Assembly (NCBI GenBank): GCA_018266795.1
Contig: JAFDZV010000049.1
Coordinates: 1-64,000 of the forward strand
Length of the DNA: 64,000 nucleotides
DNA from: Bacteroidota bacterium
Lineage (GTDB): Bacteria > Bacteroidota > Ignavibacteria > OLB7
Direction: 5' to 3'
Shown: in pieces, positions 1 through 64,000 of the stretch
Layout: every line of letters begins with the position of its first letter
Position numbering within the stretch: the stretch's first letter is position 1
Notes under the pieces: model-generated
Told to the model about the DNA's origin: nothing
The model's database searches: none
What the model saw: only the letters and a program-made list of their open reading frames with translations
Translations under genes and position numbers: made by a program

Positions 1-195
1 TCCTCGGCAGGCTGAGAGTGAAGGCGGGCCGGAAGGAGAACGCATGCAAGCCCCAACACCAGCATGCACATACAGGTTCCCGTGAGCTGGGTCAACAAGC
101 TCACCGATCTGTTCGGCCGAATGCATTGAGCGTATCGTATCATAACGGTCGCCATCACCATGCTTTCTGTACTGCCACTGTGAATGCGCCGGGGA

Positions 196-1077
196 TCATC
201 GATTCCGATTACGGGCATCCTCGATCGTGTATCCCTTGTACTTTCCAACCGGATGTCCATTGCCGTCGAGGAACTGCTCCAGCAGGGAATGCGAGAAGCG
301 ATCGGTCGAATAGTTGTAATCCACCGCCGTGAACTCCAGCTCCAGAGCCGTCATCGTACTTCCCGGTGTGGGAACGAACTGAAGCTTCTGGATCGTCTGA
401 CGCGCCGTGCTCAGGTATACCGTCACCGTCTCCATCTGCAACCGATCTCGTGCGCCCGGTCTGAGACGAAAGACCACCTTCCTGTCAGGACCGCCAGCGC
501 CACTGTTGAACGCACTGCATTCCACTACATCGGAGGTGGTAAGAACCGAGTCGCGCAGCACGGAAACGGCCGAGCCGCGCAGTTCACGGAAGCGCGCAAG
601 GTTGGAGAGTCCGATGTGAATGGATTTCCGTCCAGGCAGAACGGTAACCATTGTGGTTGCGTCCTGATAGACTTCCAATTCCGGACTGATCACACTGAGC
701 CTGTTATCCGAGGCCAGCAGCTCAACGTCGGACACGGTGTTGTGCGCCTTCCCCTTCCACACAGCCGTGGAGCGTACGGTGTACCTCATCCTGACAATGT
801 TGCCGGACGTATGTTCACCCGCCATGCGCTGGTAGATGCCGCGTACCATCTCCGCACAGCCTCCAGGCTGCGCGGCAGCAGGACGGGCGGTGACCGCTAT
901 CGCTGCCAACAACGTTGCGACCACAAACGCGGTACGGCGTCGGAAGGCGCTGAACGTGGCAACGGGTGCGGGCGCAGCGGGCGCAGGCTGAAGACCTGCG
1001 CCTACGGGAAATCCGTACCGACCGGCCAATGCGCGTGCGTACCGGGTGCGTATCGTATTTCGCTGTTCGAATCTCAT
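196..1077 (-). CDS. LolA-like periplasmic protein (putative)
   Basis: 293 aa. After a long basic/proline-rich N-terminal stretch (residues 1-46) a hydrophobic export segment runs from about 47 to 68 and ends in an AAAQ-like cleavage site. The mature part begins with a helix (CAEMVRGIYQRMAG) and continues as alternating beta strands (VRMRYTVRSTAVWKG, LSVISPELEVYQD, MVTVLPGRKSIHIG), a pattern resembling the LolA/LppX fold that binds lipid or lipoprotein. This is fold-level resemblance only. The ATG (1077-1075) overlaps the stop of the upstream gene as ATGA, so translational coupling is likely. No internal ATG precedes the hydrophobic segment, so the odd N-terminal extension appears real or the annotated start is wrong. 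Part of that extension is encoded by a small palindromic repeat (980-1002). It is the last gene of a five-gene minus-strand run and may help carry the large exported products. Confidence 0.6.
   Translation of the reverse strand: MRFEQRNTIRTRYARALAGRYGFPVGAGLQPAPAAPAPVATFSAFRRRTAFVVATLLAAIAVTARPAAAQPGGCAEMVRGIYQRMAGEHTSGNIVRMRYTVRSTAVWKGKAHNTVSDVELLASDNRLSVISPELEVYQDATTMVTVLPGRKSIHIGLSNLARFRELRGSAVSVLRDSVLTTSDVVECSAFNSGAGGPDRKVVFRLRPGARDRLQMETVTVYLSTARQTIQKLQFVPTPGSTMTALELEFTAVDYNYSTDRFSHSLLEQFLDGNGHPVGKYKGYTIEDARNRNR
980..1002. repeat. REP-like palindrome inside a coding region
   Basis: An 8-bp perfect inverted repeat (GGCGCAGG / CCTGCGCC) flanks a 7-nt loop. It lies in the 5' coding part of the LolA-like gene and encodes the peptide GAGLQPAP. 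Peptides of this VGAGLQPAP type are known by-products of interspersed palindromic repeats in several bacterial phyla. Only one copy was noticed in this window. Confidence 0.45.
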
Positions 1078-4067
1078 TGCTCGCTTCCTTTGGCGTCAGG
1101 TTCGGTCTCGGCGTCCTTCAGGGACTTGTACATCTGCCGCAGACCATCTTCATCGACACCGAGACGCTCCTTCATCAGGGCACGACGACGCTGCTGCAGA
1201 TCGGCGAGCTCCGCCTTCGCCTTCGTCCGCTCCTCCGTGTTCAACGAATCCATGTTCTGCGATGTGAGAGCCGTGATGCGCCGTTCCAACTCGCGCACCT
1301 CGATCAGATCCTTCAGCTTCTCCACGTCACCCAATCCCGCAGCGTGCAGACGATCGAGCTGCGCGGTGCTCAGCGCCGTGGTATCGATTGCAATCATGGC
1401 ACGCAACGAGTCCGGATCGAGCCGGCTCAGATCCGGCTTCCGGCCGCCGAGCAGACTCCAGTTCAGGCCGTCGGGTCCGGCATTCATATCGAAGAGACTG
1501 AAGTTCCCGCCCATCTTCTTTCGCCCATCCTCGCCGTCACCGCCCGCATCCCCCTCCGGATTACGCATTGCAGCCATGCCAAGCGCCGCGCCCCCACCGA
1601 GTTGCGTGCGCGATCCAGGTGTGCCATCGTAATTGGTCATGTCCGGTGTGTGGTACTGTGTCTCGGCAACGGTCTTGATGCCGCGCTCCGTCTCCCGCAG
1701 CGTCCGCACCAGCTTTCCCTCACCGTTGTACTGGTAGAAGGCACCGAAGTGCTGATCGTCGAACTGCGCCACCAGCCGCAGCGTTGCGGGATCGTAGGCA
1801 TAGCAGATCATCTCCGCATCGAACGGCTGGGCACGCACATCGTCAAGCCACACGTCATCCGTGCTGAGATTGTTGTTCACCGTCAGACTGATTACATCCC
1901 CGGTACTCGTGGCGGAGACATCACACACCTGCTCGAAGAGTGTCCATTCGCCCGTCTGAGCAATCTTTGTCATTGCTCCCGTGCTGGTGGCCGTGGAGAG
2001 GGCACCGGTAATCTTTACAGGAAGGTCGAGATCACTGTAGCTGGCATAGGTACGCTTTGCCCAGAAGCGCACCAGGACATTCTGCGTGCGCATCTGGTCC
2101 GTCACGGTAAGCTTCATGACCTCCTTGTCCGTGCTTCCTCCATGCGGAAGCGTCAGACACCACTGCCCTGAGTGTGCGAAGGTGTTCGCATCTCCCTTGC
2201 CATCCTCGAAACTCTCGTATCCCACGGATGTATAGCGTGCATTCTTGGCAACGAGCTTCGGCATCGTGTTCCTGTGCGCGAACCGCGCGGCGCTGTAGAT
2301 GCCCAGAATGTCCCGCTCCTCAAGCGGCTCGCCGAACGGTGAAAAGAGCGTCACGGTGCTGGCAAGCAACCATTTGGTCCCGGTGTTGGCATCCGGGTTG
2401 CGCCAGTCGAACAACCGGAAGGCGTTTGCCCTGGTTCCATCGTCATTGACAAAAACTCCAGCATCATCGTATACGCGCTCGCTGCTGTTGGAGAGCTTCC
2501 CGCCCGGCTTCGTCCCCGTCCGGTATGCATACGCTTCCATGGGGCGCCATGTCCCCTGCCCCAGTTCGTACACGTTGTTCGAAAAGTTGGGGACAGAGGG
2601 CAACACCCTGTTCTCGAGGAACTCGCTGGTGTCGTAGGGCCACGTGTTCCCGAAACGCTGGGCCGAGGCGGCAATGACGTTGGTCATCGTACGATAACCG
2701 GAAAGGAGCTTACAGAAATCCAGGCACGGGACCGTTTCATACTGCGTCGGATCCGTGGAGCCGACCGGCGTCGTGTAGATGGTCCCGGTCATCGCATCGA
2801 GCGCGAACTCATTGGCAAGATTGAAGGTGTAGTCGCAGTACGTTGCCGGGATATCCGGAAATCGCAATCGCATGATGCGATACTTCCCTGTTGTCGTGCC
2901 CAGGTGGTGGGCGGACTCCTCCTTCGCCTCGAAATAGAGATAGCCATCGGTATCGATGTTGAACTCGCACATCTTGTCCAGCTGCCACTGGGCATCCGAA
3001 CTGAAGAACGACCAGAGGTCGATGTTGTCCTGCGCCGGACTGGACGTGGCGAATTTCTTCCAGACATAGAACGGCGTCGAGTCTGCATCCGAAGGGTGAA
3101 TGCGTATCCAGAATGTGATGCGTACATACGCTGAATCCGGATCGGGTGCCAGTATTCCCGGGGAGCTTTGCACTCCACAGAACGTGGGGGGATACTGACG
3201 GATGCGTGCCTCGATCTCGACGGACTTCACCACACTGTCCAGATTTGCGAGCTGCTCCTTCCTGAAGATGACCTTCGCGTACGCCAGCTTGGCATGGCCG
3301 ATATCGCGCGTCAATCCGGTTTCGCGCTGAACAATGAACGGCAGATTATCCTCGCCGGGGAACATCGACGCGTCGACACGTGGGAAGATCGCGAGCCCCG
3401 AGAGAACCAGTTTCGCCAGCGTCGCATCCTGATCCACCGTGTAACTATTGTGATGGATGCTCCACTCCGCAACACGATCCCAGATCGAATCCCGCGTACG
3501 CTGCGCCACACTCCCACCGGAGATGTTGCTCAGCACATCCATGAAATACGCCTGCTGGAAATGGCCGGACACGAGGCAGGGACTTCCGCTGCCGATCACA
3601 TAGCCCGTAACGGGATCGCCGATGACATCGTTGAACGTCAATCCCCATGAACGCCGCAGCCATGCATCCTCCAGATCGCAGACCATGCGGTGGGAATTGA
3701 GAGGGATTTGCATCCTCCCGCCGGAAGGGCCCGTCACGATCCGCATGGTGACCGTTGGCGTCGTTCCGGGATTCAGGCCGAGCGTAATGATCGGGTCATC
3801 GCTGACCGTCAAGCATGAACCGAATACTCCGCGAAGGTTCAGGTTTCCGATGTCGGCGGAGTTCAGCACCTCCGGGCCGGTTGCTCCCGGGGCACGGAGC
3901 AGTCCCAGCTTCGTATTCAGTTTGGTGACAATGGTCGCACGCTCGGCATAGGTATCCTGAGCATACACCGAATGCAGACCGAGAGCCGGCACTACCAGCG
4001 CCAGCAGCAACAGTCTGAACGGACACATCCTCGATATCGGCGAGTTCATGTTCATATCCCGTATCAT
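1074..4067 (-). CDS. Large exported protein with RHS tail-like region
   Basis: About 997 aa from ATG 4067. In-frame ATGs at 4055, 4049 and 4028 are possible; all keep the signal peptide CPFRLLLLALVVPALG. Residues ~600-740 form a carbohydrate-binding-like beta-sandwich (FEDGKGDANTFAHSGQWCL, later DDVWLDDVRAQPFDA). This leads straight into MICYAYDPATLRLVAQ and FYQYNGEGKLVRTLRETERG, the D.V...P.DA-Y.YDP-YYY.G.G signature that precedes YD repeats in Bacteroidota RHS-type proteins. The C-terminal ~100 residues are charged and helical (coiled-coil-like: ELERRITALTSQNMDSL). There is no T9SS domain and no recognisable toxin domain. It follows the 1631-aa RHS-like gene by ~108 nt and overlaps the next gene by 4 nt. 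It probably supplies the missing C-terminal half of that RHS-like protein as a separate polypeptide. Function unknown. Confidence 0.75.
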   Translation of the reverse strand: MIRDMNMNSPISRMCPFRLLLLALVVPALGLHSVYAQDTYAERATIVTKLNTKLGLLRAPGATGPEVLNSADIGNLNLRGVFGSCLTVSDDPIITLGLNPGTTPTVTMRIVTGPSGGRMQIPLNSHRMVCDLEDAWLRRSWGLTFNDVIGDPVTGYVIGSGSPCLVSGHFQQAYFMDVLSNISGGSVAQRTRDSIWDRVAEWSIHHNSYTVDQDATLAKLVLSGLAIFPRVDASMFPGEDNLPFIVQRETGLTRDIGHAKLAYAKVIFRKEQLANLDSVVKSVEIEARIRQYPPTFCGVQSSPGILAPDPDSAYVRITFWIRIHPSDADSTPFYVWKKFATSSPAQDNIDLWSFFSSDAQWQLDKMCEFNIDTDGYLYFEAKEESAHHLGTTTGKYRIMRLRFPDIPATYCDYTFNLANEFALDAMTGTIYTTPVGSTDPTQYETVPCLDFCKLLSGYRTMTNVIAASAQRFGNTWPYDTSEFLENRVLPSVPNFSNNVYELGQGTWRPMEAYAYRTGTKPGGKLSNSSERVYDDAGVFVNDDGTRANAFRLFDWRNPDANTGTKWLLASTVTLFSPFGEPLEERDILGIYSAARFAHRNTMPKLVAKNARYTSVGYESFEDGKGDANTFAHSGQWCLTLPHGGSTDKEVMKLTVTDQMRTQNVLVRFWAKRTYASYSDLDLPVKITGALSTATSTGAMTKIAQTGEWTLFEQVCDVSATSTGDVISLTVNNNLSTDDVWLDDVRAQPFDAEMICYAYDPATLRLVAQFDDQHFGAFYQYNGEGKLVRTLRETERGIKTVAETQYHTPDMTNYDGTPGSRTQLGGGAALGMAAMRNPEGDAGGDGEDGRKKMGGNFSLFDMNAGPDGLNWSLLGGRKPDLSRLDPDSLRAMIAIDTTALSTAQLDRLHAAGLGDVEKLKDLIEVRELERRITALTSQNMDSLNTEERTKAKAELADLQQRRRALMKERLGVDEDGLRQMYKSLKDAETEPDAKGSEQ

Positions 4068-4175
4068 GCTCTTCGTTTCATTCTCTGCCAGGCACATGGC
4101 ATCTGCAGTGCCATGCAACCGGAATGCTGGAACCGGTCGAACGCGGGCAGTAACCTGCAACTGCAACCGAAGACC

Positions 4176-7100
4176 TCATGGAAGCGGATGATCCACGGTA
4201 AGAGGGATCGTGCCGCCGTATGTGGTCACGGCGCCGGCATCCAGACCAACCTGATTTGTCCGCGCACTGCGGATCAGTTCCACCTTGCCAACGCTTACCA
4301 GCGCCTCAGTGTTAACATTGCTGATGTAGGTGGGGAGCAACTGCACCTGATTACCCGCCACTGCGCCCACGTAGTACGTACCCAGGTAGCTCGCCGGGTT
4401 ATCCGTTCCCAACACCCGCACAAGGTCACCGGGAACCAGTTGCGCAATACTGTTGGCCACAACGCCCATGCCGGTAAACCGGAAATTCAGCACGTGCCGT
4501 TCGCCGCCGACGCCGGCAGCGTAACGCTTTTCAATTGCAAGGCCGTTGTTGCTGGTGATAACAAGCCCTTCACGTTCGGCTAGCTGCCCGAGATCCGAAT
4601 ACTGCTGCGATGCGGGAATGGTGGCAGCGTAGTAGTACCCCTGATGCGCGGTGGAACTCGAGCCAACTGTCAGGTTGTTATAACCATCACTGGTTCGAAC
4701 CAACACAGGGCGTCCGGATTCGGGATCAAATCCGATGTTCTCGCTCAGATGCGAGACGCCGTCGCGCACGGTGAGCGTGGATTTCACGATTGCCGGATAA
4801 CGGATGATCTTGGTAGTTACATGCGTCTGCAGCAACTCCTCGGTGATATCCAGGTCCGGAAACGCGGAGGGAATAATGATGGGAATGAAGGCGAATACGA
4901 TATCCACATCGCCCGCCAGCCCTCCCGCAAATGTCTGATCGTCCACACGCCGCTGCTCCATCACCACCTCCTCCTCACGCCCCAGATATTCCAACGATGG
5001 AGTAGTGCCGAAGCGATGAACCACGGGGATCTTTTCTCCCGGCTGGAAATACGTGAACACCTGCTGCGTTATCAGGGTGTTGCTGGAAGAGCCGCCGAAC
5101 GGATCGCCGCCATATTCAGAGAGGCTCTTCAGCTGCCCGTGCATGCTGTTCTGCACGAACCGGTATCCCTGCGCCCGCGCCATGTCGTAGTGACGGAATG
5201 TTGCGGCACCGTTGGTGAAGATTACCGGTATATCGTTTTTGACAAGCGCGGTATTCATCACGGAAGAATTGCTCTCACCCTCTTCGGCATATGTACCGTC
5301 GAACGGATAATCGCGTGCGGTGTAGAACTCGCGCACCGAATATCCGGTCGTGGTTTTTCCGGTATGGATGTTCCGTGCTACCACGCGGGCGTACCCAATG
5401 CTCGGCGCAGGCAGGATCGATTCGCCCGACGGCGACTCGAACTGATCCTTGTCGTCGCCAGAGAGAATCCGGTTCAGCCAGCTCTGGTCATCACGCTTCT
5501 TGAAGTACGTGATAAGCGGATTCTCCTCGCGACCCGATGGAGGTTCGTTCGTTGCCACGCCGCTGCTGGTGCCGTCGGGCATCTTGTAGGAGTAATCGGT
5601 TCCGTACAGAGCGGCGGATCCGTTGTCGCCGGTGATCCCTTTGTCGTACATCAGCAGCCGCTTCACACGTACGCCCCCTCCCTTCTTGTCGCGTCCGAGA
5701 GGAATGCGGATATAGGAGTGATCCAGGTTGATCGAATTGCAGGAGGTGGAGCGCGTGAACACCGGCAGCGGGAACTTCCCGACGAGGTTCCATACCAGAT
5801 CCCAACCATCCTGGTCGTTGTAGCTGGCCTCAGGGCTCAGCCTGTCGCAGACCCCGTGCTCGTCGAGATTGCCGGCACGGTTGGCCGCCACGAAATTGCA
5901 GGCAGCATCGGCGGGGTGGTCATATCCGCTTGCGATGTTGTCCGAAGTGTTGAAGGCCGGCAACTCCAGATCCAGATCGGCATCGCCGCCGCTGCCGGCG
6001 TTCGCGCTGATTACCTTGGTATATCCGGTAATGAACTCCGATGTGCAGTTGGTCAGGTTGGGTTGGCTTCCCGTGAGTGCGTACAGGAACTTGAAATAGA
6101 ATCGCTCCGACTCCGGATCGGCAATCATGCGCCGAACCGCCTTCCGCACCTCGATCGCTTCCGCGGTGGAAAGCCCGAGGAGGTTCAGGTTGACATGGAC
6201 GTGGGCGCTCTTCCCGTTATAGACCGGGTCGCCCTCCATCGCTCCAAGCTTTGCCATCACCATCACGGGACGATTCTGTACCGTGTGATAATCCTTCTCC
6301 TCGTACTGGATGTGAATCTCGCCACCGGAGGGAAGCTGGATCCATTTCAACTGCCAGGCTGCAGGATCGTACTGCGCCGGCGGGTTCTGTTCCGTCCACG
6401 CCTCGAAATTCTGCGCGCGCGTCACCCCCTGGTACCGGTAATTCCCCCAGCAGTCCAGATCGAACGGCGAGTAGGCTGGATTCTCCACCCATGATTTGCC
6501 GTCACGGAACGCGATGATGTCGTGATATTTGGTCTGTACCGCCGAAGGAAGCGCACTGAAGTGGCTGCTGGTCTGATAGTCGTAGTTGAACACGTACGGG
6601 CTGGTGCGTGCGTTCACCGCCCCTTCGTATTCGAAGAAGACACGCCGCAGTGTAAGATGCCCGTTGCGATAGTGCTGGCCACTTGGATGCGAATCCGGAT
6701 TGATCGCATCCAGCGGATTTTCCTCCGCGTTCGGCAGATGCGGGCAGAGCGAATAATCGTACTCGAAATGCGTCACGGAAAGCTTCTTGCCGATTGTGCC
6801 GTCGGCATTCTTGGCATAGAGCTCTATGCGATCCAGCTTCTGGAGCTTGTTGTGGCCGGGGTCGACTCCGGTTGCATAATCGTGCGCGGTGGCATTGGCC
6901 TCGTCGAGGTCCGCCCCGTAACCATCCTTGCGCGGGCTGGTCACGAAGATCGCGATATGCGTCTTGGTCTCGATCGAGCTGAGGTAATACAGCTCCTTCT
7001 CCCCATAGGCAACCGTACCGATATCATCTTTCGGGTCGGAAAGGGAGTTCCGCTTGTATACCATGCCGTAGTAGGGAATGCGCCACTTGTACCAGTCCGT

Positions 7101-9071
7101 GCTCTCGTTCCCGGACTTGATATTACTTCCGGCAGCGCGCGCATAGTTGAACTTCGTCCAGCCGCCGAGGTCGTCGGCAGTCGGGCCATCGTTGGTACGG
7201 TCCACATAGTCCGGCGTGGTGATCTGTGTCAGCAGATAGCTTGCGGCATACGGACTCGACCGTCGCTCCCCCGTCTTGTAGCCATCGTCATCCTTCGTTC
7301 GCGGAGAGAACACGAGATAGCCGTCACTGGAGTTGACACCGCCAACGATGTAGTTCATGTCGCACTCGTTGCGGCTGTAGACTGGAAGCCCGTATACATA
7401 TCGCTGCCCGTCCGGGCGAACGATTGCGTACTCGCCGATGCCGTCCTGAATGCCGGCATCGTTGAAGTCCACGAAGCGCCTGGAGGAATCCCCCTTGTTG
7501 TACGACTTGAAGAACGATGGCCCGCCGGTGAAGTAGCATTCATACAGCGGCTGCTCCCGCATCTGGCGAATGGTGGAATAACCGATGTAGGACGATCGCC
7601 CGCTCCGCTGCCCGCCGTTGATCTGCGGCATGATGTTGGAGTTGACGGTGTAGGGCCGGCCGGCACTGGCGGCGACGGCGGCATCGTTCTGGCTGCTGGC
7701 CACATTGCCACCGAGATCATTCGTGAAGCGGCAGAACACAGCGTCGTTTCCCTGATCGGCAGGGTTGAAATGATACCCCTGGTCTCCGGCGGTCCAGGCT
7801 CCCATGGTGAGCGTATGCGACGACAGGCTCACGGTTGCTCCGATGCCCACGTCTGCGCCGGCATGGAGATCCACCCCCAGTTGGGCGATGCCGTTGTTGG
7901 ACTCGCGCGAGGCAGGACGGAACTGCCCCACACCGCGATTGTACAACCGGAATCCGCCGCCGATCCCCTCGCCGGAAACCATGAACTGATCTGCGTTCGC
8001 AAACGGAATGCCCAGCACGCGATCACGCTTGTTGAAGGCTTCCTCCTTCTCCACGTAATAATCCATCGCGTCACCTCCGCCGGTGATGTTGCCGGAGTAC
8101 ATGTAGCCGTACGCGTTTACATCCTCGTCCTTGTTTTTCTGCCACCCGAAACTTCCCTTGAATCCGGTCTTGAGGCCCACGGGCAGTCCCGGGTCCACAT
8201 TGAACGCAACGTTGTATTGATACGTGGCGCCGGAATATTCCGGGAAGTAGGCGGGCATCACATGCTCTGCAGCGAGGTACAGGCCATAGGTTGCGGCGCC
8301 GGTTGTGCCGTGATCGAACCCCGAACCGAACTCGGCAACGTCATTCGCGTGCCGGGAAGTCAAATAGGCGTTGTAAACATCGATGCCGTCCTGGCTCATG
8401 CCTGCAGCTTCCGGCATCTCCGGAGAAAGGAGATCTGGCCGGGTTGTAAGGTCGTACACCTTCCGAAGCGCGGCGGCAGGATTAATCGACACGGACCAGC
8501 TCCCATCACCGTTGGTGACGCTGTATCCAAGGTCAAGGATACCCATCGCATCGATGTTGAATCCGGCAGTGAGCTTGTAGCCCGAGTAATTGTTGTAGCT
8601 CTTGCTGAGATTCACGCCCACGCCGAGATCCTTGCTGAACACCTCCGCATTGGCCGTGGCCCCGACGGACACGGTCCAGTTCATCGGAGTGTGGTTATAG
8701 TGATGAATCTGCTGTCCCTTGTAATCGTCAGGAAATCCGTGCCGGTTACGCAGGATGGCGCCAGGATTCAGAGTCCATCCTTTCCCAACCCAGGAGGCTT
8801 GTTCCTCACCCCCTTCACCGGAGTGATAGGAAAGCGAAAGCGCATATCCTCCGCCATTCGGTCCCGGAATATTGAGCACCGGAAGATTGTAGCTGAAATC
8901 ACCCGTGAACTCGTTCACCATGTCCGTGGTGGTTACCGGCTCGAACTTGGAGAACTCCGGCTGGGTTGGTCCGCCGGTGAGCGCAATTGCCGCAACCGGC
9001 CCGATGGCCTGCGCCGCCATCGAGAGGATCACGAGGCATGCAACCTTGCGTTTGATGGAGATGCCGATCAT
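4176..9071 (-). CDS. Giant exported RHS-type (SpvB/RHS-like) protein
   Basis: 1631 aa from ATG 9071. This start puts the signal peptide (KRKVACLVILSMAAQAIG) at the N-terminus; the frame is open further upstream but that extension has no export signal at its front. Just after the signal comes TTTDMVNEFTGDFSYNLPV, then PGPNGGGYALSLSYHSG and ASWVGKGWTLNPGAILR. This N-terminal signature of the large Bacteroidota RHS/SpvB-like surface proteins normally precedes beta-rich shell domains. The rest is a long beta-rich sequence (for example GYLVFSPRTKDDDGYK, WLNRILSGDDKDQFE) without YD repeats. The C-terminus (IPLTVDHPLP) lacks a T9SS sorting domain and an RHS core cleavage motif. The gene sits between a lipoprotein and the RHS tail-like gene, all on the minus strand. 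Assembly with its downstream partner is inference. Confidence 0.8.
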   Translation of the reverse strand: MIGISIKRKVACLVILSMAAQAIGPVAAIALTGGPTQPEFSKFEPVTTTDMVNEFTGDFSYNLPVLNIPGPNGGGYALSLSYHSGEGGEEQASWVGKGWTLNPGAILRNRHGFPDDYKGQQIHHYNHTPMNWTVSVGATANAEVFSKDLGVGVNLSKSYNNYSGYKLTAGFNIDAMGILDLGYSVTNGDGSWSVSINPAAALRKVYDLTTRPDLLSPEMPEAAGMSQDGIDVYNAYLTSRHANDVAEFGSGFDHGTTGAATYGLYLAAEHVMPAYFPEYSGATYQYNVAFNVDPGLPVGLKTGFKGSFGWQKNKDEDVNAYGYMYSGNITGGGDAMDYYVEKEEAFNKRDRVLGIPFANADQFMVSGEGIGGGFRLYNRGVGQFRPASRESNNGIAQLGVDLHAGADVGIGATVSLSSHTLTMGAWTAGDQGYHFNPADQGNDAVFCRFTNDLGGNVASSQNDAAVAASAGRPYTVNSNIMPQINGGQRSGRSSYIGYSTIRQMREQPLYECYFTGGPSFFKSYNKGDSSRRFVDFNDAGIQDGIGEYAIVRPDGQRYVYGLPVYSRNECDMNYIVGGVNSSDGYLVFSPRTKDDDGYKTGERRSSPYAASYLLTQITTPDYVDRTNDGPTADDLGGWTKFNYARAAGSNIKSGNESTDWYKWRIPYYGMVYKRNSLSDPKDDIGTVAYGEKELYYLSSIETKTHIAIFVTSPRKDGYGADLDEANATAHDYATGVDPGHNKLQKLDRIELYAKNADGTIGKKLSVTHFEYDYSLCPHLPNAEENPLDAINPDSHPSGQHYRNGHLTLRRVFFEYEGAVNARTSPYVFNYDYQTSSHFSALPSAVQTKYHDIIAFRDGKSWVENPAYSPFDLDCWGNYRYQGVTRAQNFEAWTEQNPPAQYDPAAWQLKWIQLPSGGEIHIQYEEKDYHTVQNRPVMVMAKLGAMEGDPVYNGKSAHVHVNLNLLGLSTAEAIEVRKAVRRMIADPESERFYFKFLYALTGSQPNLTNCTSEFITGYTKVISANAGSGGDADLDLELPAFNTSDNIASGYDHPADAACNFVAANRAGNLDEHGVCDRLSPEASYNDQDGWDLVWNLVGKFPLPVFTRSTSCNSINLDHSYIRIPLGRDKKGGGVRVKRLLMYDKGITGDNGSAALYGTDYSYKMPDGTSSGVATNEPPSGREENPLITYFKKRDDQSWLNRILSGDDKDQFESPSGESILPAPSIGYARVVARNIHTGKTTTGYSVREFYTARDYPFDGTYAEEGESNSSVMNTALVKNDIPVIFTNGAATFRHYDMARAQGYRFVQNSMHGQLKSLSEYGGDPFGGSSSNTLITQQVFTYFQPGEKIPVVHRFGTTPSLEYLGREEEVVMEQRRVDDQTFAGGLAGDVDIVFAFIPIIIPSAFPDLDITEELLQTHVTTKIIRYPAIVKSTLTVRDGVSHLSENIGFDPESGRPVLVRTSDGYNNLTVGSSSTAHQGYYYAATIPASQQYSDLGQLAEREGLVITSNNGLAIEKRYAAGVGGERHVLNFRFTGMGVVANSIAQLVPGDLVRVLGTDNPASYLGTYYVGAVAGNQVQLLPTYISNVNTEALVSVGKVELIRSARTNQVGLDAGAVTTYGGTIPLTVDHPLP

Positions 9072-9166
9072 ATGCACCACGGTGGAATAGTGTTGTTTGA
9101 GTTTCCGAGATTTGGCGCTGCAATGCCTGCAGGCAAACAGGTGCAATCCGGTCTTGATTGGAACTT

Positions 9167-9787
9167 TCAGATGTCGAGATGAAGCCGCCTGTCGATATCC
9201 TCGCCTCGGAATTGGAAGTGGGAGATTCCGCATCCGAACAGCGGATCATCGAACGCGACATCCAGATTGCGAGCCTTCACCAGCCGGTGCGGATCGGACT
9301 CGTCCACGTAGATCGCCGTAATGTTGATGTGCCCGCTCATGCCGGCATCGTTGTCCAGAGCCGTAACCACCGGCCGGTAGGTACACCCGTCGGCACGCAG
9401 TTCCAGATGTTCCTTCAACTGCTCGTTCAGCGCCACCCCCTCCTGCATTATTGCCGATGGGTCGTCGGACGTCGTGTGCCCGGCGCTCGCGGTGTCCCGC
9501 GAGATGCTGAGGAGCACGGCAACGGTATTTGCGCTCTGATTTTCTGCGCCGCCGCCGGCATGCTCACCATCGTTCCGCACTTCCTGATAGGTGCGGAAAT
9601 CGGACGGGAGATATGTCAGCGAGATGCGTAGCCCACGCACCACATGTGTCTGCACCAGCCCGTGCGCGGGATCGCCCAGCCAGCGCATGTATTCCGGATA
9701 GCTGCCGGTATGCGAGCGCGAACACCCCGCAAGCCCGAGAATTCCTGCAAAGGCTGCAATGAGTACTATGGAGTTACCTGCCTGCAT
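9167..9787 (-). CDS. Lipoprotein associated with the RHS-like genes
   Basis: 206 aa. Residues 1-21 form a type II signal peptide with lipobox LAGC (Cys22), so the product is predicted to be lipid-anchored. The mature protein has no domain I recognise. It contains RGLRISLTYLPSDFRTYQEV near the N-terminus and a beta-rich end (FDDPLFGCGISHFQFRGEDI). The start overlaps the end of the OmpH-like gene by 14 nt and the gene ends ~95 nt before the RHS-like ATG, consistent with one operon. A role as outer-membrane partner or anchor for the RHS-like product is inferred from position only. Confidence 0.75.
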   Translation of the reverse strand: MQAGNSIVLIAAFAGILGLAGCSRSHTGSYPEYMRWLGDPAHGLVQTHVVRGLRISLTYLPSDFRTYQEVRNDGEHAGGGAENQSANTVAVLLSISRDTASAGHTTSDDPSAIMQEGVALNEQLKEHLELRADGCTYRPVVTALDNDAGMSGHINITAIYVDESDPHRLVKARNLDVAFDDPLFGCGISHFQFRGEDIDRRLHLDI

Positions 9788-10376
9788 GTGCTGAATCCCC
9801 CTTGGAAGCCTGTGGGTTGTACCTGCGATTGAGTACGGCGAGCAACTCCTTCGTCAGATCGATTGCCTCGTCGCCATACAGAATGTTGCCGGACTGCGTG
9901 GTTGCAAGAATCAGATCGTAGCCATGCTCCTTCCCATATTCCTGCGTAAGACTGTTGATCTGGCTGAGCACTCCCTGAGTCATGCGCTGGTCCTCGTCCC
10001 TGATGCGACCCTCCAGATCCGCGCGCTGCGCCTCGAGATTCTGCTCCTGCTTGACGAGGAACTGCTGGCCCTCTTTCTGCTGTGCGGCGTTCAACGATGC
10101 CTTCCGGGCGGTGTAGCCGCTCAGCGAACGCTGATAGTCTCCGTTCAGACTGTCCAGAAGCGCCTGCCCGCTCAGACGCTTTTTCTCGAAGAGATCGTGC
10201 GCCTCCTTCATTCCGGAAAAGCCATACACCAGTTCCGACGTTCGAACGAATCCGATTTTCATTCGATGATTCCCGCAGAACAGCATGCCGGCACATGCAA
10301 GCAGCGCGAGCAGTGATATGGCAAGCGCGATACGAACCATGCCGCGGCCAACCGGCTCGCGAGTAAGCTGACTCAT
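9774..10376 (-). CDS. OmpH/Skp-like periplasmic chaperone
   Basis: 200 aa from ATG 10376; an upstream in-frame extension is not protein-like. A hydrophobic segment at residues ~13-35 serves as signal anchor. It is followed by MKIGFVRTSELVYGFSGMKE, the usual beginning of OmpH family domains (KIGYVD...), a long charged coiled coil (~60-150, KASLNAAQQKEGQQFLVKQE), and a C-terminal DLILATTQSGNILYGDEAID plus ELLAVLNRRY. These match the Skp/OmpH plan, a trimeric holdase for unfolded envelope proteins. It is the first gene of the five-gene minus-strand set and overlaps the lipoprotein gene. It is probably dedicated to guiding the giant RHS-like products rather than being the housekeeping skp, which normally sits near bamA. 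Confidence 0.8.
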   Translation of the reverse strand: MSQLTREPVGRGMVRIALAISLLALLACAGMLFCGNHRMKIGFVRTSELVYGFSGMKEAHDLFEKKRLSGQALLDSLNGDYQRSLSGYTARKASLNAAQQKEGQQFLVKQEQNLEAQRADLEGRIRDEDQRMTQGVLSQINSLTQEYGKEHGYDLILATTQSGNILYGDEAIDLTKELLAVLNRRYNPQASKGDSAHAGR

Positions 10377-10496
10377 GCAATTCCCGATGCTATTGAAAGT
10401 CCGATGAACGTTTTCCAGGTGCCGGGTTGTACGGCAACGATTGGGTGCCGGGCAACCAGGGCAGATAGGCATGCGCACCACCGTGCTTCGCATCCG

Positions 10497-12731
10497 CTAC
10501 CGCATCAGCACCACTTTTCCAGACACCTCGTGTCCGCCCGATACAAGCCGGTAGATATAGGTGCCCTGCGCAACGCGATCACCATTTGCATCGTCTCCCT
10601 TCCAGACCACAACTGACCGGCCTGCAGGCTGACGTGCGTCTACAAGTGTTCGGACACACGTGCCGCCCATCGTGTAGATCCCGACGCGAATGTCTCCGGC
10701 TACCGGCAGCGTATAGGCAATCTCCACATGCGTTGTAAAGGGATTGGGTGATGCCGATACTTCCTGAACGGCAACATCCTCCGCACCGGAAGCGCTTCCT
10801 TCCCGGATACGATTCAGGGAATTCATCACCAGATCGTGCTGTACTTCTCTCCGCCCGTTGGACCAGAGGATTACCGCAGAGTCTATTCTCGAGGCACCGG
10901 CAAGGCCGAAGTGAAGTCGCAGCGGGTCCTGCATCAGCAACCCGCGCCCGGACGTAACCACCTGCGTGTAGCGCCCGTTGCCGGTGTAAACCTCCGCCCG
11001 TGCTCCCACGGCATGCGGCCCGTCCAGATCGAGCTCGACATGATTGTTGCCGCTGTTGCAGGCGTTGCGGTAGAGGCGGAAGCGCCCATCGACGAAGGTT
11101 GCCAGGTCAAGCCGGCCATCGTTGTCGAAATCGATCCACATGGCATCCCGCCCGGCCGCCACGCGCGCGAACCCGTATTCCCAGGTACGCTGCGCAAACG
11201 CGCCTCCCTCGACCTGTTCGTAAATGCTCGCATAGCGGCAGTTGCACGATGTGGTCAGGATCATGTCGAGCAAACCGTCGTTGTTGACGTCACCCCATGC
11301 ACCACCCGCTCGCGCTTCCTCGTATTCCACCGGTTCGGTGGCGTTCCAGTCGTATCGGCCGGCGGCAACACGTTTCAACACCGGCCGGTTGGTCTCGCCG
11401 CGATCCCGCTCCATTGCCAGGGCGCTGCGCACGGGAAGCAACAGATCCATGGTGCCATCGTTGTCACAGTCCGCCCAGTGGCAACCGGCGCGCGCGCCTG
11501 CCGTACCGAAGCCGGCCTGGCCATACTGAATCGCATTACGATAGGCACCTCCCACCTGGCGCCGGAGCAGTTGATCGCTCGTACCATCGTCCGATGCGAT
11601 GAACAGATCCAGCCGCCCCACATTATCCACATCCACCCACTGCGCACCTGCCACCGGCACGGTACGGGCGGAGTCGTTCAACAATTCCGCCGAACGATCC
11701 ACGAAGCCCAGATGCCCGTTGTTGATCAGGAGATAATTCCTCGGCACGACATCACGCGCACCTGACTGGCCGACGAAGAAATCCAGGAATCCATCATGAT
11801 CTGCATCACCAATGCAGACACTCGCCGGTTCCCGGATGGAGGGAAGATCCAACGCGTGCCGCGTGAACCGGCCGCTGCCGTCGTTCACGAAGAGCGCAGA
11901 GGCGCCGGAGTCCGATCCGGTCAGCCCAAGGAACAGCACGTCGATCGCACCGTCGTTATCCGCATCGATGAAGACGGCAGCGCGCGGAAGTCCGGCTATT
12001 CCCGCCTGTGCGGTGATGTTCGTGAAGCGCGCGCCATGATCGTTGTGATACAGCCGGCCGTCGACAAGCAGATCGAGATATCCATCGCGGTCAACATCGG
12101 CCCAGGCGATGGAGGAGGAGCGGGCCAGCGAATCCGGAAGCCCGAGGCTGGAGGTCATGTCGGCAAATCCGCCATTGGTCGCCGAACGGAAGTCGTACTC
12201 CACTACTGCGTCGATCAGATAGGAATAGACACCCCACGCCCACTGTCTCCGCCTGCCTCGCAGCAATTGGAAGGCATAACTGTCGGTGCTGTCCGCACAA
12301 ACAGTATTTCGTTTCCGCCTGTCCGAAAGAACCGTAACGCCCGGGGATACATTGTCCAGTGCCACGAAGAACTGATGCGAAAGAATGTGCACCGGCCGCT
12401 TGAGCGGAACAACGATGCGTTCCACACCGGCATGTGACTTCCGAACCGTTATCGGTGCAACCAGGTCGCGCCCGACGCCCGGCGCTGGAAGCCCTCCTTC
12501 ATGGCCGTAGATATGTAGAGTAGCACTGCCGCCGCTGCTGGGCCCGCCAAGCAGAACCACAACGGTCTGCAATGTTCCCGGTGCGGAAAGGTCGAACCGC
12601 GCCGCCTGCATGGTTACCGACGGATCGGCGTAGTACGCGTACCCACCACGAGCATCGTATGTCCGCAGCGTATCGATTCCGTTTGCGGCAGCACCCACGG
12701 TGCATGCGAGAAATAGCAGAAGGAATTTCAT
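10497..12731 (-). CDS. VCBS/FG-GAP repeat protein with ASPIC domain and T9SS sorting domain
   Basis: 744 aa from ATG 12731, which opens a signal peptide (MKFLLLFLACTVGAAANG). Seven calcium-binding-type FG-GAP/VCBS loops of the D.D.DG..D kind are visible between residues ~207 and 547 (WADVDRDGYLDLLV, FIDADNDGAIDVLF, IGDADHDGFLDFFV, WADCDNDGTMDLLL, WIDFDNDGRLDLAT), implying a beta-propeller. They are followed by a UnbV/ASPIC-like segment (GARAEVYTGNGRYTQVV ... SGRGLLMQDPLRLHFGL), as in CRTAC1-type proteins. The last ~80 residues (VSASPNPFTTHVEIAYTLPV ... GTYIYRLVSGG) are a type-A T9SS sorting domain. Predicted to be secreted or attached to the surface; substrate unknown. Confidence 0.88.
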   Translation of the reverse strand: MKFLLLFLACTVGAAANGIDTLRTYDARGGYAYYADPSVTMQAARFDLSAPGTLQTVVVLLGGPSSGGSATLHIYGHEGGLPAPGVGRDLVAPITVRKSHAGVERIVVPLKRPVHILSHQFFVALDNVSPGVTVLSDRRKRNTVCADSTDSYAFQLLRGRRRQWAWGVYSYLIDAVVEYDFRSATNGGFADMTSSLGLPDSLARSSSIAWADVDRDGYLDLLVDGRLYHNDHGARFTNITAQAGIAGLPRAAVFIDADNDGAIDVLFLGLTGSDSGASALFVNDGSGRFTRHALDLPSIREPASVCIGDADHDGFLDFFVGQSGARDVVPRNYLLINNGHLGFVDRSAELLNDSARTVPVAGAQWVDVDNVGRLDLFIASDDGTSDQLLRRQVGGAYRNAIQYGQAGFGTAGARAGCHWADCDNDGTMDLLLPVRSALAMERDRGETNRPVLKRVAAGRYDWNATEPVEYEEARAGGAWGDVNNDGLLDMILTTSCNCRYASIYEQVEGGAFAQRTWEYGFARVAAGRDAMWIDFDNDGRLDLATFVDGRFRLYRNACNSGNNHVELDLDGPHAVGARAEVYTGNGRYTQVVTSGRGLLMQDPLRLHFGLAGASRIDSAVILWSNGRREVQHDLVMNSLNRIREGSASGAEDVAVQEVSASPNPFTTHVEIAYTLPVAGDIRVGIYTMGGTCVRTLVDARQPAGRSVVVWKGDDANGDRVAQGTYIYRLVSGGHEVSGKVVLMR

Positions 12732-14218
12732 TGTTCCATACTCGCGATAAATCGGGTACGGCAGTTGCCGTGCCATGTATGTCACCATCAGTTCGGCTCT
12801 CGAGTTCGCGACATCGCCGGTGCAACGCGCCAGGCACCGCCACAGCAATCTTCCGGCAACTGTTTTCAGATTGCACTGATATGCCACTAATCCGCACGCG
12901 CAATCGGTATCGATACTCAAACTCGATGAACGCAATCGGCCTGAAGAAGAATTCGACATTCCTCTTCCGATACGCTGCTGAGTACTCGATAGAGCATACA
13001 ATGCCCCGCGTCGCACAGCTCACGCCGTGCACGCACAGATAAATCCGTCTGTTGGAAATTCCGCCCGGGGTGACCGGCTCCGTCGCACAACTCATACTGA
13101 TGATTTACGAACCATCGAGCGATCGAGAGTGTACAATAGAGCACGACAAGGCCTGCGTTGAACGGTTCACATCCACGAAGGATATTATCGTGCACCATCC
13201 AATACGGATTGGGTTCGGAGCGGACCATGTCCTGTGCTGGCAATGCGAACAGACCACGAATGATAATGCATCATTGGGTGCAGGCGCACATTGCAAATAC
13301 TGAATGCCGGCAACGAACGGCGTTCGCTCATGCGATGCATGAGCCAGCGCGATTCAGCAAGGTTCGTGTTAAGAGACTAATGGTAGCGGAACGGTCAAAG
13401 TTGAGCACCGGATGACCGTAGCAATGCAGCGGTTCAGGCAGTTTAGGACACCATTGCAATGCGGTCGCAATTATACAACACGGCACATATTCTTGTCAAG
13501 AGGTAATTACGGTACTCGTGTAGTTTCGGAACATGTCAGCGCCTCGGAGTTCCTCCCCCGCAAAGCTCCACACGTATATGCCGGACGACTACCGATCCCA
13601 TTCAAGCCCCGGGTGCCCGTATGCATGAGCGGCGCCGATGCCCGACCCCGTGCTCCAGCCGAGCCGCAGGCTCGCACCGGCCACACCGTATCCACTCGCG
13701 AAAGGACTTGCCGCTACCGCAGTACCTGTTCACGAGTGCATTCACAAATCACCCGCGGCATCAAATGCAGCGGCGCCGACTTATTCACCGTCCAGCCGAA
13801 ACACTCGGCGGAGGCGGACGGATTTTCTGCCGCCGCTCAACCGAACGTATTTCACTGCCGTTCCAACCGTCGAATCGGATAACGATCGACACGGCAACTT
13901 CCTTACACGCCTGGTGCAACAATCGCCGCGATATCCGGCGTGCCGTCGCGCGCAGCAGATCCGCGGCCATCGAACCCGCAATGACGCCTCGTCTTCGCTC
14001 CGCGGGTCACCGGCAATCGCCTCCATCGGATTTCAACCCGCCCGCGGCCATCGGACAGGAGGTGCCCGCCACCGCGCCCCGTACGGAGCCCGCGGGAGGA
14101 CGATTCAGGCCACCATGCAACATCATCAAAGACGGCTCAACGTGTTGCGCGGAACATATTCGCGAGTCTGATCCTACGCCGTTCGCCCTGGCTGCTGTGA
14201 TCATATTATTTGCCGGGG

Positions 14219-14233
14219 TACACAAAAATGTAC
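14219..14233. repeat. Small inverted repeat upstream of the -7 box
   Basis: GTACA and TGTAC flank a 5-nt A-rich centre, about 24 nt upstream of the TATATTTG box. It could be an operator; this is inference only. Confidence 0.25.
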
Positions 14234-14256
14234 CTCCATGCTGATATTCGCCGTGC

Positions 14257-14264
14257 TATATTTG
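14257..14264 (+). promoter_or_regulatory. Candidate Bacteroidota -7 promoter box
   Basis: TATATTTG matches the TAnnTTTG consensus of the Bacteroidota primary sigma factor. No good TTTG -33 box lies 19-21 nt upstream. An intrinsic terminator starts ~10 nt downstream, so a transcript from here would be very short unless it reads through into the gene at 14500. Confidence 0.3.
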
Positions 14265-14274
14265 CCACCGATAA

Positions 14275-14316
14275 ACGGCGCACGGGGTTTCCGAACTCCT
14301 GCGCCGTCTTTTTTTT
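14275..14316 (+). terminator. Intrinsic terminator
   Basis: An 8-bp stem (ACGGCGCA at 14275-14282, TGCGCCGT at 14300-14307) has a 17-nt loop and is followed by C plus a run of eight or more T. It is the best rho-independent terminator in the window. It lies 184 nt upstream of the next plus-strand gene and just after a candidate promoter box, so it may act as an attenuator or end a small RNA. Confidence 0.7.
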
Positions 14317-14499
14317 GATATCGATTCCGATATCAGGCATGCAAATGAATATCTCCCGCCGATATCCAGAGCCCCCGGTGTCGGCCGTGAGGAGTGGCCG
14401 GCGCCATCGACGAGCATGCAACAGTCCGGATTCCAGTTTGCTCTGCGCTATACCGGCGCGCGCCGAGATTTCACTTCACCCATATCGGGAGATTATTTC

Positions 14500-16455
14500 A
14501 TGCACTTCAGACACGATTTCACCGGCCATCGCCGGTGGAGGATCGCCATTGCCATTCTCTGCGCGTTCTGGCTTCACGCCGCGGCACGGGCGCAGACATT
14601 CGAGTACGTCTATGGCAACAATCCAAGTGTGGAATGGGCGTATCAGGGCGTTGTGCCGGTGAACGGCTGCACCACATCGGGCAATCAGAGCGATGGATAC
14701 GTTGCCGCCGGAGCAACGTTCTGCGGCGGCCTGCCGCAATGCGACGGGACGGACGACATATACCTCGTCCGCACCACGACCACCGGCGCCCGCATGTGGG
14801 AATGGACATACGCCCTCGGCGGCACGTTCAAGGTGGACGAGGCCGCAAGTGTTCGGCAGCTCAGCGACGGCGGTTTCATAGTGGTCGGGACCACAGCTTC
14901 CTCCCCTGCAAGCGGAGGAGCCTATCGAGACATATTTCTGCTGAAGGTGGATTGCGACGGCACCCCGGTCTGGGCAAAGATCTACTCCACCGGTTTCGAC
15001 TCGCGCGCGAACGACGTGATTGTTGCGAGCACATACACTGCGAACAACCCGTACGACTTCGTGATCTGCGGCTATACTCGTACATCCGCAACAACCGGAC
15101 GCAATGCGTTTCTCATCCGCACGGATGCGAGCGGCGCGATTCTCTGGGATGCGCAGTACGACCAGATCACCGGACTGCCGACCGATCCACCCGATCGCGG
15201 GCAGTGGTTCAATTCGCTCATCGAGGCCGCTCCCACGGCGAAGCCGGGAGGCGGCACGCAGGCAATTGGCGATATCATCGCCGTAGGATGCGACTTCAAG
15301 GAGGGTTCCGTTCCCTACGGATACGTTGTCCGGGTTGACGGCACAACCGGCCTGATCAACACAACCGTCCCGCTGCTGCAGAATGCGGCGGACTACGGCG
15401 GCTCTCCGGTGTGGACGCAGGAATTCTACTCCGTTGCACAGTTGAAGAGCCTCACACAGGCCGGCAACGTCGTGGTATCGGGGAACACGAGCGCAACGAA
15501 TCCGCTCACGAACGACGCCGATATCTATCTGATCAAGAACAACGGCGATCCCTGTACGCTTCTCGCCGATCGCGTTCTCACCGGTACCTATCCCGGTACG
15601 AGCACGCCGTCGAACGACTTCGGCGTCGGGATCCGCGAGCTGCAGAATGCGATGGGATCGTTGAATGCTGGTGACCTGGTATTGACCGGCCGCACCGATC
15701 AGCAGGGAAGCAGCTTCGCTACCGATGCGTTCGCCATCGCCGTCAACGCCAGCAACCTCGGCTACATCGCCAACTCCGGAAACATCTTTGGCGACTTCGC
15801 CTCCAGAAGCGACGGCGGCACGGCAATCGAGCCGGTAACGGCAAACCCGGGGAAGGGGATCACCGCCGGCGTTATCATTGCCGGCTTCTCGCAGAGCAAC
15901 CTGGAAGCCAGCCTCTCGCCGGGCGATCCCGAGGACATGTACCTCATCAAGACCAACAGCGGCCTTGCAACGGACTGCAGCCAGACCTGGAATCCAACCG
16001 GGGGCATCCCCACATGGACGCCGACCTGCCTGACGCCCTGGATCATACGGAACTCGGCAACCGCCTCCACGATCCGTGTGGACGCAGTCTCCCGCGACTG
16101 GGGCTTCGATGTCTGCTCGAGACCGAAGAGGACGATGATGGGAGGCGGAGGCGATGATCCCGGGGTGGCATCGGTGCCGGTGCCGGCACGGACGCAGATT
16201 GCGATCCGCACATATCCCAATCCCGTCCATAGCGGCGGGCGGCTGGATGTTGAGTTGAGCTCCACCGCGGGCGCAATGCTCCAGATCAGGGTGGTGGACG
16301 GCACCGGCCGCGTGGTACGCGAGACGATGCTTCCGCATCCGCCGGCAGGCCAGACGCTCGGCATCGATACCGACCGGATGGCCAGCGGCGCTTATACGCT
16401 GCTGATCAGCGACGGAACGCATGCGGAGGGAGTGCGGTTCGTTGTGGTACGGTAG
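14500..16455 (+). CDS. Secreted beta-propeller-like protein with T9SS sorting domain
   Basis: 651 aa from ATG 14500, preceded by GGGA at a usable distance; an in-frame ATG further upstream would bury the signal peptide (RRWRIAIAILCAFWLHAAA). The body contains repeated units of the form DDIYLVRTTTTGARMWEWTY, DIFLLKVDCDGTPVWAKIY, NAFLIRTDASGAILWDAQYD, each with a GGFIVVGTT-like strand. This is the pattern of kelch/SBBP-like secreted propellers. The final ~85 residues (IRTYPNPVHSGGRLDVELSS ... RMASGAYTLLISDG) are a type-A T9SS sorting domain ending in VRFVVVR. A 711-codon frame on the opposite strand is a shadow. A hairpin follows the stop. Confidence 0.88.
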   Translation: MHFRHDFTGHRRWRIAIAILCAFWLHAAARAQTFEYVYGNNPSVEWAYQGVVPVNGCTTSGNQSDGYVAAGATFCGGLPQCDGTDDIYLVRTTTTGARMWEWTYALGGTFKVDEAASVRQLSDGGFIVVGTTASSPASGGAYRDIFLLKVDCDGTPVWAKIYSTGFDSRANDVIVASTYTANNPYDFVICGYTRTSATTGRNAFLIRTDASGAILWDAQYDQITGLPTDPPDRGQWFNSLIEAAPTAKPGGGTQAIGDIIAVGCDFKEGSVPYGYVVRVDGTTGLINTTVPLLQNAADYGGSPVWTQEFYSVAQLKSLTQAGNVVVSGNTSATNPLTNDADIYLIKNNGDPCTLLADRVLTGTYPGTSTPSNDFGVGIRELQNAMGSLNAGDLVLTGRTDQQGSSFATDAFAIAVNASNLGYIANSGNIFGDFASRSDGGTAIEPVTANPGKGITAGVIIAGFSQSNLEASLSPGDPEDMYLIKTNSGLATDCSQTWNPTGGIPTWTPTCLTPWIIRNSATASTIRVDAVSRDWGFDVCSRPKRTMMGGGGDDPGVASVPVPARTQIAIRTYPNPVHSGGRLDVELSSTAGAMLQIRVVDGTGRVVRETMLPHPPAGQTLGIDTDRMASGAYTLLISDGTHAEGVRFVVVR

Positions 16456-16472
16456 TCCGGCTGCATCACTGA

Positions 16473-16504
16473 AACGGGGCCCCGGCCGATGCCGGAGCCC
16501 CGTT
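16473..16504 (+). terminator. Terminator-like hairpin
   Basis: Outer stem AACGGGGC/GCCCCGTT and inner stem CCGGC/GCCGG form an almost continuous hairpin 18 nt after the stop of the preceding gene. There is no T-run, so termination may need a factor. It lies between convergent genes. Confidence 0.45.
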
Positions 16505-16650
16505 GTGAAATGGATTACCGCTGCACGCCGAACGCTTCTCGAAGGCCGGCGCACATCACCTCGGGTGCCGCACATCCACCGTGGAGCGCAACGCGCACCT
16601 ACCGGTCCCAACGGGCAGATGCTTCTGAAATGCCTCGTACCACGATATGT

Positions 16651-17163
16651 CTACCACGCTCCCGCATACCCCGTGTCGTACGGCTGCGTCTTCTGCACGC
16701 TGAAATCGTACAGGAGTTTTACGATCTGCCGCAGATGCAGATAGTCGTGCGCCAGCCACGAGGCCATCAGGTCACCGGCGGTGATGTCGCGGCGCGGATG
16801 ATGATAGACGCTGTTCCAGTTCGGACCGGCCAGACCGGCGATCCATGCCAGCGAGATCTCACGCTCGGCAAGGAAGTCCGCCAGGGCCGCGGCCGGAGCC
16901 CGCTCGCTGTAGCCTCGCTCGCGCACCCATGCTTCGGGATCGGTAGGCGGCCACACGGTGTCCGGATGATGCAGCGTCAGATCCAGGCGTATTCTGAAAT
17001 CATCACGCTCCTCGTCCGCAAGATGACAGAGCACCATCAACAGCGACCACTTTCCCTCCGCGGGCTGCCATCGCATCTGCTCCTCGGTAAGGCCGCCCAC
17101 CAGAGTGGTGATGGCCTGCATGTTCTCTCTGAACTTCGCCTCGAACTCGTGTAGGTCGATCAT
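16651..17163 (-). CDS. DinB-superfamily (DinB_2) metal-dependent protein
   Basis: 170 aa, typical length for the DinB/YfiT four-helix-bundle superfamily (thiol-dependent transferase or unknown activity; unrelated to DNA polymerase IV). The metal-ligand pattern is visible: His in MVLCHLADEERDDFRIRLD (residues ~45-63) and the paired histidines in the last helix, LAHDYLHLRQIVKLL (~138-152). Family-typical GLTEEQMRWQPAEGKWS stands near the N-terminus. It is convergent with the preceding T9SS gene and divergent from the EamA permease gene. Substrate cannot be inferred. Confidence 0.88.
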   Translation of the reverse strand: MIDLHEFEAKFRENMQAITTLVGGLTEEQMRWQPAEGKWSLLMVLCHLADEERDDFRIRLDLTLHHPDTVWPPTDPEAWVRERGYSERAPAAALADFLAEREISLAWIAGLAGPNWNSVYHHPRRDITAGDLMASWLAHDYLHLRQIVKLLYDFSVQKTQPYDTGYAGAW

Positions 17164-17420
17164 TGTATCTTCGCGCTCCCAACTGACCGTTTGTGTAAAC
17201 GTCGGATTGTGCGGGCCGGCCCTGCAGCCCTTGTGGAGCCGGGCTCCGGGGACTGCATCTGCGGGATGTTACGGCATGGCCCGCGCGAATCTCCGCAATT
17301 TCAATCGATGATGAAAGCCTGCAGCGACAGGTTCCCGACTCCCGCCGGCGGGTCGCGCGCATTTTCCGGCCGGCAACTCATTACCGGCTGCCGTTCCAGT
17401 CACTCAAGACTCTCTCCTCC

Positions 17421-18296
17421 GTGATCTTCGTTGCCCTCACGATCCTCAGCTCCGTACTCGTCTCGGTGATCCTGAAAATCAACGAGGGACGCGACGGGCA
17501 TCGTCTCGTTGTAGCAGGCACCAACTACGTTGTTGCGGCTCTGCTGGCGCTGCTGTTCGGTGGAACCGGATCGCTGGGGATCGGTTCGAAGTGGATTGCG
17601 ATCTCGCTGGCCGCCGGCATCGGATTCATCGCCGGTTTTCTGATCCTCATGATCGGGCTGCGACGCATCGGCCTTGCCATTCCCACAAGCGCTGCCAGGC
17701 TTTCGATGCTGGTGCCGGTTACCGGTTCGATCGTGGCCTTCGGCGAGCAACCTTCGCCGATGCAGATCGCCGGGATTGCAGCCGGCGTCTGCGCGTTCGT
17801 TCTTCTCGGCCTGGCGCAGCGCACCGGCGGACGCTCGGCCCCGGGCCAGACAGCAACCACGCTGGACTTCCGCTCCATCGGGATCCTTGTTTCCGTGTTC
17901 TGCATCGTCGGCACAACGGACTTCACCATGAAGTCGCTGCAACACGCCGGCGTGAACTCCGACGGCATGGCCTTCTTCATCTTTGTCTCCGCCGCGCTCT
18001 GTTGCTGGATACCGGTGATCGTACGCCGCACTCCGATTCGCCTGCACGATCTGCTGCTTGCGTGCGCGCTTGCCATTCCGAACTACTTCAGCGTCTACTT
18101 CCTGCTCGCGGCACTCCGGCATCTCGACGCCTCCGTGGTATTTCCAACGGTCAGCGCGGGTGCGGTCGTTGCCATCACGTTGGTTGCCGTCCTCTTCTGG
18201 CGCGAACGTCCGAACAGAACTGCATGGATGGGCATCCTCCTCGCGGCACTCGCCGTTGTACTGCTGGGGCTTCGCGAAGGAGCGATGCAGCGATGA
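17421..18296 (+). CDS. EamA/DMT-family permease
   Basis: 291 aa with about ten hydrophobic segments from first to last residue, the size and layout of two EamA repeats (drug/metabolite transporter superfamily, inner membrane). Examples are FVALTILSSVLVSVILKIN, VVAALLALLFGG, GIGFIAGFLILMIGLRRIG and the conserved helix RLSMLVPVTGSIVAFGEQP. The start is GTG 17421. Its stop overlaps the ATG of the biotin-ligase gene as ATGA, so the two are translationally coupled. Substrate unknown; coupling to birA makes biotin or a precursor worth testing, but EamA members carry many substrates. Confidence 0.85.
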   Translation: MIFVALTILSSVLVSVILKINEGRDGHRLVVAGTNYVVAALLALLFGGTGSLGIGSKWIAISLAAGIGFIAGFLILMIGLRRIGLAIPTSAARLSMLVPVTGSIVAFGEQPSPMQIAGIAAGVCAFVLLGLAQRTGGRSAPGQTATTLDFRSIGILVSVFCIVGTTDFTMKSLQHAGVNSDGMAFFIFVSAALCCWIPVIVRRTPIRLHDLLLACALAIPNYFSVYFLLAALRHLDASVVFPTVSAGAVVAITLVAVLFWRERPNRTAWMGILLAALAVVLLGLREGAMQR

Positions 18297-19072
18297 CGAA
18301 CCCCCTCACCTTCTTCGACCGCGAGCCGAACCAGGAGGACGCCAGGCAATGGGGAATTCCGCGCCTCGCGTTCTTCGAGACAGTGGACTCCACGCAGACG
18401 GTTCTTCGCACACTTGCCGAGGAGGGAGCTCCGGCATGGACGCTCGTTGTGGCAAATCACCAGACGGCAGGGCGCGGACAACACGGCCGCCAGTGGCATG
18501 CGCAGCCGGGAACATCGTTGATGTTCTCGCTGTTGCTGCGCCCGGCAAGCCCGGAGCGGGCCGCGCTGCTGCCGATTCGTGTCGGGCTGGGGGTGGCCCG
18601 CGCGCTGGATCGTTTCCTGAGCGGGCGCATGGTTGCGCTCAAATGGCCGAACGATCTGATGCTGAACAACGGGAAGGTTGGCGGCGTGCTCTGCGAAGCG
18701 CAGACCCGGAGCGGCGAAATCGCCGTGGTGGCCGGTGTAGGGATCAACGTTCGCCGTTTCGTGATGCAGCTCTCGGACAGGGACGATATCGGGGTCTCGT
18801 TTCTCGAGCCCTGGCTTGCTCCCGGCACGGCGCGCGCGGATCTGCTCCGCGGAATCATCGAGGAACTGCGCGCCTGCAACTTCGAAGCCGTAGCACTCGG
18901 TCCGGAAGAGATCGAGGCATATGCGCGGCGCGACTGGCTTGCCGGCCGCGAGCTGCGCGGACCCGTTGCCGGCATTGCCCGCGGCATCGATGCCAACGGG
19001 CACCTTCTCATGGAGAGCCGTTCCGGCTCCATGCATACAGTGATCGCCGGCCGTGTGGAGCTTGCCGATTGA
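18293..19072 (+). CDS. birA: Biotin--[acetyl-CoA-carboxylase] ligase
   Basis: 259 aa, a class I (catalytic-only) biotin protein ligase without the N-terminal DNA-binding domain, so it should biotinylate carboxylase carrier proteins but not repress genes. Visible motifs: FFETVDSTQTVL (~28-39), the biotinyl-AMP loop GRGQHGR (60-66), KWPND (117-121) with the catalytic lysine, KVGGVLCEAQ (~128-137), AVVAGVGINV (~144-153), and a small C-terminal SH3-like domain ending AGRVELAD. ATG 18293 overlaps the stop of the EamA permease gene. An upstream frame extension is a shadow of the permease. An avidin-like gene lies ~0.9 kb downstream on the opposite strand. Confidence 0.95.
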   Translation: MTNPLTFFDREPNQEDARQWGIPRLAFFETVDSTQTVLRTLAEEGAPAWTLVVANHQTAGRGQHGRQWHAQPGTSLMFSLLLRPASPERAALLPIRVGLGVARALDRFLSGRMVALKWPNDLMLNNGKVGGVLCEAQTRSGEIAVVAGVGINVRRFVMQLSDRDDIGVSFLEPWLAPGTARADLLRGIIEELRACNFEAVALGPEEIEAYARRDWLAGRELRGPVAGIARGIDANGHLLMESRSGSMHTVIAGRVELAD

Positions 19073-19310
19073 TACCGTGCCGGATACAATCGTGACAGCC
19101 GGCTCCGCGCAACGAATCCGCAACCACCGCAAACTGTTTTCCCGTTGCACACCGTTCGCCCGGCGCGCCGCTCCGCATTGAAATCGGAGGGGACGCGCCG
19201 CAGCACCCGGTGTCGATCCGCGACACGGTTCATCCGCACGTGCGCCGGCGAACTCGATCACGGGTTGGACAGAGATACCGAATTCCGATATCGGCACGGT
19301 GCTGCCGCAA

Positions 19311-19757
19311 TCAGGTGCGGGCGTTGTTCTCCGTGCGCGGGATCACCAGTCCGCAGACCAGACCGACAACCAGGCCGTAGATGAAGGTTGTGAGGAACTC
19401 CTTCATTCCGCCGGCAGCGAAGTTGGTATAGTACTCCGGGGCATCCGGCCGAAGAGGATAGGGAACTGCGACAAGGATGGATCCGGGGAGGCTGTAGAGC
19501 GCGCCCACGACTGCGCCGAACAGCCAGTTGGGACCAACGCGCGGGATCAGTGCCACCAGCACGCCGATGCTGGCATACGTGAGGAAGAGTCCGAGGCCGA
19601 AGAGGAGTTGATCGGCAAACGGCAGCCGGAACGCGAACGGCGAAACACCGATCGCCAGGCCGCCGACGGTCCCTGCGATTACCGGCCTCAACGAGCGTGC
19701 GGCCGGACGAGCGTTCAGCATGAGGGTGCGTTGATGATGACGCGGAGAGGCGGACAT
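19311..19757 (-). CDS. Small integral membrane protein
   Basis: 148 aa from ATG 19757, preceded by GGGA at short distance; a second possible ATG is at 19721. About four membrane helices are visible: PVIAGTVGGLAIGVSPFAF, LLFGLGLFLTYASIGVLVAL, WLFGAVVGALYSLPGSIL and FIYGLVVGLVCGLVIP. Before the last helix there is a conserved-looking acidic/aromatic loop (RPDAPEYYTNFAAGGMKEF). I do not recognise the family. It faces the biotin-ligase gene. The longer open frame upstream of 19757 has no coding character. Confidence 0.65.
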   Translation of the reverse strand: MSASPRHHQRTLMLNARPAARSLRPVIAGTVGGLAIGVSPFAFRLPFADQLLFGLGLFLTYASIGVLVALIPRVGPNWLFGAVVGALYSLPGSILVAVPYPLRPDAPEYYTNFAAGGMKEFLTTFIYGLVVGLVCGLVIPRTENNART

Positions 19758-19970
19758 CTCTGTTCCCGCCGTGACACACAATCGCCATCCGCTGAAGAAT
19801 GGCGTGCTGCAGCAATGTACCGTGCGAGAGCCGATCATCCCACTGGCGCGAATCTTCTCCGCTGTCCCGCACGGCACAATACTGCGTTTCGCTCCGGCGC
19901 TCCCGGTGGTGATGCGGCAACTATTCCGCAACACCCCTCTCTGCCAATTCACCCTCGCCCGCTCGAACGC

Positions 19971-20354
19971 TCAGAGCGAAAAGAGAAGCGTTCCCAGGCT
20001 CCCAACCTGTACAACGCCCTTGTTGTCCACATAGGATCGTGCTCCCTCCAAGAGCATCGTGTTGTCGGTCAGATACGCACCGGTCCAGCTGTCCATCACG
20101 CAGTATGGAAATCCGCCGGGCCGTACGCCAACCTGGAAACGAATTGAGAAGGGTGTCCCCCCGGCCTGCCCCGCGCTGTTGCTGACCCAGGCATACGTTC
20201 CAATCGATCCGTTCTCCGTGATGGGACCAACCGGACTGTAGTTGGCCGCATAGGTTCCCTGAATCTCACCATTGGACGGATTGGCCGATGTGATGTCGAT
20301 CTTGAAATTCCCATTGCTCGAAAGGTAGGTTCCCAACAGTGGTACTGTTGCCAT
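19971..20354 (-). CDS. Avidin-like beta-barrel protein
   Basis: 127 aa with a strong Shine-Dalgarno (GAGGAGGA, complement of 20363-20370). Eight short beta strands can be laid over the avidin barrel: PLLGTYLSSNGNFKIDI (b1), NGEIQGTYAANYS (b2-3), NGSIGTYAWVS (b4), TPFSIRFQVGVRP (b5), YCVMDSWTGAYLTD (b6), NTMLLEGARSYVD (b7), VVQVGSLGTLLF (b8). The GTY (Y35) and SWTG (W90) positions correspond to streptavidin Tyr43 and Trp79. Other ligand residues (Asn23, Ser27, Trp108, Trp120) do not look conserved. There is no signal peptide, so it should be cytoplasmic, like fungal tamavidins. The assignment is by eye; another small barrel fold is possible. The birA gene lies ~0.9 kb away. Confidence 0.65.
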   Translation of the reverse strand: MATVPLLGTYLSSNGNFKIDITSANPSNGEIQGTYAANYSPVGPITENGSIGTYAWVSNSAGQAGGTPFSIRFQVGVRPGGFPYCVMDSWTGAYLTDNTMLLEGARSYVDNKGVVQVGSLGTLLFSL

Positions 20355-20402
20355 GATTCTGTTCCTCCTCGCTGATGATTGTATACGGATGTGCGGCGCA
20401 CG

Positions 20403-20422
20403 AGCCGGCAGTTAGGCCGGCT
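20403..20422. repeat. Inverted repeat upstream of avidin-like gene
   Basis: AGCCGGC and GCCGGCT flank a 6-nt spacer, ~50 nt upstream of the avidin-like start codon. It could form a leader hairpin or operator. Confidence 0.3.
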
Positions 20423-20690
20423 GCGCGATATGCAGGGAAATGCACGGCGCCTGCTCTGGCCGGTGCTGACGCACCGGTGCTCCCGCAATCGAACTGAGAG
20501 AAGAGGGGTGTGGACTTGGTTCGCACCTCGCGACCTCCACGCCGGGGCTGCGTTGGTGCCCCGGGAGCGCTTCACATGCAATGCACGGATGATGAGGCCA
20601 TGCGGTTGGAATGCATGCTGCGCCTTCCGGGGAATCGGAATTCGCGCAATGATACTTCGCCCGGGGCGCGGGGCGCGAGTACATCTTCGT

Positions 20691-20710
20691 GCACCCCTCA
20701 TTTGGGGTGC
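20691..20710. repeat. Inverted repeat upstream of BNR protein promoter
   Basis: GCACCCC (20691-20697) and GGGGTGC (20704-20710) flank TCATTT. It lies ~20 nt upstream of the candidate -33 box, a plausible operator position. It lacks a T-run for termination. Confidence 0.35.
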
Positions 20711-20730
20711 CGCTGCGGAGAGCTGCCGTG

Positions 20731-20758
20731 TTGAATTATCGAAGCGCTTCGTACCTTG
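20731..20758 (+). promoter_or_regulatory. Candidate promoter with internal palindrome
   Basis: TTG (20731-20733), an 18-nt spacer, and TACCTTG (20752-20758) approximate the Bacteroidota TTTG / TAnnTTTG promoter, placing +1 ~25 nt before the ATG. The spacer contains the perfect 10-bp palindrome GAAGCGCTTC (20741-20750), which could be a repressor site. Confidence 0.4.
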
Positions 20759-20787
20759 TGCGCCAACGATCTTCGAAGGAGAGCACC

Positions 20788-22326
20788 ATGGGCATACGTT
20801 CTACTCTTGCAATCATGTTGGGCCTCGTTCTCGCTTCACCGCTGCTTGTTGCGCAGGGGTTCGATCGCGACCGAACCGTAGGCGATGGTCCCGGAACCGC
20901 GCAGCAGATAGCCGCGAAGGTGGCGGTTGCGCCCGATGGCACCGTGTACGTGATCTGGGCGGATTCACGGAGCGGCAGCAGCCAGGTGTTTCTGGCATCG
21001 TCGAAGGATCACGGGCAGACGTTTTCCGCGAGCCGCCAGATCACGAACGCGAACGGACTGCAGGCCGGCGCACAGCGCGGACCGCAGCTTGCAATCGATC
21101 GCAACGGCATTCTGCACATGACGGTGGAGGTGAAGAACGAATTGAACAAGATCACCGTGCGGTACATGCGTTCGGCAGACGGCGGCGCAACCTTCAGCGC
21201 GCCTCTGGCAATCGCAGCGGACTCCGGCTTGCACAACCAGGATTTCCCGAGCATTGCCGTGGACTCCAGCGGCAACCCATGCGTGTGCTGGATCGACTCG
21301 CGCGACGCGGAGAACGGCATGGCACAGCACCCCCAGTTGTACGTAGTGCGCTCGGCCAACGGCGGAACCAGTTTCATGGCCCCGGTGCGCGCCACCAACA
21401 TTCCCGATGCGGGCACGTGCGAGTGCTGCAACACCAGCATCGCCGCCTCCGCGAACGGCAATATCTTCGCGTCGTTCCGAAGCAACATCAACAACAACCG
21501 CGACGTTCATATCGCCCGGTCGCTCGATGGCGGCTCAACGTTCTCGGTGATGAAGGCGGCGAGCGAGAGCTGGCAGATCGACGGATGCCCGATGACCGGA
21601 TCATCGATTGCGGTGGACCGGAACGAGACCGCATACGTTACCTGGCGCGACTCGAGGCCGTCTGCACGCGGGAAGGATTACATCTACTACACAACGCTTC
21701 GCCGCGGCGACACCGCATGCGCGCGCGACCGACGAATCTGCAACACCCCTTCGCAGAGTAATTATCCCTCCATCGGCATCGCGCCGGATGGCGGCATCCT
21801 CTGCGCATTTCAGGACAACCGTACCGATGCTGCGGACATCTATTACACCTACTCGCCCGATGGGCTGGTGTTCTCACCGGAAGCCAAGCTCACGCACGAG
21901 AGCGGAAGCTCGCGCCAGGAACTTCCGTCGGTTGCAATCGCGTCGGACGGAACACGCTACATCGTGTGGCAGGATTCACGTCAGGGACAGCCGCACATCA
22001 TGCTGGGCCGCGATCAATCCGCGGTAAGCGCTGCGCCCGCCGCCGATGCGGAAGGGGCGAAGCTCGAACTCGGCGAGCTCCGCCCGAACCCCGTGGGGCC
22101 GGGCCGGATGGCCGCGGTCGATTTCTCGCTCCCCTCCGATGGAACGGCAGAAATATCGCTCTACGATATTACCGGATGCGAGTCGGCGGTGGCATTCAAC
22201 GGTTCGCTCACGAAAGGGTCGCACAGCATACCCATCGACATGGCGGGCCTTGCACGCGGCACATACTTCTGCGTGCTCCGCTTTGGCGGCAGGCGCCTCA
22301 CCCGTCCGGTAGTGCTTCAGAACTGA
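20788..22326 (+). CDS. BNR/Asp-box (sialidase-like) propeller with T9SS sorting domain
   Basis: 512 aa from ATG 20788, preceded by GAAGGAGAG. The signal peptide is RSTLAIMLGLVLASPLLVAQ. Asp-box motifs (S.D.G.TF) recur at each blade: SSKDHGQTFS, SADGGATFS, SANGGTSFM, SLDGGSTFS, YSPDGLVFS, interleaved with VYVIWADSRSG / YIVWQDSRQG strands. Such propellers occur in sialidases and in non-enzymatic surface proteins. I do not see the FRIP motif or the arginine triad clearly, so enzymatic activity is uncertain. The last ~80 residues (ELRPNPVGPGRMAAVDFS ... LARGTYFCVLRFGG) are a T9SS sorting domain. The 3' end overlaps the convergent downstream gene by 10 nt. Confidence 0.85.
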   Translation: MGIRSTLAIMLGLVLASPLLVAQGFDRDRTVGDGPGTAQQIAAKVAVAPDGTVYVIWADSRSGSSQVFLASSKDHGQTFSASRQITNANGLQAGAQRGPQLAIDRNGILHMTVEVKNELNKITVRYMRSADGGATFSAPLAIAADSGLHNQDFPSIAVDSSGNPCVCWIDSRDAENGMAQHPQLYVVRSANGGTSFMAPVRATNIPDAGTCECCNTSIAASANGNIFASFRSNINNNRDVHIARSLDGGSTFSVMKAASESWQIDGCPMTGSSIAVDRNETAYVTWRDSRPSARGKDYIYYTTLRRGDTACARDRRICNTPSQSNYPSIGIAPDGGILCAFQDNRTDAADIYYTYSPDGLVFSPEAKLTHESGSSRQELPSVAIASDGTRYIVWQDSRQGQPHIMLGRDQSAVSAAPAADAEGAKLELGELRPNPVGPGRMAAVDFSLPSDGTAEISLYDITGCESAVAFNGSLTKGSHSIPIDMAGLARGTYFCVLRFGGRRLTRPVVLQN

Positions 22327-22826
22327 GGCGTGATGCCGGCCGCGTTGAGGAACTCCGGCAGTGAAACGTCCGTTCCGGGCAGGCAGATCCAGAAAGGCCC
22401 GCCCGGAACGCACTGCATCATCCAGGCCCAGTGCAGAACCGTTGCACCCGACACCGTATCGGACATCTGCATTTCGAACCTCCACTCCGGCTCGCGCCAC
22501 CGCATCGTTCCAAGCCCGATTGTCGGAGCCCGGCCGCTTTCGGCATCCGATGCGATGAACGTGATGTGCACGGCGCCTTCGGGCGTCACCGATCCCATCA
22601 GTCGCTGGCCGGCCGGCGCACTGTTTGCGGAGCCGGGAACGGGCGGATGCAACTGAACCGCGGCATAGCCCCAGAAGTACCCATCACGATAGCCGGTGAT
22701 CCACCAAACGGTCTGATCCGTCAGCCACAGCGGCTGTTCGCTGTCCTGAACGAATGCCGGCGCCGGCAGACTCTCCCGCGGCACATACCAGAAGGTGCCG
22801 GCCAGCCATGCCCAATCGATCGCCAT
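22317..22826 (-). CDS. Conserved-looking Trp-rich hypothetical protein
   Basis: 169 aa from ATG 22826, chosen because GGAGGATATCGC precedes it; the longer frame has no such site. The sequence is tryptophan- and aromatic-rich and beta-strand-like (WAWLAGTFWYVPRESLPAPA, DQTVWWITGYRDGYFWGYAA, EWRFEMQMSDTV, LHWAWMMQCVP). It has no signal peptide or membrane helix. LAGTFWYVP followed by regular strands suggests a small barrel such as a calycin, but I do not recognise a family. It ends inside the last codons of the convergent BNR gene. Confidence 0.7.
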   Translation of the reverse strand: MAIDWAWLAGTFWYVPRESLPAPAFVQDSEQPLWLTDQTVWWITGYRDGYFWGYAAVQLHPPVPGSANSAPAGQRLMGSVTPEGAVHITFIASDAESGRAPTIGLGTMRWREPEWRFEMQMSDTVSGATVLHWAWMMQCVPGGPFWICLPGTDVSLPEFLNAAGITPQF

Positions 22827-23075
22827 GCGATATCCTCCAGGTGATGTTCTCCGCCCCGTTCGCGCGAACGCCAGTCCCCTCACAACGTCGAAACCCAACG
22901 AGCCGCATCGCGATGGGAAGGCCGCGGAATGGATTCGGAACAGGCGCCCGTGAAGCGGGCCGATGCGCCTCCGTCACGCTCAATGCTGCATGCCGCTGCA
23001 TCACATGGTGTTCCTGATATTCGCCGCTGCATGGCCTGCAGGCTCCGAGGCGCATCCCGGTTGTCATGGGAACTG

Positions 23076-25301
23076 TTACTTCATCAACACCATGCTTCCC
23101 TCCCGGCTCCACGTTCCGGAGACGATGCGGTACCGATAGACACCGGATGGATAGCCGCCTGCATCCCACTGAACGCTGTAGCGGCCGGCCGCGAGATCTT
23201 CGTGCACGAGCGTGGCCACCGCCCGGCCGGAGGCATCGTACACGACGAGAGTGGTTGGGCCATCCAGTCCGAGCGAGAAGTGGATCTCGGTTGTTGGATT
23301 GAACGGATTGGGCCGATTGCCGTCCAGCGCGTAGCTGCCGAGCAGGGGAGCGATCAACCGCAGATGCAATCCGCAGATGGAGTCCAGCACGATGCGCCCC
23401 GGCAGAGCCGTCACCTCGAGACATGCGGCAGGATCCGGGGCGGAGAGCGCGAAGGGAAGATCGATGCTGTCCGACGACGCCAGATAGAGGGTGAAGACGA
23501 TGTTCGCCAGCGTGCCGGCAATGGGCGTTGTGCCGAGCGGTACCGCACGGATGCCGTAGACTCCGGCTGCGCGGTCGTTGAGAATCTCCGAGACGAGCCA
23601 TCCCCCAGGCATCGGGCCAAGGCCGTCCAGATGAACGGACTTCGGATCGTAGCGGAGCGTCATCTCCAGTGCGCCGGTGCCCGAGGCATCACCCGAGTAG
23701 ACGATCGGCAGCGTCAACGTTCGCCCGGGAGCTGCGTGATACCGGCCAATCTCTGCATGCAGCCGGCGAGCGCTCCGCACGGTCACGGTAACGGAGTCAT
23801 CCGTGCTGCAGGAACCCGGATCGCCGGATGTGACATGGTAGGTGGTTGTTGCCGATGGAGAAGCAATTGGATTCGGACACTCCGTGCAACTGAGCCCCGC
23901 CGACGGGCTCCAGTGAAGCGCCGGCGCTCCCTGTGCGTTCAACTGCGCGCTCCCACCCTCGCAGATCACGGTGTCCGGCCCGGCAACAACATTGTAGCCG
24001 GCAATCGGAACCGTATCACGCACGGTACGGACGTTCTCCTGCACGGCGCCGTCACAGCCCGTTGTTGCACCGTATGCCGTGCCATCCCGAAGATCGGTTC
24101 CGGGCCGGCCGCCGGCCAGCGCCAGCGAGAGAGCCGCGGAAGCTGGTGCCGCACCGGCGAAGGCAATCACCCCGCCGCCGCCGCCGCCGCCGGGCCCGGC
24201 ATCCTGCGATGTGGAACCGGCGCCGCCCCCCGCGCCGCCGCGTACATCGGCTGCGAGCGTGCCGCTGTAGCTGCCGACGTTCAGCAGGATCGAACCGCCG
24301 CCGCCGGCACCGCCGGCGCCATCGTACTGCGCCGTTCTGGAATCGTCGCCCGCGGCGCCTATGCTCCACCCCGTCCCATTCAGTGCAGCTGCCTCGATCA
24401 GCACGATCCCCCCTCCGTTGCCTCCTCCCGTCCCCACGTGATTGTTGTCGTGCCCGGCCCCGCCGCCGCCCCCCATGAAGACACGCCCGGGAACGTTCAG
24501 CGGATGCCCCCCCTGCCCCTGCGCATCGCTGGGAGTGCCGGAGTACATGCTGCTCTGAAACGGCTTGCCGCCGAAGCCGCCGCAGCCTGCGCTGGAGCCG
24601 CCGCCGCCGCCGGCATTGTGGTTGCCGCCGCCACCGCCACCGTTTGCAGGCGCGCCGCGTCCGCCGTACATGTCGGGAGGGAGACCGTAGCCGGCAATTC
24701 CCTCCCCCTTCTTTCCATAACGATCGGCATTGAGCGGGCCGGCGTACGCTCCCTCGTAGTAGGGAACGTACGTTCCCTGCACAACATCACTTCCATGAAA
24801 ACCGGTGCCGCCGGCGTCGATCGAAGCATGCAGCGTAACGGTGCCGGAGGCAACGAACGCAAGCACGCCGCCGGTCTCGCCGTTCCATGGCGCACAGGTT
24901 ACCGTGCCGGCAACATCCACATCCGCATACTCCGGCACGCGCACAAGCTGCACCCGGCCGGCAATCGTGTAGGAGAATTGAAGCGCGAATGCGAGATGGA
25001 TGGTGTTGCCGTTGATGGAGGCGATTCTGTTCAGCTCATGATTCCCGGCATCGCCGATATCCGTGATGGTTCCGTACGCAGGAATGTTCTCCGGAACGAT
25101 CGTAGCTCCCTGCATCTGAATGATGAGCACCAGATCGCCGGGAGAGAAACGCGAGGCGTCGCCCACCACGAGGCTCCCGCACGAGCCGAAGCTTCGCACG
25201 GAGGTATAGGTGTTGACAATGCCCTGGATCGGCACAGGCTGGCCCGGCGCGCTCGCCGCAACGAACAGCAGCAACAGGGCAATGCGAAGGATCGATGCCA
25301 T
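23076..25301 (-). CDS. Glycine-rich surface protein with T9SS sorting domain
   Basis: 741 aa from ATG 25301; signal peptide MASILRIALLLLFVAASAPG. The N-terminal ~150 residues (GIVNTYTSVRSFGSCGSLVV, LVLIIQMQGATI, CAPWNGETGGVLAFVASGTV) closely parallel the N-terminus of the 1505-aa protein at 34561-39078. Residues ~200-430 are a glycine-rich segment (NGGGGGGNHNAGGGGGSSAG) with parallel-beta character. A short Ig-like part (CEGGSAQLNAQGAPALHWSP) follows, then a cohesin-like domain (ALEMTLRYDPKSVHLDGL). The C-terminal ~85 residues (NRPNPFNPTTEIHFSLGLDG ... YPSGVYRYRIVSGT) are a T9SS sorting domain. Likely a surface adhesin or filament component; no enzymatic motif seen. Confidence 0.85.
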   Translation of the reverse strand: MASILRIALLLLFVAASAPGQPVPIQGIVNTYTSVRSFGSCGSLVVGDASRFSPGDLVLIIQMQGATIVPENIPAYGTITDIGDAGNHELNRIASINGNTIHLAFALQFSYTIAGRVQLVRVPEYADVDVAGTVTCAPWNGETGGVLAFVASGTVTLHASIDAGGTGFHGSDVVQGTYVPYYEGAYAGPLNADRYGKKGEGIAGYGLPPDMYGGRGAPANGGGGGGNHNAGGGGGSSAGCGGFGGKPFQSSMYSGTPSDAQGQGGHPLNVPGRVFMGGGGGAGHDNNHVGTGGGNGGGIVLIEAAALNGTGWSIGAAGDDSRTAQYDGAGGAGGGGSILLNVGSYSGTLAADVRGGAGGGAGSTSQDAGPGGGGGGGVIAFAGAAPASAALSLALAGGRPGTDLRDGTAYGATTGCDGAVQENVRTVRDTVPIAGYNVVAGPDTVICEGGSAQLNAQGAPALHWSPSAGLSCTECPNPIASPSATTTYHVTSGDPGSCSTDDSVTVTVRSARRLHAEIGRYHAAPGRTLTLPIVYSGDASGTGALEMTLRYDPKSVHLDGLGPMPGGWLVSEILNDRAAGVYGIRAVPLGTTPIAGTLANIVFTLYLASSDSIDLPFALSAPDPAACLEVTALPGRIVLDSICGLHLRLIAPLLGSYALDGNRPNPFNPTTEIHFSLGLDGPTTLVVYDASGRAVATLVHEDLAAGRYSVQWDAGGYPSGVYRYRIVSGTWSREGSMVLMK

Positions 25302-25513
25302 AAGGTTACCGAGATTGTTGCGCCGGGATATGGTATGCGAGCGAATGCGTTCGGCGAACGTGTGCATCGGTGTGCACCCGCGCTGCAATCGCGAACGGCT
25401 CAACAATACGGAACAGTGCGTGTCCGGGCAAACCATTCGCCCGGCGGGCGCGACGAGGTCGGTAGATTGCCGCCCGCCGGGCATGCGGAAATGCTCGCGG
25501 CACCTCCGTTCGC

Positions 25514-27049
25514 CTACCGCGGCAGAACGGCGCGGCAGGCGTAGTATCGATGGCCCACAACACTGGTCTCCGCGATGAAGAACACCGTTCGGCCGGCGGA
25601 CCATGCAACCGTACTTCCGAACACTCCCACGTTCGATCCTACATCGAGAAATGCGGAGGAAGCAGCGGAGTCAACCGTTCCGTCGGCAAGGCTGAAGGTG
25701 CGCTGCTGCATGCCGTCGCCCTGCCGATACACTGCACGCAGACGGCCATCCGGTGTGATGCCTGCCGATCCGGCGATGAGATCGAACGTGGACCAGTCCC
25801 CGCCCTTGTTCTTCGTGATCGTCTGCTTCCATGCAACGTTGCCGTGATCATCACAGGCAATCACCAGGTAGTCACCCGTAACCGCGCGCGGTATCACCTC
25901 GGAGTGATACATGACGGACTTTTTCCCGTCGATGGATGCCAGCTCCGTCTTGCCGGCTTCCGTCCTGATGTCGTCTCCCTGCTGCTCGAGCGTCACTACA
26001 TAACGCCCCGCCGCAGCGCCGGCATCGAGAATGCGGGAGAACATCGGGAGCACGGAGATGCCGGCAATCGATTCGCCACGCCGTAGTTCGGATGTGGTTG
26101 CCATCGCGGAGAATTCACTCGCGAGCGTGCGCAGGCTTATGCGGGAAAGCATGATGCCCGGAGTGCCGTCGTTCGCAGTACAACGCGAAACCACAACGAG
26201 CTGGGAGTCGCCGGGCGCGACGATCACACTATCCACACATCCGGCTGTTGCATGCTTGTCAGGGTAATCCGCGGCCATGGTCGTGCTTCTGATTTCGCGT
26301 CCGGAGGAACGATCGATCTCCGTGAGCGTAAGCTTGCACAGTCTGCGGGTGCCGAGAATCAGCCTGCCGTCCGCAGGTAGCAGAACCTCGTTCGGCAGAG
26401 CGACAGTGTCCACGTCGGAGCCGGAGACCAGCAGATCACCGGTCCGCCTGACGTCGCGGTCGAAGAGTGCAACGTGAAGTGCCGCGGAATCTTCGCCTCC
26501 CGTTCGATATGTCAGCGCGGAGCGCGCTCCATCCGGCGACGCGTCGAAGCGCACATAGCCGGGACTGTACTCGAGCTTCGATCGGTAGCGTACAAGGCAG
26601 CGGGCCGTAAGGGTCTTTCCCGTAGCGGCGTCCACCTGCCGAAGAATCACCGCGGCACTGTCCGGGGTTTTCACCGCGAGCGCAACAACGTCGATCCGCC
26701 CCTGCACCGGCACAACGAAGTGCCGGTTCACACCGTAGTCCTGCAGGCCGACCTCATCGGCAAGATCCTGAAGACCGTAGGAGATCAACCAGCGGCGGTT
26801 CATGCTCGTGTCGAAGCACGTAATATCGTAGTCCGATGCTCCCGATTGGTAGTGCACCAGATAGGCCGTTCCGTTCTCGATCAGGCGCCCAACCGGGATC
26901 ACATTCTTTCGCCTCAGATCCAGCTTCTCTGTGATCAACGTGCTCCCGTTGACTGCCGAGAGCGTCCCCATACTACAGCCGGCCGCAAGGATGGCAGCGC
27001 AGAGACATGCGGCTGCCAGCGTAGTGCGCGTAGAGATTGATGCACTCAT
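25514..27049 (-). CDS. Large lipoprotein, probably beta-propeller
   Basis: 511 aa from ATG 27049; the longer frame upstream is not protein-like. The type II signal peptide ends in lipobox LAAGC (Cys25). The mature sequence alternates short beta strands and turns over its whole length (YLVHYQSGASDYDITCFD, RIDVVALAVKTPDSAAVILR, GRYVVTLEQQGDDIRTEAG), consistent with a propeller that has lost sequence signatures. No family is recognised. It is followed 212 nt later, on the same strand, by the glycine-rich T9SS gene. Predicted envelope-anchored. Confidence 0.75.
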   Translation of the reverse strand: MSASISTRTTLAAACLCAAILAAGCSMGTLSAVNGSTLITEKLDLRRKNVIPVGRLIENGTAYLVHYQSGASDYDITCFDTSMNRRWLISYGLQDLADEVGLQDYGVNRHFVVPVQGRIDVVALAVKTPDSAAVILRQVDAATGKTLTARCLVRYRSKLEYSPGYVRFDASPDGARSALTYRTGGEDSAALHVALFDRDVRRTGDLLVSGSDVDTVALPNEVLLPADGRLILGTRRLCKLTLTEIDRSSGREIRSTTMAADYPDKHATAGCVDSVIVAPGDSQLVVVSRCTANDGTPGIMLSRISLRTLASEFSAMATTSELRRGESIAGISVLPMFSRILDAGAAAGRYVVTLEQQGDDIRTEAGKTELASIDGKKSVMYHSEVIPRAVTGDYLVIACDDHGNVAWKQTITKNKGGDWSTFDLIAGSAGITPDGRLRAVYRQGDGMQQRTFSLADGTVDSAASSAFLDVGSNVGVFGSTVAWSAGRTVFFIAETSVVGHRYYACRAVLPR

Positions 27050-27395
27050 TGATCTCGTTCTCCAGGGATGCGATGTGGATGTACGATCCGGGCATTGCGG
27101 GCAGAGGGTGCATGGCGTACGGATCCATTCGCAAATGATACGATTTCCCGGCCGAACCATCGTTCGTTGCAATGCATGCGCGCTGGCAGAGATACCTGCG
27201 CACCACGTACCGTACACACCGGGGATAACGATCATCGCCTTGCAACCTGGCAATGTCGCCAACGCATTCCGCGGGCACGCAGGTATACACGCCTGGCGAT
27301 CGTCACGGCCCCCGATGTGCGTGGTACGCAACGCCCGAAGTCATGCGCAGATGCTCGATGAGAATGGATGGTGATAATCCCAGGAGAAAACGCAA
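27050..27395. other. Intergenic, nothing recognised
   Basis: About 350 nt between two minus-strand genes. Short frames here lack protein character. No terminator or good promoter box was found. Confidence 0.4.
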
Positions 27396-30300
27396 TCAAT
27401 GCACGATGCTCAGCGTGCGTGTCAGTCGCTCGGTGGGCGTTGCAAGCACGCAGCGATAGGAACCGCTGGGCATCCCGTCGGTATCGAAGGCCACCAGGTA
27501 GCGCCCCGGGGTCAGGATGCCTTGAACAAGCGTTGCGGCACGCTCGCCGCGCATGTCCGCGAGGTAGAGTTCAGTGAATCCCCGCTCGGCAATGTCATAC
27601 TCGATCTCCACGATCCCGGTCGCAGGATTGGGGCGCATCGCGGCAATCTTCGTGAGGCCGGCCGCGGCAAGCAGGCGTGTACCTCCGCTCTCGCAGATCC
27701 CAATCAGGTGGAATGTTCCGCTCTGCACCTGGACGGACACTGCCCCGCCGGCGGTATCCAGCCACCGGAATCCCTCCAGCCTGAGCGCGGTAACGCTGTC
27801 GTTGCCAAGCGCCGCAGTGAACTCCAGCCGCAGCAATTCTCCGGTCTCCATGTTCGGTGCGCGGGTTCCGCGCACGGTGACAATACGCTCATCTGCAGCA
27901 ATCGTGCTGTTGGATTGATCGGCAGGGATCAGCAGCGTCTTGTTGAACCGGAGCCGCGCTTCGAAGGCGTGCGCACCAACGCGATCCAGATTCTGCGATG
28001 ATGCCATCACCAGCGGGATCAGAACATGTTCGCCCGGCGCAGCCGCGATATCTCCCACGCCAATCTCGGAGCTTGCGGCCGCGGCGGGCCGCACCGGGCC
28101 AAGCATGGCGCTGCATCCGTCGGCGCTGGTTGCAATCACACTGTAGTCCGCAACGGCCGGCGTTGTGTATGTACGTGAGGTTGCACCCGCAATCGGGACG
28201 CCATCCCGCAGCCACTGCACGCCAACGGCCGCAGGCCCGTTCACCTCGTCGACCTGTACCGTCAGCAGGTCTCCCGTCTGGTCGATGCCGGTAACGAGCG
28301 GCGCACGGCCGGCCGTAACCGTGATCGTGTCCGACGTGCCAGGGCATCCATCCGCATCAACGGCACTCACCGCATAGCGTCCGGGCGCATGCGCCCACAG
28401 CGTTGCCGCCTGCTCTCCTCCCGGCCACCACGAATACCGGCTGAAGCCGGCGCCGGCATCGAGGCGCACGCTATCCCCCGGGCAGAGCACGGCCGCCGCC
28501 GGCGAAAGCGGCACTCTGAACGGCGGCTTCACGGTCACGGCAATCTCCGCCGAACCGGTGCATCCGCCGGAGTCCGTCACCACCACGCTGTAGGTGCCGG
28601 CGGTTCTGACTACGATCGACGGCGTGGTCTCCCCAGCCGGGCTCCAGCGGTAACTCGCGTAGCCCGGCGGCACGCTCAGGCGAATGCTGTCGCCCGCGCA
28701 GAGCTGGCCCAATGCCCGGTCCGTTCCGATCACCGGCTGCAGACTTGTTCCCACGCCAACCAGATAGCGCGCCGTTCCGCTGCAGCCCGTTGCCGAGGAG
28801 CGCACTGTGATCTCGACGGTATCCTCCCCGGCGCTTCCGCATCGCACGGTAACGCCATCGGTGCCCTGCCCCGCAAGAAGCTGCGCACCAGGCCCGCGGA
28901 CGTTCCACGTGATGATATCCCCCGAAGCCGCCGTTGTCGCAAACGCGAGCACGCTCCCCACGCATGCGGAGTTCGGTCCGTTGATCGAAGGTGCAGGCGG
29001 AGCGTTCACAACCACTTCCACCGGCTTCGATGCGGCGCGGCAGCCGTTCGTATCGCGGGTTGCAACCTGATAGGTGCCGCCGGCAGTCACCCTCACCTTC
29101 CTGAGCGTGGCGCCGTTGCTCCAGAGATACTCCGCGAATCCGGCGCCGGCATCCAACTCCACGGTATCTCCCGAACAGAGCACCAGGGAACGGCCCGGCG
29201 TGATCACGGGAACAAGTGGATCGGCAACGCTGACCACCAGAGGAGAGGAGGTGCCGCTGCATCCGCTCGCATTGGCCACGGTGACGCTGTAGCTCCCCGC
29301 CTGCCAGACGGCGATCGTGCGCGTGGCGGCACCCGTGGACCAGTTGTACGTGGAGAAACCTGCGCCGGCATCCAGTTGCACCGTGTCCCCCGGGCAGAGA
29401 TGCGGCGAGCGGCTTGTGACGATGTTGGGTTGCAACACGGAACCCACCTTCACCGGAAGCGTGTCGTGCGCGGCACAGCCGGTTGCGTTGTCGGTCACCG
29501 TGACGATCACCCGAACATCGGCCGCAGCTCCCCAGTCCACACTCACCGAACTGGAGCCGGCACCGCCGCCGATCGCGCCGCTTGCTCCAACGATCTTCCA
29601 TGCATAACTCACGCCGGCCTGTGCCGGAACCGAATAGGCCTGCGTGGAGTTCAGACAGACCGCGACCGGCCCGGCGATCTTCGCGGACGGGCGCGCATGC
29701 ACGATTACACGAACGGTGTCCGACGTCCCGGAGCATCCCTCCGCGGAGGTGACCGCCAGCACATACGCCGCGCTTCGCCCAACGGTGATGCGTGAGTCCG
29801 TACTCCCGGTATTCCAGAGATAGCCCGCAAACGTCCCGCTTGCGCTCAGCGTAACACTGTCCCCCTCGCAGACAATGGTGTCCGGGTTTGCAACGATGCC
29901 GGGCTTCGGCCGCGCATCCTTCGTTACCACGATGAAGGTGTCGGCGGTACAGCCGTTCGTATCGGTCACCGTCACTCCCACTCTCGTTGGGCCGATCGGG
30001 ACATCTCGTAGTACGATGCGTGTTCCTGCTGTGCCGTTGAACCAGTTGCAGGATCTGTAATTGCCGCCTGGAAGCACGGCATCCCCGGGCGCGGCCGGCA
30101 CCGCATCCAGGATCGTGCTGTCACCGTCGCAGAACTCGACCGGCAGCACCGGCACGATCTTCGGCCGCGGCCGGGCGCCGACACGCACCGCGACAGTGTT
30201 CGATTGGGCCGTGCAACCGCCTGCGTTGGTGGAGCGGGCGTAGTACGTTCCCGACGTGGTGGCAACGTATTGTGCTCCGCTTCCCACAGCGGCCGGCCCC

Positions 30301-33215
30301 CCGGCTGCATACCAGGAGATGGAGCCTCCCGCCCCGCCCGACGCACTGAGCACGGCCTGCCCCCCCTGGCAGATGGCAGTATCGCCGGACGCACTGATCG
30401 GCGACGGCTTCGGATACTCCTGCACGGTGACGGTGGCCGAGTCACGGCAGCCGGCCGCATTGGTAACCACCACGGCGTACGTGCCGCCGGCCCATACCTT
30501 CATCGTGGGGGTTCCCTCGGTCACCCCGGGCGCACGGAGCCATCGGTACTGCGCGAACGTGCCGGGGCCAACGGAGAGAACAACCGTATCGCCGGTGCAG
30601 ATCGTAACCGGCGCGGCCGGAGCAATGCCCGGGTTGATACGTCCGAACCGCGCAACAACCACATCTGCCGCTGTGGAGGCACAGCCGGCCGCGTTCTCCA
30701 CTGCAACGTAGTAGCGCCCGGAATCCGCGATGGCAATCGTGTCGCGGCCGCGAAACGGCAACAGCTCCGTGGAGGTCGCGAATGTGGGCGGATCCTTCCG
30801 GTACCACTTCACATTCGCGTAGCCATGCGGTATCCAGACGCGCAGGGTGTCGCCGTCGCAGAGCGTATGCGTTCCGCTGGAGTCCAGGCGCGGCGGATCG
30901 GCATCACAGAAGAGCGTGAGGTATGCATCGTAGCCGCCGGCATTGCCCGGCGCCGCAAGCTGCTGATTGTTCGCAACCTGATGCCTGCTGCGAAGCATGA
31001 ACGGAGCGCCGGCGCTGTTGGTTTCTCCGGCCAGAAGCACAGCGCCGTGCGGATCGCACGATACGCCGTGCCCTGCGTCATCGCCCGGCCCGCCGAAATA
31101 CGTCACCCACTTCGGAGCGCCGTTCGCATCCAGCTTTGCGAGGAAGGCATCGTCCGCGCCGTTGTTGTACGCGGCCTGAAAGGGAGCGTCCTGCCCGGCA
31201 CCGTTGGTGGGAAGGCCGTTGGCGGTGGTGGTGCCTGCAACAATCACGCCCCCCTGCTGGTTGCACGCAACGCCCATCCCATAGTCACTTCCCGCCGTGC
31301 CGATGTAGGTTGCCCATCGCACAGTGCCCAGGCTGTCGAACTTCACGGCGAACGCATCGGTGCCGCCTATCGGGTTGCGGTTCCACGCGCCCGCCGTTGT
31401 CGGGAAACCACCGGTGGTTGCGCCGGTCAGGAACACGTTGCCGCCGCCGTCGGTTGCAACGCCGGCCACGCCGAAGTCGCCGATGATGGCGAGCGGGAAG
31501 AGGCCGTTATCCTCCGTGCCGCTGCCGCCGTAGTACGTGGACCAGAGCATCGTGCCGGCACTGTCCACCTTCACCACTACAGCATCGTAGCCACCGCCGT
31601 TCACAGCCTGCGCGCATCCCGGCGTTACCGGAAAATCCGTGCTGTTGGTCCAACCGGTTGCGATCACGTTGCCGCGCACATCGCACACCACGGAGTATCC
31701 ATACTCCACGTTGGCACCGCCGATGAACTTTGCCCAGATGGCCTGGCCGGACGTTCCGTTGAACTTCACCATCATGAGATCGTTGTTCACCGGGCCGCCC
31801 CCCGTTGGATGCGCGGCGTTGCGCGCGGGCCTGTACGCCACGGGCGCGCCCGCAAGCACGCCGCCGGTGGTCGTCATCAATGCGTAGACGTTGCCCGCAC
31901 TGTCCACGGCGCTCGCATAGCAGTCGTCCCAGAATGCCGTGCCGCAATATGTTCCCCAGAGAAGCGCTCCCGCCGGGCTGAACTTCGCCACGTATGCATC
32001 CTGCACGCCGCCGGCGAACGCGTTCTGGTATGCGTTGACGCGTGGAATGTCCGTGCTGCCGGTATGGCCGGTCACGATGATATTTCCCTGTCCGTCGGCA
32101 ACCACACCGTGGCCGTAGTCGTCGCCGTTGGTCCCGCCGTAGTACGTGGCCCAGAGCACATTGCCGTACGGATCGAACTTCACGATGAAGGCATCGATCA
32201 CCCCCTGAAGATTGCGTCGCAGGGCTCCGGGCGTTGTGGGGAAGGTTGCGCTGAGCGTGTTGCCGATCAGAATGCAGTTGCCCGAACCATCGATCTCCGT
32301 TACGTCGCCGCCGGAGAAGTAGTCCATGTCGAAGAACGTCGGGCCGCCGCCGCCGTAGAACGTGGCCCACTCCTGGGCGGGATCGATCACCAGATCGCGA
32401 TCGCCGTTGTAGGCGCCAACGTCGAAGGTGACGATCGAATCGCGCCGCACGAACCGGCATCGCACCCCAAGCCGTGCGCCCGATGCACCGCAGGTCTGAT
32501 AGGCGATCGGCGGCTGCTCGCTCAACGATCCGAGCGGACCGGCCACCCGCAGAGCGCCGCGCTGTGTCAATGCCACGGAGCCGGCGCCGTTGTATCGCAT
32601 TCGGATACAGTCCGGATGCCCGCCGCGGTGCACAACGAAATCGTACGTCATCCCGCCATGCCCGGCGTACAGAACCAGATCGATGTTCGGGTAGAGATCG
32701 TGGTAGGTCACCGTGTGGTAGCGACGCACGCCGAGCACGCCCGCCGGACAGTTGCCGAGGATATAGTTCTCGACTCCGGGCAGCTGCTCCTGCGCTTCCA
32801 GGTGCACGCCGGGATTGCCACCGAGGAACTCGAGATCCATGCGGCAGGCCTCCGCCGTGATCGAATCGGAACGCATCGCGCGGCGGCGCCGAGCCTCGCC
32901 GTGCCCCCCGCTTCCGGATGCTTCACCGCCGGACGGCCGCTCGTAGAGATAGTGGATCCTGTCCGCCGCCAGGTAGATCGCGGTGCCTCCGAACTTCAGT
33001 TGAAAGAGGAGGTCGGGCCTGGGGTTTCCGTTCTCGTCGGCTAGCTGACCGCGGTTCTCGACGAAGCCGGGAGCCATGCCGTGCCATGCGCGCCGGTCCG
33101 CATGATGCGGGGCACTATCGCCGGACCGCTGCGCCGCAACCACGCCTGGAATCAGGATCAGCAGAAGAAGAGCAGGGAGCCGGAAGCAACGCACGTGGTG
33201 GGCTGCCGCACGCAT
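27396..33215 (-). CDS. 1939-aa SBBP/Ig-like adhesin with T9SS sorting domain
   Basis: Signal peptide RLPALLLLILIPGVVAAQ. Residues ~47-280 carry the APGFVENRGQ-type N-terminal domain that habitually precedes SBBP repeats. About 285-770 hold SBBP beta-propeller repeats (TYYGGTNGDDYGHGVVADG, NIIVTGHTGSTDIP, TYFGGPGDDAGHGVSCD). About 770-1715 hold roughly ten Ig/PKD-like repeats of the form CSGDTVELDAGAGFAEYLWS ... GTYQVATRDTNGCRA. About 1715-1850 is a cohesin-like domain (EARLRFNKTLLIP). The last ~85 residues (AAMRPNPATGIVEIEYDI ... MPSGSYRCVLATP) are a T9SS sorting domain. Secreted, probably surface-attached, with a role in adhesion. A promoter box lies ~50 nt upstream. A 946-codon frame on the opposite strand is a shadow. 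Confidence 0.92.
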   Translation of the reverse strand: MRAAAHHVRCFRLPALLLLILIPGVVAAQRSGDSAPHHADRRAWHGMAPGFVENRGQLADENGNPRPDLLFQLKFGGTAIYLAADRIHYLYERPSGGEASGSGGHGEARRRRAMRSDSITAEACRMDLEFLGGNPGVHLEAQEQLPGVENYILGNCPAGVLGVRRYHTVTYHDLYPNIDLVLYAGHGGMTYDFVVHRGGHPDCIRMRYNGAGSVALTQRGALRVAGPLGSLSEQPPIAYQTCGASGARLGVRCRFVRRDSIVTFDVGAYNGDRDLVIDPAQEWATFYGGGGPTFFDMDYFSGGDVTEIDGSGNCILIGNTLSATFPTTPGALRRNLQGVIDAFIVKFDPYGNVLWATYYGGTNGDDYGHGVVADGQGNIIVTGHTGSTDIPRVNAYQNAFAGGVQDAYVAKFSPAGALLWGTYCGTAFWDDCYASAVDSAGNVYALMTTTGGVLAGAPVAYRPARNAAHPTGGGPVNNDLMMVKFNGTSGQAIWAKFIGGANVEYGYSVVCDVRGNVIATGWTNSTDFPVTPGCAQAVNGGGYDAVVVKVDSAGTMLWSTYYGGSGTEDNGLFPLAIIGDFGVAGVATDGGGNVFLTGATTGGFPTTAGAWNRNPIGGTDAFAVKFDSLGTVRWATYIGTAGSDYGMGVACNQQGGVIVAGTTTANGLPTNGAGQDAPFQAAYNNGADDAFLAKLDANGAPKWVTYFGGPGDDAGHGVSCDPHGAVLLAGETNSAGAPFMLRSRHQVANNQQLAAPGNAGGYDAYLTLFCDADPPRLDSSGTHTLCDGDTLRVWIPHGYANVKWYRKDPPTFATSTELLPFRGRDTIAIADSGRYYVAVENAAGCASTAADVVVARFGRINPGIAPAAPVTICTGDTVVLSVGPGTFAQYRWLRAPGVTEGTPTMKVWAGGTYAVVVTNAAGCRDSATVTVQEYPKPSPISASGDTAICQGGQAVLSASGGAGGSISWYAAGGPAAVGSGAQYVATTSGTYYARSTNAGGCTAQSNTVAVRVGARPRPKIVPVLPVEFCDGDSTILDAVPAAPGDAVLPGGNYRSCNWFNGTAGTRIVLRDVPIGPTRVGVTVTDTNGCTADTFIVVTKDARPKPGIVANPDTIVCEGDSVTLSASGTFAGYLWNTGSTDSRITVGRSAAYVLAVTSAEGCSGTSDTVRVIVHARPSAKIAGPVAVCLNSTQAYSVPAQAGVSYAWKIVGASGAIGGGAGSSSVSVDWGAAADVRVIVTVTDNATGCAAHDTLPVKVGSVLQPNIVTSRSPHLCPGDTVQLDAGAGFSTYNWSTGAATRTIAVWQAGSYSVTVANASGCSGTSSPLVVSVADPLVPVITPGRSLVLCSGDTVELDAGAGFAEYLWSNGATLRKVRVTAGGTYQVATRDTNGCRAASKPVEVVVNAPPAPSINGPNSACVGSVLAFATTAASGDIITWNVRGPGAQLLAGQGTDGVTVRCGSAGEDTVEITVRSSATGCSGTARYLVGVGTSLQPVIGTDRALGQLCAGDSIRLSVPPGYASYRWSPAGETTPSIVVRTAGTYSVVVTDSGGCTGSAEIAVTVKPPFRVPLSPAAAVLCPGDSVRLDAGAGFSRYSWWPGGEQAATLWAHAPGRYAVSAVDADGCPGTSDTITVTAGRAPLVTGIDQTGDLLTVQVDEVNGPAAVGVQWLRDGVPIAGATSRTYTTPAVADYSVIATSADGCSAMLGPVRPAAAASSEIGVGDIAAAPGEHVLIPLVMASSQNLDRVGAHAFEARLRFNKTLLIPADQSNSTIAADERIVTVRGTRAPNMETGELLRLEFTAALGNDSVTALRLEGFRWLDTAGGAVSVQVQSGTFHLIGICESGGTRLLAAAGLTKIAAMRPNPATGIVEIEYDIAERGFTELYLADMRGERAATLVQGILTPGRYLVAFDTDGMPSGSYRCVLATPTERLTRTLSIVH

Positions 33216-33611
33216 GAACTATGGCTCATTGTTGATAACGAGTTCGGGAGATGTCGCGGCGCAAAGGTAGAGCAGCGGCCCCACGAAATGCCCGCCGCAC
33301 AATGTTGTGATTTGGCAACCGCCATGAAGGAGGGAGTGGTGTGCAGGCTATCGCGAGGAAGGTGCGGAAGAAGTGCGCCACGACGATGGAGGCGAACGTT
33401 TGCACGCAGGTATTACGATCGCTTCATATGCAGCGGCCAGGCAGATGACGCACCTCACGTGGCCGCGGCACGCCGAGCGGGCGCCGCGGCTTCACCGGCC
33501 GCGGGGTGGTGTCTCGGTTTGCCGGCCACGCGCATGGGAAGGGCCGATCACTTCTCCCCGCAATTCACGGCGCGGTGCGGACGTGCACGCGGCGGCCGCA
33601 ATGCCGGCTCG
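33216..33611. other. Upstream region of the 1939-aa gene
   Basis: About 400 nt between two minus-strand genes. It contains the -7 box at 33262-33269; nothing else coding is supported. Confidence 0.45.
33262..33269 (-). promoter_or_regulatory. Bacteroidota -7 promoter box (TACCTTTG)
   Basis: The minus strand reads TACCTTTG followed by CGCC, an exact match to TAnnTTTG. Transcription would start near 33255, giving a ~40-nt leader before the ATG at 33215. The -33 box is poor (TTTC at about 15 nt spacing). Confidence 0.5.
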
Positions 33612-34355
33612 CTACTTCAACCGATCCCATCCGTTTGCGGAACCGCCGATACGAAGCACGCCGTACAGTACGAACGGACGCAGGATCGAGCCCAGCAGGG
33701 CAACGGCGCCGGCGCCGATCGCGAAGTCGAGGATCAGACCGATCGCGCTCACAAGACAGACTCCCCAGAAGCCCCAGCGCTGCCATTTGAACACGCCGAT
33801 GATGCAGACGATATCGAGAAGCGTAAGGAAGATGCTGAACGGGATGACACCGGGGGCCATGTGATCCAGCGCCCGTTCCAGCATCCGGGCATTGGCGAAG
33901 ATGAGCACCATCACACCCAGGTTCCCGATGATGCCGAGCACCAGATATGTAGTGAGACATCCATGCCGGGTTGGAGGCGAACCTTCCATCCCTCCATCGT
34001 CCAGCGAAAGGAAGTCTCCGTCGTTGCCGGCCACGCGGGCCGCGGCGCCGGCATCTGCGGGCTTGCGGAGCAGATAGATCGCACCCGTAAGCAGGAAGAG
34101 ATGGCCGAGGTTCAGAAGCATGCTGATCGGGTACCACATCTCCTGGAATGTCTTGTACCCATCGGCCAGATAATACTTGTCGCCGATCAACAGCGACGGG
34201 ATATAGAAGGCCGCGGAAAGAATCCATTCGACAACGAGATACCAGATCAGAAGCCAGCGGCCGGGGATTCTGCGGCCGCTCGTCAGGAACCAGATCCCGA
34301 CTCCGGCCAGAATCGTGACAACCGCGAAATGCACGTGCGAGTAGGGTGTGAGCAT
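33612..34355 (-). CDS. Multi-pass membrane protein, unknown function
   Basis: 247 aa with about seven hydrophobic helices: VHFAVVTILAGVGIWFL, WLLIWYLVVEWILSAAFYI, YPISMLLNLGHLFLLTGAIY, LTTYLVLGIIGNLGVMVLIF, FSIFLTLLDIVCIIGVF, WGFWGVCLVSAIGLILDFAI and VALLGSILRPFVLYGVL. A soluble acidic loop (GNDGDFLSLDDGGMEG) lies at ~110-125. The family is not recognised. The tail motif KWQRWGFWGV resembles short DUF-type inner-membrane proteins. It stands between two giant surface-protein genes on the same strand. Confidence 0.7.
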   Translation of the reverse strand: MLTPYSHVHFAVVTILAGVGIWFLTSGRRIPGRWLLIWYLVVEWILSAAFYIPSLLIGDKYYLADGYKTFQEMWYPISMLLNLGHLFLLTGAIYLLRKPADAGAAARVAGNDGDFLSLDDGGMEGSPPTRHGCLTTYLVLGIIGNLGVMVLIFANARMLERALDHMAPGVIPFSIFLTLLDIVCIIGVFKWQRWGFWGVCLVSAIGLILDFAIGAGAVALLGSILRPFVLYGVLRIGGSANGWDRLK

Positions 34356-34560
34356 GGGCGATGTTGCTGCTGTTGTGTGAAGCGCGCGCAGTTGCGTGCG
34401 GAAGGGATCTATCGTACGAAGATATCATCGGCCGCGAATGCGGCGGAGAACCGGATGTGCCGGTATGCATTGTGGGATCGATGCACGCCGATCGCATTCG
34501 CCTGCAACACCAGGACGACGCTCGGCCGGTACAGCGGGAATGTTGCGGGAGGTTTTGCAT

Positions 34561-37500
34561 TCATCGGGCCACCCGCAGCGCCTGTACGAAGCGTTCCACT
34601 CCGGTCTCCAGCACGCAGAAGTAGACGCCGGAGGGAATTCCGGAAGCATCGAACGATGCGGAGTAGACGCCGGGAGAAATCGCGCCATCCACGAGCGTCA
34701 GCACATGGCGGCCCAGCAGATCCACCACAACAAGGCGCGTACGCCCCCCCTCCATCACCGAATACTGAATCACGGCCGCACCGCTCGCCGGATTCGGCCG
34801 GGCCGGCTTCAGCCCCGCCGCGCCGGCGGCAACCAGCAGGCGCGTGTTGAGAACGGGGCAGAGATTCCGCAGACGGAACAGACCGTTCGCAACCGTTGTG
34901 ATCACCGGACCTCCGTCGGTCCACGCGAACTGCTCCAGCGTGAGCCGCGTCTCCTCCGTATCCCCGAGCGCAGCGACGAATTCGAACGGCGCCATGGAGC
35001 CCAGTGTGTCCGAGCGGAGGCCGCTGATTGCGATGGCCCGCTCGCGACCGTTGATGACTCCCTGAGGTGTCGATCCTGTTGGAATCAGCAGCGTCTTGTT
35101 GAAGCGAAGACGCGCGCTGAAATGCGCGGCCCCGCTCGCCGGCAGCCCGGCAGAGGAATCGATCGTCGGCGCAATCAGAACACGTTCCCCCGGCGCAGCC
35201 TCGATCACCGGAACGGAAACGCTTGCCCATGCGGAACGATTGATCCCCTCCCCCAGCACCGTCAACGGAAGCGTCTCGGAGCAGGGGGAGATGTAGATCC
35301 GTACGAGCGACTGCTCGCTTGTGGTGGAGGCGTCGAAACGAAGATGCACGATGAGCGAGTCGCCGGGCGCAAGCGTTGCGGGGAGCGGCGGCTGCGTGGA
35401 CTGAACCGAGAACGGCGCCGCCGGAGAACCGATGCTGTCCACGGTCACCACTGCAGTTCCCACGTTCCGATAGCTGGCCGTGGCAGTCCCGGAGGTGCCG
35501 GAAGTCACCTGCCCGAAATCGATCTGAGAATCTCCCGCCACGGCCACCCTGTGTGCGGTGCCGGTAAGCACGATGCTCTTCTTCAGGCCGCATGGTGCAA
35601 TGGTGACGTCCAACGTTCCATTCGCGACGCCGTCTGCAACGGGCGTGAACTCCACGGTGAAGGTTTCCGGCTGTCCGTTGCGCAGCGTATCGCCGCTCTG
35701 CATCGTAGTGCTGAACGGGCCGCCGATTGCAACGTCCGAGACCCAGCTTCCAACACCCCCCGCGCTCATGTTGACGAGGGTGATGCTTCGCGTGGCGGTT
35801 GCACCCGCGCACAACTCCATCTGCCCGAAGTTCACCGTGTCCGGAATTGCATACGCCACACCGGACTGATCGCCTGTTGCATCGATCGCAAGCGTATCGC
35901 CGCAGCGGCCGTACGCCAGCAGAAGCCGGCCGGTGCTGGCGCCGATGTTTACCGGTGCAAACCGAACCGTGATCCGCCCGTCTCCCCCCGCGGCGATCGT
36001 GACGGGAAGCGGCGAGACGATTCTGAAGCCGGGAGGAAGTGCCAGGCCGGTCACCTCCGCGCTCGCATTGCCGGGATTGTGGATCGTGATCACGGTGTCG
36101 CGCTCGGACTCGCAGCCGGTCAACCGACCGAAGTCGACGGCCGGCACCGGCTGCAGCACCGGCACCAGGTACCGTGCCCCGAGCGCCAGCCGAAGCGTAT
36201 CAGCGCACGGCCCTGCGCTGAACGGCAGGCGAACCTGTTCGGAGTAGTCGCCGGCAGCCGTTGGCGCATATCGTACTGCGATGATAATGCTATCCCCCGG
36301 CGCCACGTCGGCCGGAAACGAGGGGGAAAGGATCGCGAACGGCGGTGCAACCACTGCTCCCTGGAGTAAGAGGCGATCGGTCCCCGTGTTGTAGATCACG
36401 AGCGTCGTATCGCGGGGCATTGCATCACACGGATAGATGTCGCCGAAGGCAACCGTGCCAGGCCGGGCGGCCACCGCCGTGAGGGCCTTCTCACCCCGCA
36501 GGTTCAGCCGGTACTCCACGTTGCATGGATAGCCGTGTACATCGAGCGCAGCGGTGGTTACTCCGGTGCTCAACGGGAGGAACTGCAGCATCACCTGCAA
36601 CGAATCGCCGCCCGCGATGCGGATGGGGAGTTGCGGCGACGTCACCGCGAAGCCCGTGCCGCTGAAGGTCATGCTGTCCAGGCGAAGCGTATCGGTGCCG
36701 GTGTTGTGAAGGAGCACGGTTCGTTCCGTGCTCGTGGCGCAGCCTTCCAGCGTGCCGAAGTCCACGGCCGTTCCACCGGTGGCACTCAGCCCGATATGGG
36801 ACACCCGCACGAGGATGGAATCAACCGTCACGCAGCCGTTGGAGTCGGCGATCGTCACCGCGTAGCGCGTGGTCTGCGGAGGGCTGGCCTTGGGATTGGC
36901 GCAGTTCGCACAACTGAGCCCGAGCGCAGGGCTCCACCGATAGCTCGAACCGCCCGATGCCTCGAGCGAGATGCTGTCCCCCGCGCACACTACCGTATCG
37001 GGCCCGGCCGTGGCAGCCATCGGAGCCCGCATGGAAACCAGAATGCTGTCCGCGGTGGTGCATCCGTTCACGTCGGTCACCTTCACTGTGTACCACGTTG
37101 CTGCGGCCCTGGGATGCGCCACAACCACGGCCTTCGCGGCGTCGTCGAGATCGGCGGACGGAGTCCAGGTGTACGTATATGGGGCAACGCCGCCGGTTGC
37201 TGGCGCTCCCAGCGTTATGGCAGCGCCGTTGCAGATCGTTGTGTCGCGCAGCTTGGCGAGCGCCGGCGGCCTGTTCACCGTCACCAGCACGGTATCGTGC
37301 GAGATGCACTGCCCCTTCGAATCTCCAACCGTTACCACATACTGCGTTGTGGTGATCGGCGAAGCGAACACGAGAGCCGTGGTAGTGCTGCTCAGTCCGG
37401 CAGGCGGATCCCACGCGTACGTGTACGGCGGGGTGCCGCCGGTAGCATCCTGCCCGATCACACGCTTCGAACCGAGACAGATGGCGACATCGGGGCCGGC

Positions 37501-39078
37501 GTGCGCCTTGGGCATCGGCAGCACGATGATATCGATGGAGGCAACGCTCACGCATCCATCCGCTGCCTGCACGGTCACGTAATACGTGCCGGAGTTCGCC
37601 GGCCTCACCACTGCCGTACGGCCGTTCCCGCCGGCGGGCGACCACTGATACGATGCGAAGCCGGCAGTTGCCGAGAGCGTAGCGGCGTCACCGTCGCAGA
37701 TAACCAGCGGTCCGGTTGGATTGATGGAACAGGATACGGTTGGCTGCGTTCCCTCCGGAATCAACAGTCCGCCCTGCGTCCCTCCCTGCGATCCCGGCGT
37801 GGTTCCCCACGGGTTGCCGTTGGGGACCATCACACCGTTGGCACCGCCCGTGGCAACAAGCGTTACACCGGGCGGGAAGCCGCCCGAGCTCCAGGCAAGC
37901 CCGCCGCCGCCGCCACCCCCTGGACCGATGAAGCCGGCGTTCCACCACGAATTGCCGCCGGCCCCTCCCTTCACGTTCACCACCACGTTGCCGGCATAGT
38001 TCCGCACATCCAGCAGCACCGTACCGCCGCCGCCGCCGCCACCGCATCCGTCGGCTCCGGGCGGACCGGAGAGGGGTACGTCCGCGCCGTTGCTGCTGAT
38101 GGATTGTCCATTCCCCGCCAGCGTCCCCGCGCGGATGATCACGATCCCGCCGCCATTGCCACCGTTGGTTCCGGAGCCGTTGTTCGCATGCCCGGCGCCG
38201 CCGCCGCCTCCCATGAAGACACGGTTGCCGGATGAGTAGTCCAGCGGAAAGCCGGGAATGCCTCGGGTCACGGGGTTGTTGTTGGAACAGTTGTCCCACT
38301 CCGAGCCTCCTGTTCCTCCAACCCCGATGTTGGAGCCGCCGCCACCGCCTCCGTTGTGATTGTTGCCGCCGCCGCCGCCGTTCGCAAGCGGGCCGCGCCC
38401 GCGGGCCGAAGCGGATTGCGGCAGCGCGATCCCCTCCCCCTTGTTCGCCCCTCCCAGGCTGACATCGGAGTAGAAGTAATCGGTATTGACAATCCCACCG
38501 CAGGTGATGTTCATGTCCAACGCGGTGCCTCCCCTGAAGCCCATGCCGGAGACATCGATCTGGCCGTTCATCGTGAGCGTGCCGGAGGCCTCCACGGCAA
38601 GTACGCCGCCGGTGCTTCCGTTCCACGGAGCACAGGTCAGCTGCCCGGTTACACTGCCGTTGGCAACGGTTGCCACGCGGACAACCTGCACCATATCGGT
38701 AACCGAATAGATCCCCACAAGCCTGTTCACAACGGCAATGGTGGTTGGCGTGACGCTGGAGATCGTGGCGAACTCGAAGTGTCCGGCATTGCCGTACCCG
38801 GTGATGGAACCGAAGTTCACGCTGTTCGAGCGATCAACCGCAGCCCCCTGCATCTGGATCACGAGAATGCGATCGCCCGCGGCGAAGCCGCCCGTGGAGG
38901 GAACGGTGATGGTGCAACTGGTGATGGCGGTAACGGGCGTGTAGACGTTGACGATCGATGTCAGCGGCTGTGCATGGAGATGCACGGCGGCGACAAGAAT
39001 CGTGAGCAGGAGCCGCACGCAGTGCCGCGGGCTCGGCGCACGGCGATGCCGGAATGGTTCGTGCCCGGGAGCAGCCAT
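34561..39078 (-). CDS. 1505-aa glycine-rich/Ig/HYDIN-like protein with T9SS sorting domain
   Basis: From ATG 39078, followed by signal peptide RHCVRLLLTILVAAVHLHAQ. No clear Shine-Dalgarno is present. The N-terminal domain (IVNVYTPVTAITSCTITVPS, ILVIQMQGAAVD, CAPWNGSTGGVLAVEASGTL) is paralogous to that of 23076-25301 and is followed by glycine-rich repeats to ~430. Three or so Ig/PKD-like repeats lie at ~446-760 (CDGDAATLSATAGFASYQWS, CAGDSISLEASGGSSYRWSP). About 760-1270 hold five HYDIN/ASH-type repeats (VDFGTLEGCATSTERTVLLH, VNFGQMELCAGATATRSITL). About 1272-1400 is a cohesin-like domain sharing RLRFNKTLLIP with the 1939-aa protein. The T9SS sorting domain is at ~1419-1505 (ARPNPASGAAVIQYSVMEGG). 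Likely a surface adhesin. Confidence 0.9.
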   Translation of the reverse strand: MAAPGHEPFRHRRAPSPRHCVRLLLTILVAAVHLHAQPLTSIVNVYTPVTAITSCTITVPSTGGFAAGDRILVIQMQGAAVDRSNSVNFGSITGYGNAGHFEFATISSVTPTTIAVVNRLVGIYSVTDMVQVVRVATVANGSVTGQLTCAPWNGSTGGVLAVEASGTLTMNGQIDVSGMGFRGGTALDMNITCGGIVNTDYFYSDVSLGGANKGEGIALPQSASARGRGPLANGGGGGNNHNGGGGGGSNIGVGGTGGSEWDNCSNNNPVTRGIPGFPLDYSSGNRVFMGGGGGAGHANNGSGTNGGNGGGIVIIRAGTLAGNGQSISSNGADVPLSGPPGADGCGGGGGGGTVLLDVRNYAGNVVVNVKGGAGGNSWWNAGFIGPGGGGGGGLAWSSGGFPPGVTLVATGGANGVMVPNGNPWGTTPGSQGGTQGGLLIPEGTQPTVSCSINPTGPLVICDGDAATLSATAGFASYQWSPAGGNGRTAVVRPANSGTYYVTVQAADGCVSVASIDIIVLPMPKAHAGPDVAICLGSKRVIGQDATGGTPPYTYAWDPPAGLSSTTTALVFASPITTTQYVVTVGDSKGQCISHDTVLVTVNRPPALAKLRDTTICNGAAITLGAPATGGVAPYTYTWTPSADLDDAAKAVVVAHPRAAATWYTVKVTDVNGCTTADSILVSMRAPMAATAGPDTVVCAGDSISLEASGGSSYRWSPALGLSCANCANPKASPPQTTRYAVTIADSNGCVTVDSILVRVSHIGLSATGGTAVDFGTLEGCATSTERTVLLHNTGTDTLRLDSMTFSGTGFAVTSPQLPIRIAGGDSLQVMLQFLPLSTGVTTAALDVHGYPCNVEYRLNLRGEKALTAVAARPGTVAFGDIYPCDAMPRDTTLVIYNTGTDRLLLQGAVVAPPFAILSPSFPADVAPGDSIIIAVRYAPTAAGDYSEQVRLPFSAGPCADTLRLALGARYLVPVLQPVPAVDFGRLTGCESERDTVITIHNPGNASAEVTGLALPPGFRIVSPLPVTIAAGGDGRITVRFAPVNIGASTGRLLLAYGRCGDTLAIDATGDQSGVAYAIPDTVNFGQMELCAGATATRSITLVNMSAGGVGSWVSDVAIGGPFSTTMQSGDTLRNGQPETFTVEFTPVADGVANGTLDVTIAPCGLKKSIVLTGTAHRVAVAGDSQIDFGQVTSGTSGTATASYRNVGTAVVTVDSIGSPAAPFSVQSTQPPLPATLAPGDSLIVHLRFDASTTSEQSLVRIYISPCSETLPLTVLGEGINRSAWASVSVPVIEAAPGERVLIAPTIDSSAGLPASGAAHFSARLRFNKTLLIPTGSTPQGVINGRERAIAISGLRSDTLGSMAPFEFVAALGDTEETRLTLEQFAWTDGGPVITTVANGLFRLRNLCPVLNTRLLVAAGAAGLKPARPNPASGAAVIQYSVMEGGRTRLVVVDLLGRHVLTLVDGAISPGVYSASFDASGIPSGVYFCVLETGVERFVQALRVAR

Positions 39079-39722
39079 TGCCAGAAGAGGTTCGTGACAA
39101 ATGAATCGTTTGCGAGCCGGAGACCGGCATCGCCTTTGACGATGCAGTGCAAACCACTGCTCGGCACGCTCCCAAAGCGCCGGGCACGATGGCCGGCCCC
39201 GTGAATGAGGCCTGCCAGTGCTATCAAACCATGCCGTAAGCGTGAGTATAAAGAATTTGCCGCAAGCGAACAGATCCATTATCGATGCCGCGGGATGAGA
39301 TGCTCCCCGCGATGGCGGCGAGACGCCCGGCACCGCCGCGCCGCCCCAGCCGACGCACCCCTCCGACAGAAGGTGGATTGCCTACCAACATGTCGTCCAA
39401 TCGGTCACCAACATGATTACGCTTGACATCCGCCCGGAACGCATAGTATTATTGCCGCGAGCAACCGCCACGATTCATGCTGTCTCGCATATAGACAATC
39501 CGGTACATCGCGTGCCGCGCCGTCGACGCCCCGAACGTTGCCGTCGACACAGAACGCAGGCACATCCGGCATTCCCGGAGCAGGCAATTTCACCGCATGG
39601 CATGCGACGGAACTCCGGAATGGCGGCCGGCCCCGAACGAACGTACCGAACAGTGGCGCCGGCATACTGACGCAGTCCGGCTTTACGCCCGGTTATTTCG
39701 ATCCGCTCAACACGGAACCACC
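39079..39722. other. Divergent intergenic region
   Basis: About 640 nt between the 1505-aa gene (minus) and the DUF4157 gene (plus), relatively AT-rich around 39230-39280 and 39410-39460. A sigma70-like promoter points right (39423-39452), leaving a ~260-nt leader. No gene is supported. Confidence 0.45.
39423..39452 (+). promoter_or_regulatory. Sigma70-type promoter candidate
   Basis: TTGACA (39423-39428) with an 18-nt spacer to TATTAT (39447-39452), or 15 nt to TAGTAT. This is the classical enterobacterial-type pattern rather than the Bacteroidota box. It points to the DUF4157 gene 270 nt downstream. Confidence 0.45.
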
Positions 39723-42047
39723 ATGCAGACATTCGTAAAGAAGCAGCCACCCTCACAGGAAAAGCCGGCAGGCGGCCGCACGTCATCCGGTCGCGCCCCG
39801 CACGGAGCCCTGCAGCAGCAGGCCGCCATGACGTCCGGCAGCTTCGGCACTCATGCCGGCCACCCCGATCCCGGCGGCACGGCAGCAGGAACGCCGAACA
39901 ACGGCGCGGGGATATCCGGCATCTCGCAGAATGCAGCACATCCGGCATTCGACATCAGGAGCATACCGGTACATGGAACGCAGCGTACGGCGGTTCAGAC
40001 CAAGCCGGCCGGCAACGGCGCGGCGAAGAGGTCCGACGGCATGGATGGTACCGTTGCCGAGGCGGCAGCGATGGGATCGCGGGCAACGGGACAGCCGATG
40101 GAGCACACCACGCGGAGCTTCATGGAGTCCCGTTTCGGCAGTGATTTTTCCGGCGTGCGCGTGCATGCGGACAATCGTGCGGCACGTGCTGCCCGATCGC
40201 TCGAGGCCCTGGCCTACACCACGGGGAACGACATCGTGTTCGGAGGCGGACGGTACCAGCCGGAGACGCCCGGCGGCAGACATCTCCTTGCGCACGAACT
40301 GACGCATGTGGTGCAGCAGCGCGGCGGCGTGCATCTGAAGGGTGCCCTTGGCCGGTCCGGCGACGTCTACGAACAACAGGCGGAGACCGTTGCCGACCAC
40401 GTGACAGCAGGACGCTCCGTGCGCGGGATCCTGGGCTCGGCGGCAGGCACAATGCCGGCCGGACCCGTTTCCGTTCAGCGCCAGCAGGTTGCACACGGCC
40501 GCTCGGCATCGCAGGACGCAGCGCACACGGCGCCGAATCTCTCGGAGGCGGAGGTGATCAAGTGGCCGCAGGTGTTGCCGAAGGCGGTGCGCGGCAAGGG
40601 AAAGGAGCTCACCACAACGTTGCACAGCACGGCGACCGCACCGTCGGTGTCCAATGCGGAAGCGGGCGTGGATGCGGCACTTACCGAACAGCAGAAGAAG
40701 ATCGTCGAACAGATCAGAATCAACCGGTCCGCAGTCGATACGGCAAAGCTGAAGCTGGTGAAGTACAAGTCGGCGTACGGCTATGCATACGGCGGAACGT
40801 CGTCGTTCGCGCCAACCGAAACGCAGGGAGCCGACGGACCGGGCCGCACGCGCGAGTCCGAAATCAAGAAGGCCGTGTGGGACGAGCTGAAGCATGAGGG
40901 CGGCACATCCTCCATCAATGCATACGACTCCGAGAAGGTTACCTGGGGTCACGGCTTCGGCGGCAACAAGGGCTCGCTTCCCGTGGTGATGGATGCGCTC
41001 TTCAAGGACGCGGATGCGCGGAAGGCCTTCCTGGTATACGGCATCGACTATCAGAGCGGCTGGCATGTGGTCAACACGGCGAACGGCGGCATCGAGAGCG
41101 GGCAGAACGCGGTGTCGCTGATCCAGGCATCACCCGATCTGCTGGGCGTCTTCATCAAGATTGCCGAGACCGGCAGCACCGAACCGAGCAAGAATCTCGG
41201 ACAGAAGGTAACGGACGCACAGTGGGTAGGAATGACTGCAGCCGGAAAGGCGGGTGATGTTCCGAAGTGGGCGTACGACTGGGATCTGCGGCTGATCCAG
41301 TTCGTGGCACACCTGACACATTGGGGGCCCGTGTTCGGATGGAGCGCCGGCTATCAGGGGAAGGGAAACATCCACGATGTCCTGATGCGCTGGGGCGAGA
41401 AGGCCGCCGGGCTGAAGTCCGGGGCCAAGCCCGCCAACGGCGCGCTCATCTACAACAACGCCGATACGATCAACAACTTCAGGAAGTGGGGCGGCGGCAT
41501 CGCGTGGGATGCAATCAGGCAGGTAACGCCCGACCCGCTGCCGTATTCCGGAAGCCAGCTTACGAAGGCCACCAACACGCAGTTCAAGGGCCTCGTCTGC
41601 ATTCTGGCATCGAATGGCCGCGGCTACTACTTCTACCCGTCGCGTCCTGCAATCCTGGGAGCCGATGGCAAGAAGGACCCGAAGTCCGGAACATCCTTCG
41701 GCTACGACTATCTCCACGTTATCGACGGCCGGCCGATGGACGAGACGCTGAAGCTGCTGGGAGCATTGAGCGACGACACCTTCACGAGCATGATGGATGG
41801 ATACGACGGCGGCCTTGGCGGACGCCCACGCATCGCCATGAAGGCATCCGCCATCTCGCGCCGCACGAAGAAGCTCGCGCATCCACAGAAGGGGATGAAG
41901 AAGGAGGCAGTTGCAGAGGAGCGAAAGGCGATCCAGGCTCTCAAGGACTCCATCGAGACCGACGCGGACTTTACCGGATTAAAGGAGGAGAAGGATCGTA
42001 CCGCGATCCGAACTGCCCTGGGGATCGCCGCACCGAAGAAGAAATGA
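39723..42047 (+). CDS. DUF4157 (eCIS core domain) protein with lysozyme-like C-terminal region
   Basis: 774 aa from ATG 39723; no signal peptide. Residues 1-115 are low-complexity. The DUF4157 domain at ~120-205 is unmistakable (FMESRFGSDFSGVRVHADNR, AYTTGNDIVFGGGRY, GRHLLAHELTHVVQQRG), with the zinc-protease-like HELTH at 191-195. DUF4157 proteins are typical cargo or accessory proteins of extracellular contractile injection systems. The C-terminal half (~380-720) is unusual. WDELKHEGGT (E392), NAYDSEKVTWGHGFGG (D402, T407) reproduces the E-(9-10)-D-(5-6)-T-x-G spacing of T4-type lysozymes. Downstream come IKIAETGSTEPSKNLGQKVT, WAYDWDLRLIQFVAHLTHWG and a beta-rich end with KGLVCILASNGRGYYFYPSR. 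This suggests a cell-wall hydrolase effector. No injection-system structural gene lies in the window. Confidence 0.85.
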   Translation: MQTFVKKQPPSQEKPAGGRTSSGRAPHGALQQQAAMTSGSFGTHAGHPDPGGTAAGTPNNGAGISGISQNAAHPAFDIRSIPVHGTQRTAVQTKPAGNGAAKRSDGMDGTVAEAAAMGSRATGQPMEHTTRSFMESRFGSDFSGVRVHADNRAARAARSLEALAYTTGNDIVFGGGRYQPETPGGRHLLAHELTHVVQQRGGVHLKGALGRSGDVYEQQAETVADHVTAGRSVRGILGSAAGTMPAGPVSVQRQQVAHGRSASQDAAHTAPNLSEAEVIKWPQVLPKAVRGKGKELTTTLHSTATAPSVSNAEAGVDAALTEQQKKIVEQIRINRSAVDTAKLKLVKYKSAYGYAYGGTSSFAPTETQGADGPGRTRESEIKKAVWDELKHEGGTSSINAYDSEKVTWGHGFGGNKGSLPVVMDALFKDADARKAFLVYGIDYQSGWHVVNTANGGIESGQNAVSLIQASPDLLGVFIKIAETGSTEPSKNLGQKVTDAQWVGMTAAGKAGDVPKWAYDWDLRLIQFVAHLTHWGPVFGWSAGYQGKGNIHDVLMRWGEKAAGLKSGAKPANGALIYNNADTINNFRKWGGGIAWDAIRQVTPDPLPYSGSQLTKATNTQFKGLVCILASNGRGYYFYPSRPAILGADGKKDPKSGTSFGYDYLHVIDGRPMDETLKLLGALSDDTFTSMMDGYDGGLGGRPRIAMKASAISRRTKKLAHPQKGMKKEAVAEERKAIQALKDSIETDADFTGLKEEKDRTAIRTALGIAAPKKK

Positions 42048-42572
42048 ATGCGCTCTGTTCCGAATGGAGCGGATCGCCATGGTACTCCATACACGGTATT
42101 GCCGGGAGCCGGGCGGCGAACACGCCCGGCTCCGATCCGCCGCCCCACCGGAGATCCGCAACCGGAGGGCCCCACGAACACCCGGCCGTACGTCAACGCA
42201 CAGCCCCCTCCACCACCACGTTCTTCTCGCGCGGCGTTCTTCCCTCACCACGTTCCTCTCTCTCGCCAATCTTCTCTCTCGACGTTCTTCGTTCTCACAT
42301 CCTTCGTTCTCACATCCTTCGGCGGCAACGTCGGACCGCAGTGGCTATCTTCGCCTCCATGGCGCTGACGTCTCGCCGGTCGATGCCGGAAGCGGCGTAA
42401 CCGGCGGGGGGTTCGTGTGTCACATCATCCACGATGTTCGCAGGCACGTGCACCGGTGCGGACATCGAACCCGAGGCCCGGCGGGATCTCTCTGCGGCTG
42501 TTGTCCGGCGATCGCAGAGCGACCGCAGCAGAGGTGCGCGCGACACACATGTTTCCATCCAAGGTCAGCATC
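42048..42572. other. Intergenic with pyrimidine-rich repeat tract
   Basis: About 525 nt between two plus-strand genes. Positions ~42210-42320 are a strand-biased C/T-rich tract built of degenerate CGTTCTTC/CTCTCTC units, ending in a 15-bp tandem duplication (42288-42317). No gene is supported. Confidence 0.5.
42288..42317. repeat. 15-bp tandem repeat, two copies
   Basis: TTCGTTCTCACATCC occurs twice head to tail (42288-42302 and 42303-42317), at the right end of a pyrimidine-rich tract. Confidence 0.7.
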
Positions 42573-43997
42573 ATGAAACGTTCGATACCCTTCCTCCTTC
42601 TTCTTCTTACGGCATTCGGCTCCGCTCGCGCCACGACGTGGCTTGTGGGCGCATCACGCACCTACACTGCTCCAAGCAAGGTATCCGGCCTTGTGAAGGA
42701 TGGGGATACGGTGGCGATCGATGCGGGAACGTACTCCGAGGATGTTGCCCACTGGACCGCGAACAATCTGCTGCTGATGGGCGTTGGCGGATACGCGCAC
42801 CTGAATGCCAACGGCACCGCCTTCGGCGGCAAGGCCATCTGGGTGATCGGCGGAACGAACACTACCGTGATGAACATCGAGTTCTCCAACTGCTCCGTTC
42901 CGGACAACAACGGAGCCGGAATTCGCCAGGAGGGTGTAAACCTCACCGTGCGGCACTGCAGCTTTCACGACAATCAGGAAGGCATCCTTGCGGGCGACAA
43001 CCCAACGAGCGACATCGTGATCGAGTACTCGGAGTTCAATCACAACGGCGCCGGCGACGGCTACTCGCACAACCTGTACATCAACCACGTTCGGACGCTC
43101 CTCTTCCGGTTCAACTGGTCGCATCGGGCAGTTGTAGGGCACGAGCTGAAGAGCCGTGCGTACAACAACGTCATTCTCTTCAACCGTCTGGCAGACGAGG
43201 CCACAGGCACCGCGAGCCGCGAGATCGACCTGCCGAACGGCGGCACGGCCATCATCGCCGGCAACGAGATCGAACAGGGGCCGGCCGGCCAGAACTTCAA
43301 CATCATCGGCTTCGGCCTGGAGGGGTTCAGCAATCCGACGGCACACGAGCTCTATCTGATCAACAACACGATCGTGAACGACAAGGGAGCCGGATCGTTC
43401 GTGAACGTTCAGAACGGAACGGCATTGGTGAAGGCGTACAACAACATCTTCGCAGGCCCCGGCTCCATCCTGGTCGGCACACCGGTCAGCGTTGACACGT
43501 CGCACAATATCTACGCAAGCGTTGCGGCGGCCGGCTTCGTGAACCCGGCCGCGATGGACTATCATCTCACGGCAACGGCAGCGGCGGTAAACGGCGGCGG
43601 CGACGTCGGCTCCGTTGCCAACTATCCTATGATCCTGGACTACGAGTATGTACAGCCGGCCAGCAGCGGTCCGAGAACGGACCCGGGAGGCGTGGACATC
43701 GGCGCCCATGGATACCAGGCTCCGGCCGGTGTCGATTTCGTTCGGACGGGAACGGAGCAGCTCGAGGTCCATCCAAACCCGATCGTTTCAACGGCAATGC
43801 TGAGCGTGCGCGGCGCGGCACCGGGATCGGTTGTCGTGATCTACAACGCGCTTGGAGCGGAGGCGATGCGAATCCCGGTATCGGGGGATGCGGCGGTAAC
43901 GCTCACACGCGGGCAGCTTGCAGGCGGCATCTACTTCGCGGCACTGATGCAGCATGGCGTTGCCGCCGGAGGCGTACGAACAATCGTGGTACGATAG
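42573..43997 (+). CDS. Right-handed beta-helix protein with T9SS sorting domain
   Basis: 474 aa from ATG 42573, opening the signal peptide MKRSIPFLLLLLTAFGSARA. The next residues, TYTAPSKVSGLVKDGDTVAI followed by DAGTYSEDVAHW, are the standard entry of pectate-lyase-like parallel beta-helix proteins. Many short rungs follow (VMNIEFSNCSVPDNNGAGI, LTVRHCSFHDNQEGILAG, IVIEYSEFNHNGAGDG, HELYLINNTIVND, ALVKAYNNIFAG). Catalytic residues of polysaccharide lyases cannot be assigned by eye, so it may bind or cut polysaccharide. The last ~80 residues (LEVHPNPIVSTAMLSVRGAA ... LAGGIYFAALMQHG) are a T9SS sorting domain ending VRTIVVR. A strong hairpin follows the stop. Confidence 0.88.
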   Translation: MKRSIPFLLLLLTAFGSARATTWLVGASRTYTAPSKVSGLVKDGDTVAIDAGTYSEDVAHWTANNLLLMGVGGYAHLNANGTAFGGKAIWVIGGTNTTVMNIEFSNCSVPDNNGAGIRQEGVNLTVRHCSFHDNQEGILAGDNPTSDIVIEYSEFNHNGAGDGYSHNLYINHVRTLLFRFNWSHRAVVGHELKSRAYNNVILFNRLADEATGTASREIDLPNGGTAIIAGNEIEQGPAGQNFNIIGFGLEGFSNPTAHELYLINNTIVNDKGAGSFVNVQNGTALVKAYNNIFAGPGSILVGTPVSVDTSHNIYASVAAAGFVNPAAMDYHLTATAAAVNGGGDVGSVANYPMILDYEYVQPASSGPRTDPGGVDIGAHGYQAPAGVDFVRTGTEQLEVHPNPIVSTAMLSVRGAAPGSVVVIYNALGAEAMRIPVSGDAAVTLTRGQLAGGIYFAALMQHGVAAGGVRTIVVR

Positions 43998-44310
43998 GCC
44001 GCACCATCGGCGGGACATGAACACCATGCGGCCGGGAACGCACCACGTTTCCGGCCGCGGTTGTTTCACAACCCGGAATTCGTTCGGCGCACCCGCAGGT
44101 GATGCTCTGCACCATCATTTGCGCCGTCCGGGATTATTGGCAATCTTGATGCGCTCCTTTCGCACATGCCGGGCCTGCCGGAAGGAAGCATGAACGCGAA
44201 CCGGCACCGCCCCTGCACCTCCGGGATACGAGGGCATCCGCTCCTTCCAACCGATACCCACGGCGCATCGATCTCGCAGCCGCCGAACAGATCAAACACA
44301 ACCGTCAACA
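43998..44310. other. Intergenic with terminator
   Basis: About 310 nt between two plus-strand genes. It holds the terminator at 44028-44058; no promoter box or other gene was recognised. Confidence 0.45.
44028..44058 (+). terminator. Terminator hairpin after beta-helix gene
   Basis: A 12-bp stem with one G-T pair (GCGGCCGGGAAC / GTTTCCGGCCGC) and a 7-nt loop, 31 nt after the stop. It is followed by GGTTGTTTC, a weak T-rich tail. Confidence 0.6.
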
Positions 44311-45075
44311 ATGAAGCTTCTATCGTGGAATGTCAACGGCCTGCGATCCGTGCTGGGCAAGGGCTTCGCCGATTTCGTACAGGAACATCGTCCGGATATT
44401 CTCTGCATTCAGGAAACGAAGACCCCGGGCCAGGCCGTTGAACTCGATCTTCCCGGCTATCGTGCCTACTGGAACCATGCGGAGCGGAAGGGATACTCCG
44501 GCACTGCAACGTTCCTGCGCACCGAGCCGCTGGATGTCCGCGAAGGAATCGGTGCGGCCAAACACGACAACGAAGGGCGGGTGCTCACAACGGAGCACCC
44601 GGAATTCTTCGTGGTGAACGTCTACGTCCCGAACTCCAAGCGCGACCTTGCACGCCTCCCCTACCGCTGCGAGGAGTGGGATGTGGACTTCCTCAAGTAC
44701 GTGCGGAAGTTGGAGAAGAAGAAGCCGGTGATCTTCTGCGGCGACCTCAACGTTGCGCACAAGGAGATCGATCTGACGCATCCGAAGACCAATGTGAAGA
44801 ACCACGGATTCACACCGGAGGAACGCAGGGGCTTCGACAACATCGTGGGCGCGGGGTTCGTGGACACCTTCCGCGAGTTCGAGAGCGCGGGCGGGCATTA
44901 CACGTGGTGGAGCCAGATGGGCAACTGCAGGGCCAAGAACGTGGGGTGGCGCATCGACTACGTAGTGATATCCGGCGCGCTGCGCCCGCATCTGAAGCGT
45001 GCGTTCATTCTTCCCGAGGTGATGGGCTCCGATCATTGCCCGGTTGGGGTGGAGCTCGCAATCAAGATGAAGTGA
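44311..45075 (+). CDS. xth: Exodeoxyribonuclease III (AP endonuclease)
   Basis: 254 aa, full family length. Acts in base-excision repair, cutting 5' to abasic sites and removing 3' blocks. All catalytic motifs of the EEP fold are visible: MKLLSWNVNGLRSVL at the start (metal-binding Asn), ILCIQETKT (catalytic Glu, ~34), GYRAYWNHAERKGYSGTATF, IFCGDLNVAHKEIDLTHPK (Asp/Asn active site, ~150), NVGWRIDYVVIS, and the terminal GSDHCPVGVEL (Asp-His pair). The LTHPKTN and HAERKGYSG pattern is closer to the ExoA/Mth212-like branch than to the E. coli enzyme. No Shine-Dalgarno precedes the ATG. The gene is convergent with dinB. Confidence 0.96.
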   Translation: MKLLSWNVNGLRSVLGKGFADFVQEHRPDILCIQETKTPGQAVELDLPGYRAYWNHAERKGYSGTATFLRTEPLDVREGIGAAKHDNEGRVLTTEHPEFFVVNVYVPNSKRDLARLPYRCEEWDVDFLKYVRKLEKKKPVIFCGDLNVAHKEIDLTHPKTNVKNHGFTPEERRGFDNIVGAGFVDTFREFESAGGHYTWWSQMGNCRAKNVGWRIDYVVISGALRPHLKRAFILPEVMGSDHCPVGVELAIKMK

Positions 45076-45078
45076 TCC

Positions 45079-45098
45079 TGCCGGAACGCTCTCCGGCA
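45079..45098. terminator. Terminator-like hairpin between xth and dinB
   Basis: TGCCGGA / TCCGGCA stem with a 6-nt loop, beginning 4 nt after the xth stop in the convergent gap. No T-run. The rest of the gap (to 45201) contains imperfect GCCGATGCGCCG repeats. Confidence 0.4.
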
Positions 45099-45201
45099 GC
45101 ACGCCGCGCCGGAGAGCATCTGCGGCCGATGCGCCGCCTGCCGATGCGCCGGCGGCCGATGTACCGGGCGGCATTCGGCCGAGGTGTGGCGCGCCGGGCG
45201 A

Positions 45202-46275
45202 TCACGGCCACTCGAATTCCAGCTCGAGCTGCCCGGCCCTCGAATCCTGCGGCGCAACCAGGTTGGAGAGCGTAAGGCCGATCAACCGCACCGCTCGCGC
45301 GGGCGGTGCCGGCTGCTGCAGCAGTTCGCGGCCGATCGTTCGCAGTTCGCCTGCCGTGGAGACGCCATGACGCACCGTGCGGCTCCGCGTGGAGATGGTG
45401 AAGTCGTGGTACTTGATCTTCAACGTCACCGTTCTGCCGCAGACCGCAACGCTCTGCATGCGCCGCCCCATCTCCTTCACAACGCTTTCCAACCGCATCA
45501 TCAACTCCTGGAGATCAACCACGTCGTTCTCGAACGTGCGCTCCGCTCCGAACGACTTCCGCTGCCGGTCCGTACGTACAAGGCGCTCATCGAGACCGCG
45601 CACCATCCGGTAGTAGTACCGCCCCACCCGTCCGAAGTCCTGAACCAGTTCCTCCTCCGTTCGCAACAACAGATCGGCTCCGCTCTCGATGGAGAGCAAA
45701 CGCATGCGCTTCGCCGTGGCAGGGCCGATGCCGTGGAACCGCTCGATCGGAAGTGCCGCAAGCAGGCCGGGCGCATCCTCGGGAAGGATCACCGTCAGCC
45801 CGTCAGGCTTGTTCATCGCCGAGGCCGTCTTCGCAAGGAATTTGTTGAACGAGACTCCGGCCGAAGCGGTAAGCTGGGTGGCGTCCAGGATATCCTGCTT
45901 GATGGCACGTGCCAGCAGCGTTGCCGACGGCGGCCCCTTGCGCGCCTCGGTGACATCGAGGTATGCCTCGTCGATGGAAACGGGCTCCACGAGGTCCGTA
46001 TAGGAACGAAAGATTGCGCGCACGCGCTGCGAAACGTCGCGATAGATCTCGAAGTTGGGTGGAACGAAAATCAGATCGGGGCACTTGCGCAACGCGAGGC
46101 CGGATGGCATCGCGCTGCGTACACCGAAGGCGCGCGCCTCGTACGAGGCCGCCATCACCACACCGCGCCGCGATCCCCCCACGGCAACGGGGCGCCCGCG
46201 CAGTTCGGGGTTCTCCCGCTGCTCGACCGACGCATAGAACGCGTCCATGTCGATATGGATGATCTTCCTGTGCAT
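45202..46275 (-). CDS. dinB: DNA polymerase IV (Y-family, translesion)
   Basis: 357 aa, usual DinB length. Palm motifs: HIDMDAFYASVEQRENP (D9) and SIDEAYLDVTE (D102, E103), the metal-binding carboxylates. GRPVAVGGSRRGVVMAASYEARAFGVRSAMP is the finger region. AGVSFNKFLAKTASAMNKPDG and a helix-hairpin-helix (PIERFHGIGPATAKRM) follow, then the little-finger domain. The C-terminus QLELEFEWP fits a sliding-clamp binding motif. Its ATG lies only 18 nt downstream of the hipA stop on the same strand, so its expression may now depend on the hip promoter. A second, truncated copy of its first 13 codons is found at 48140-48190. Confidence 0.96.
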   Translation of the reverse strand: MHRKIIHIDMDAFYASVEQRENPELRGRPVAVGGSRRGVVMAASYEARAFGVRSAMPSGLALRKCPDLIFVPPNFEIYRDVSQRVRAIFRSYTDLVEPVSIDEAYLDVTEARKGPPSATLLARAIKQDILDATQLTASAGVSFNKFLAKTASAMNKPDGLTVILPEDAPGLLAALPIERFHGIGPATAKRMRLLSIESGADLLLRTEEELVQDFGRVGRYYYRMVRGLDERLVRTDRQRKSFGAERTFENDVVDLQELMMRLESVVKEMGRRMQSVAVCGRTVTLKIKYHDFTISTRSRTVRHGVSTAGELRTIGRELLQQPAPPARAVRLIGLTLSNLVAPQDSRAGQLELEFEWP

Positions 46276-46293
46276 CGAGATCCACGCAAGTTC

Positions 46294-47541
46294 TTACGAT
46301 AGTACTCGCGCCTTTCGCTGTTTGATAACAGCTATTACGTCGTCGAAAACAGGCGATTCCGTACCGGCTTTTTTCAGGTTCGCCTTGAGATCCTCGGCTT
46401 CGCTAAGAACAGTCAGGCTCATTTCCGACAAGACTTTTTCAAGGTTATTTCTGGCAGTGGCCGTATCCGGCACAAGACGATGCCAATGATGGAGTCGCAC
46501 CTCCATCGGCTCGTATTTCCCACCGATTTTCATGGACATTTTTGAGGCGAGTTCCGGATAGACGGCTGTACTGAGGAGATCATATGCCGGCGCAAGACGC
46601 GGTTTTCCCTGTTCATACAGAAAGGAGAAATTCTTGCCATGTGCATCGGCGTTGCCGATGAGATAATTGAAGATCACGATGTTCAGGAAAGAAACCCTGT
46701 CCGGCAGCGGCGCGATGCTCTGCTGCTGAATGATATCAAGGCACGCGGCAATATCCGGGCCGCCCTCTGACTGGTACTTGTTTTCAGGCACGATGGAGAG
46801 GGCTTGACAGAAATCCTCCTGATGCAACCTCGCCACATGGCCGCCTTTCCACCTCCGGTCATATCGCTCGATCAGGAGAAACGGCTCCGTGGCCGTATGC
46901 CGGATCTCGACACGCGGGACGTCGAGGCCGCACTGCGCCGCCAACATCATGCAGAAGAGCTCGTTGTGAACGCTGTCCTGAACATCCTCCCGTCCGATGA
47001 GTGTTTTCAGGATATGCGTCGTAGGCGCACCGCCTAACATGAGGGCGAGCTTGCCATCCACGACACGGACGGCGAGTTTGTCCTGTGTGCCGGCCAGAGA
47101 CAGTCGAACGCCTTTGTCTCCGGCAAGCAACGGCCTCTGTCTGAGTTCGCCAAAGAGATCGTCCATCGCCTGATCGTCCAGGAAGTACGCATCCGCCGCG
47201 TTCTCCTCATGCGGCCCCTTGCCTTGCGGGTAGAGAGAAAGAGCGCCCGCGCATTCCCCTCCGATAATCTCAAGCAGCGAAAAGGGGTTCTTCTCCGAGA
47301 CGCGTAGGAGTCGGGCTATTTTCCTGCGCGCCTCCTCATCAGGGAGAAGGCCCGAGAAATACGGACGTGTGATCCGGTCCCCGAACTCTTCGGGGCGCAG
47401 CGGCATTGAGATGGAGATAGGCCACGGCTGGGGGGATGTCAGGTAGTCCGCGTCATAGGCGAACAGCAACTGTCCGCTCTTGTCCTGCGTCAATTCGCCG
47501 GCCTTGCTGTTCAGGTACCAGACGTCCAGAATGCGCGACAT
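46294..47541 (-). CDS. hipA: HipA-type serine/threonine kinase toxin
   Basis: 415 aa from ATG 47541; GTG 47544 is an alternative. Members phosphorylate translation components such as GltX and induce persistence; they are neutralised by HipB. Visible motifs: N-terminal HipA domain (YFSGLLPDEEARRKIARLL, GGECAGALSLYP), the autophosphorylation/P-loop segment RLSLAGTQDKLAV (Ser148, equivalent to E. coli Ser150), FLLIERYDR, the catalytic loop YLIGNADAHGKNFSF (Asp299, Asn304) and LAPAYDLLST (metal Asp321). All kinase residues look intact, so an active toxin is expected. The start overlaps the hipB stop by one base (TGATG). Base composition is visibly less GC-rich than the flanks, and the promoter is sigma70-like, both pointing to transfer. 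Confidence 0.94.
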   Translation of the reverse strand: MSRILDVWYLNSKAGELTQDKSGQLLFAYDADYLTSPQPWPISISMPLRPEEFGDRITRPYFSGLLPDEEARRKIARLLRVSEKNPFSLLEIIGGECAGALSLYPQGKGPHEENAADAYFLDDQAMDDLFGELRQRPLLAGDKGVRLSLAGTQDKLAVRVVDGKLALMLGGAPTTHILKTLIGREDVQDSVHNELFCMMLAAQCGLDVPRVEIRHTATEPFLLIERYDRRWKGGHVARLHQEDFCQALSIVPENKYQSEGGPDIAACLDIIQQQSIAPLPDRVSFLNIVIFNYLIGNADAHGKNFSFLYEQGKPRLAPAYDLLSTAVYPELASKMSMKIGGKYEPMEVRLHHWHRLVPDTATARNNLEKVLSEMSLTVLSEAEDLKANLKKAGTESPVFDDVIAVIKQRKARVLS

Positions 47542-47765
47542 CACAAATCGCCTTTACGGTCGTCGGCATAGAGGCTGATACCAAGAGCCACCAGCACTGC
47601 CATCGCCTTTCCAAGATGGCTGGTTGCTTTCCCGCCTTCCAGTTCCACAATAAAGCGGCGTCCCAGCCCGCAGGCGGCTGCAAGCTGTTCCTGCGTAACT
47701 CCTTGAGATTTACGAACCTGCCGTATTATGCTTCCCAAGGTTTCCATGTCTTTGACCTGTTTCAT
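47541..47765 (-). CDS. hipB: HipB-type HTH antitoxin
   Basis: 74 aa, single XRE-family helix-turn-helix: LGSIIRQVRKSQGVTQEQLA, then ACGLGRRFIVELEGGKAT (recognition helix about residues 33-43), followed by a short helical end (AMAVLVALGISL). It should dimerise, bind the three palindromes upstream of itself and sequester HipA. It is shorter than E. coli HipB (88 aa), lacking the long C-terminal tail. It is transcribed from the promoter at 47789-47817 with a leader of under 20 nt and no clear Shine-Dalgarno. Confidence 0.93.
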   Translation of the reverse strand: MKQVKDMETLGSIIRQVRKSQGVTQEQLAAACGLGRRFIVELEGGKATSHLGKAMAVLVALGISLYADDRKGDL

Positions 47766-47772
47766 GACTTTT

Positions 47773-47788
47773 GTTCCCGTTCGGTATC
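47773..47788. promoter_or_regulatory. hip operator O1 (imperfect)
   Basis: GTTCCCGTTCGGTATC, a degenerate copy of the GATACCGATCGGTATC palindrome with one good half-site. It immediately follows the -10 box and covers the likely start of transcription. Confidence 0.6.
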
Positions 47789-47817
47789 ATTATAGCGATT
47801 CCGAGGTCAAGGATCAA
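47789..47817 (-). promoter_or_regulatory. hipBA promoter, sigma70 type
   Basis: On the minus strand TTGATC (-35, 47817-47812), a 17-nt spacer and a perfect TATAAT (-10, 47794-47789). The start is expected near 47782. O1 lies just downstream and O2 just upstream, an arrangement suited to autorepression by HipB. Confidence 0.75.
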
Positions 47818-47820
47818 TAG

Positions 47821-47840
47821 ATGATACCGATCGGTATCAT
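47821..47840. promoter_or_regulatory. hip operator O2 (20-bp perfect palindrome)
   Basis: ATGATACCGATCGGTATCAT is a perfect 20-bp palindrome abutting the -35 box. Its 16-bp core (47823-47838) defines the operator consensus for the other two sites. Confidence 0.8.
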
Positions 47841-47871
47841 TTTATTCCTTTCGTGCCAAGCCAGACGATAT

Positions 47872-47887
47872 GTTACCGATCAGTATC
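47872..47887. promoter_or_regulatory. hip operator O3
   Basis: GTTACCGATCAGTATC matches 14 of 16 bases of the O2 core. Its centre is 49 bp from O2; O2 is 50 bp from O1. Confidence 0.65.
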
Positions 47888-48082
47888 TCTATTAATAAGC
47901 CCCGTCTATGGACCGGCAAGGCCCTCCTACAAGCTTAGAAATATGACTACCGGGATCACCAGCAGCCGCAACCGCCCGTCTACCCCGAGCGCCGCGCCTT
48001 ACCGGATCATCTCTCTCTCAACTATCCGCCGGCAGGCGACAAGGCAAGCGATCATCAGTTGGCCCCATGTTGTACCAAGCGC

Positions 48083-48112
48083 AAAAGCCCAGACGAAGAA
48101 TCCGGGCTTTTT
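48083..48112. terminator. Intrinsic terminator, bidirectional
   Basis: AAAAGCCC (48083-48090) and GGGCTTTT (48104-48111) with a 13-nt loop. There is a T run on the plus strand and a shorter one on the minus strand. It shields hipBA from transcription entering from the right. Confidence 0.65.
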
Positions 48113-48139
48113 CATTGATTTGCAGCCTTTTGCCGATAT

Positions 48140-48190
48140 TCAGCCGCAATGATAGAACGCGTCCATATCGATGTGTATGATCTTGCGCAT
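48140..48190 (-). pseudogene. Truncated 5' end of a second dinB copy
   Basis: The minus strand encodes MRKIIHIDMDAFYHCG then a stop. The first 13 residues are the canonical DinB start, and the intact gene at 46275 begins MHRKIIHIDMDAFYASVE. Over a 32-nt core the two copies differ at three positions, and the remnant lacks one codon. Similarity stops after the Tyr codon. The remnant lies at the far end of the hipBA segment in the same orientation as dinB, as expected if the segment entered at the dinB 5' end. Confidence 0.75.
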
Positions 48191-48282
48191 TGATCTGGCA
48201 GGCAGGCAGTACAATGCCGCAATCTACGGGGCGGAAGCGATTTGAAGGCAGCCGGTTGCCGTCCGTACACCGCACGGCATCA

Positions 48283-50697
48283 CTACGAAGCCGAACGGCC
48301 GTACGGTGTCGCACCCTGGCCGTCCAGAACGGCACGGACGCGCTCGGCCAGCACCTCCGGCGTGAAAGGCTTCTGGAGGAATGCCACCTCAGACTCGAGC
48401 ACACCGTGGCGAAGCACGGCGTCATCGGTGTAGCCGGACATGTAGAGCACCTTCATCTCCGGACGATCGATCGCCAGGCGCTCGGCAATCTGGCGGCCGC
48501 CGGACTCCGGGAGCACGACGTCGGTGAGAAGCAGGTGGATGATTCCATCGTGCCCTTCACTTATTCGCATCGCCTCCTCTCCGGTGCCGGCATCGAGCAC
48601 GGAATATCCGCATTGGCGAAGGATGCGCCGGGCAAGCGAGCGCACCCCCTCCTCATCCTCCACCAGAAGAATGGTCTCGTTGCCGCCGGGTAATGGCTTT
48701 CGTTCCGGCACCGCCTCCGGAGCCTTGCCTCCGCTCCCGGCGCACGGGAGGTAGATCGTGAAGGATGTTCCCTGTTCCGGCAGGCTGTCCACGATAATGT
48801 GCCCGCCGCTCTGCCGAACGATGCCGTACACGGTTGCAAGCCCAAGCCCGGTTCCCTTCCCCGGCCCCTTCGTGGTATAGAACGGTTCGAAGATGTGGGC
48901 CATCACTTCGGAAGCCATGCCGGTGCCGGTATCACTCACCACCAATGCAACGTAGTTGCCGGAGGCGAGGTCGACGTCCTTGAGCAACGCACCGACATCG
49001 GTGCCGGCCCTGTGTGTTTCGATCGTGAGGCGGCCGCCGTTGGGCATCGCATCGGCCGCATTCACGGCCAGGTTCATGATCACCTGCTCGATCTGCCCGG
49101 CGTCAGCGGTAATCGATTCGAGCGATGGATCGAGCTTGATTATCAACGAGACGCTCTCGCCGATCAGTCTGGTCAGCAGCGTTTCGATCTCGCCCACGAG
49201 GACGTTCAAATCCAGCACGCGCGGCCGCAGCACCTGCTTGCGGCTGAACGCAAGAAGCTGCCGCGTGAGCCCGGTTGCCCGATCGCCCGCCGCGGAGATA
49301 TGCCCCACGAGACTGCGGGCGTCCTCGCTCAGCGATTCGTCCGCAAGAAGAATCTGGCTGTAGCCGGAGATGATGGTTAACAGATTGTTGAAGTCGTGTG
49401 CAATGCCTCCGGCAAGCTGGCCGATCACTTCCATCTTCTGTGCCTGGCGCAACTGCTCCATCAGCCGCTGCCGCTCCACGCCGACCGCCACGGTGCGCGC
49501 AACCGCCGCCAGCGCGTCGAGCACCGTCTCCTGCAGCGGACGGCGACTGAACATTCCCACAACGCCAACAACCCGATCATCCACGAGCATCGGCTGGCCG
49601 GCAAAGGAGACAATTCCCTCGCGCCGCCCCCAACGCCCCTCCGGCGAGTCCACGCCATCGGTGATGCCGTTGATAAGCCGGGGCTGGCGGTCACGCGCAA
49701 TCGAGCCGACATCGTACTGGCCCACCGGCACCACTGCAAAGGCATCGGCGGCCTGCGAGGAAAGCCCGGCGCTGGCGTGCAACAGCAGCGTATCGCCCGA
49801 AGCGTTCACCACCCATATTCGAACCAGGCTCGCACGGAGATTGCGCACCATGGACTCCGCACAGAGCTGCAGCATCCCATCCAATGTGGTTCCCTGTGTG
49901 GCCGCCAGAGTCACATCGCTGTTCAAGGAAAAGAGTGCGCCGGAGCGCTCGCCTGCCGGGTCGCGCAGCACGGTCACGCTGCCGCTCGCCCTGCCGGACT
50001 CGTCGCGAATGCACGTGGTCATCGAATCCACCGGTATGCTTCGCTCCGAACGATCGATCAGCAGGGTGTTCTCCCCCACGCATACCACGGGCCCTTCGGC
50101 CAGGTCATCCAGCGATACCGGCTCCCCGCTCTGACGATCGACAAGGCGAACGATGTCGCCCAGCTTCGCGCCTATCGCATCCTGGCTGGTCCACTCGGTG
50201 ATCGTTTCGGCAGCCGGGTTGAAGATCGTGATCACATCGTCGCTGTCGGCCGCGATCACGGCATCGCCGATCTCGTTGATCGCCGCCAGGAACCACCGCT
50301 CCACCTTCCGCATCCGGCTCTCGGCGCGATGCTTGTACAGCGCCATCTCGATGTTCGCAAACAGCTCGCGCTCGGAGAACGGCTTCACGATATAACCGAA
50401 CGGTTCGGTGATTTTCGCGCGGTCCAGCGTCTTGCGATCGGTATACGCCGTCAGATAGATAATCGGAATATTGTGGCTGCGCCGGATCACGTCGGCAGCC
50501 TCGATTCCATCCATCTCTCCCTTCAGAACGATATCCATCAGAATCAGATTCGGCTCCATCGACGCGGCGAATTCAATCGCCTCCGGACCGGAGGAGGCGA
50601 TTGCCGGAACTTCGAATCCCATCTTGAGGAGCCGGGCCTCCAGTTCGCGTGCAATGATGATCTCGTCATCCACGATGAGAATTCTCGGGAGTGCCAT
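48283..50697 (-). CDS. Hybrid response regulator/histidine kinase (REC-PAS-GAF-HisKA-HATPase-REC)
   Basis: 804 aa, cytoplasmic (no membrane helix). Receiver 1 at ~5-118 with phospho-acceptor D55 ([11 protein letters not shown]) and Lys in [11 protein letters not shown]-like region ~127-245 ([20 protein letters not shown]). GAF-like region ~260-405 ([33 protein letters not shown]). HisKA with H434 ([20 protein letters not shown]). HATPase with N-box [15 protein letters not shown]1 DTGTGM, F-box EPFYTTK and G2 [13 protein letters not shown]. Receiver 2 ~675-790 with D726 ([14 protein letters not shown]). This is the REC-led hybrid kinase class that integrates an incoming phosphoryl group with its own sensing. 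It lies 3 nt downstream of the PAS/HisKA_2 kinase gene, clearly the same operon. Output partner unknown. Confidence 0.93.
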
Positions 50698-50700
50698 ATG

Positions 50701-51771
50701 CTATCTCCGCTCTTTGTAATGCAGTTCACGAAACGTGATGCGGAACACGGTGCCGTTGTCCACATGCACCTCCACTTTTCCATCCAGCTGTCTGGTGAGA
50801 TCCATCACAAGCTTCAAACCGAGCGAGCTGCTTGCCCGCCAATCGAAGCCCTCCGGCAGGCCGACGCCGTTGTCGCGAACGGTGAGGAGAAATTCGCCCG
50901 GCAACGTAGGGCCCAGTTCTACGATGACCTCCCCGCCGGATTCGTTCGGGAAGGCATGCTTGAGAACATTGGAGACAAGCTCGTTGATGATCAGGCCGCA
51001 AGGGATTGCCGTGTCCACCTCCAGCCGCACATTCTGCACATGGGTCCGAACGGCGATCCCTTCCTGGTTCACACCATAGGTGCGGAACAGATTCATCACC
51101 AGATCGTGCACGTATTCCGAGAAATCCAGCTTCGAGAGATCGGTGGATCGATACAGCTTCTCGTGAATCAATGCTATCGATTTCACCCTGCTCTGGCTCT
51201 CCTTCAGGATATTCAGAATATTCGCATCGGTCAGATATGTGGACTGAAGAAACAGCAGCGAGGAAATTACCTGAAGATTATTCTTCACCCGGTGATGAAT
51301 CTCCTTGATATACATCTCGCCAGCCTCCTGAGCCTGCGCTTCAACGCGGCGGCGCTCCGTGGCGTCGCGAATTACGGCGAGCACGAGTCTGTCTCCATTC
51401 GCGGAAAGCGGGCTGAGCATGATGTCGACGGGAAATTCGGAATCGTCCTTGCGTTTGCCGAGCAGTTCCAGCCCAAATCCCATCGGCCGCATATGCGGCG
51501 AGGCCATGTAGCTGGAACGGAATCCAAGATGGCGTTTCGAGAAGCGTTGCGGTATGAGTGCCTCCACGAACTGCCCGATAATCTCATCGCGCCGATAGCC
51601 GAACATCTTCTCGAATTGCACGTTCACCTTCGCAATTCTTCCCTGGCTGTCGATGAGGAGGATCGCATCCGGAGCGTACTCGAAAATCTTGTACATGATT
51701 TCCGGCGAATCCGTGAGCTCCCCCGCTGGCAGTTGCGGTCTGTCTTGCGACGTACTGGAATTGCTGGTCAT
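50701..51771 (-). CDS. PAS sensor histidine kinase (HisKA_2 type)
   Basis: 356 aa, soluble. PAS domain ~28-140 (YAPDAILLIDSQGRIAKVN, FGYRRDEIIGQFVEALIP, KDDSEFPVDIMLSPL). The dimerisation/phosphotransfer helix is of the HisKA_2 (HWE-related) kind: YIKEIHHRVKNNLQVISSLL, phospho-acceptor His159 or His160. The HATPase follows with INELVSNVLKHAFP (N box), VRDNGVGLPEGFD (G1) and SSLGLKLVMDLTRQ. These kinases commonly feed response regulators of general-stress or light/redox pathways. GGAGAT precedes the ATG. It is the first gene of a two-gene operon with the hybrid regulator, the likely phosphotransfer partner through its N-terminal receiver. Confidence 0.93.
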   Translation of the reverse strand: MTSNSSTSQDRPQLPAGELTDSPEIMYKIFEYAPDAILLIDSQGRIAKVNVQFEKMFGYRRDEIIGQFVEALIPQRFSKRHLGFRSSYMASPHMRPMGFGLELLGKRKDDSEFPVDIMLSPLSANGDRLVLAVIRDATERRRVEAQAQEAGEMYIKEIHHRVKNNLQVISSLLFLQSTYLTDANILNILKESQSRVKSIALIHEKLYRSTDLSKLDFSEYVHDLVMNLFRTYGVNQEGIAVRTHVQNVRLEVDTAIPCGLIINELVSNVLKHAFPNESGGEVIVELGPTLPGEFLLTVRDNGVGLPEGFDWRASSSLGLKLVMDLTRQLDGKVEVHVDNGTVFRITFRELHYKERR

Positions 51772-52429
51772 AAAGAATATCTCCGATGCCGATTACGAAT
51801 TCAATACCGGCGCGCAGGCCGCCGTGATGAACTGCCGGCCTACCGGCGCTCTGCTCCCGGTATGCCGGAAGGAATGCACAGCCTGGAAAGCGTCACCGCA
51901 CTCCCCTCTCGCAGCCGGACACGATGCCGCCCCGGCGGGATCTTCACGCAGCCGAGTGGCCGGAAGCCGAAGCGATGCAGGCGGTCCGGGCCCATGGGGC
52001 CTCCGGCACCCGCGACCGAATTATCACTTCTGTTCCGTCACCGCATCGCGTGCAGTTGTCCGGGATATCGGGGTAATGGATTGGGATTGCATTGGATGGG
52101 GAGGAGTCGGGCTCGAGCAGTTGAAATGCGGGCGAGGTAACCGATGCCACAAGCTATTTCATATTCGAGCATACTGCAAGCGTTTAATCGGAGCGCCCTG
52201 TGGGTGCAATTCGGAGATGGAGAACGTTTGTGGCGGTACGCGGAGGGACGCCCCGAGCGCTCGAGGAGGAGCCGCGCTTCATGGAAATCCAATGAGTGAG
52301 AGGAAACGAACGCGAGCACCGATGAAAGGACAATCCCATCCCCGATGCTCGCTTCGTGTCTGTCGTCTCGATTGCGATGCCCGGGCCCCGAGCACGCCGC
52401 CGCACCTGGGGCGGCGCAGCCGGGCACGG
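51772..52429. other. Intergenic, nothing recognised
   Basis: About 660 nt between two minus-strand genes. Frames crossing it are shadows extending from neighbours. No terminator or consensus promoter was found. Confidence 0.4.
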
Positions 52430-54037
52430 TTACTGGATAATCAACCGTTCGGACACCTGCTCGCCCTGGTTGGAATGCATGACGATCATGTACACGCCGG
52501 ACTCCAGCCCTTCGGTGCGAATGCTGGCACGATGCGTGCCCTTTTCGGCCGGGGCCGCGGGCACCAGATCGCGCAGGTATTCGCCGCGAAGCGTATGCAG
52601 TGTTATCCGGATGTTCCGTTCGCTGGCGAGAGTATAGCGGAGCGAGATTGGCCCGTGTGCCGGGTTGGGCGACGCCTCCAGACCAAGCAGCGCACCGGAC
52701 GAACGCCCGCAGAAGTTGAGAAGCGACGGCGCGCCCGTCATTCGCTCGCACGCAGCGGACTGGGGAAGATGGCATTCGACGACATCGGCGATGGCCGCAA
52801 GCTCTCCGGCGAGAGGCACGCGGTATCGGTCAGGCAGCGCCGCCACGAATTCCTGTGTTGGATAGTACCAGAGGATGATATCCGCGCCGCGGCGTCGTGT
52901 GCTGCCATCGATCGGTTCGTCCCCCAGGCGCAGATGTACCGGCACCAGCATCCGAATCGGATTTGCGCGAGCGGTATCGTGGAGAAGGCTCCATGCATCG
53001 TCGCGGGCAAGCGCGGAGGTGAGTGCCTGAACCATCGGTGCCAGCGGCCGCTTCGCCTCCGCCATTATCGGCGATTGATCGAAGGAGTTGAATGTGGACA
53101 TCGTGCTTCGCGCATCCTTGCAGTAGGTGTTCAGCACAACGATCGGGGCAACGTGCGAGAAATGATCCACCTGCACGAACGGATACTTCCTCACCGTGAG
53201 GCTGAACGTATCGATGGTAAGGTGCATGCGCACGATGCCGGAACGCTTCGTTGTGTCCAGCCCCATTTCGGCGAATGTCTTGATCTGTGCCGGGTTGTCC
53301 AGCGTATAACTTTCCTCGCAGAAGGTTTCGATGCCGCCATTGGCAAATGTGATGCCAAGACTGCGAAGCTCGGCCGGCGTCAACTCGAGGAGCGGGATCT
53401 CCGCAGGCATCGGCCGCGGAGGCACCGGCATCGTTCGGTCCACCGTTGGTCTTTGAACGGCGAGGGCGCTGGCCAGCGGCGCAGTATCGAGGCTCTGTGA
53501 CGGTGCATGCGACGACGGCTTCGCGGCGGACGCATCTACCTGCAGAGGCTTCCCGGCATGGCGGGCTGCCGGAGAGACCGGCGTTCCGGCATGCGATGCC
53601 GGATGAGCCGCGCGGCGAACGGAGGAGGCAGCCGGCTCCGGCGGCGCATCGTATCCGATTGCGTTCACATCACTTCGCGATGCGGCCTCGACAACCGGCG
53701 AAGCAATGGCCGGGCTCGGGGGGATCGAGGCAACATCCGTGCGGGCGAGCCCGATGGCTTGCGGTTCGGAGACGGTTGCAGGGGCCATGGTTTCGCGGCC
53801 GGATGGAGTGGGTGAAAGAAGCATCCATGCAGCCGTGATACCGGTGGCCAGCAGCAGAATCGCTCCGGTGCTCCACCAGACCACACGCCGGCCCGAGGCA
53901 CCCCGCAGGCGCGGCGCAGGCTCCGCTCCCGCCGATGCGATCACGGCCTCGACCTCCTGCCGGTTGAGCGACGCAGCGGGATTGGCCTGCCGCAGCAGCC
54001 CCATCATCTGATCATATGTCTGTCTCGATCCGTTCAT
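52430..54037 (-). CDS. Anti-sigma-like membrane protein with T9SS-like C-terminal domain
   Basis: 535 aa. Residues 1-48 are a short cytoplasmic head (QTYDQMMGLLRQANPAASLN) without a zinc-finger HxxxCxxC. A single membrane helix lies at ~50-72 (VVWWSTGAILLLATGITAAWML). It is followed by a proline/alanine-rich linker (~75-215), a globular periplasmic part (~220-440, PAELRSLGITFANGGIETFC, RMHLTIDTFSLTVRKYPFVQ), and a C-terminal ~80-residue module (LEASPNPAHGPISLRYTLAS ... LESGVYMIVMHSNQG). That module looks exactly like a T9SS type-A sorting domain. Its ATG overlaps the stop of the ECF sigma gene as ATGA. Gene order and topology suggest an anti-sigma or co-sensor. The sorting-like domain on a membrane-anchored protein is odd. 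Confidence 0.8.
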   Translation of the reverse strand: MNGSRQTYDQMMGLLRQANPAASLNRQEVEAVIASAGAEPAPRLRGASGRRVVWWSTGAILLLATGITAAWMLLSPTPSGRETMAPATVSEPQAIGLARTDVASIPPSPAIASPVVEAASRSDVNAIGYDAPPEPAASSVRRAAHPASHAGTPVSPAARHAGKPLQVDASAAKPSSHAPSQSLDTAPLASALAVQRPTVDRTMPVPPRPMPAEIPLLELTPAELRSLGITFANGGIETFCEESYTLDNPAQIKTFAEMGLDTTKRSGIVRMHLTIDTFSLTVRKYPFVQVDHFSHVAPIVVLNTYCKDARSTMSTFNSFDQSPIMAEAKRPLAPMVQALTSALARDDAWSLLHDTARANPIRMLVPVHLRLGDEPIDGSTRRRGADIILWYYPTQEFVAALPDRYRVPLAGELAAIADVVECHLPQSAACERMTGAPSLLNFCGRSSGALLGLEASPNPAHGPISLRYTLASERNIRITLHTLRGEYLRDLVPAAPAEKGTHRASIRTEGLESGVYMIVMHSNQGEQVSERLIIQ

Positions 54038-54642
54038 CGCTTTATTCCGAATTCTGTTTCGAACCCCGAGCCCATCGCGGCAAACGGTCCATCCTCCTCC
54101 AACTCACGATTCGGCGGAGTGCCGGAAAGCGGGCCGTCGCTCACGCCGAGCATGGCAGCCAGCCGCTTGCGTCCGCGGGCTATGCGGACCCTGACACCCA
54201 CCAGCGATCCCCCCTGGATCTCACGGATCTCGGCCGTGGAGAAGCCGCCGATCTCGTACAGCAATATCGCCTCCCGCTGCTTCTCGGGGAGTTTGTGCAG
54301 AGCGTCGTACAGCAGTCGGATATCTGCCAATACGTCGCCCGGCGTGCTGCGATCGAAGAGCTGTTCGAAGTCCACCGCGGCGGCATCGGCCATGAAACGG
54401 CCGGCGCGTGTACGGCGGTGCGCCACTCTGGTAGCGATCGTGAAGAGGAAGCTGAGGAAGGCCTTGTCATCGCGCAGCGTGTCGAAACGTTGAAAGGCGA
54501 TGAGGACGGTTTCGCCGACGATATCCTTCGCGACCTCGGAATCGCGGGTCATGGCAAGCACGAACCGCTGCAGACGAGGCTGCGCGGGCGTGAACAGCGC
54601 CATGAATCGCCGCTTCCTGTCGTTGGAGGATCCTTCCGTCAT
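54034..54642 (-). CDS. ECF-family RNA polymerase sigma factor
   Basis: 202 aa. Sigma region 2 spans about 20-85 (RLQRFVLAMTRDSEVAKDIV, TVLIAFQRFDTLRDDKAFLS, FLFTIATRVAHRR), followed by an acidic linker. Region 4 at ~110-165 reads DALHKLPEKQREAILLYEIG then FSTAEIREIQGGSLVGVRVR, with the helix-turn-helix and RIARGRKRL. The last ~35 residues (EEDGPFAAMGSGFETEFG) are an unusual acidic tail that might contact the partner protein. It is translationally coupled to the anti-sigma-like gene. Targets unknown; an autoregulatory promoter candidate lies at 54675-54704. Confidence 0.92.
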   Translation of the reverse strand: MTEGSSNDRKRRFMALFTPAQPRLQRFVLAMTRDSEVAKDIVGETVLIAFQRFDTLRDDKAFLSFLFTIATRVAHRRTRAGRFMADAAAVDFEQLFDRSTPGDVLADIRLLYDALHKLPEKQREAILLYEIGGFSTAEIREIQGGSLVGVRVRIARGRKRLAAMLGVSDGPLSGTPPNRELEEDGPFAAMGSGFETEFGIKR

Positions 54643-54674
54643 TCGACTTCCAGTTTCAGCATGTCGACACAGGG

Positions 54675-54704
54675 TATGTGTACCGCAGAGGCGAATTCGT
54701 TACA
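54675..54704 (-). promoter_or_regulatory. Candidate ECF-type promoter of the sigma gene
   Basis: On the minus strand TGTAAC (54704-54699), a 16-nt spacer, and TACACATA (54682-54675). The TGTAAC -35 resembles ECF promoters and the position suits autoregulation. Single occurrence, so tentative. Confidence 0.3.
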
Positions 54705-54804
54705 TCGCAACGCAGCCCGCCGTACTGCTTCAGGAGAAAGAGACTGCGCTCCATTGCATGACGGCCGTGCAGCCGAACATGTTGAACGCATTTCATGAAA
54801 TCAC

Positions 54805-54844
54805 GCGGGCATGAAGCATGACTGTCGCCATGCTTCATGCCCGC
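54805..54844 (-). terminator. Large perfect hairpin after cfa gene
   Basis: A 16-bp perfect inverted repeat (54805-54820 and 54829-54844, GCGGGCATGAAGCATG and its complement) with an 8-nt loop, ~110 nt downstream of the synthase stop. No T-run. It may stop transcription or stabilise the 3' end. Confidence 0.5.
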
Positions 54845-54953
54845 CACGTTCGTCATCGAATCGGCATCAGGGTCGATTACGCCCCGCACCATCGCGTTGG
54901 AGATGCAAACGCGGCGCCGGGCGCCGAAGCGCGGCCGCCGCACCGATGGGGCA

Positions 54954-56135
54954 TCAGGCGTGAGCCTCGGCACCATTGGTCACCGGCATCGCATCGGCAT
55001 GCCGCATCCGCTCACCGAGTCCCAGTTCACCTATCCAGCGGTTCCGGTTGAACGTCTCCAGATTCTTGTTGCAGACGATCTGGAAGCAGGTGGAGTTACC
55101 CTGCGCTGCGATATGAACGGACCAGCCGAGGAAAACCTGCCACAGCCGGAACCAGAAGGTCCCATACTTCGCCTCCACCTGCGCCCGGTTCCGCATCCAG
55201 TTATCGTACCACCGATCGATCGTGATGGAATAATGAATGCCGACGTTTTCCACCGAGTGAATTTCGAACCCAACCTTCTCGAGATTCTTCACTACGAAGC
55301 TCAGCGGCATGCTGGCATCGGCACCGGAGAAAATGTACTTGTTCATGAACAGGCCCCACACAAGGCTCTCCATGTGCACGCCAGCCTTGAGGCCTGCGAT
55401 CTGCAGATAGAAGAGACCGTCGTCGGCAAGCATTCCATGGATCTGGCGCATGAACTTGCGGAAGTACTTCACGCCCACATGCTCGGCCATCTCCAGGCAG
55501 GAGATACGATCGTACGTGGTGCGCGGAATGTCGCGATAGTCCATGCGGAGAATACGCGCCCTCTCCTGGCAACCGGCATTCGCGATCTGCTCGGTTGCAT
55601 ATGCCGCGCCCTGATGGGCAATGGTCACGCCGGTGGCATCGGCACCACGATTGCGAGCAGCATACAGCGCAAGCGTTCCCCATCCGCATCCGATGTCGAG
55701 CATCCTGTGCCCGGGCTTCAACTGCAGCTTGTCGCAGACCAGCTCCATCTTCTGATCCTGCGCTGTCTCCAGGTCCTGCGAGGAGTCCGTAAAGAATGCG
55801 CTCGTGTAGATCATGCGCGGCCCGAGAAACCAGTTGAAGAAATCGTTGCCGCGATCGTAGTGATCCTGTACGATTCGTTCATCCTGCTTCTTCGAATGAA
55901 TCGTCACCTCGGGAATGAAGCGGGTGAACAGGAAGCGGAAGTGATCGGCAACCAGTTTGTACGTGGCGAAGTCGGTACGACGGCGGATGAACTCCCGAAA
56001 GTCGCCTTCGATATCGATCCGTCCGTGGATGTAGTCTTCAACCAGCGTGGTGAACGGAACCTTGCCCCCCTTGTAACGGGATTGGACTTTTGGTCCCGGC
56101 ACGATAGCCGTGGCGTTGGGCGCATTGTTGGCCAT
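54954..56135 (-). CDS. cfa: Cyclopropane-fatty-acyl-phospholipid synthase family methyltransferase
   Basis: 393 aa from ATG 56135, chosen because AGGAG stands 5 nt upstream; an ATG at 56174 lacks such a site. Transfers a methylene group from S-adenosylmethionine to unsaturated acyl chains of membrane phospholipids. An N-terminal lipid-binding part (1-85) precedes the family motif DHYDRGNDFFNWFLGPRMIY (91-110), SAM motif I MLDIGCGWGTLALYAA (145-160), VTIAHQGAAYA, ISCLEMAEHVGVKYFRKFM (~211-229, active-site Glu) and a C-terminal aromatic-rich region (IHYSITIDRWYDNWMRN, FWFRLWQVFLGWSVHIAAQG). The TIAHQGAAYA segment departs from the TISxEQxxxA of classical CFA synthases. This may be one of the divergent family members acting on other lipids. 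Confidence 0.9.
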   Translation of the reverse strand: MANNAPNATAIVPGPKVQSRYKGGKVPFTTLVEDYIHGRIDIEGDFREFIRRRTDFATYKLVADHFRFLFTRFIPEVTIHSKKQDERIVQDHYDRGNDFFNWFLGPRMIYTSAFFTDSSQDLETAQDQKMELVCDKLQLKPGHRMLDIGCGWGTLALYAARNRGADATGVTIAHQGAAYATEQIANAGCQERARILRMDYRDIPRTTYDRISCLEMAEHVGVKYFRKFMRQIHGMLADDGLFYLQIAGLKAGVHMESLVWGLFMNKYIFSGADASMPLSFVVKNLEKVGFEIHSVENVGIHYSITIDRWYDNWMRNRAQVEAKYGTFWFRLWQVFLGWSVHIAAQGNSTCFQIVCNKNLETFNRNRWIGELGLGERMRHADAMPVTNGAEAHA

Positions 56136-58586
56136 GAAACTCCTGGGGATTGTGTCACTACCGGACGTGGACATGAATGGATAGCACTACTCACCTCTGC
56201 CAACCGCAGAGTGGGAGGCTGCCGCAATGGATGCATCGTAGCATGTTGACAAGCGGAGCGGGGCAATCTCAAGTGATCCCGAACAACGGCACCACCATGC
56301 TGCAGGCATGACGCCGCCGGCGCCAGGCACACCGCTTCGGCTCCCTGCAGCCTGCAGGCGGTACCGGCAATGGCGTAGCCGGATCCATCTTGTCGGGAGC
56401 TTCAAATCTTCGAACCGATCCCACACCCCGGAAGGACGGGCTCCAGGCGCAATCCATCGAGCATCGGATGGGCCGGTGCGGCACATTCAAGGACCAGGCC
56501 GAACGGAATTTGTTCCGAGGCACACAATGCCCGCCGCACCTGCGCGTCTTCCACGCGGCCCTCATGCGTGTACAGCCGGCTGCAGCTCGCGTAATCATTT
56601 CATCACACAATGCCACCCGTCGCGGCCGGCGGCATGAATCGCCGGCGGCATCGCCCGCGCGAAACGCGGCGCGCAGGCACCGCACACCGGTGCTTCACCA
56701 CGATGCCCTGTGCAGCTCGGGCGGGCATCTGCTTCAGCAGCTTCTCGCGCACGTTCTTCATCGGAACAACGCGTCGGCGCATCAACGGGAATTCCACGGA
56801 GGTCCCCGATACCGGCCCGGCCGCAAAGCCGCGTGGTTACTGGCGGCAGCCGTGGGGGCATCAACGGCAACATTCTTTCACATGGTCCCCGCACTGCATC
56901 GACCGCATGCGGCCACGTGCATGGCATGCGCACGGCACGCGGCGGACCATGGATCGCCCAGCTCCGGATGCCGCGGCTCCGAACGGCATACCATAAGGCC
57001 TTGCTGGCGGCAATGCATTCGGCGGTCAACATACGAACCTCCCGGGGTTTGCCCACAGTAATAATGGAGGCCCCGCAAAGAGGCTGGAAATGGACAATTG
57101 AGCACGATTTCGCTTGTTAGGACACGCAATGAGCTCGTACATCATGCAATACTTGAGACGATGCTTTGCTCGAAGCAACCGGTAAAAAGTTTTCAAGCAC
57201 CCTTTCAATCTCACGTTCGTCTCATATTGCACACTTAAGTTTGTGGCGCACTTGAAGCGAAAACGACTTGTCGGCAAGCACTCGAATGTGTTGCCGAGGG
57301 TCTGGATCTGGGCGTCGCTGAAAGGTGCGCCGCGGGGCTCTCAGTCCAGATATGCTCCGCACGCCTCCCCTCCCGCTGAATCAATGCAGTACACCTGCAG
57401 CCTTTGCCGGCTCGGGTTTCTGAGCCGGTACCCCGGTATTCACGGGCTAGATATGAGCCGCTCGCGAGTCGCGTGCTCACTCTTGAAATACGGGAAGTCA
57501 TACGCAGACATCCGGCATCCTTGGGCAGGTTGTCGCATGGAAACCTCGTCAGCATTGCGCGTCCAGCGAGGCATCCAATATCACAATCGCTTCCTCAATC
57601 GACATATACCCTCTCCGCATGGAGGTTGCAGCGATACGCCATGTGCGCAAAATCTCTGCGACCCTCGGTGTGAATTTCCGATAGCAGTTCGAGTCGTACC
57701 AGAAAGGCGATCTCGCCGAAGACTCCAGCGTGGCGGTGCGCAACAACGCGGCAACACCCCAGCCGCAAGCGCACGCCACGATATGGCGGCGGGCCCTCCA
57801 ACGGCAAGCCATTGCCGGACAGCTCATATCGTACTGCGACATAAATGCCGGGCATCCCGAGCCGGTGCAGGGCAATCGACCCAATAACTGCAGATCGATG
57901 TATCTCAGCGTAAGCAACAGCGGATCCGGCGTGCGACAGATTGCGGCAGCGAATGCCGGAACCTGGCGCACGGGCGCCCCGTGCCCGGAGTACGGAATTT
58001 CTTTTCCGAACGACGGCACGGATGCGGGCGCGGTCCGCGGCAGTAGCGCAGAGCATCGTACTGCGACAATTATCGCGGCGGCACGTGCAGCAGCATCGCG
58101 CACAACAAACGCGCAGCGGAACAGTACAAAATTGCGCCATTGGAACGGCATAATCCAATTTCAGAACAATCCGCTTCACTGTAGCGTAACATCGAGCGGC
58201 AATATGTGTTGTATCGCTCGCGGAGGTCCATCCGATCCCGGCCGTCTGGGCGGCGCCGATAAAATGTTACGTAATTCTTGTTAGGAGGTATATCGAATAG
58301 TTCGTACGTTCCCTGCCGTATTGCAATAGGAGGTCCAAACTCACCAACGCAATACGCCCCCCAAACTTTCCCAGACATTCCTGCAGTTACAATCGATCGC
58401 CAGCAGGTCAGGGAATTGCCGTGTATTTGCATGGCAGGACCATGGCTTGCCCGATCTGAAAAATAGAGTCGGAGTCCAGACTTCCGGCGAATGAAAAGCT
58501 GAATACTATTCATTACCTGCAATCGGTGCTCCGTGGGAGACCATTGAACATTGGCTGCAGCACCCTCACATATCAAAGAGGTCTAC
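56136..58586. other. Gene-poor region with possible decayed genes
   Basis: About 2.45 kb. Many short frames occur, none with a start site and protein-like composition together. Two AT-richer islands (about 57060-57260 and 58130-58560) stand out. In the second, the minus strand has short protein-like stretches (GKVWGAYCVGEFGPPIAIRQ, FDIPPNKNYVTFY at ~58250-58380; FWYDSNCYRKFTPRVAEIL at ~57640-57700) in different frames, compatible with a broken gene but unproven. Confidence 0.4.
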
Positions 58587-59174
58587 ATGACACGGCACGA
58601 CACCCTGTGCCTTGTGCTTCAATTCTCTCTCCTGGTGTTCATCGGCATTGCCGTCTCGGCGACTGCTGATGCCCAGGAGCAGATACCGTGGTCGGTAATA
58701 GCTACCGGCGGCGTTGTTGGAGCAAGTGACGGCACAGAATTTCTATCCGCCACACTCGGGCAGGCGATTACAGGGCCCGGAAGCAATGGAACCAATACAG
58801 CCTTTCAGGGCTTCTGGGTTCCGCTGATTCAGATATCGTCGGTTGAAGGTCCGATTTCCGGCGATCTCGCGGATGGTGCATTTCGACTGCACAATTTTCC
58901 CAACCCATTTTCTACCGCAACCACCATCAGCTATGCGCTCGAGGCACGAAGCCACGTTCGCATGGAGATTTTCGATCTCCTTGGGAAGAGCGTTGTCACG
59001 CTCATCGACGATGAGATGGAATCGGGCGATCACAACGTAGAATGGAATGGCCTGACCGAAAACGGCTCCAAAGCCGACGGAGGCATCTATATCTGTACGC
59101 TGTCGGTCGATTCCCCGGGCTCACACTCGAATGCTGCGCGCATCGCGCGCCGCAAACTCGTTCTCGTACGATAG
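58587..59174 (+). CDS. Small secreted protein with T9SS sorting domain
   Basis: 195 aa from ATG 58587, preceded by AGAGG. Signal peptide with hydrophobic core LCLVLQFSLLVFIGIAVSAT. A short beta-rich body follows (PWSVIATGGVVGASDGTEFL, TLGQAITGPGSNGTNTAFQG, FWVPLI), the compact module often seen in front of sorting domains in this group. From ~100 onward (LHNFPNPFSTATTISYALEA ... ADGGIYICTLSVDS, ending RRKLVLVR) is a complete T9SS sorting domain. So the protein is half carrier, half cargo. The stop is followed by a hairpin and, 87 nt later, the giant repeat gene; the two may be co-transcribed. Confidence 0.82.
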   Translation: MTRHDTLCLVLQFSLLVFIGIAVSATADAQEQIPWSVIATGGVVGASDGTEFLSATLGQAITGPGSNGTNTAFQGFWVPLIQISSVEGPISGDLADGAFRLHNFPNPFSTATTISYALEARSHVRMEIFDLLGKSVVTLIDDEMESGDHNVEWNGLTENGSKADGGIYICTLSVDSPGSHSNAARIARRKLVLVR

Positions 59175-59181
59175 CCATTGC

Positions 59182-59211
59182 CTTGAACACGGCGTCCAGG
59201 CAGTGTTCAAG
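59182..59211 (+). terminator. Hairpin between two exported-protein genes
   Basis: CTTGAACAC (59182-59190) and GTGTTCAAG (59203-59211), 9-bp perfect stem with a 12-nt loop. No T-run. A possible attenuator or partial terminator upstream of the repeat gene. Confidence 0.4.
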
Positions 59212-59261
59212 AGCAATTCGACAACGACTCTGAACAAAGCAACCAGAATGAGATCACAATC

Positions 59262-62200
59262 ATGAAAAGAATCCTTCACACCCTCCTCGGCGCAGCCGCC
59301 GGCGTGGTGCTCGTGGGCGGAGCGCTGTATGCGCAGCTGCCACAGCAGATCAGCTATCAAGGGCTGGTTACCAATGCCGCAGGTCAGGCCGTTTCCGATG
59401 GTCCATACTCGATGACATTCCGGCTGTATGAACAGCCGACAGGCGGCACCGCAATCTGGACGGAATCACAATCGTCCGTTCAAATCTCGCGTGGCCTGTT
59501 CAATGTCATTCTCGGCCGTATCAATCCCTTCCAGTTGCCATTCGACAAGCAATACTGGATCGGAACAACGATCGGCAGCAACAATGAAATTTCACCGCGC
59601 ATTGCGTTGACAGCCGCGCCGTACAGCTTCCGCTCTCTCACCGCGGATAGTGCATATGCCGTTCCGGTAAATGCGATCGGCACGGAGAATATTCGCAATG
59701 GCGCCGTATCGCTCAGCAAGATCGACGCCACCGGCTCGCAGCCCGGGCAGGTGTTGATGTCGAACGGCACGAACGTTACATGGGCCGCTCCCGGAAATGG
59801 CAGCGGAACGGGCGTCACGAGCATCAACGGAGTAACTGGAGCAATCCAGCTGAACACCTCCGGCGGAATTATTCTCAACCGTAGTGGCGACACGTTCACA
59901 CTGAAGGGCCCCACGGGCATCAGCTCCATCAATTCCGCAGATAATGCAATCGGCGTTACGAACGGAACGGGACCTGCTGTATCGCTGACTCTGCAACCGG
60001 AATCGTTGTACGATTTCTACCTGCTGAACAGCGGCATCTCCGGTATCAAGCTGAAGGATAGCACGATCACCGGCTCGAAGCTCGCCAGCGGCTCCGTTAC
60101 GGCGTCGCAACTTTCCGATAACTCGGTGACGTCGTCGAAGGTCGTGGATGGGTCGATTCAGAATATCGATCTCGCCAACCCGTATATCACGATCAATCCC
60201 GGTATTGGAATTTCCGGCGGCGGCACGGTGCCTCTCGGCGGAAGCGTTACCGTCAACAATGCCGGCGTGCTTTCTGTGGCCGGCACTGCAAATCAGGTGA
60301 ATGTTTCCAGCGCCACGGGTGCGGTTACTCTCTCCCTGCCACAGAATATCGCGACCACCTCGTCGCCGACCTTCAACTCGCTGACGCTGACCGGCAAGGC
60401 AACGTCCGCATCCACGGCACTGGGTGATCCGGGCAACACGCTGGTGACGAAGGACTACCTTACGACGCTCAGCACGCTCCCGGCCAGTGCCGATGCAACC
60501 CTGGTTGGTGACGGCACCGTCCCCAACCCGCTCGGCATCAACCTCGCCCACCCGAACACGTGGACGGCAACGCAGACGCTTCCGACAACGGCCGGGCAAG
60601 GTGATGCGCTCATCGCTTCCACCAACGCCGGCTCCACGACGATCATCGATGCCCGCGTTGCGGACAACCTGACGATCAACGGCGGTACGATCAACAACAC
60701 GCCGATCGGTGCTGCAACGCCCAGCACCGGCGCGTTCACGTCGATCAGCGGCACCGGCCTTGCACTGAGCGGCAAGGGGACCTCCGCTTCCACCGTCGCA
60801 GCCGATCCCGGCAGCACGCTCGTCACGAAGGATTTCGTAACCAACCCGGGGAATGTGGCCGTCAGCACGAATGCCACGATCACCGGCAACGGCACAACGG
60901 CCACTCCGCTCGGTGTCAATCTCGCCAATCCGAACACGTGGACCGGTACGCAGACGCTGCCGGTAACCGGCGTTCAGGGCGACGCTCTCATTGCTTCGAC
61001 CAATGCCGGCACCACGACGATCAACGCTCCGCGGATCGGCAACGGCCTGACCGACGCGCAGGTGAATGACAACCTGACGATCAACGGCGGTACGGTAAAC
61101 AACACGCCGATCGGCGCTACCACGCCGAGCACCGGCGCCTTCACGACGATCAACGGCACAAGCCTCGCGCTGACCGCGAAGGGGACATCCGCTTCCACCG
61201 TCGCGGCCGATCCCGGCAACACGCTCGTCACGAAGGACTTCGTCACGACGCCGGGCAATGTCTCGGTCAGCACGAACGTGACCATGACCGGCAACGGCAC
61301 CACCGGAAGCCCGCTTGGCGTCAACCTCGCCAACGCAAACACGTGGACCGGCACGCAGACGCTGCCGACGACGGCCGCACAAGGCGATGCACTTATCGCG
61401 TCGACCAACAACGGCACCACGACGATCGTTGATGCCCGCGTTGCGGACAACCTGACGATCAACGGCGGAACGGTAAACAACACGCCGATCGGCGCTACCA
61501 CGCCGAGCACCGGCGCCTTCACGACGATCAACGGCACAAGCCTTGCGCTGACCGCGAAGGGTACCTCCGCTTCCACCCTGCCTGCCGATCCCGGCAACAC
61601 GCTCGTCACGAAGGACTTCGTGACCGCACCGGGCAATGTGGCAGTGAGCACGAACGCCACGATCACGGGCGACGGAACAACGGGCAACCCGCTCGGCGTC
61701 AACCTCGCGAATCCGAACACGTGGACCGGCACGCAGACGCTGCCGACGACGGCCGCCCAGGGCGACGCACTTATCGCGTCGACCAACAACGGCACCACGA
61801 CGATCAACGCTCCGCGGATCGGCAACGGCCTGACCGACGCGCAGGTGAACGACAACCTGACGATCAACGGCGGTACGGTGGACAACACGCCGATCGGCGC
61901 TACCACGCCGAGCACCGGCACCTTCACGACGATCAACGGCGCAAGCCTTTCGCTGACCGCGAAGGGTACCTCCGCTTCCACCGTGCCTGCCGATCCGGGC
62001 AACACGCTGGTCACGAAGGACTTCGTGACGACGGCAGGGAATGTGGCCGTGAGCACCGATGCAACGCTGACGGGTAATGGAACCGTTGGCAGCCCGCTCG
62101 GCTTCAACCTCGCCAACGCAAACACGTGGACTGCCACGCAGGCATTCCCGGCAACCGGTGCGCAGGGCGATGCTCTCATCACATCGACCAATGCCGCCAC

Positions 62201-64000
62201 CACGACGATCAACGCTCCGCGGATCGGCAACGGCCTGACCGACGCGCAGGTGAACGACAACCTGACGATCAACGGTGGTACGGTTGATGCAACGCCGATC
62301 GGTGCTACGACACCGAGCACCGGCGCCTTCACGACGATCAACGGCGCAAGCCTTTCGCTGACCGCGAAGGGTACCTCCGCTTCCACCGTCGCGGCCGATC
62401 CGGGCAACACGCTGGTGACGAAGGACTTCGTGACCGCGCCGGGCAACGTAGCAGTGAGCACGAACGGAACGCTCACGGGTGATGGAACAATCGGCAACCC
62501 GCTTGGTGTGAACCTCGCCAACGCAAACACGTGGACCGGCACGCAGACGCTGCCGACGACGGCTGCTCAGGGCGATGCGGTGATCAACTCCGCGAATGCC
62601 GGCACCACGACGATCAACGCTCCGCGGATCGGCAACGGCCTGACCGACGCGCAGGTGAACGACAACCTGACGATCAACGGCGGTACGGTGGACAACACGC
62701 CGATCGGCGCCACGACGCCCAACACCGGTGCCTTCACGTCGGTCAGCATAACGGGGAAGGCAACGTCGGCCTCCACCGTCGCAGCCGATCCGGGCAACAC
62801 GCTGGTGACGAAGGACTTCGTGACCGCAGCCGGCAACGTCGCCGTGAGCACGAACACAACGATGACGGGCGACGGAACAACGGGCAACCCGCTCGGCGTC
62901 AACCTCGCCAACCCGAATACATGGACCGGCGATCAGACGCTGCCGACGACGGCTGCACAGGGTGATGCGCTCATCGCTTCCACCAACGCCGGCACCACGA
63001 CGATCAACGATGCCCGCGTTGCCGACAACCTGACGGTGAACGGCGGAACGGTGGACAACACGCCGATCGGCGCTACGACACCGAGCACCGGCGCATTCAC
63101 GACGATCAATGGCGCAAGCCTTTCGCTGACCGCGAAGGGTACCTCCGCCTCCACCGTCGCGGCCGATCCGGGCAACACACTGGTGACGAAGGACTTCGTG
63201 ACCGCAGCCGGCAACGTCGCCGTGAGCACGAACACAACGATGACGGGCGACGGAACAACGGGCAACCCGCTCGGCGTCAACCTCGCCAACCCGAACACGT
63301 GGACCGGCGAGCAGACGCTTCCGGTGAACGCAACGCAGGGTGATGCGCTCATCGCTTCCACCAATGCCGGCACAACGACCGTCAACGCCGCTCGTATCGG
63401 CAACGGTCTGACCGACGCACAGGTGAACGACAACCTGACGGTGAATGGTGGAACGGTTGATGCAACGCCGATCGGCGCAACAACGCCGAGCACCGGCGCC
63501 TTCACGACGATCGACGGAACCAGCCTCGCATTGACCGCAAAGGCAACGTCCGCTTCCACGGTCGTCGCCGATCCAGGCAACACGCTGGTGACGAAGGACT
63601 TCGTGACCGCAGCCGGCAACGTGGCGATCTCGACCGACGCAACGCTCACCGGCAACGGCACCTCCGGCAGCCCGCTCGGATTCAATCTCTCGAACCCGAA
63701 CACATGGACCGGCGAGCAGACGCTTCCGGTGAACGCAACGCAGGGTGATGCGCTCATCGCCTCCACCAATGCCGGCACAACGACCGTCAACGCCGCTCGT
63801 ATCGGCAACGGTCTGACCGACGCACAGGTGAACGACAACCTGACGATCAACGGTGGTACGGTTGATGCAACGCCGATCGGCGCAACAACGCCGAGCACCG
63901 GCGCCTTCACGACGATCAACGGCGCAAGCCTTGCGCTGACCGCAAAGGGTACTTCCGCTTCGACCGTCGCGGCCGATCCGGGCAACACCCTCGTCACGAA
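59262..64000 (+). CDS. Giant tandem-repeat exported protein (3' end outside window)
   Basis: At least 1579 codons from ATG 59262, open to the window edge. Signal peptide MKRILHTLLGAAAGVVLVGG. The N-terminal domain QISYQGLVTNAAGQAVSDGP ... FDKQYWIGTTIG ... PRIALTAAPYSFRSL is the usual head of long fibre-like proteins in this phylum. Then come GAVSLSKIDATGSQPGQVLM and short-strand segments (IKLKDSTITGSKLASGSV). From ~residue 400 it is a tandem array of 126- or 135-residue units, each with LGVNLANPNTWTGTQTLP, GDALIASTNAGTTTI, DNLTINGGTVNNTPIGATTP, STGAFTTI, KGTSAST and DPGNTLVTKDFV. Units are nearly identical in DNA. The fold is probably a beta-solenoid/trimeric fibre, adhesin or tail-fibre-like. 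Members often end in an endosialidase chaperone domain, which cannot be checked here. Confidence 0.88.
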   Translation, partial: MKRILHTLLGAAAGVVLVGGALYAQLPQQISYQGLVTNAAGQAVSDGPYSMTFRLYEQPTGGTAIWTESQSSVQISRGLFNVILGRINPFQLPFDKQYWIGTTIGSNNEISPRIALTAAPYSFRSLTADSAYAVPVNAIGTENIRNGAVSLSKIDATGSQPGQVLMSNGTNVTWAAPGNGSGTGVTSINGVTGAIQLNTSGGIILNRSGDTFTLKGPTGISSINSADNAIGVTNGTGPAVSLTLQPESLYDFYLLNSGISGIKLKDSTITGSKLASGSVTASQLSDNSVTSSKVVDGSIQNIDLANPYITINPGIGISGGGTVPLGGSVTVNNAGVLSVAGTANQVNVSSATGAVTLSLPQNIATTSSPTFNSLTLTGKATSASTALGDPGNTLVTKDYLTTLSTLPASADATLVGDGTVPNPLGINLAHPNTWTATQTLPTTAGQGDALIASTNAGSTTIIDARVADNLTINGGTINNTPIGAATPSTGAFTSISGTGLALSGKGTSASTVAADPGSTLVTKDFVTNPGNVAVSTNATITGNGTTATPLGVNLANPNTWTGTQTLPVTGVQGDALIASTNAGTTTINAPRIGNGLTDAQVNDNLTINGGTVNNTPIGATTPSTGAFTTINGTSLALTAKGTSASTVAADPGNTLVTKDFVTTPGNVSVSTNVTMTGNGTTGSPLGVNLANANTWTGTQTLPTTAAQGDALIASTNNGTTTIVDARVADNLTINGGTVNNTPIGATTPSTGAFTTINGTSLALTAKGTSASTLPADPGNTLVTKDFVTAPGNVAVSTNATITGDGTTGNPLGVNLANPNTWTGTQTLPTTAAQGDALIASTNNGTTTINAPRIGNGLTDAQVNDNLTINGGTVDNTPIGATTPSTGTFTTINGASLSLTAKGTSASTVPADPGNTLVTKDFVTTAGNVAVSTDATLTGNGTVGSPLGFNLANANTWTATQAFPATGAQGDALITSTNAATTTINAPRIGNGLTDAQVNDNLTINGGTVDATPIGATTPSTGAFTTINGASLSLTAKGTSASTVAADPGNTLVTKDFVTAPGNVAVSTNGTLTGDGTIGNPLGVNLANANTWTGTQTLPTTAAQGDAVINSANAGTTTINAPRIGNGLTDAQVNDNLTINGGTVDNTPIGATTPNTGAFTSVSITGKATSASTVAADPGNTLVTKDFVTAAGNVAVSTNTTMTGDGTTGNPLGVNLANPNTWTGDQTLPTTAAQGDALIASTNAGTTTINDARVADNLTVNGGTVDNTPIGATTPSTGAFTTINGASLSLTAKGTSASTVAADPGNTLVTKDFVTAAGNVAVSTNTTMTGDGTTGNPLGVNLANPNTWTGEQTLPVNATQGDALIASTNAGTTTVNAARIGNGLTDAQVNDNLTVNGGTVDATPIGATTPSTGAFTTIDGTSLALTAKATSASTVVADPGNTLVTKDFVTAAGNVAISTDATLTGNGTSGSPLGFNLSNPNTWTGEQTLPVNATQGDALIASTNAGTTTVNAARIGNGLTDAQVNDNLTINGGTVDATPIGATTPSTGAFTTINGASLALTAKGTSASTVAADPGNTLVT
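60561..64000 (+). repeat. Tandem coding repeats of 378 and 405 bp
   Basis: Measured from the tryptophan codon of TWT in each unit (60561, 60939, 61344, 61722, 62127, 62532, 62922, 63300, 63705) the periods are 378, 405, 378, 405, 405, 390, 378 and 405 bp. Long units carry a 9-codon insertion (RIGNGLTDAQVN in place of RVADN). All periods are multiples of three. The array continues past the window end. Confidence 0.92.

Follow-up and report, generated by a model that had tools for sequence, protein, structure and literature searches.

The hipBA toxin-antitoxin genes that precede dinB in the 64,000-nt stretch of DNA analyzed here (hereafter, the window) probably belong to a site-specific integrative element, now decayed, for which the conserved start of dinB served as attachment site. 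We hold this reading with moderate confidence, and within it hipBA is one cargo of the element and not its mover.

Organization of the dinB-hipBA locus

Read 5' to 3', the minus strand of the locus contains a histidine kinase gene (HK, 50697-48283), a stranded dinB start, a hairpin, hipB, hipA and an intact dinB. The stranded start spans 51 nt (48190-48140, minus), reads MRKIIHIDMDAFYHCG followed by a stop codon and resembles an attL site. The intact dinB (45202-46275, minus) encodes a 357-aa DNA polymerase IV with the Pfam domains IMS and IMS_C, and is convergent with a plus-strand endonuclease gene (44311-45075, Exo_endo_phos) for which we use the name exoA. The analysis confirmed this pairing of an intact dinB with a remnant in the same orientation, which had been pointed out in a first-pass annotation of the window. 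Both dinB starts share an identical 15-nt core, ATGGACGCGTTCTAT, at 48152-48166 in the remnant and at 46234-46248 in the intact gene (both minus), where it would be attR-like in the polarity that we infer.

The remnant core is followed by the putative element end (48151-48069, minus), made up of about 40 nt, a hairpin with its inner stem at 48111-48083, and GGTACAAC; this end has homologs in a congener genome, G001. Together with the hairpin, the interval of about 375 nt that separates the remnant from hipB holds three operator-like repeats, which lie with a promoter-like sequence in the hipBA control region (47893-47766, minus). The antitoxin gene hipB (47541-47765, minus; 74 aa, HTH_3) is followed by the toxin kinase gene hipA (46294-47541, minus; 415 aa, Couple_hipA and HipA_C). 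The 18-nt spacer between the hipA stop codon and the dinB start (46276-46293, minus) is presumed to be the other end of the element, with a boundary that is placed tentatively, and the dinB codons from 46275 to the core at 46234-46248 may have been supplied by the element. Between exoA and dinB, the window also carries three near-tandem GCCGATGCGCCG-type repeats, 15 bp apart (45116-45166).

The two dinB starts

With the extra His codon of the intact gene set aside, the remnant and the intact dinB start align codon by codon, with 34 of 39 nucleotides equal; the five mismatches are all synonymous, and the final 15 nt (ATGGACGCGTTCTAT) are identical. The repeat search listed the pair as 33 nt at 91%, and a 41-nt remnant pattern allowing up to three mismatches matched only itself, with no match in 100 shuffles. 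Because the differences are all synonymous, both starts probably derive from working dinB genes, and the pair does not represent a fresh duplication. The segment thus displays imperfect direct repeats at both ends and a restored intact dinB, as would be expected of an element integrated into the 5' end of a gene.

Divergence between two starts that are both conserved in protein sequence would also suit a decayed tandem duplication of dinB, in which the first copy was reduced to its start and hipBA inserted between the two, and dinB has likewise decayed at the same locus in G001. A search of 47766-48151 for additional dinB pieces, however, returned nothing better than E 0.38, and in G001 an end of this kind also follows the corresponding break. 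We consider such a duplication highly improbable.

Under the preferred integrative reading, a postulated circular form carrying the element end, hipB, hipA and a dinB-like start would have recombined within ATGGACGCGTTCTAT. The old dinB start would have been left upstream, together with its promoter, as attL, and dinB would have received a replacement start (MHRK for MRK) as attR. An integrase, perhaps a P4-type one (the class name of IntA/IntB-like integrases), would have been lost from the window copy, which is presumably stranded because the integrase is absent. The remnants begin with MRK in both species and the intact window dinB with MHRK; at the sequence level, this fits an original MRK start and an MHRK replacement. 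At the wobble sites of three codons (ATC, CAT and GAC), however, the intact window dinB agrees with G001, so that this polarity of the two starts, with the remnant as the original, is tentative.

A comparable junction in a congener

The comparison within the genus relies on G001, the only congener compared, whose assembly is 95% complete. A full dinB match was found neither in this genome nor in the other three family genomes searched (four in total). G001 does retain a 3' relic of dinB (L031 10400-10650; 51-55% identical), which has an HTH_Tnp_1 transposase-like ORF at its broken 5' side and converges on an orthologue of exoA (75% identical) that serves as anchor for the locus. A relic of the dinB start, running from the ATG to codon 11 (L031 723-755), lies 9.6 kb from the 3' relic in the same orientation. 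Of its 33 nt, 31 agree with the intact dinB of the window and 29 with the remnant. Directly behind this start relic lies a homologous copy of the window end, with a local alignment score of 49 against a mean of 17.8 and a maximum of 39 in 500 shuffles; this copy came to light when the window end was aligned with a locus selected beforehand for its dinB relic. The cargo that follows in G001 is not hipBA, and includes a 3-dmu-9_3-mt gene (PF06983) of the VOC-superfamily type; it is succeeded by a second copy of the end and by the dinB 3' relic.

Both species therefore share, in the same orientation, the succession of dinB start, end sequence, cargo, dinB body and exoA. The junction recurs with a different cargo, in a position that is close but not exact, since the G001 break falls 6 nt earlier in the gene. 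The flanks upstream of the remnants differ, with HK in the window and DUF1501 in G001, and the two junctions may go back to a single old insertion whose cargo was exchanged, or to two insertions. The proposal in the first-pass annotation that the imperfect repeats are equivalent to attL and attR gains support from the stranded start and homologous end that G001 has of its own, from the lack of a HipA match in that genome and from the foreign composition of hipBA. The idea of an element specific to hipBA, which the same annotation had made contingent on the absence of relatives carrying such a remnant without hipBA, has to be given up: a comparable remnant in G001 lacks hipBA, pointing to a common landing site where cargo can be exchanged. 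Type IX sorting domains, one of which, in G001, scores below the cut-off, suggest that the DNA is from Bacteroidota.

Copies of the putative element end

The end sequence consists of roughly 25-45 nt, a hairpin and either GGTACAAC or GGTACAGC, with a second CCAAC or TACAAC in some copies. The hairpin region and a GGTACARC motif are common to the window and G001 ends. In the window, the inner stem at 48111-48083 has a predicted folding energy of -20.7 kcal/mol (z -3.7), and the A/T flanks of the hairpin belong to the stem; for the copy that follows the dinB start relic in G001, the predicted fold is poor (z -2.0). The window hairpin is absent from the results of a consensus terminator scan, so that the term terminator expresses a likeness by eye. 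A similarity search with the end sequence across 61 genomes recovered two G001 contigs, C36 (E 1.6e-6) and C16 (E 6.8e-5), with all remaining matches away from the window locus at E 0.007 or worse. Searching for the stem followed by GGTACAAC yielded five places in 3 of 294 class genomes (one in G000, three in G001 and one in G002), corresponding to three of the five family genomes versus none of the other 289; the reversed control gave no match. The shuffle scores of the G001 C24 and G002 copies are biased, because these copies were found only through this pattern.

The surroundings of these copies vary. In G002, which belongs to a related genus (L193 3686-5806), the stem starts about 30 nt behind a tRNA-Ser(CGA) gene, with an ApeA/HEPN defence-like gene beyond it. 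The copy on G001 C24 (L181 1500-2654) adjoins a frameshifted, SoFic-like Fic gene. On G001 C16, a hairpin with 21 perfect pairs lies behind GTGGATATGGACGCGTTCTAC, a dinB-like core located away from dinB, about 160 nt from a tRNA-Pro gene. The second copy on G001 C36 adjoins an integrase-like relic. By resemblance, L181 also contains transposase-like ORFs on the side opposite the Fic gene, and in L146 (4530-4700, G001) the dinB-like core and 21-pair hairpin near tRNA-Pro and tRNA-Phe seem, by eye, to truncate the tail of an ORF. Ten matches to the end pattern in viral contigs lacked A/T-flanked stems and were discarded as chance-like.

Search for the mover

The first-pass annotation had noted neither an integrase nor an exact target duplication, and both observations hold: none of the six PF00589 matches in the genome lies on the window contig (C43), and no exact target duplication was seen at the segment. 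None of the 29 PF00589 matches in the five family genomes has a hairpin with GGTACAAC within about 1.5 kb on each side, and these family integrases matched none of the ORFs in the stretches fetched from G001 and G002 around the end copies. None of the end copies was found to adjoin an intact integrase, leaving the element without an integrase that could be called its own. Inspection by eye of the plus-strand frames in 47880-48151 for the tail of a transposase or integrase revealed nothing convincing. An integron cassette or pdif module was also considered and rejected, as the ends, examined by eye, are without paired GTTRRRY/RYYYAAC sites.

The integrase-like relic in G001 (L031 1635-2012, minus) encodes 125 aa, of which a 41-residue stretch is identical at 17 positions (41%) to the C-terminus of E. 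coli K-12 IntA (E 2e-4; phmmer 1.9e-5 in a 30-sequence set). It matches the integrase model NCBIfam PRK09692 at E 0.0069, below the cut-off, and a PHROG without assigned function at E 5.4e-4. The relic has no Pfam match at E 1, no tblastn match in plasmids up to E 10, and no relatives in viral contigs or in the other 148 of the 149 genomes. These similarities weakly suggest the C-terminus of a tyrosine integrase, a lead rather than proof. The mover, described as unknown in the first-pass annotation, accordingly still has no intact integrase to its name, but this relic narrows the field.

The shared end is mostly hairpin, and several copies with changed outer stems still pair, as a hairpin repeat would. 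It is thus conceivable, if unlikely, that the end is such a repeat, or an unrecognized transposon end, with the dinB starts as passengers and a mover other than a tyrosine integrase. The lack of intact integrases at the end copies agrees with this, as do the transposase-like genes near some of them (HTH_Tnp_1 in L031 and DDE_3 in L146; L181 and L194 by resemblance). A passenger role does not sit well, however, with the two dinB starts and one dinB-like core that precede end copies, or with the copy placed closely behind a tRNA 3' end, as attachment sites would be, and the repeat search found no inverted repeat joining the two ends of the segment.

Integrity, composition and relatives of hipBA

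Both hipB and hipA are intact, in the order of type II HipBA modules, with an HTH-domain hipB followed by a two-domain hipA kinase; the window HipA has both Pfam HipA domains and can be aligned with E. coli HipA over the stretch GNADAHGKNFS. In a module of this type, HipB would neutralize the toxicity of HipA, with autoregulation at operators, for which the operator-like repeats are candidates. The pair is compositionally foreign. GC content is 0.533 in hipB and 0.564 in hipA, against 0.638 in dinB and 0.627 in HK (neighboring HK2 is at 0.551), making the segment moderately AT-rich. The fit of synonymous codons to local usage is the worst among nine window genes for hipB (-1.376 per codon) and hipA (-1.174), with the other seven between -0.877 and -1.103 and dinB (-1.009) within that range. 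The AT-richer character of hipBA had been perceived correctly in the first-pass annotation.

HipA matches occur in 21 of the 61 genomes searched, the source genome included, and the two best outside it are 32 and 35% identical. No HipA match was found in the congener G001, in G002 or in G003, and a partial one (7.1e-15) is present in G004, another family genome. The best relative among the matches listed, at 61% identity, comes from an unrelated MAG, and the next, near 50%, are mainly proteobacterial.

We examined the genomic context of the best 80 of at least 580 HipA loci, fetching up to 5 kb on each side and less at contig ends. Integrase-like ORFs lie within the fetched stretch at six of these loci besides L128, the weakest at 1.3e-4 (L105); the L128 integrase itself forms part of the profile used for their detection. 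Tyrosine integrase ORFs are located on the same strand directly upstream of hipB in L095 (3300-4538) and L079 (3332-4498), the latter behind the 3' end of a tRNA-Leu gene. Since these integrases directly precede hipB, such hipBA modules can move together with integrases. In this set of 80, only L128 has a dinB piece near hipA, a divergent 5' relic. This locus, from a Verrucomicrobia MAG (2819-6251), holds a 78-aa ORF with the dinB relic, a tRNA-Tyr gene, a tyrosine integrase and hipBA; we do not count it as support, because the break in its dinB falls at another codon and the relic is oriented away.

These surveys bear on whether homology-assisted illegitimate recombination formed the segment, with an incoming hipBA-dinB unit recombining at dinB and its other end joining inside the resident start. 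The foreign character of hipBA and the restriction of differences between the window dinB starts to synonymous sites, as in two alleles, are compatible with such an event. A donor, however, is not apparent: dinB does not follow hipA at any of the best 80 of at least 580 HipA loci, and among 30 dinB loci (2.6-4.1 kb each) hipBA is present solely at that of the window. Recombination of this sort would also not account for the G001 junction, which is homologous but has other cargo, and we deem it improbable.

Distribution of dinB starts

A motif scan for DinB starts across the phylum produced matches in 118 of 395 genomes, with two on one contig in the source genome only; the pattern is strict and would miss relics of the G001 length as well as most DinBs of the class, whose starts differ. 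A second start-like match was seen at three dinB loci, all weak (E 0.36-0.95). A stricter motif had no matches in viral contigs, and the 40 records returned by a DinB-start search in phages comprised annotated polymerase genes, some hypothetical or unlabelled entries, and others in unannotated records; an attP may be among them. Rfam returned three matches in 45000-49500 (E 0.62-0.74), far below gathering scores.

Outside the genus, long DinB matches in the class share at most 39% identity with the window DinB, against about 55% for those of Rhizobiales and Persicobacter; because the window protein is closer to the latter, dinB may have entered the genus from outside. A chimeric Rhizobiales origin of the dinB start was discarded, as the plasmid matches reflect whole-gene similarity (about 55% at the protein level) that is shared with Persicobacter.

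Promoter-like sequence, operator-like repeats and possible consequences for dinB

A sigma-70-like promoter, TTGATC-17-TATAAT, precedes hipB at 47817-47789, and three copies of the operator-like sequence GATACCGATCGGTATC start at 47773, 47823 and 47872. The promoter, described as E. coli-like in the first-pass annotation, is present as reported, but such sites number four in 2.5 kb where 1.4 are expected, so that some will also be chance occurrences. With dinB only 18 nt behind hipA and the hairpin now behind the old dinB start, dinB may be transcribed together with hipBA from the hipBA promoter.

More broadly, small integrative elements using the DinB start (the HIDMDAFY codons) could carry toxin-antitoxin or defence cargo and, on insertion, exchange the promoter of the polymerase for that of the cargo. 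Expression of the error-prone polymerase would then follow loss of the antitoxin, coupling dormancy to mutagenesis. We put this forward as a speculative and rather unlikely extension. The insertion itself also sets a stress polymerase immediately downstream of the promoter of a toxin-antitoxin pair, and so offers a testable link between persistence and mutation.

Comparison with known systems

No report of dinB as an integration site was found in the open literature among the matches listed, a survey distinct from island databases, and dinB can provisionally be considered a new landing site. In the island paper PMC4814525, the gene concerned is a DinB-family cargo gene and not a dinB attachment site; PMC6299477 and PMC9504249 also mention dinB, and the main text of the Integrase-On-Demand paper does not. 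If the integrative reading is correct, dinB joins the protein-coding genes that serve as landing sites, with target codons conserved enough for movement across species.

E. coli dinB-yafNO (PMC7167474) likewise has a toxin-antitoxin pair inserted next to dinB and joined with it in one operon, the two being judged functionally unlinked. The E. coli pair is downstream of dinB and controlled by LexA, whereas the window pair lies upstream and may impose its promoter. In Shewanella, hipAB stabilizes the integrated genomic island GI21, which carries it as cargo (PMC8978831); homologues of this island use a protein gene, yicC. GI21 differs from the window segment in its target gene and in its reported excision upon expression of integrase and excisionase.

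P4-type elements in tRNA genes, exemplified by leuX-intB of E. coli K-12, run from the end of an attachment gene through GGTACA/TGTACC motifs to an integrase, an arrangement that the proposed dinB-start element resembles. At leuX-intB, TTGGTACAGATG and TTGTACCAAC lie between the tRNA and intB; the GGTACA motif is absent from ssrA-intA of the same strain. Unlike these elements, the window element would target the start of a protein gene, and an integrase is represented only by a weak relic in the congener.

The closest parallel is provided by the dusA islands (PMC4482086), which share insertion at the 5' end of a conserved housekeeping gene, a 5' remnant, an element-supplied start and imperfect attL and attR sites. 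The window segment is not itself a dusA island, its target gene being dinB, and it differs from them in its 1.9-kb size and in lacking an integrase, where dusA islands have an integrase family of their own. On the preferred reading, the dinB-start element would work like dusA islands.
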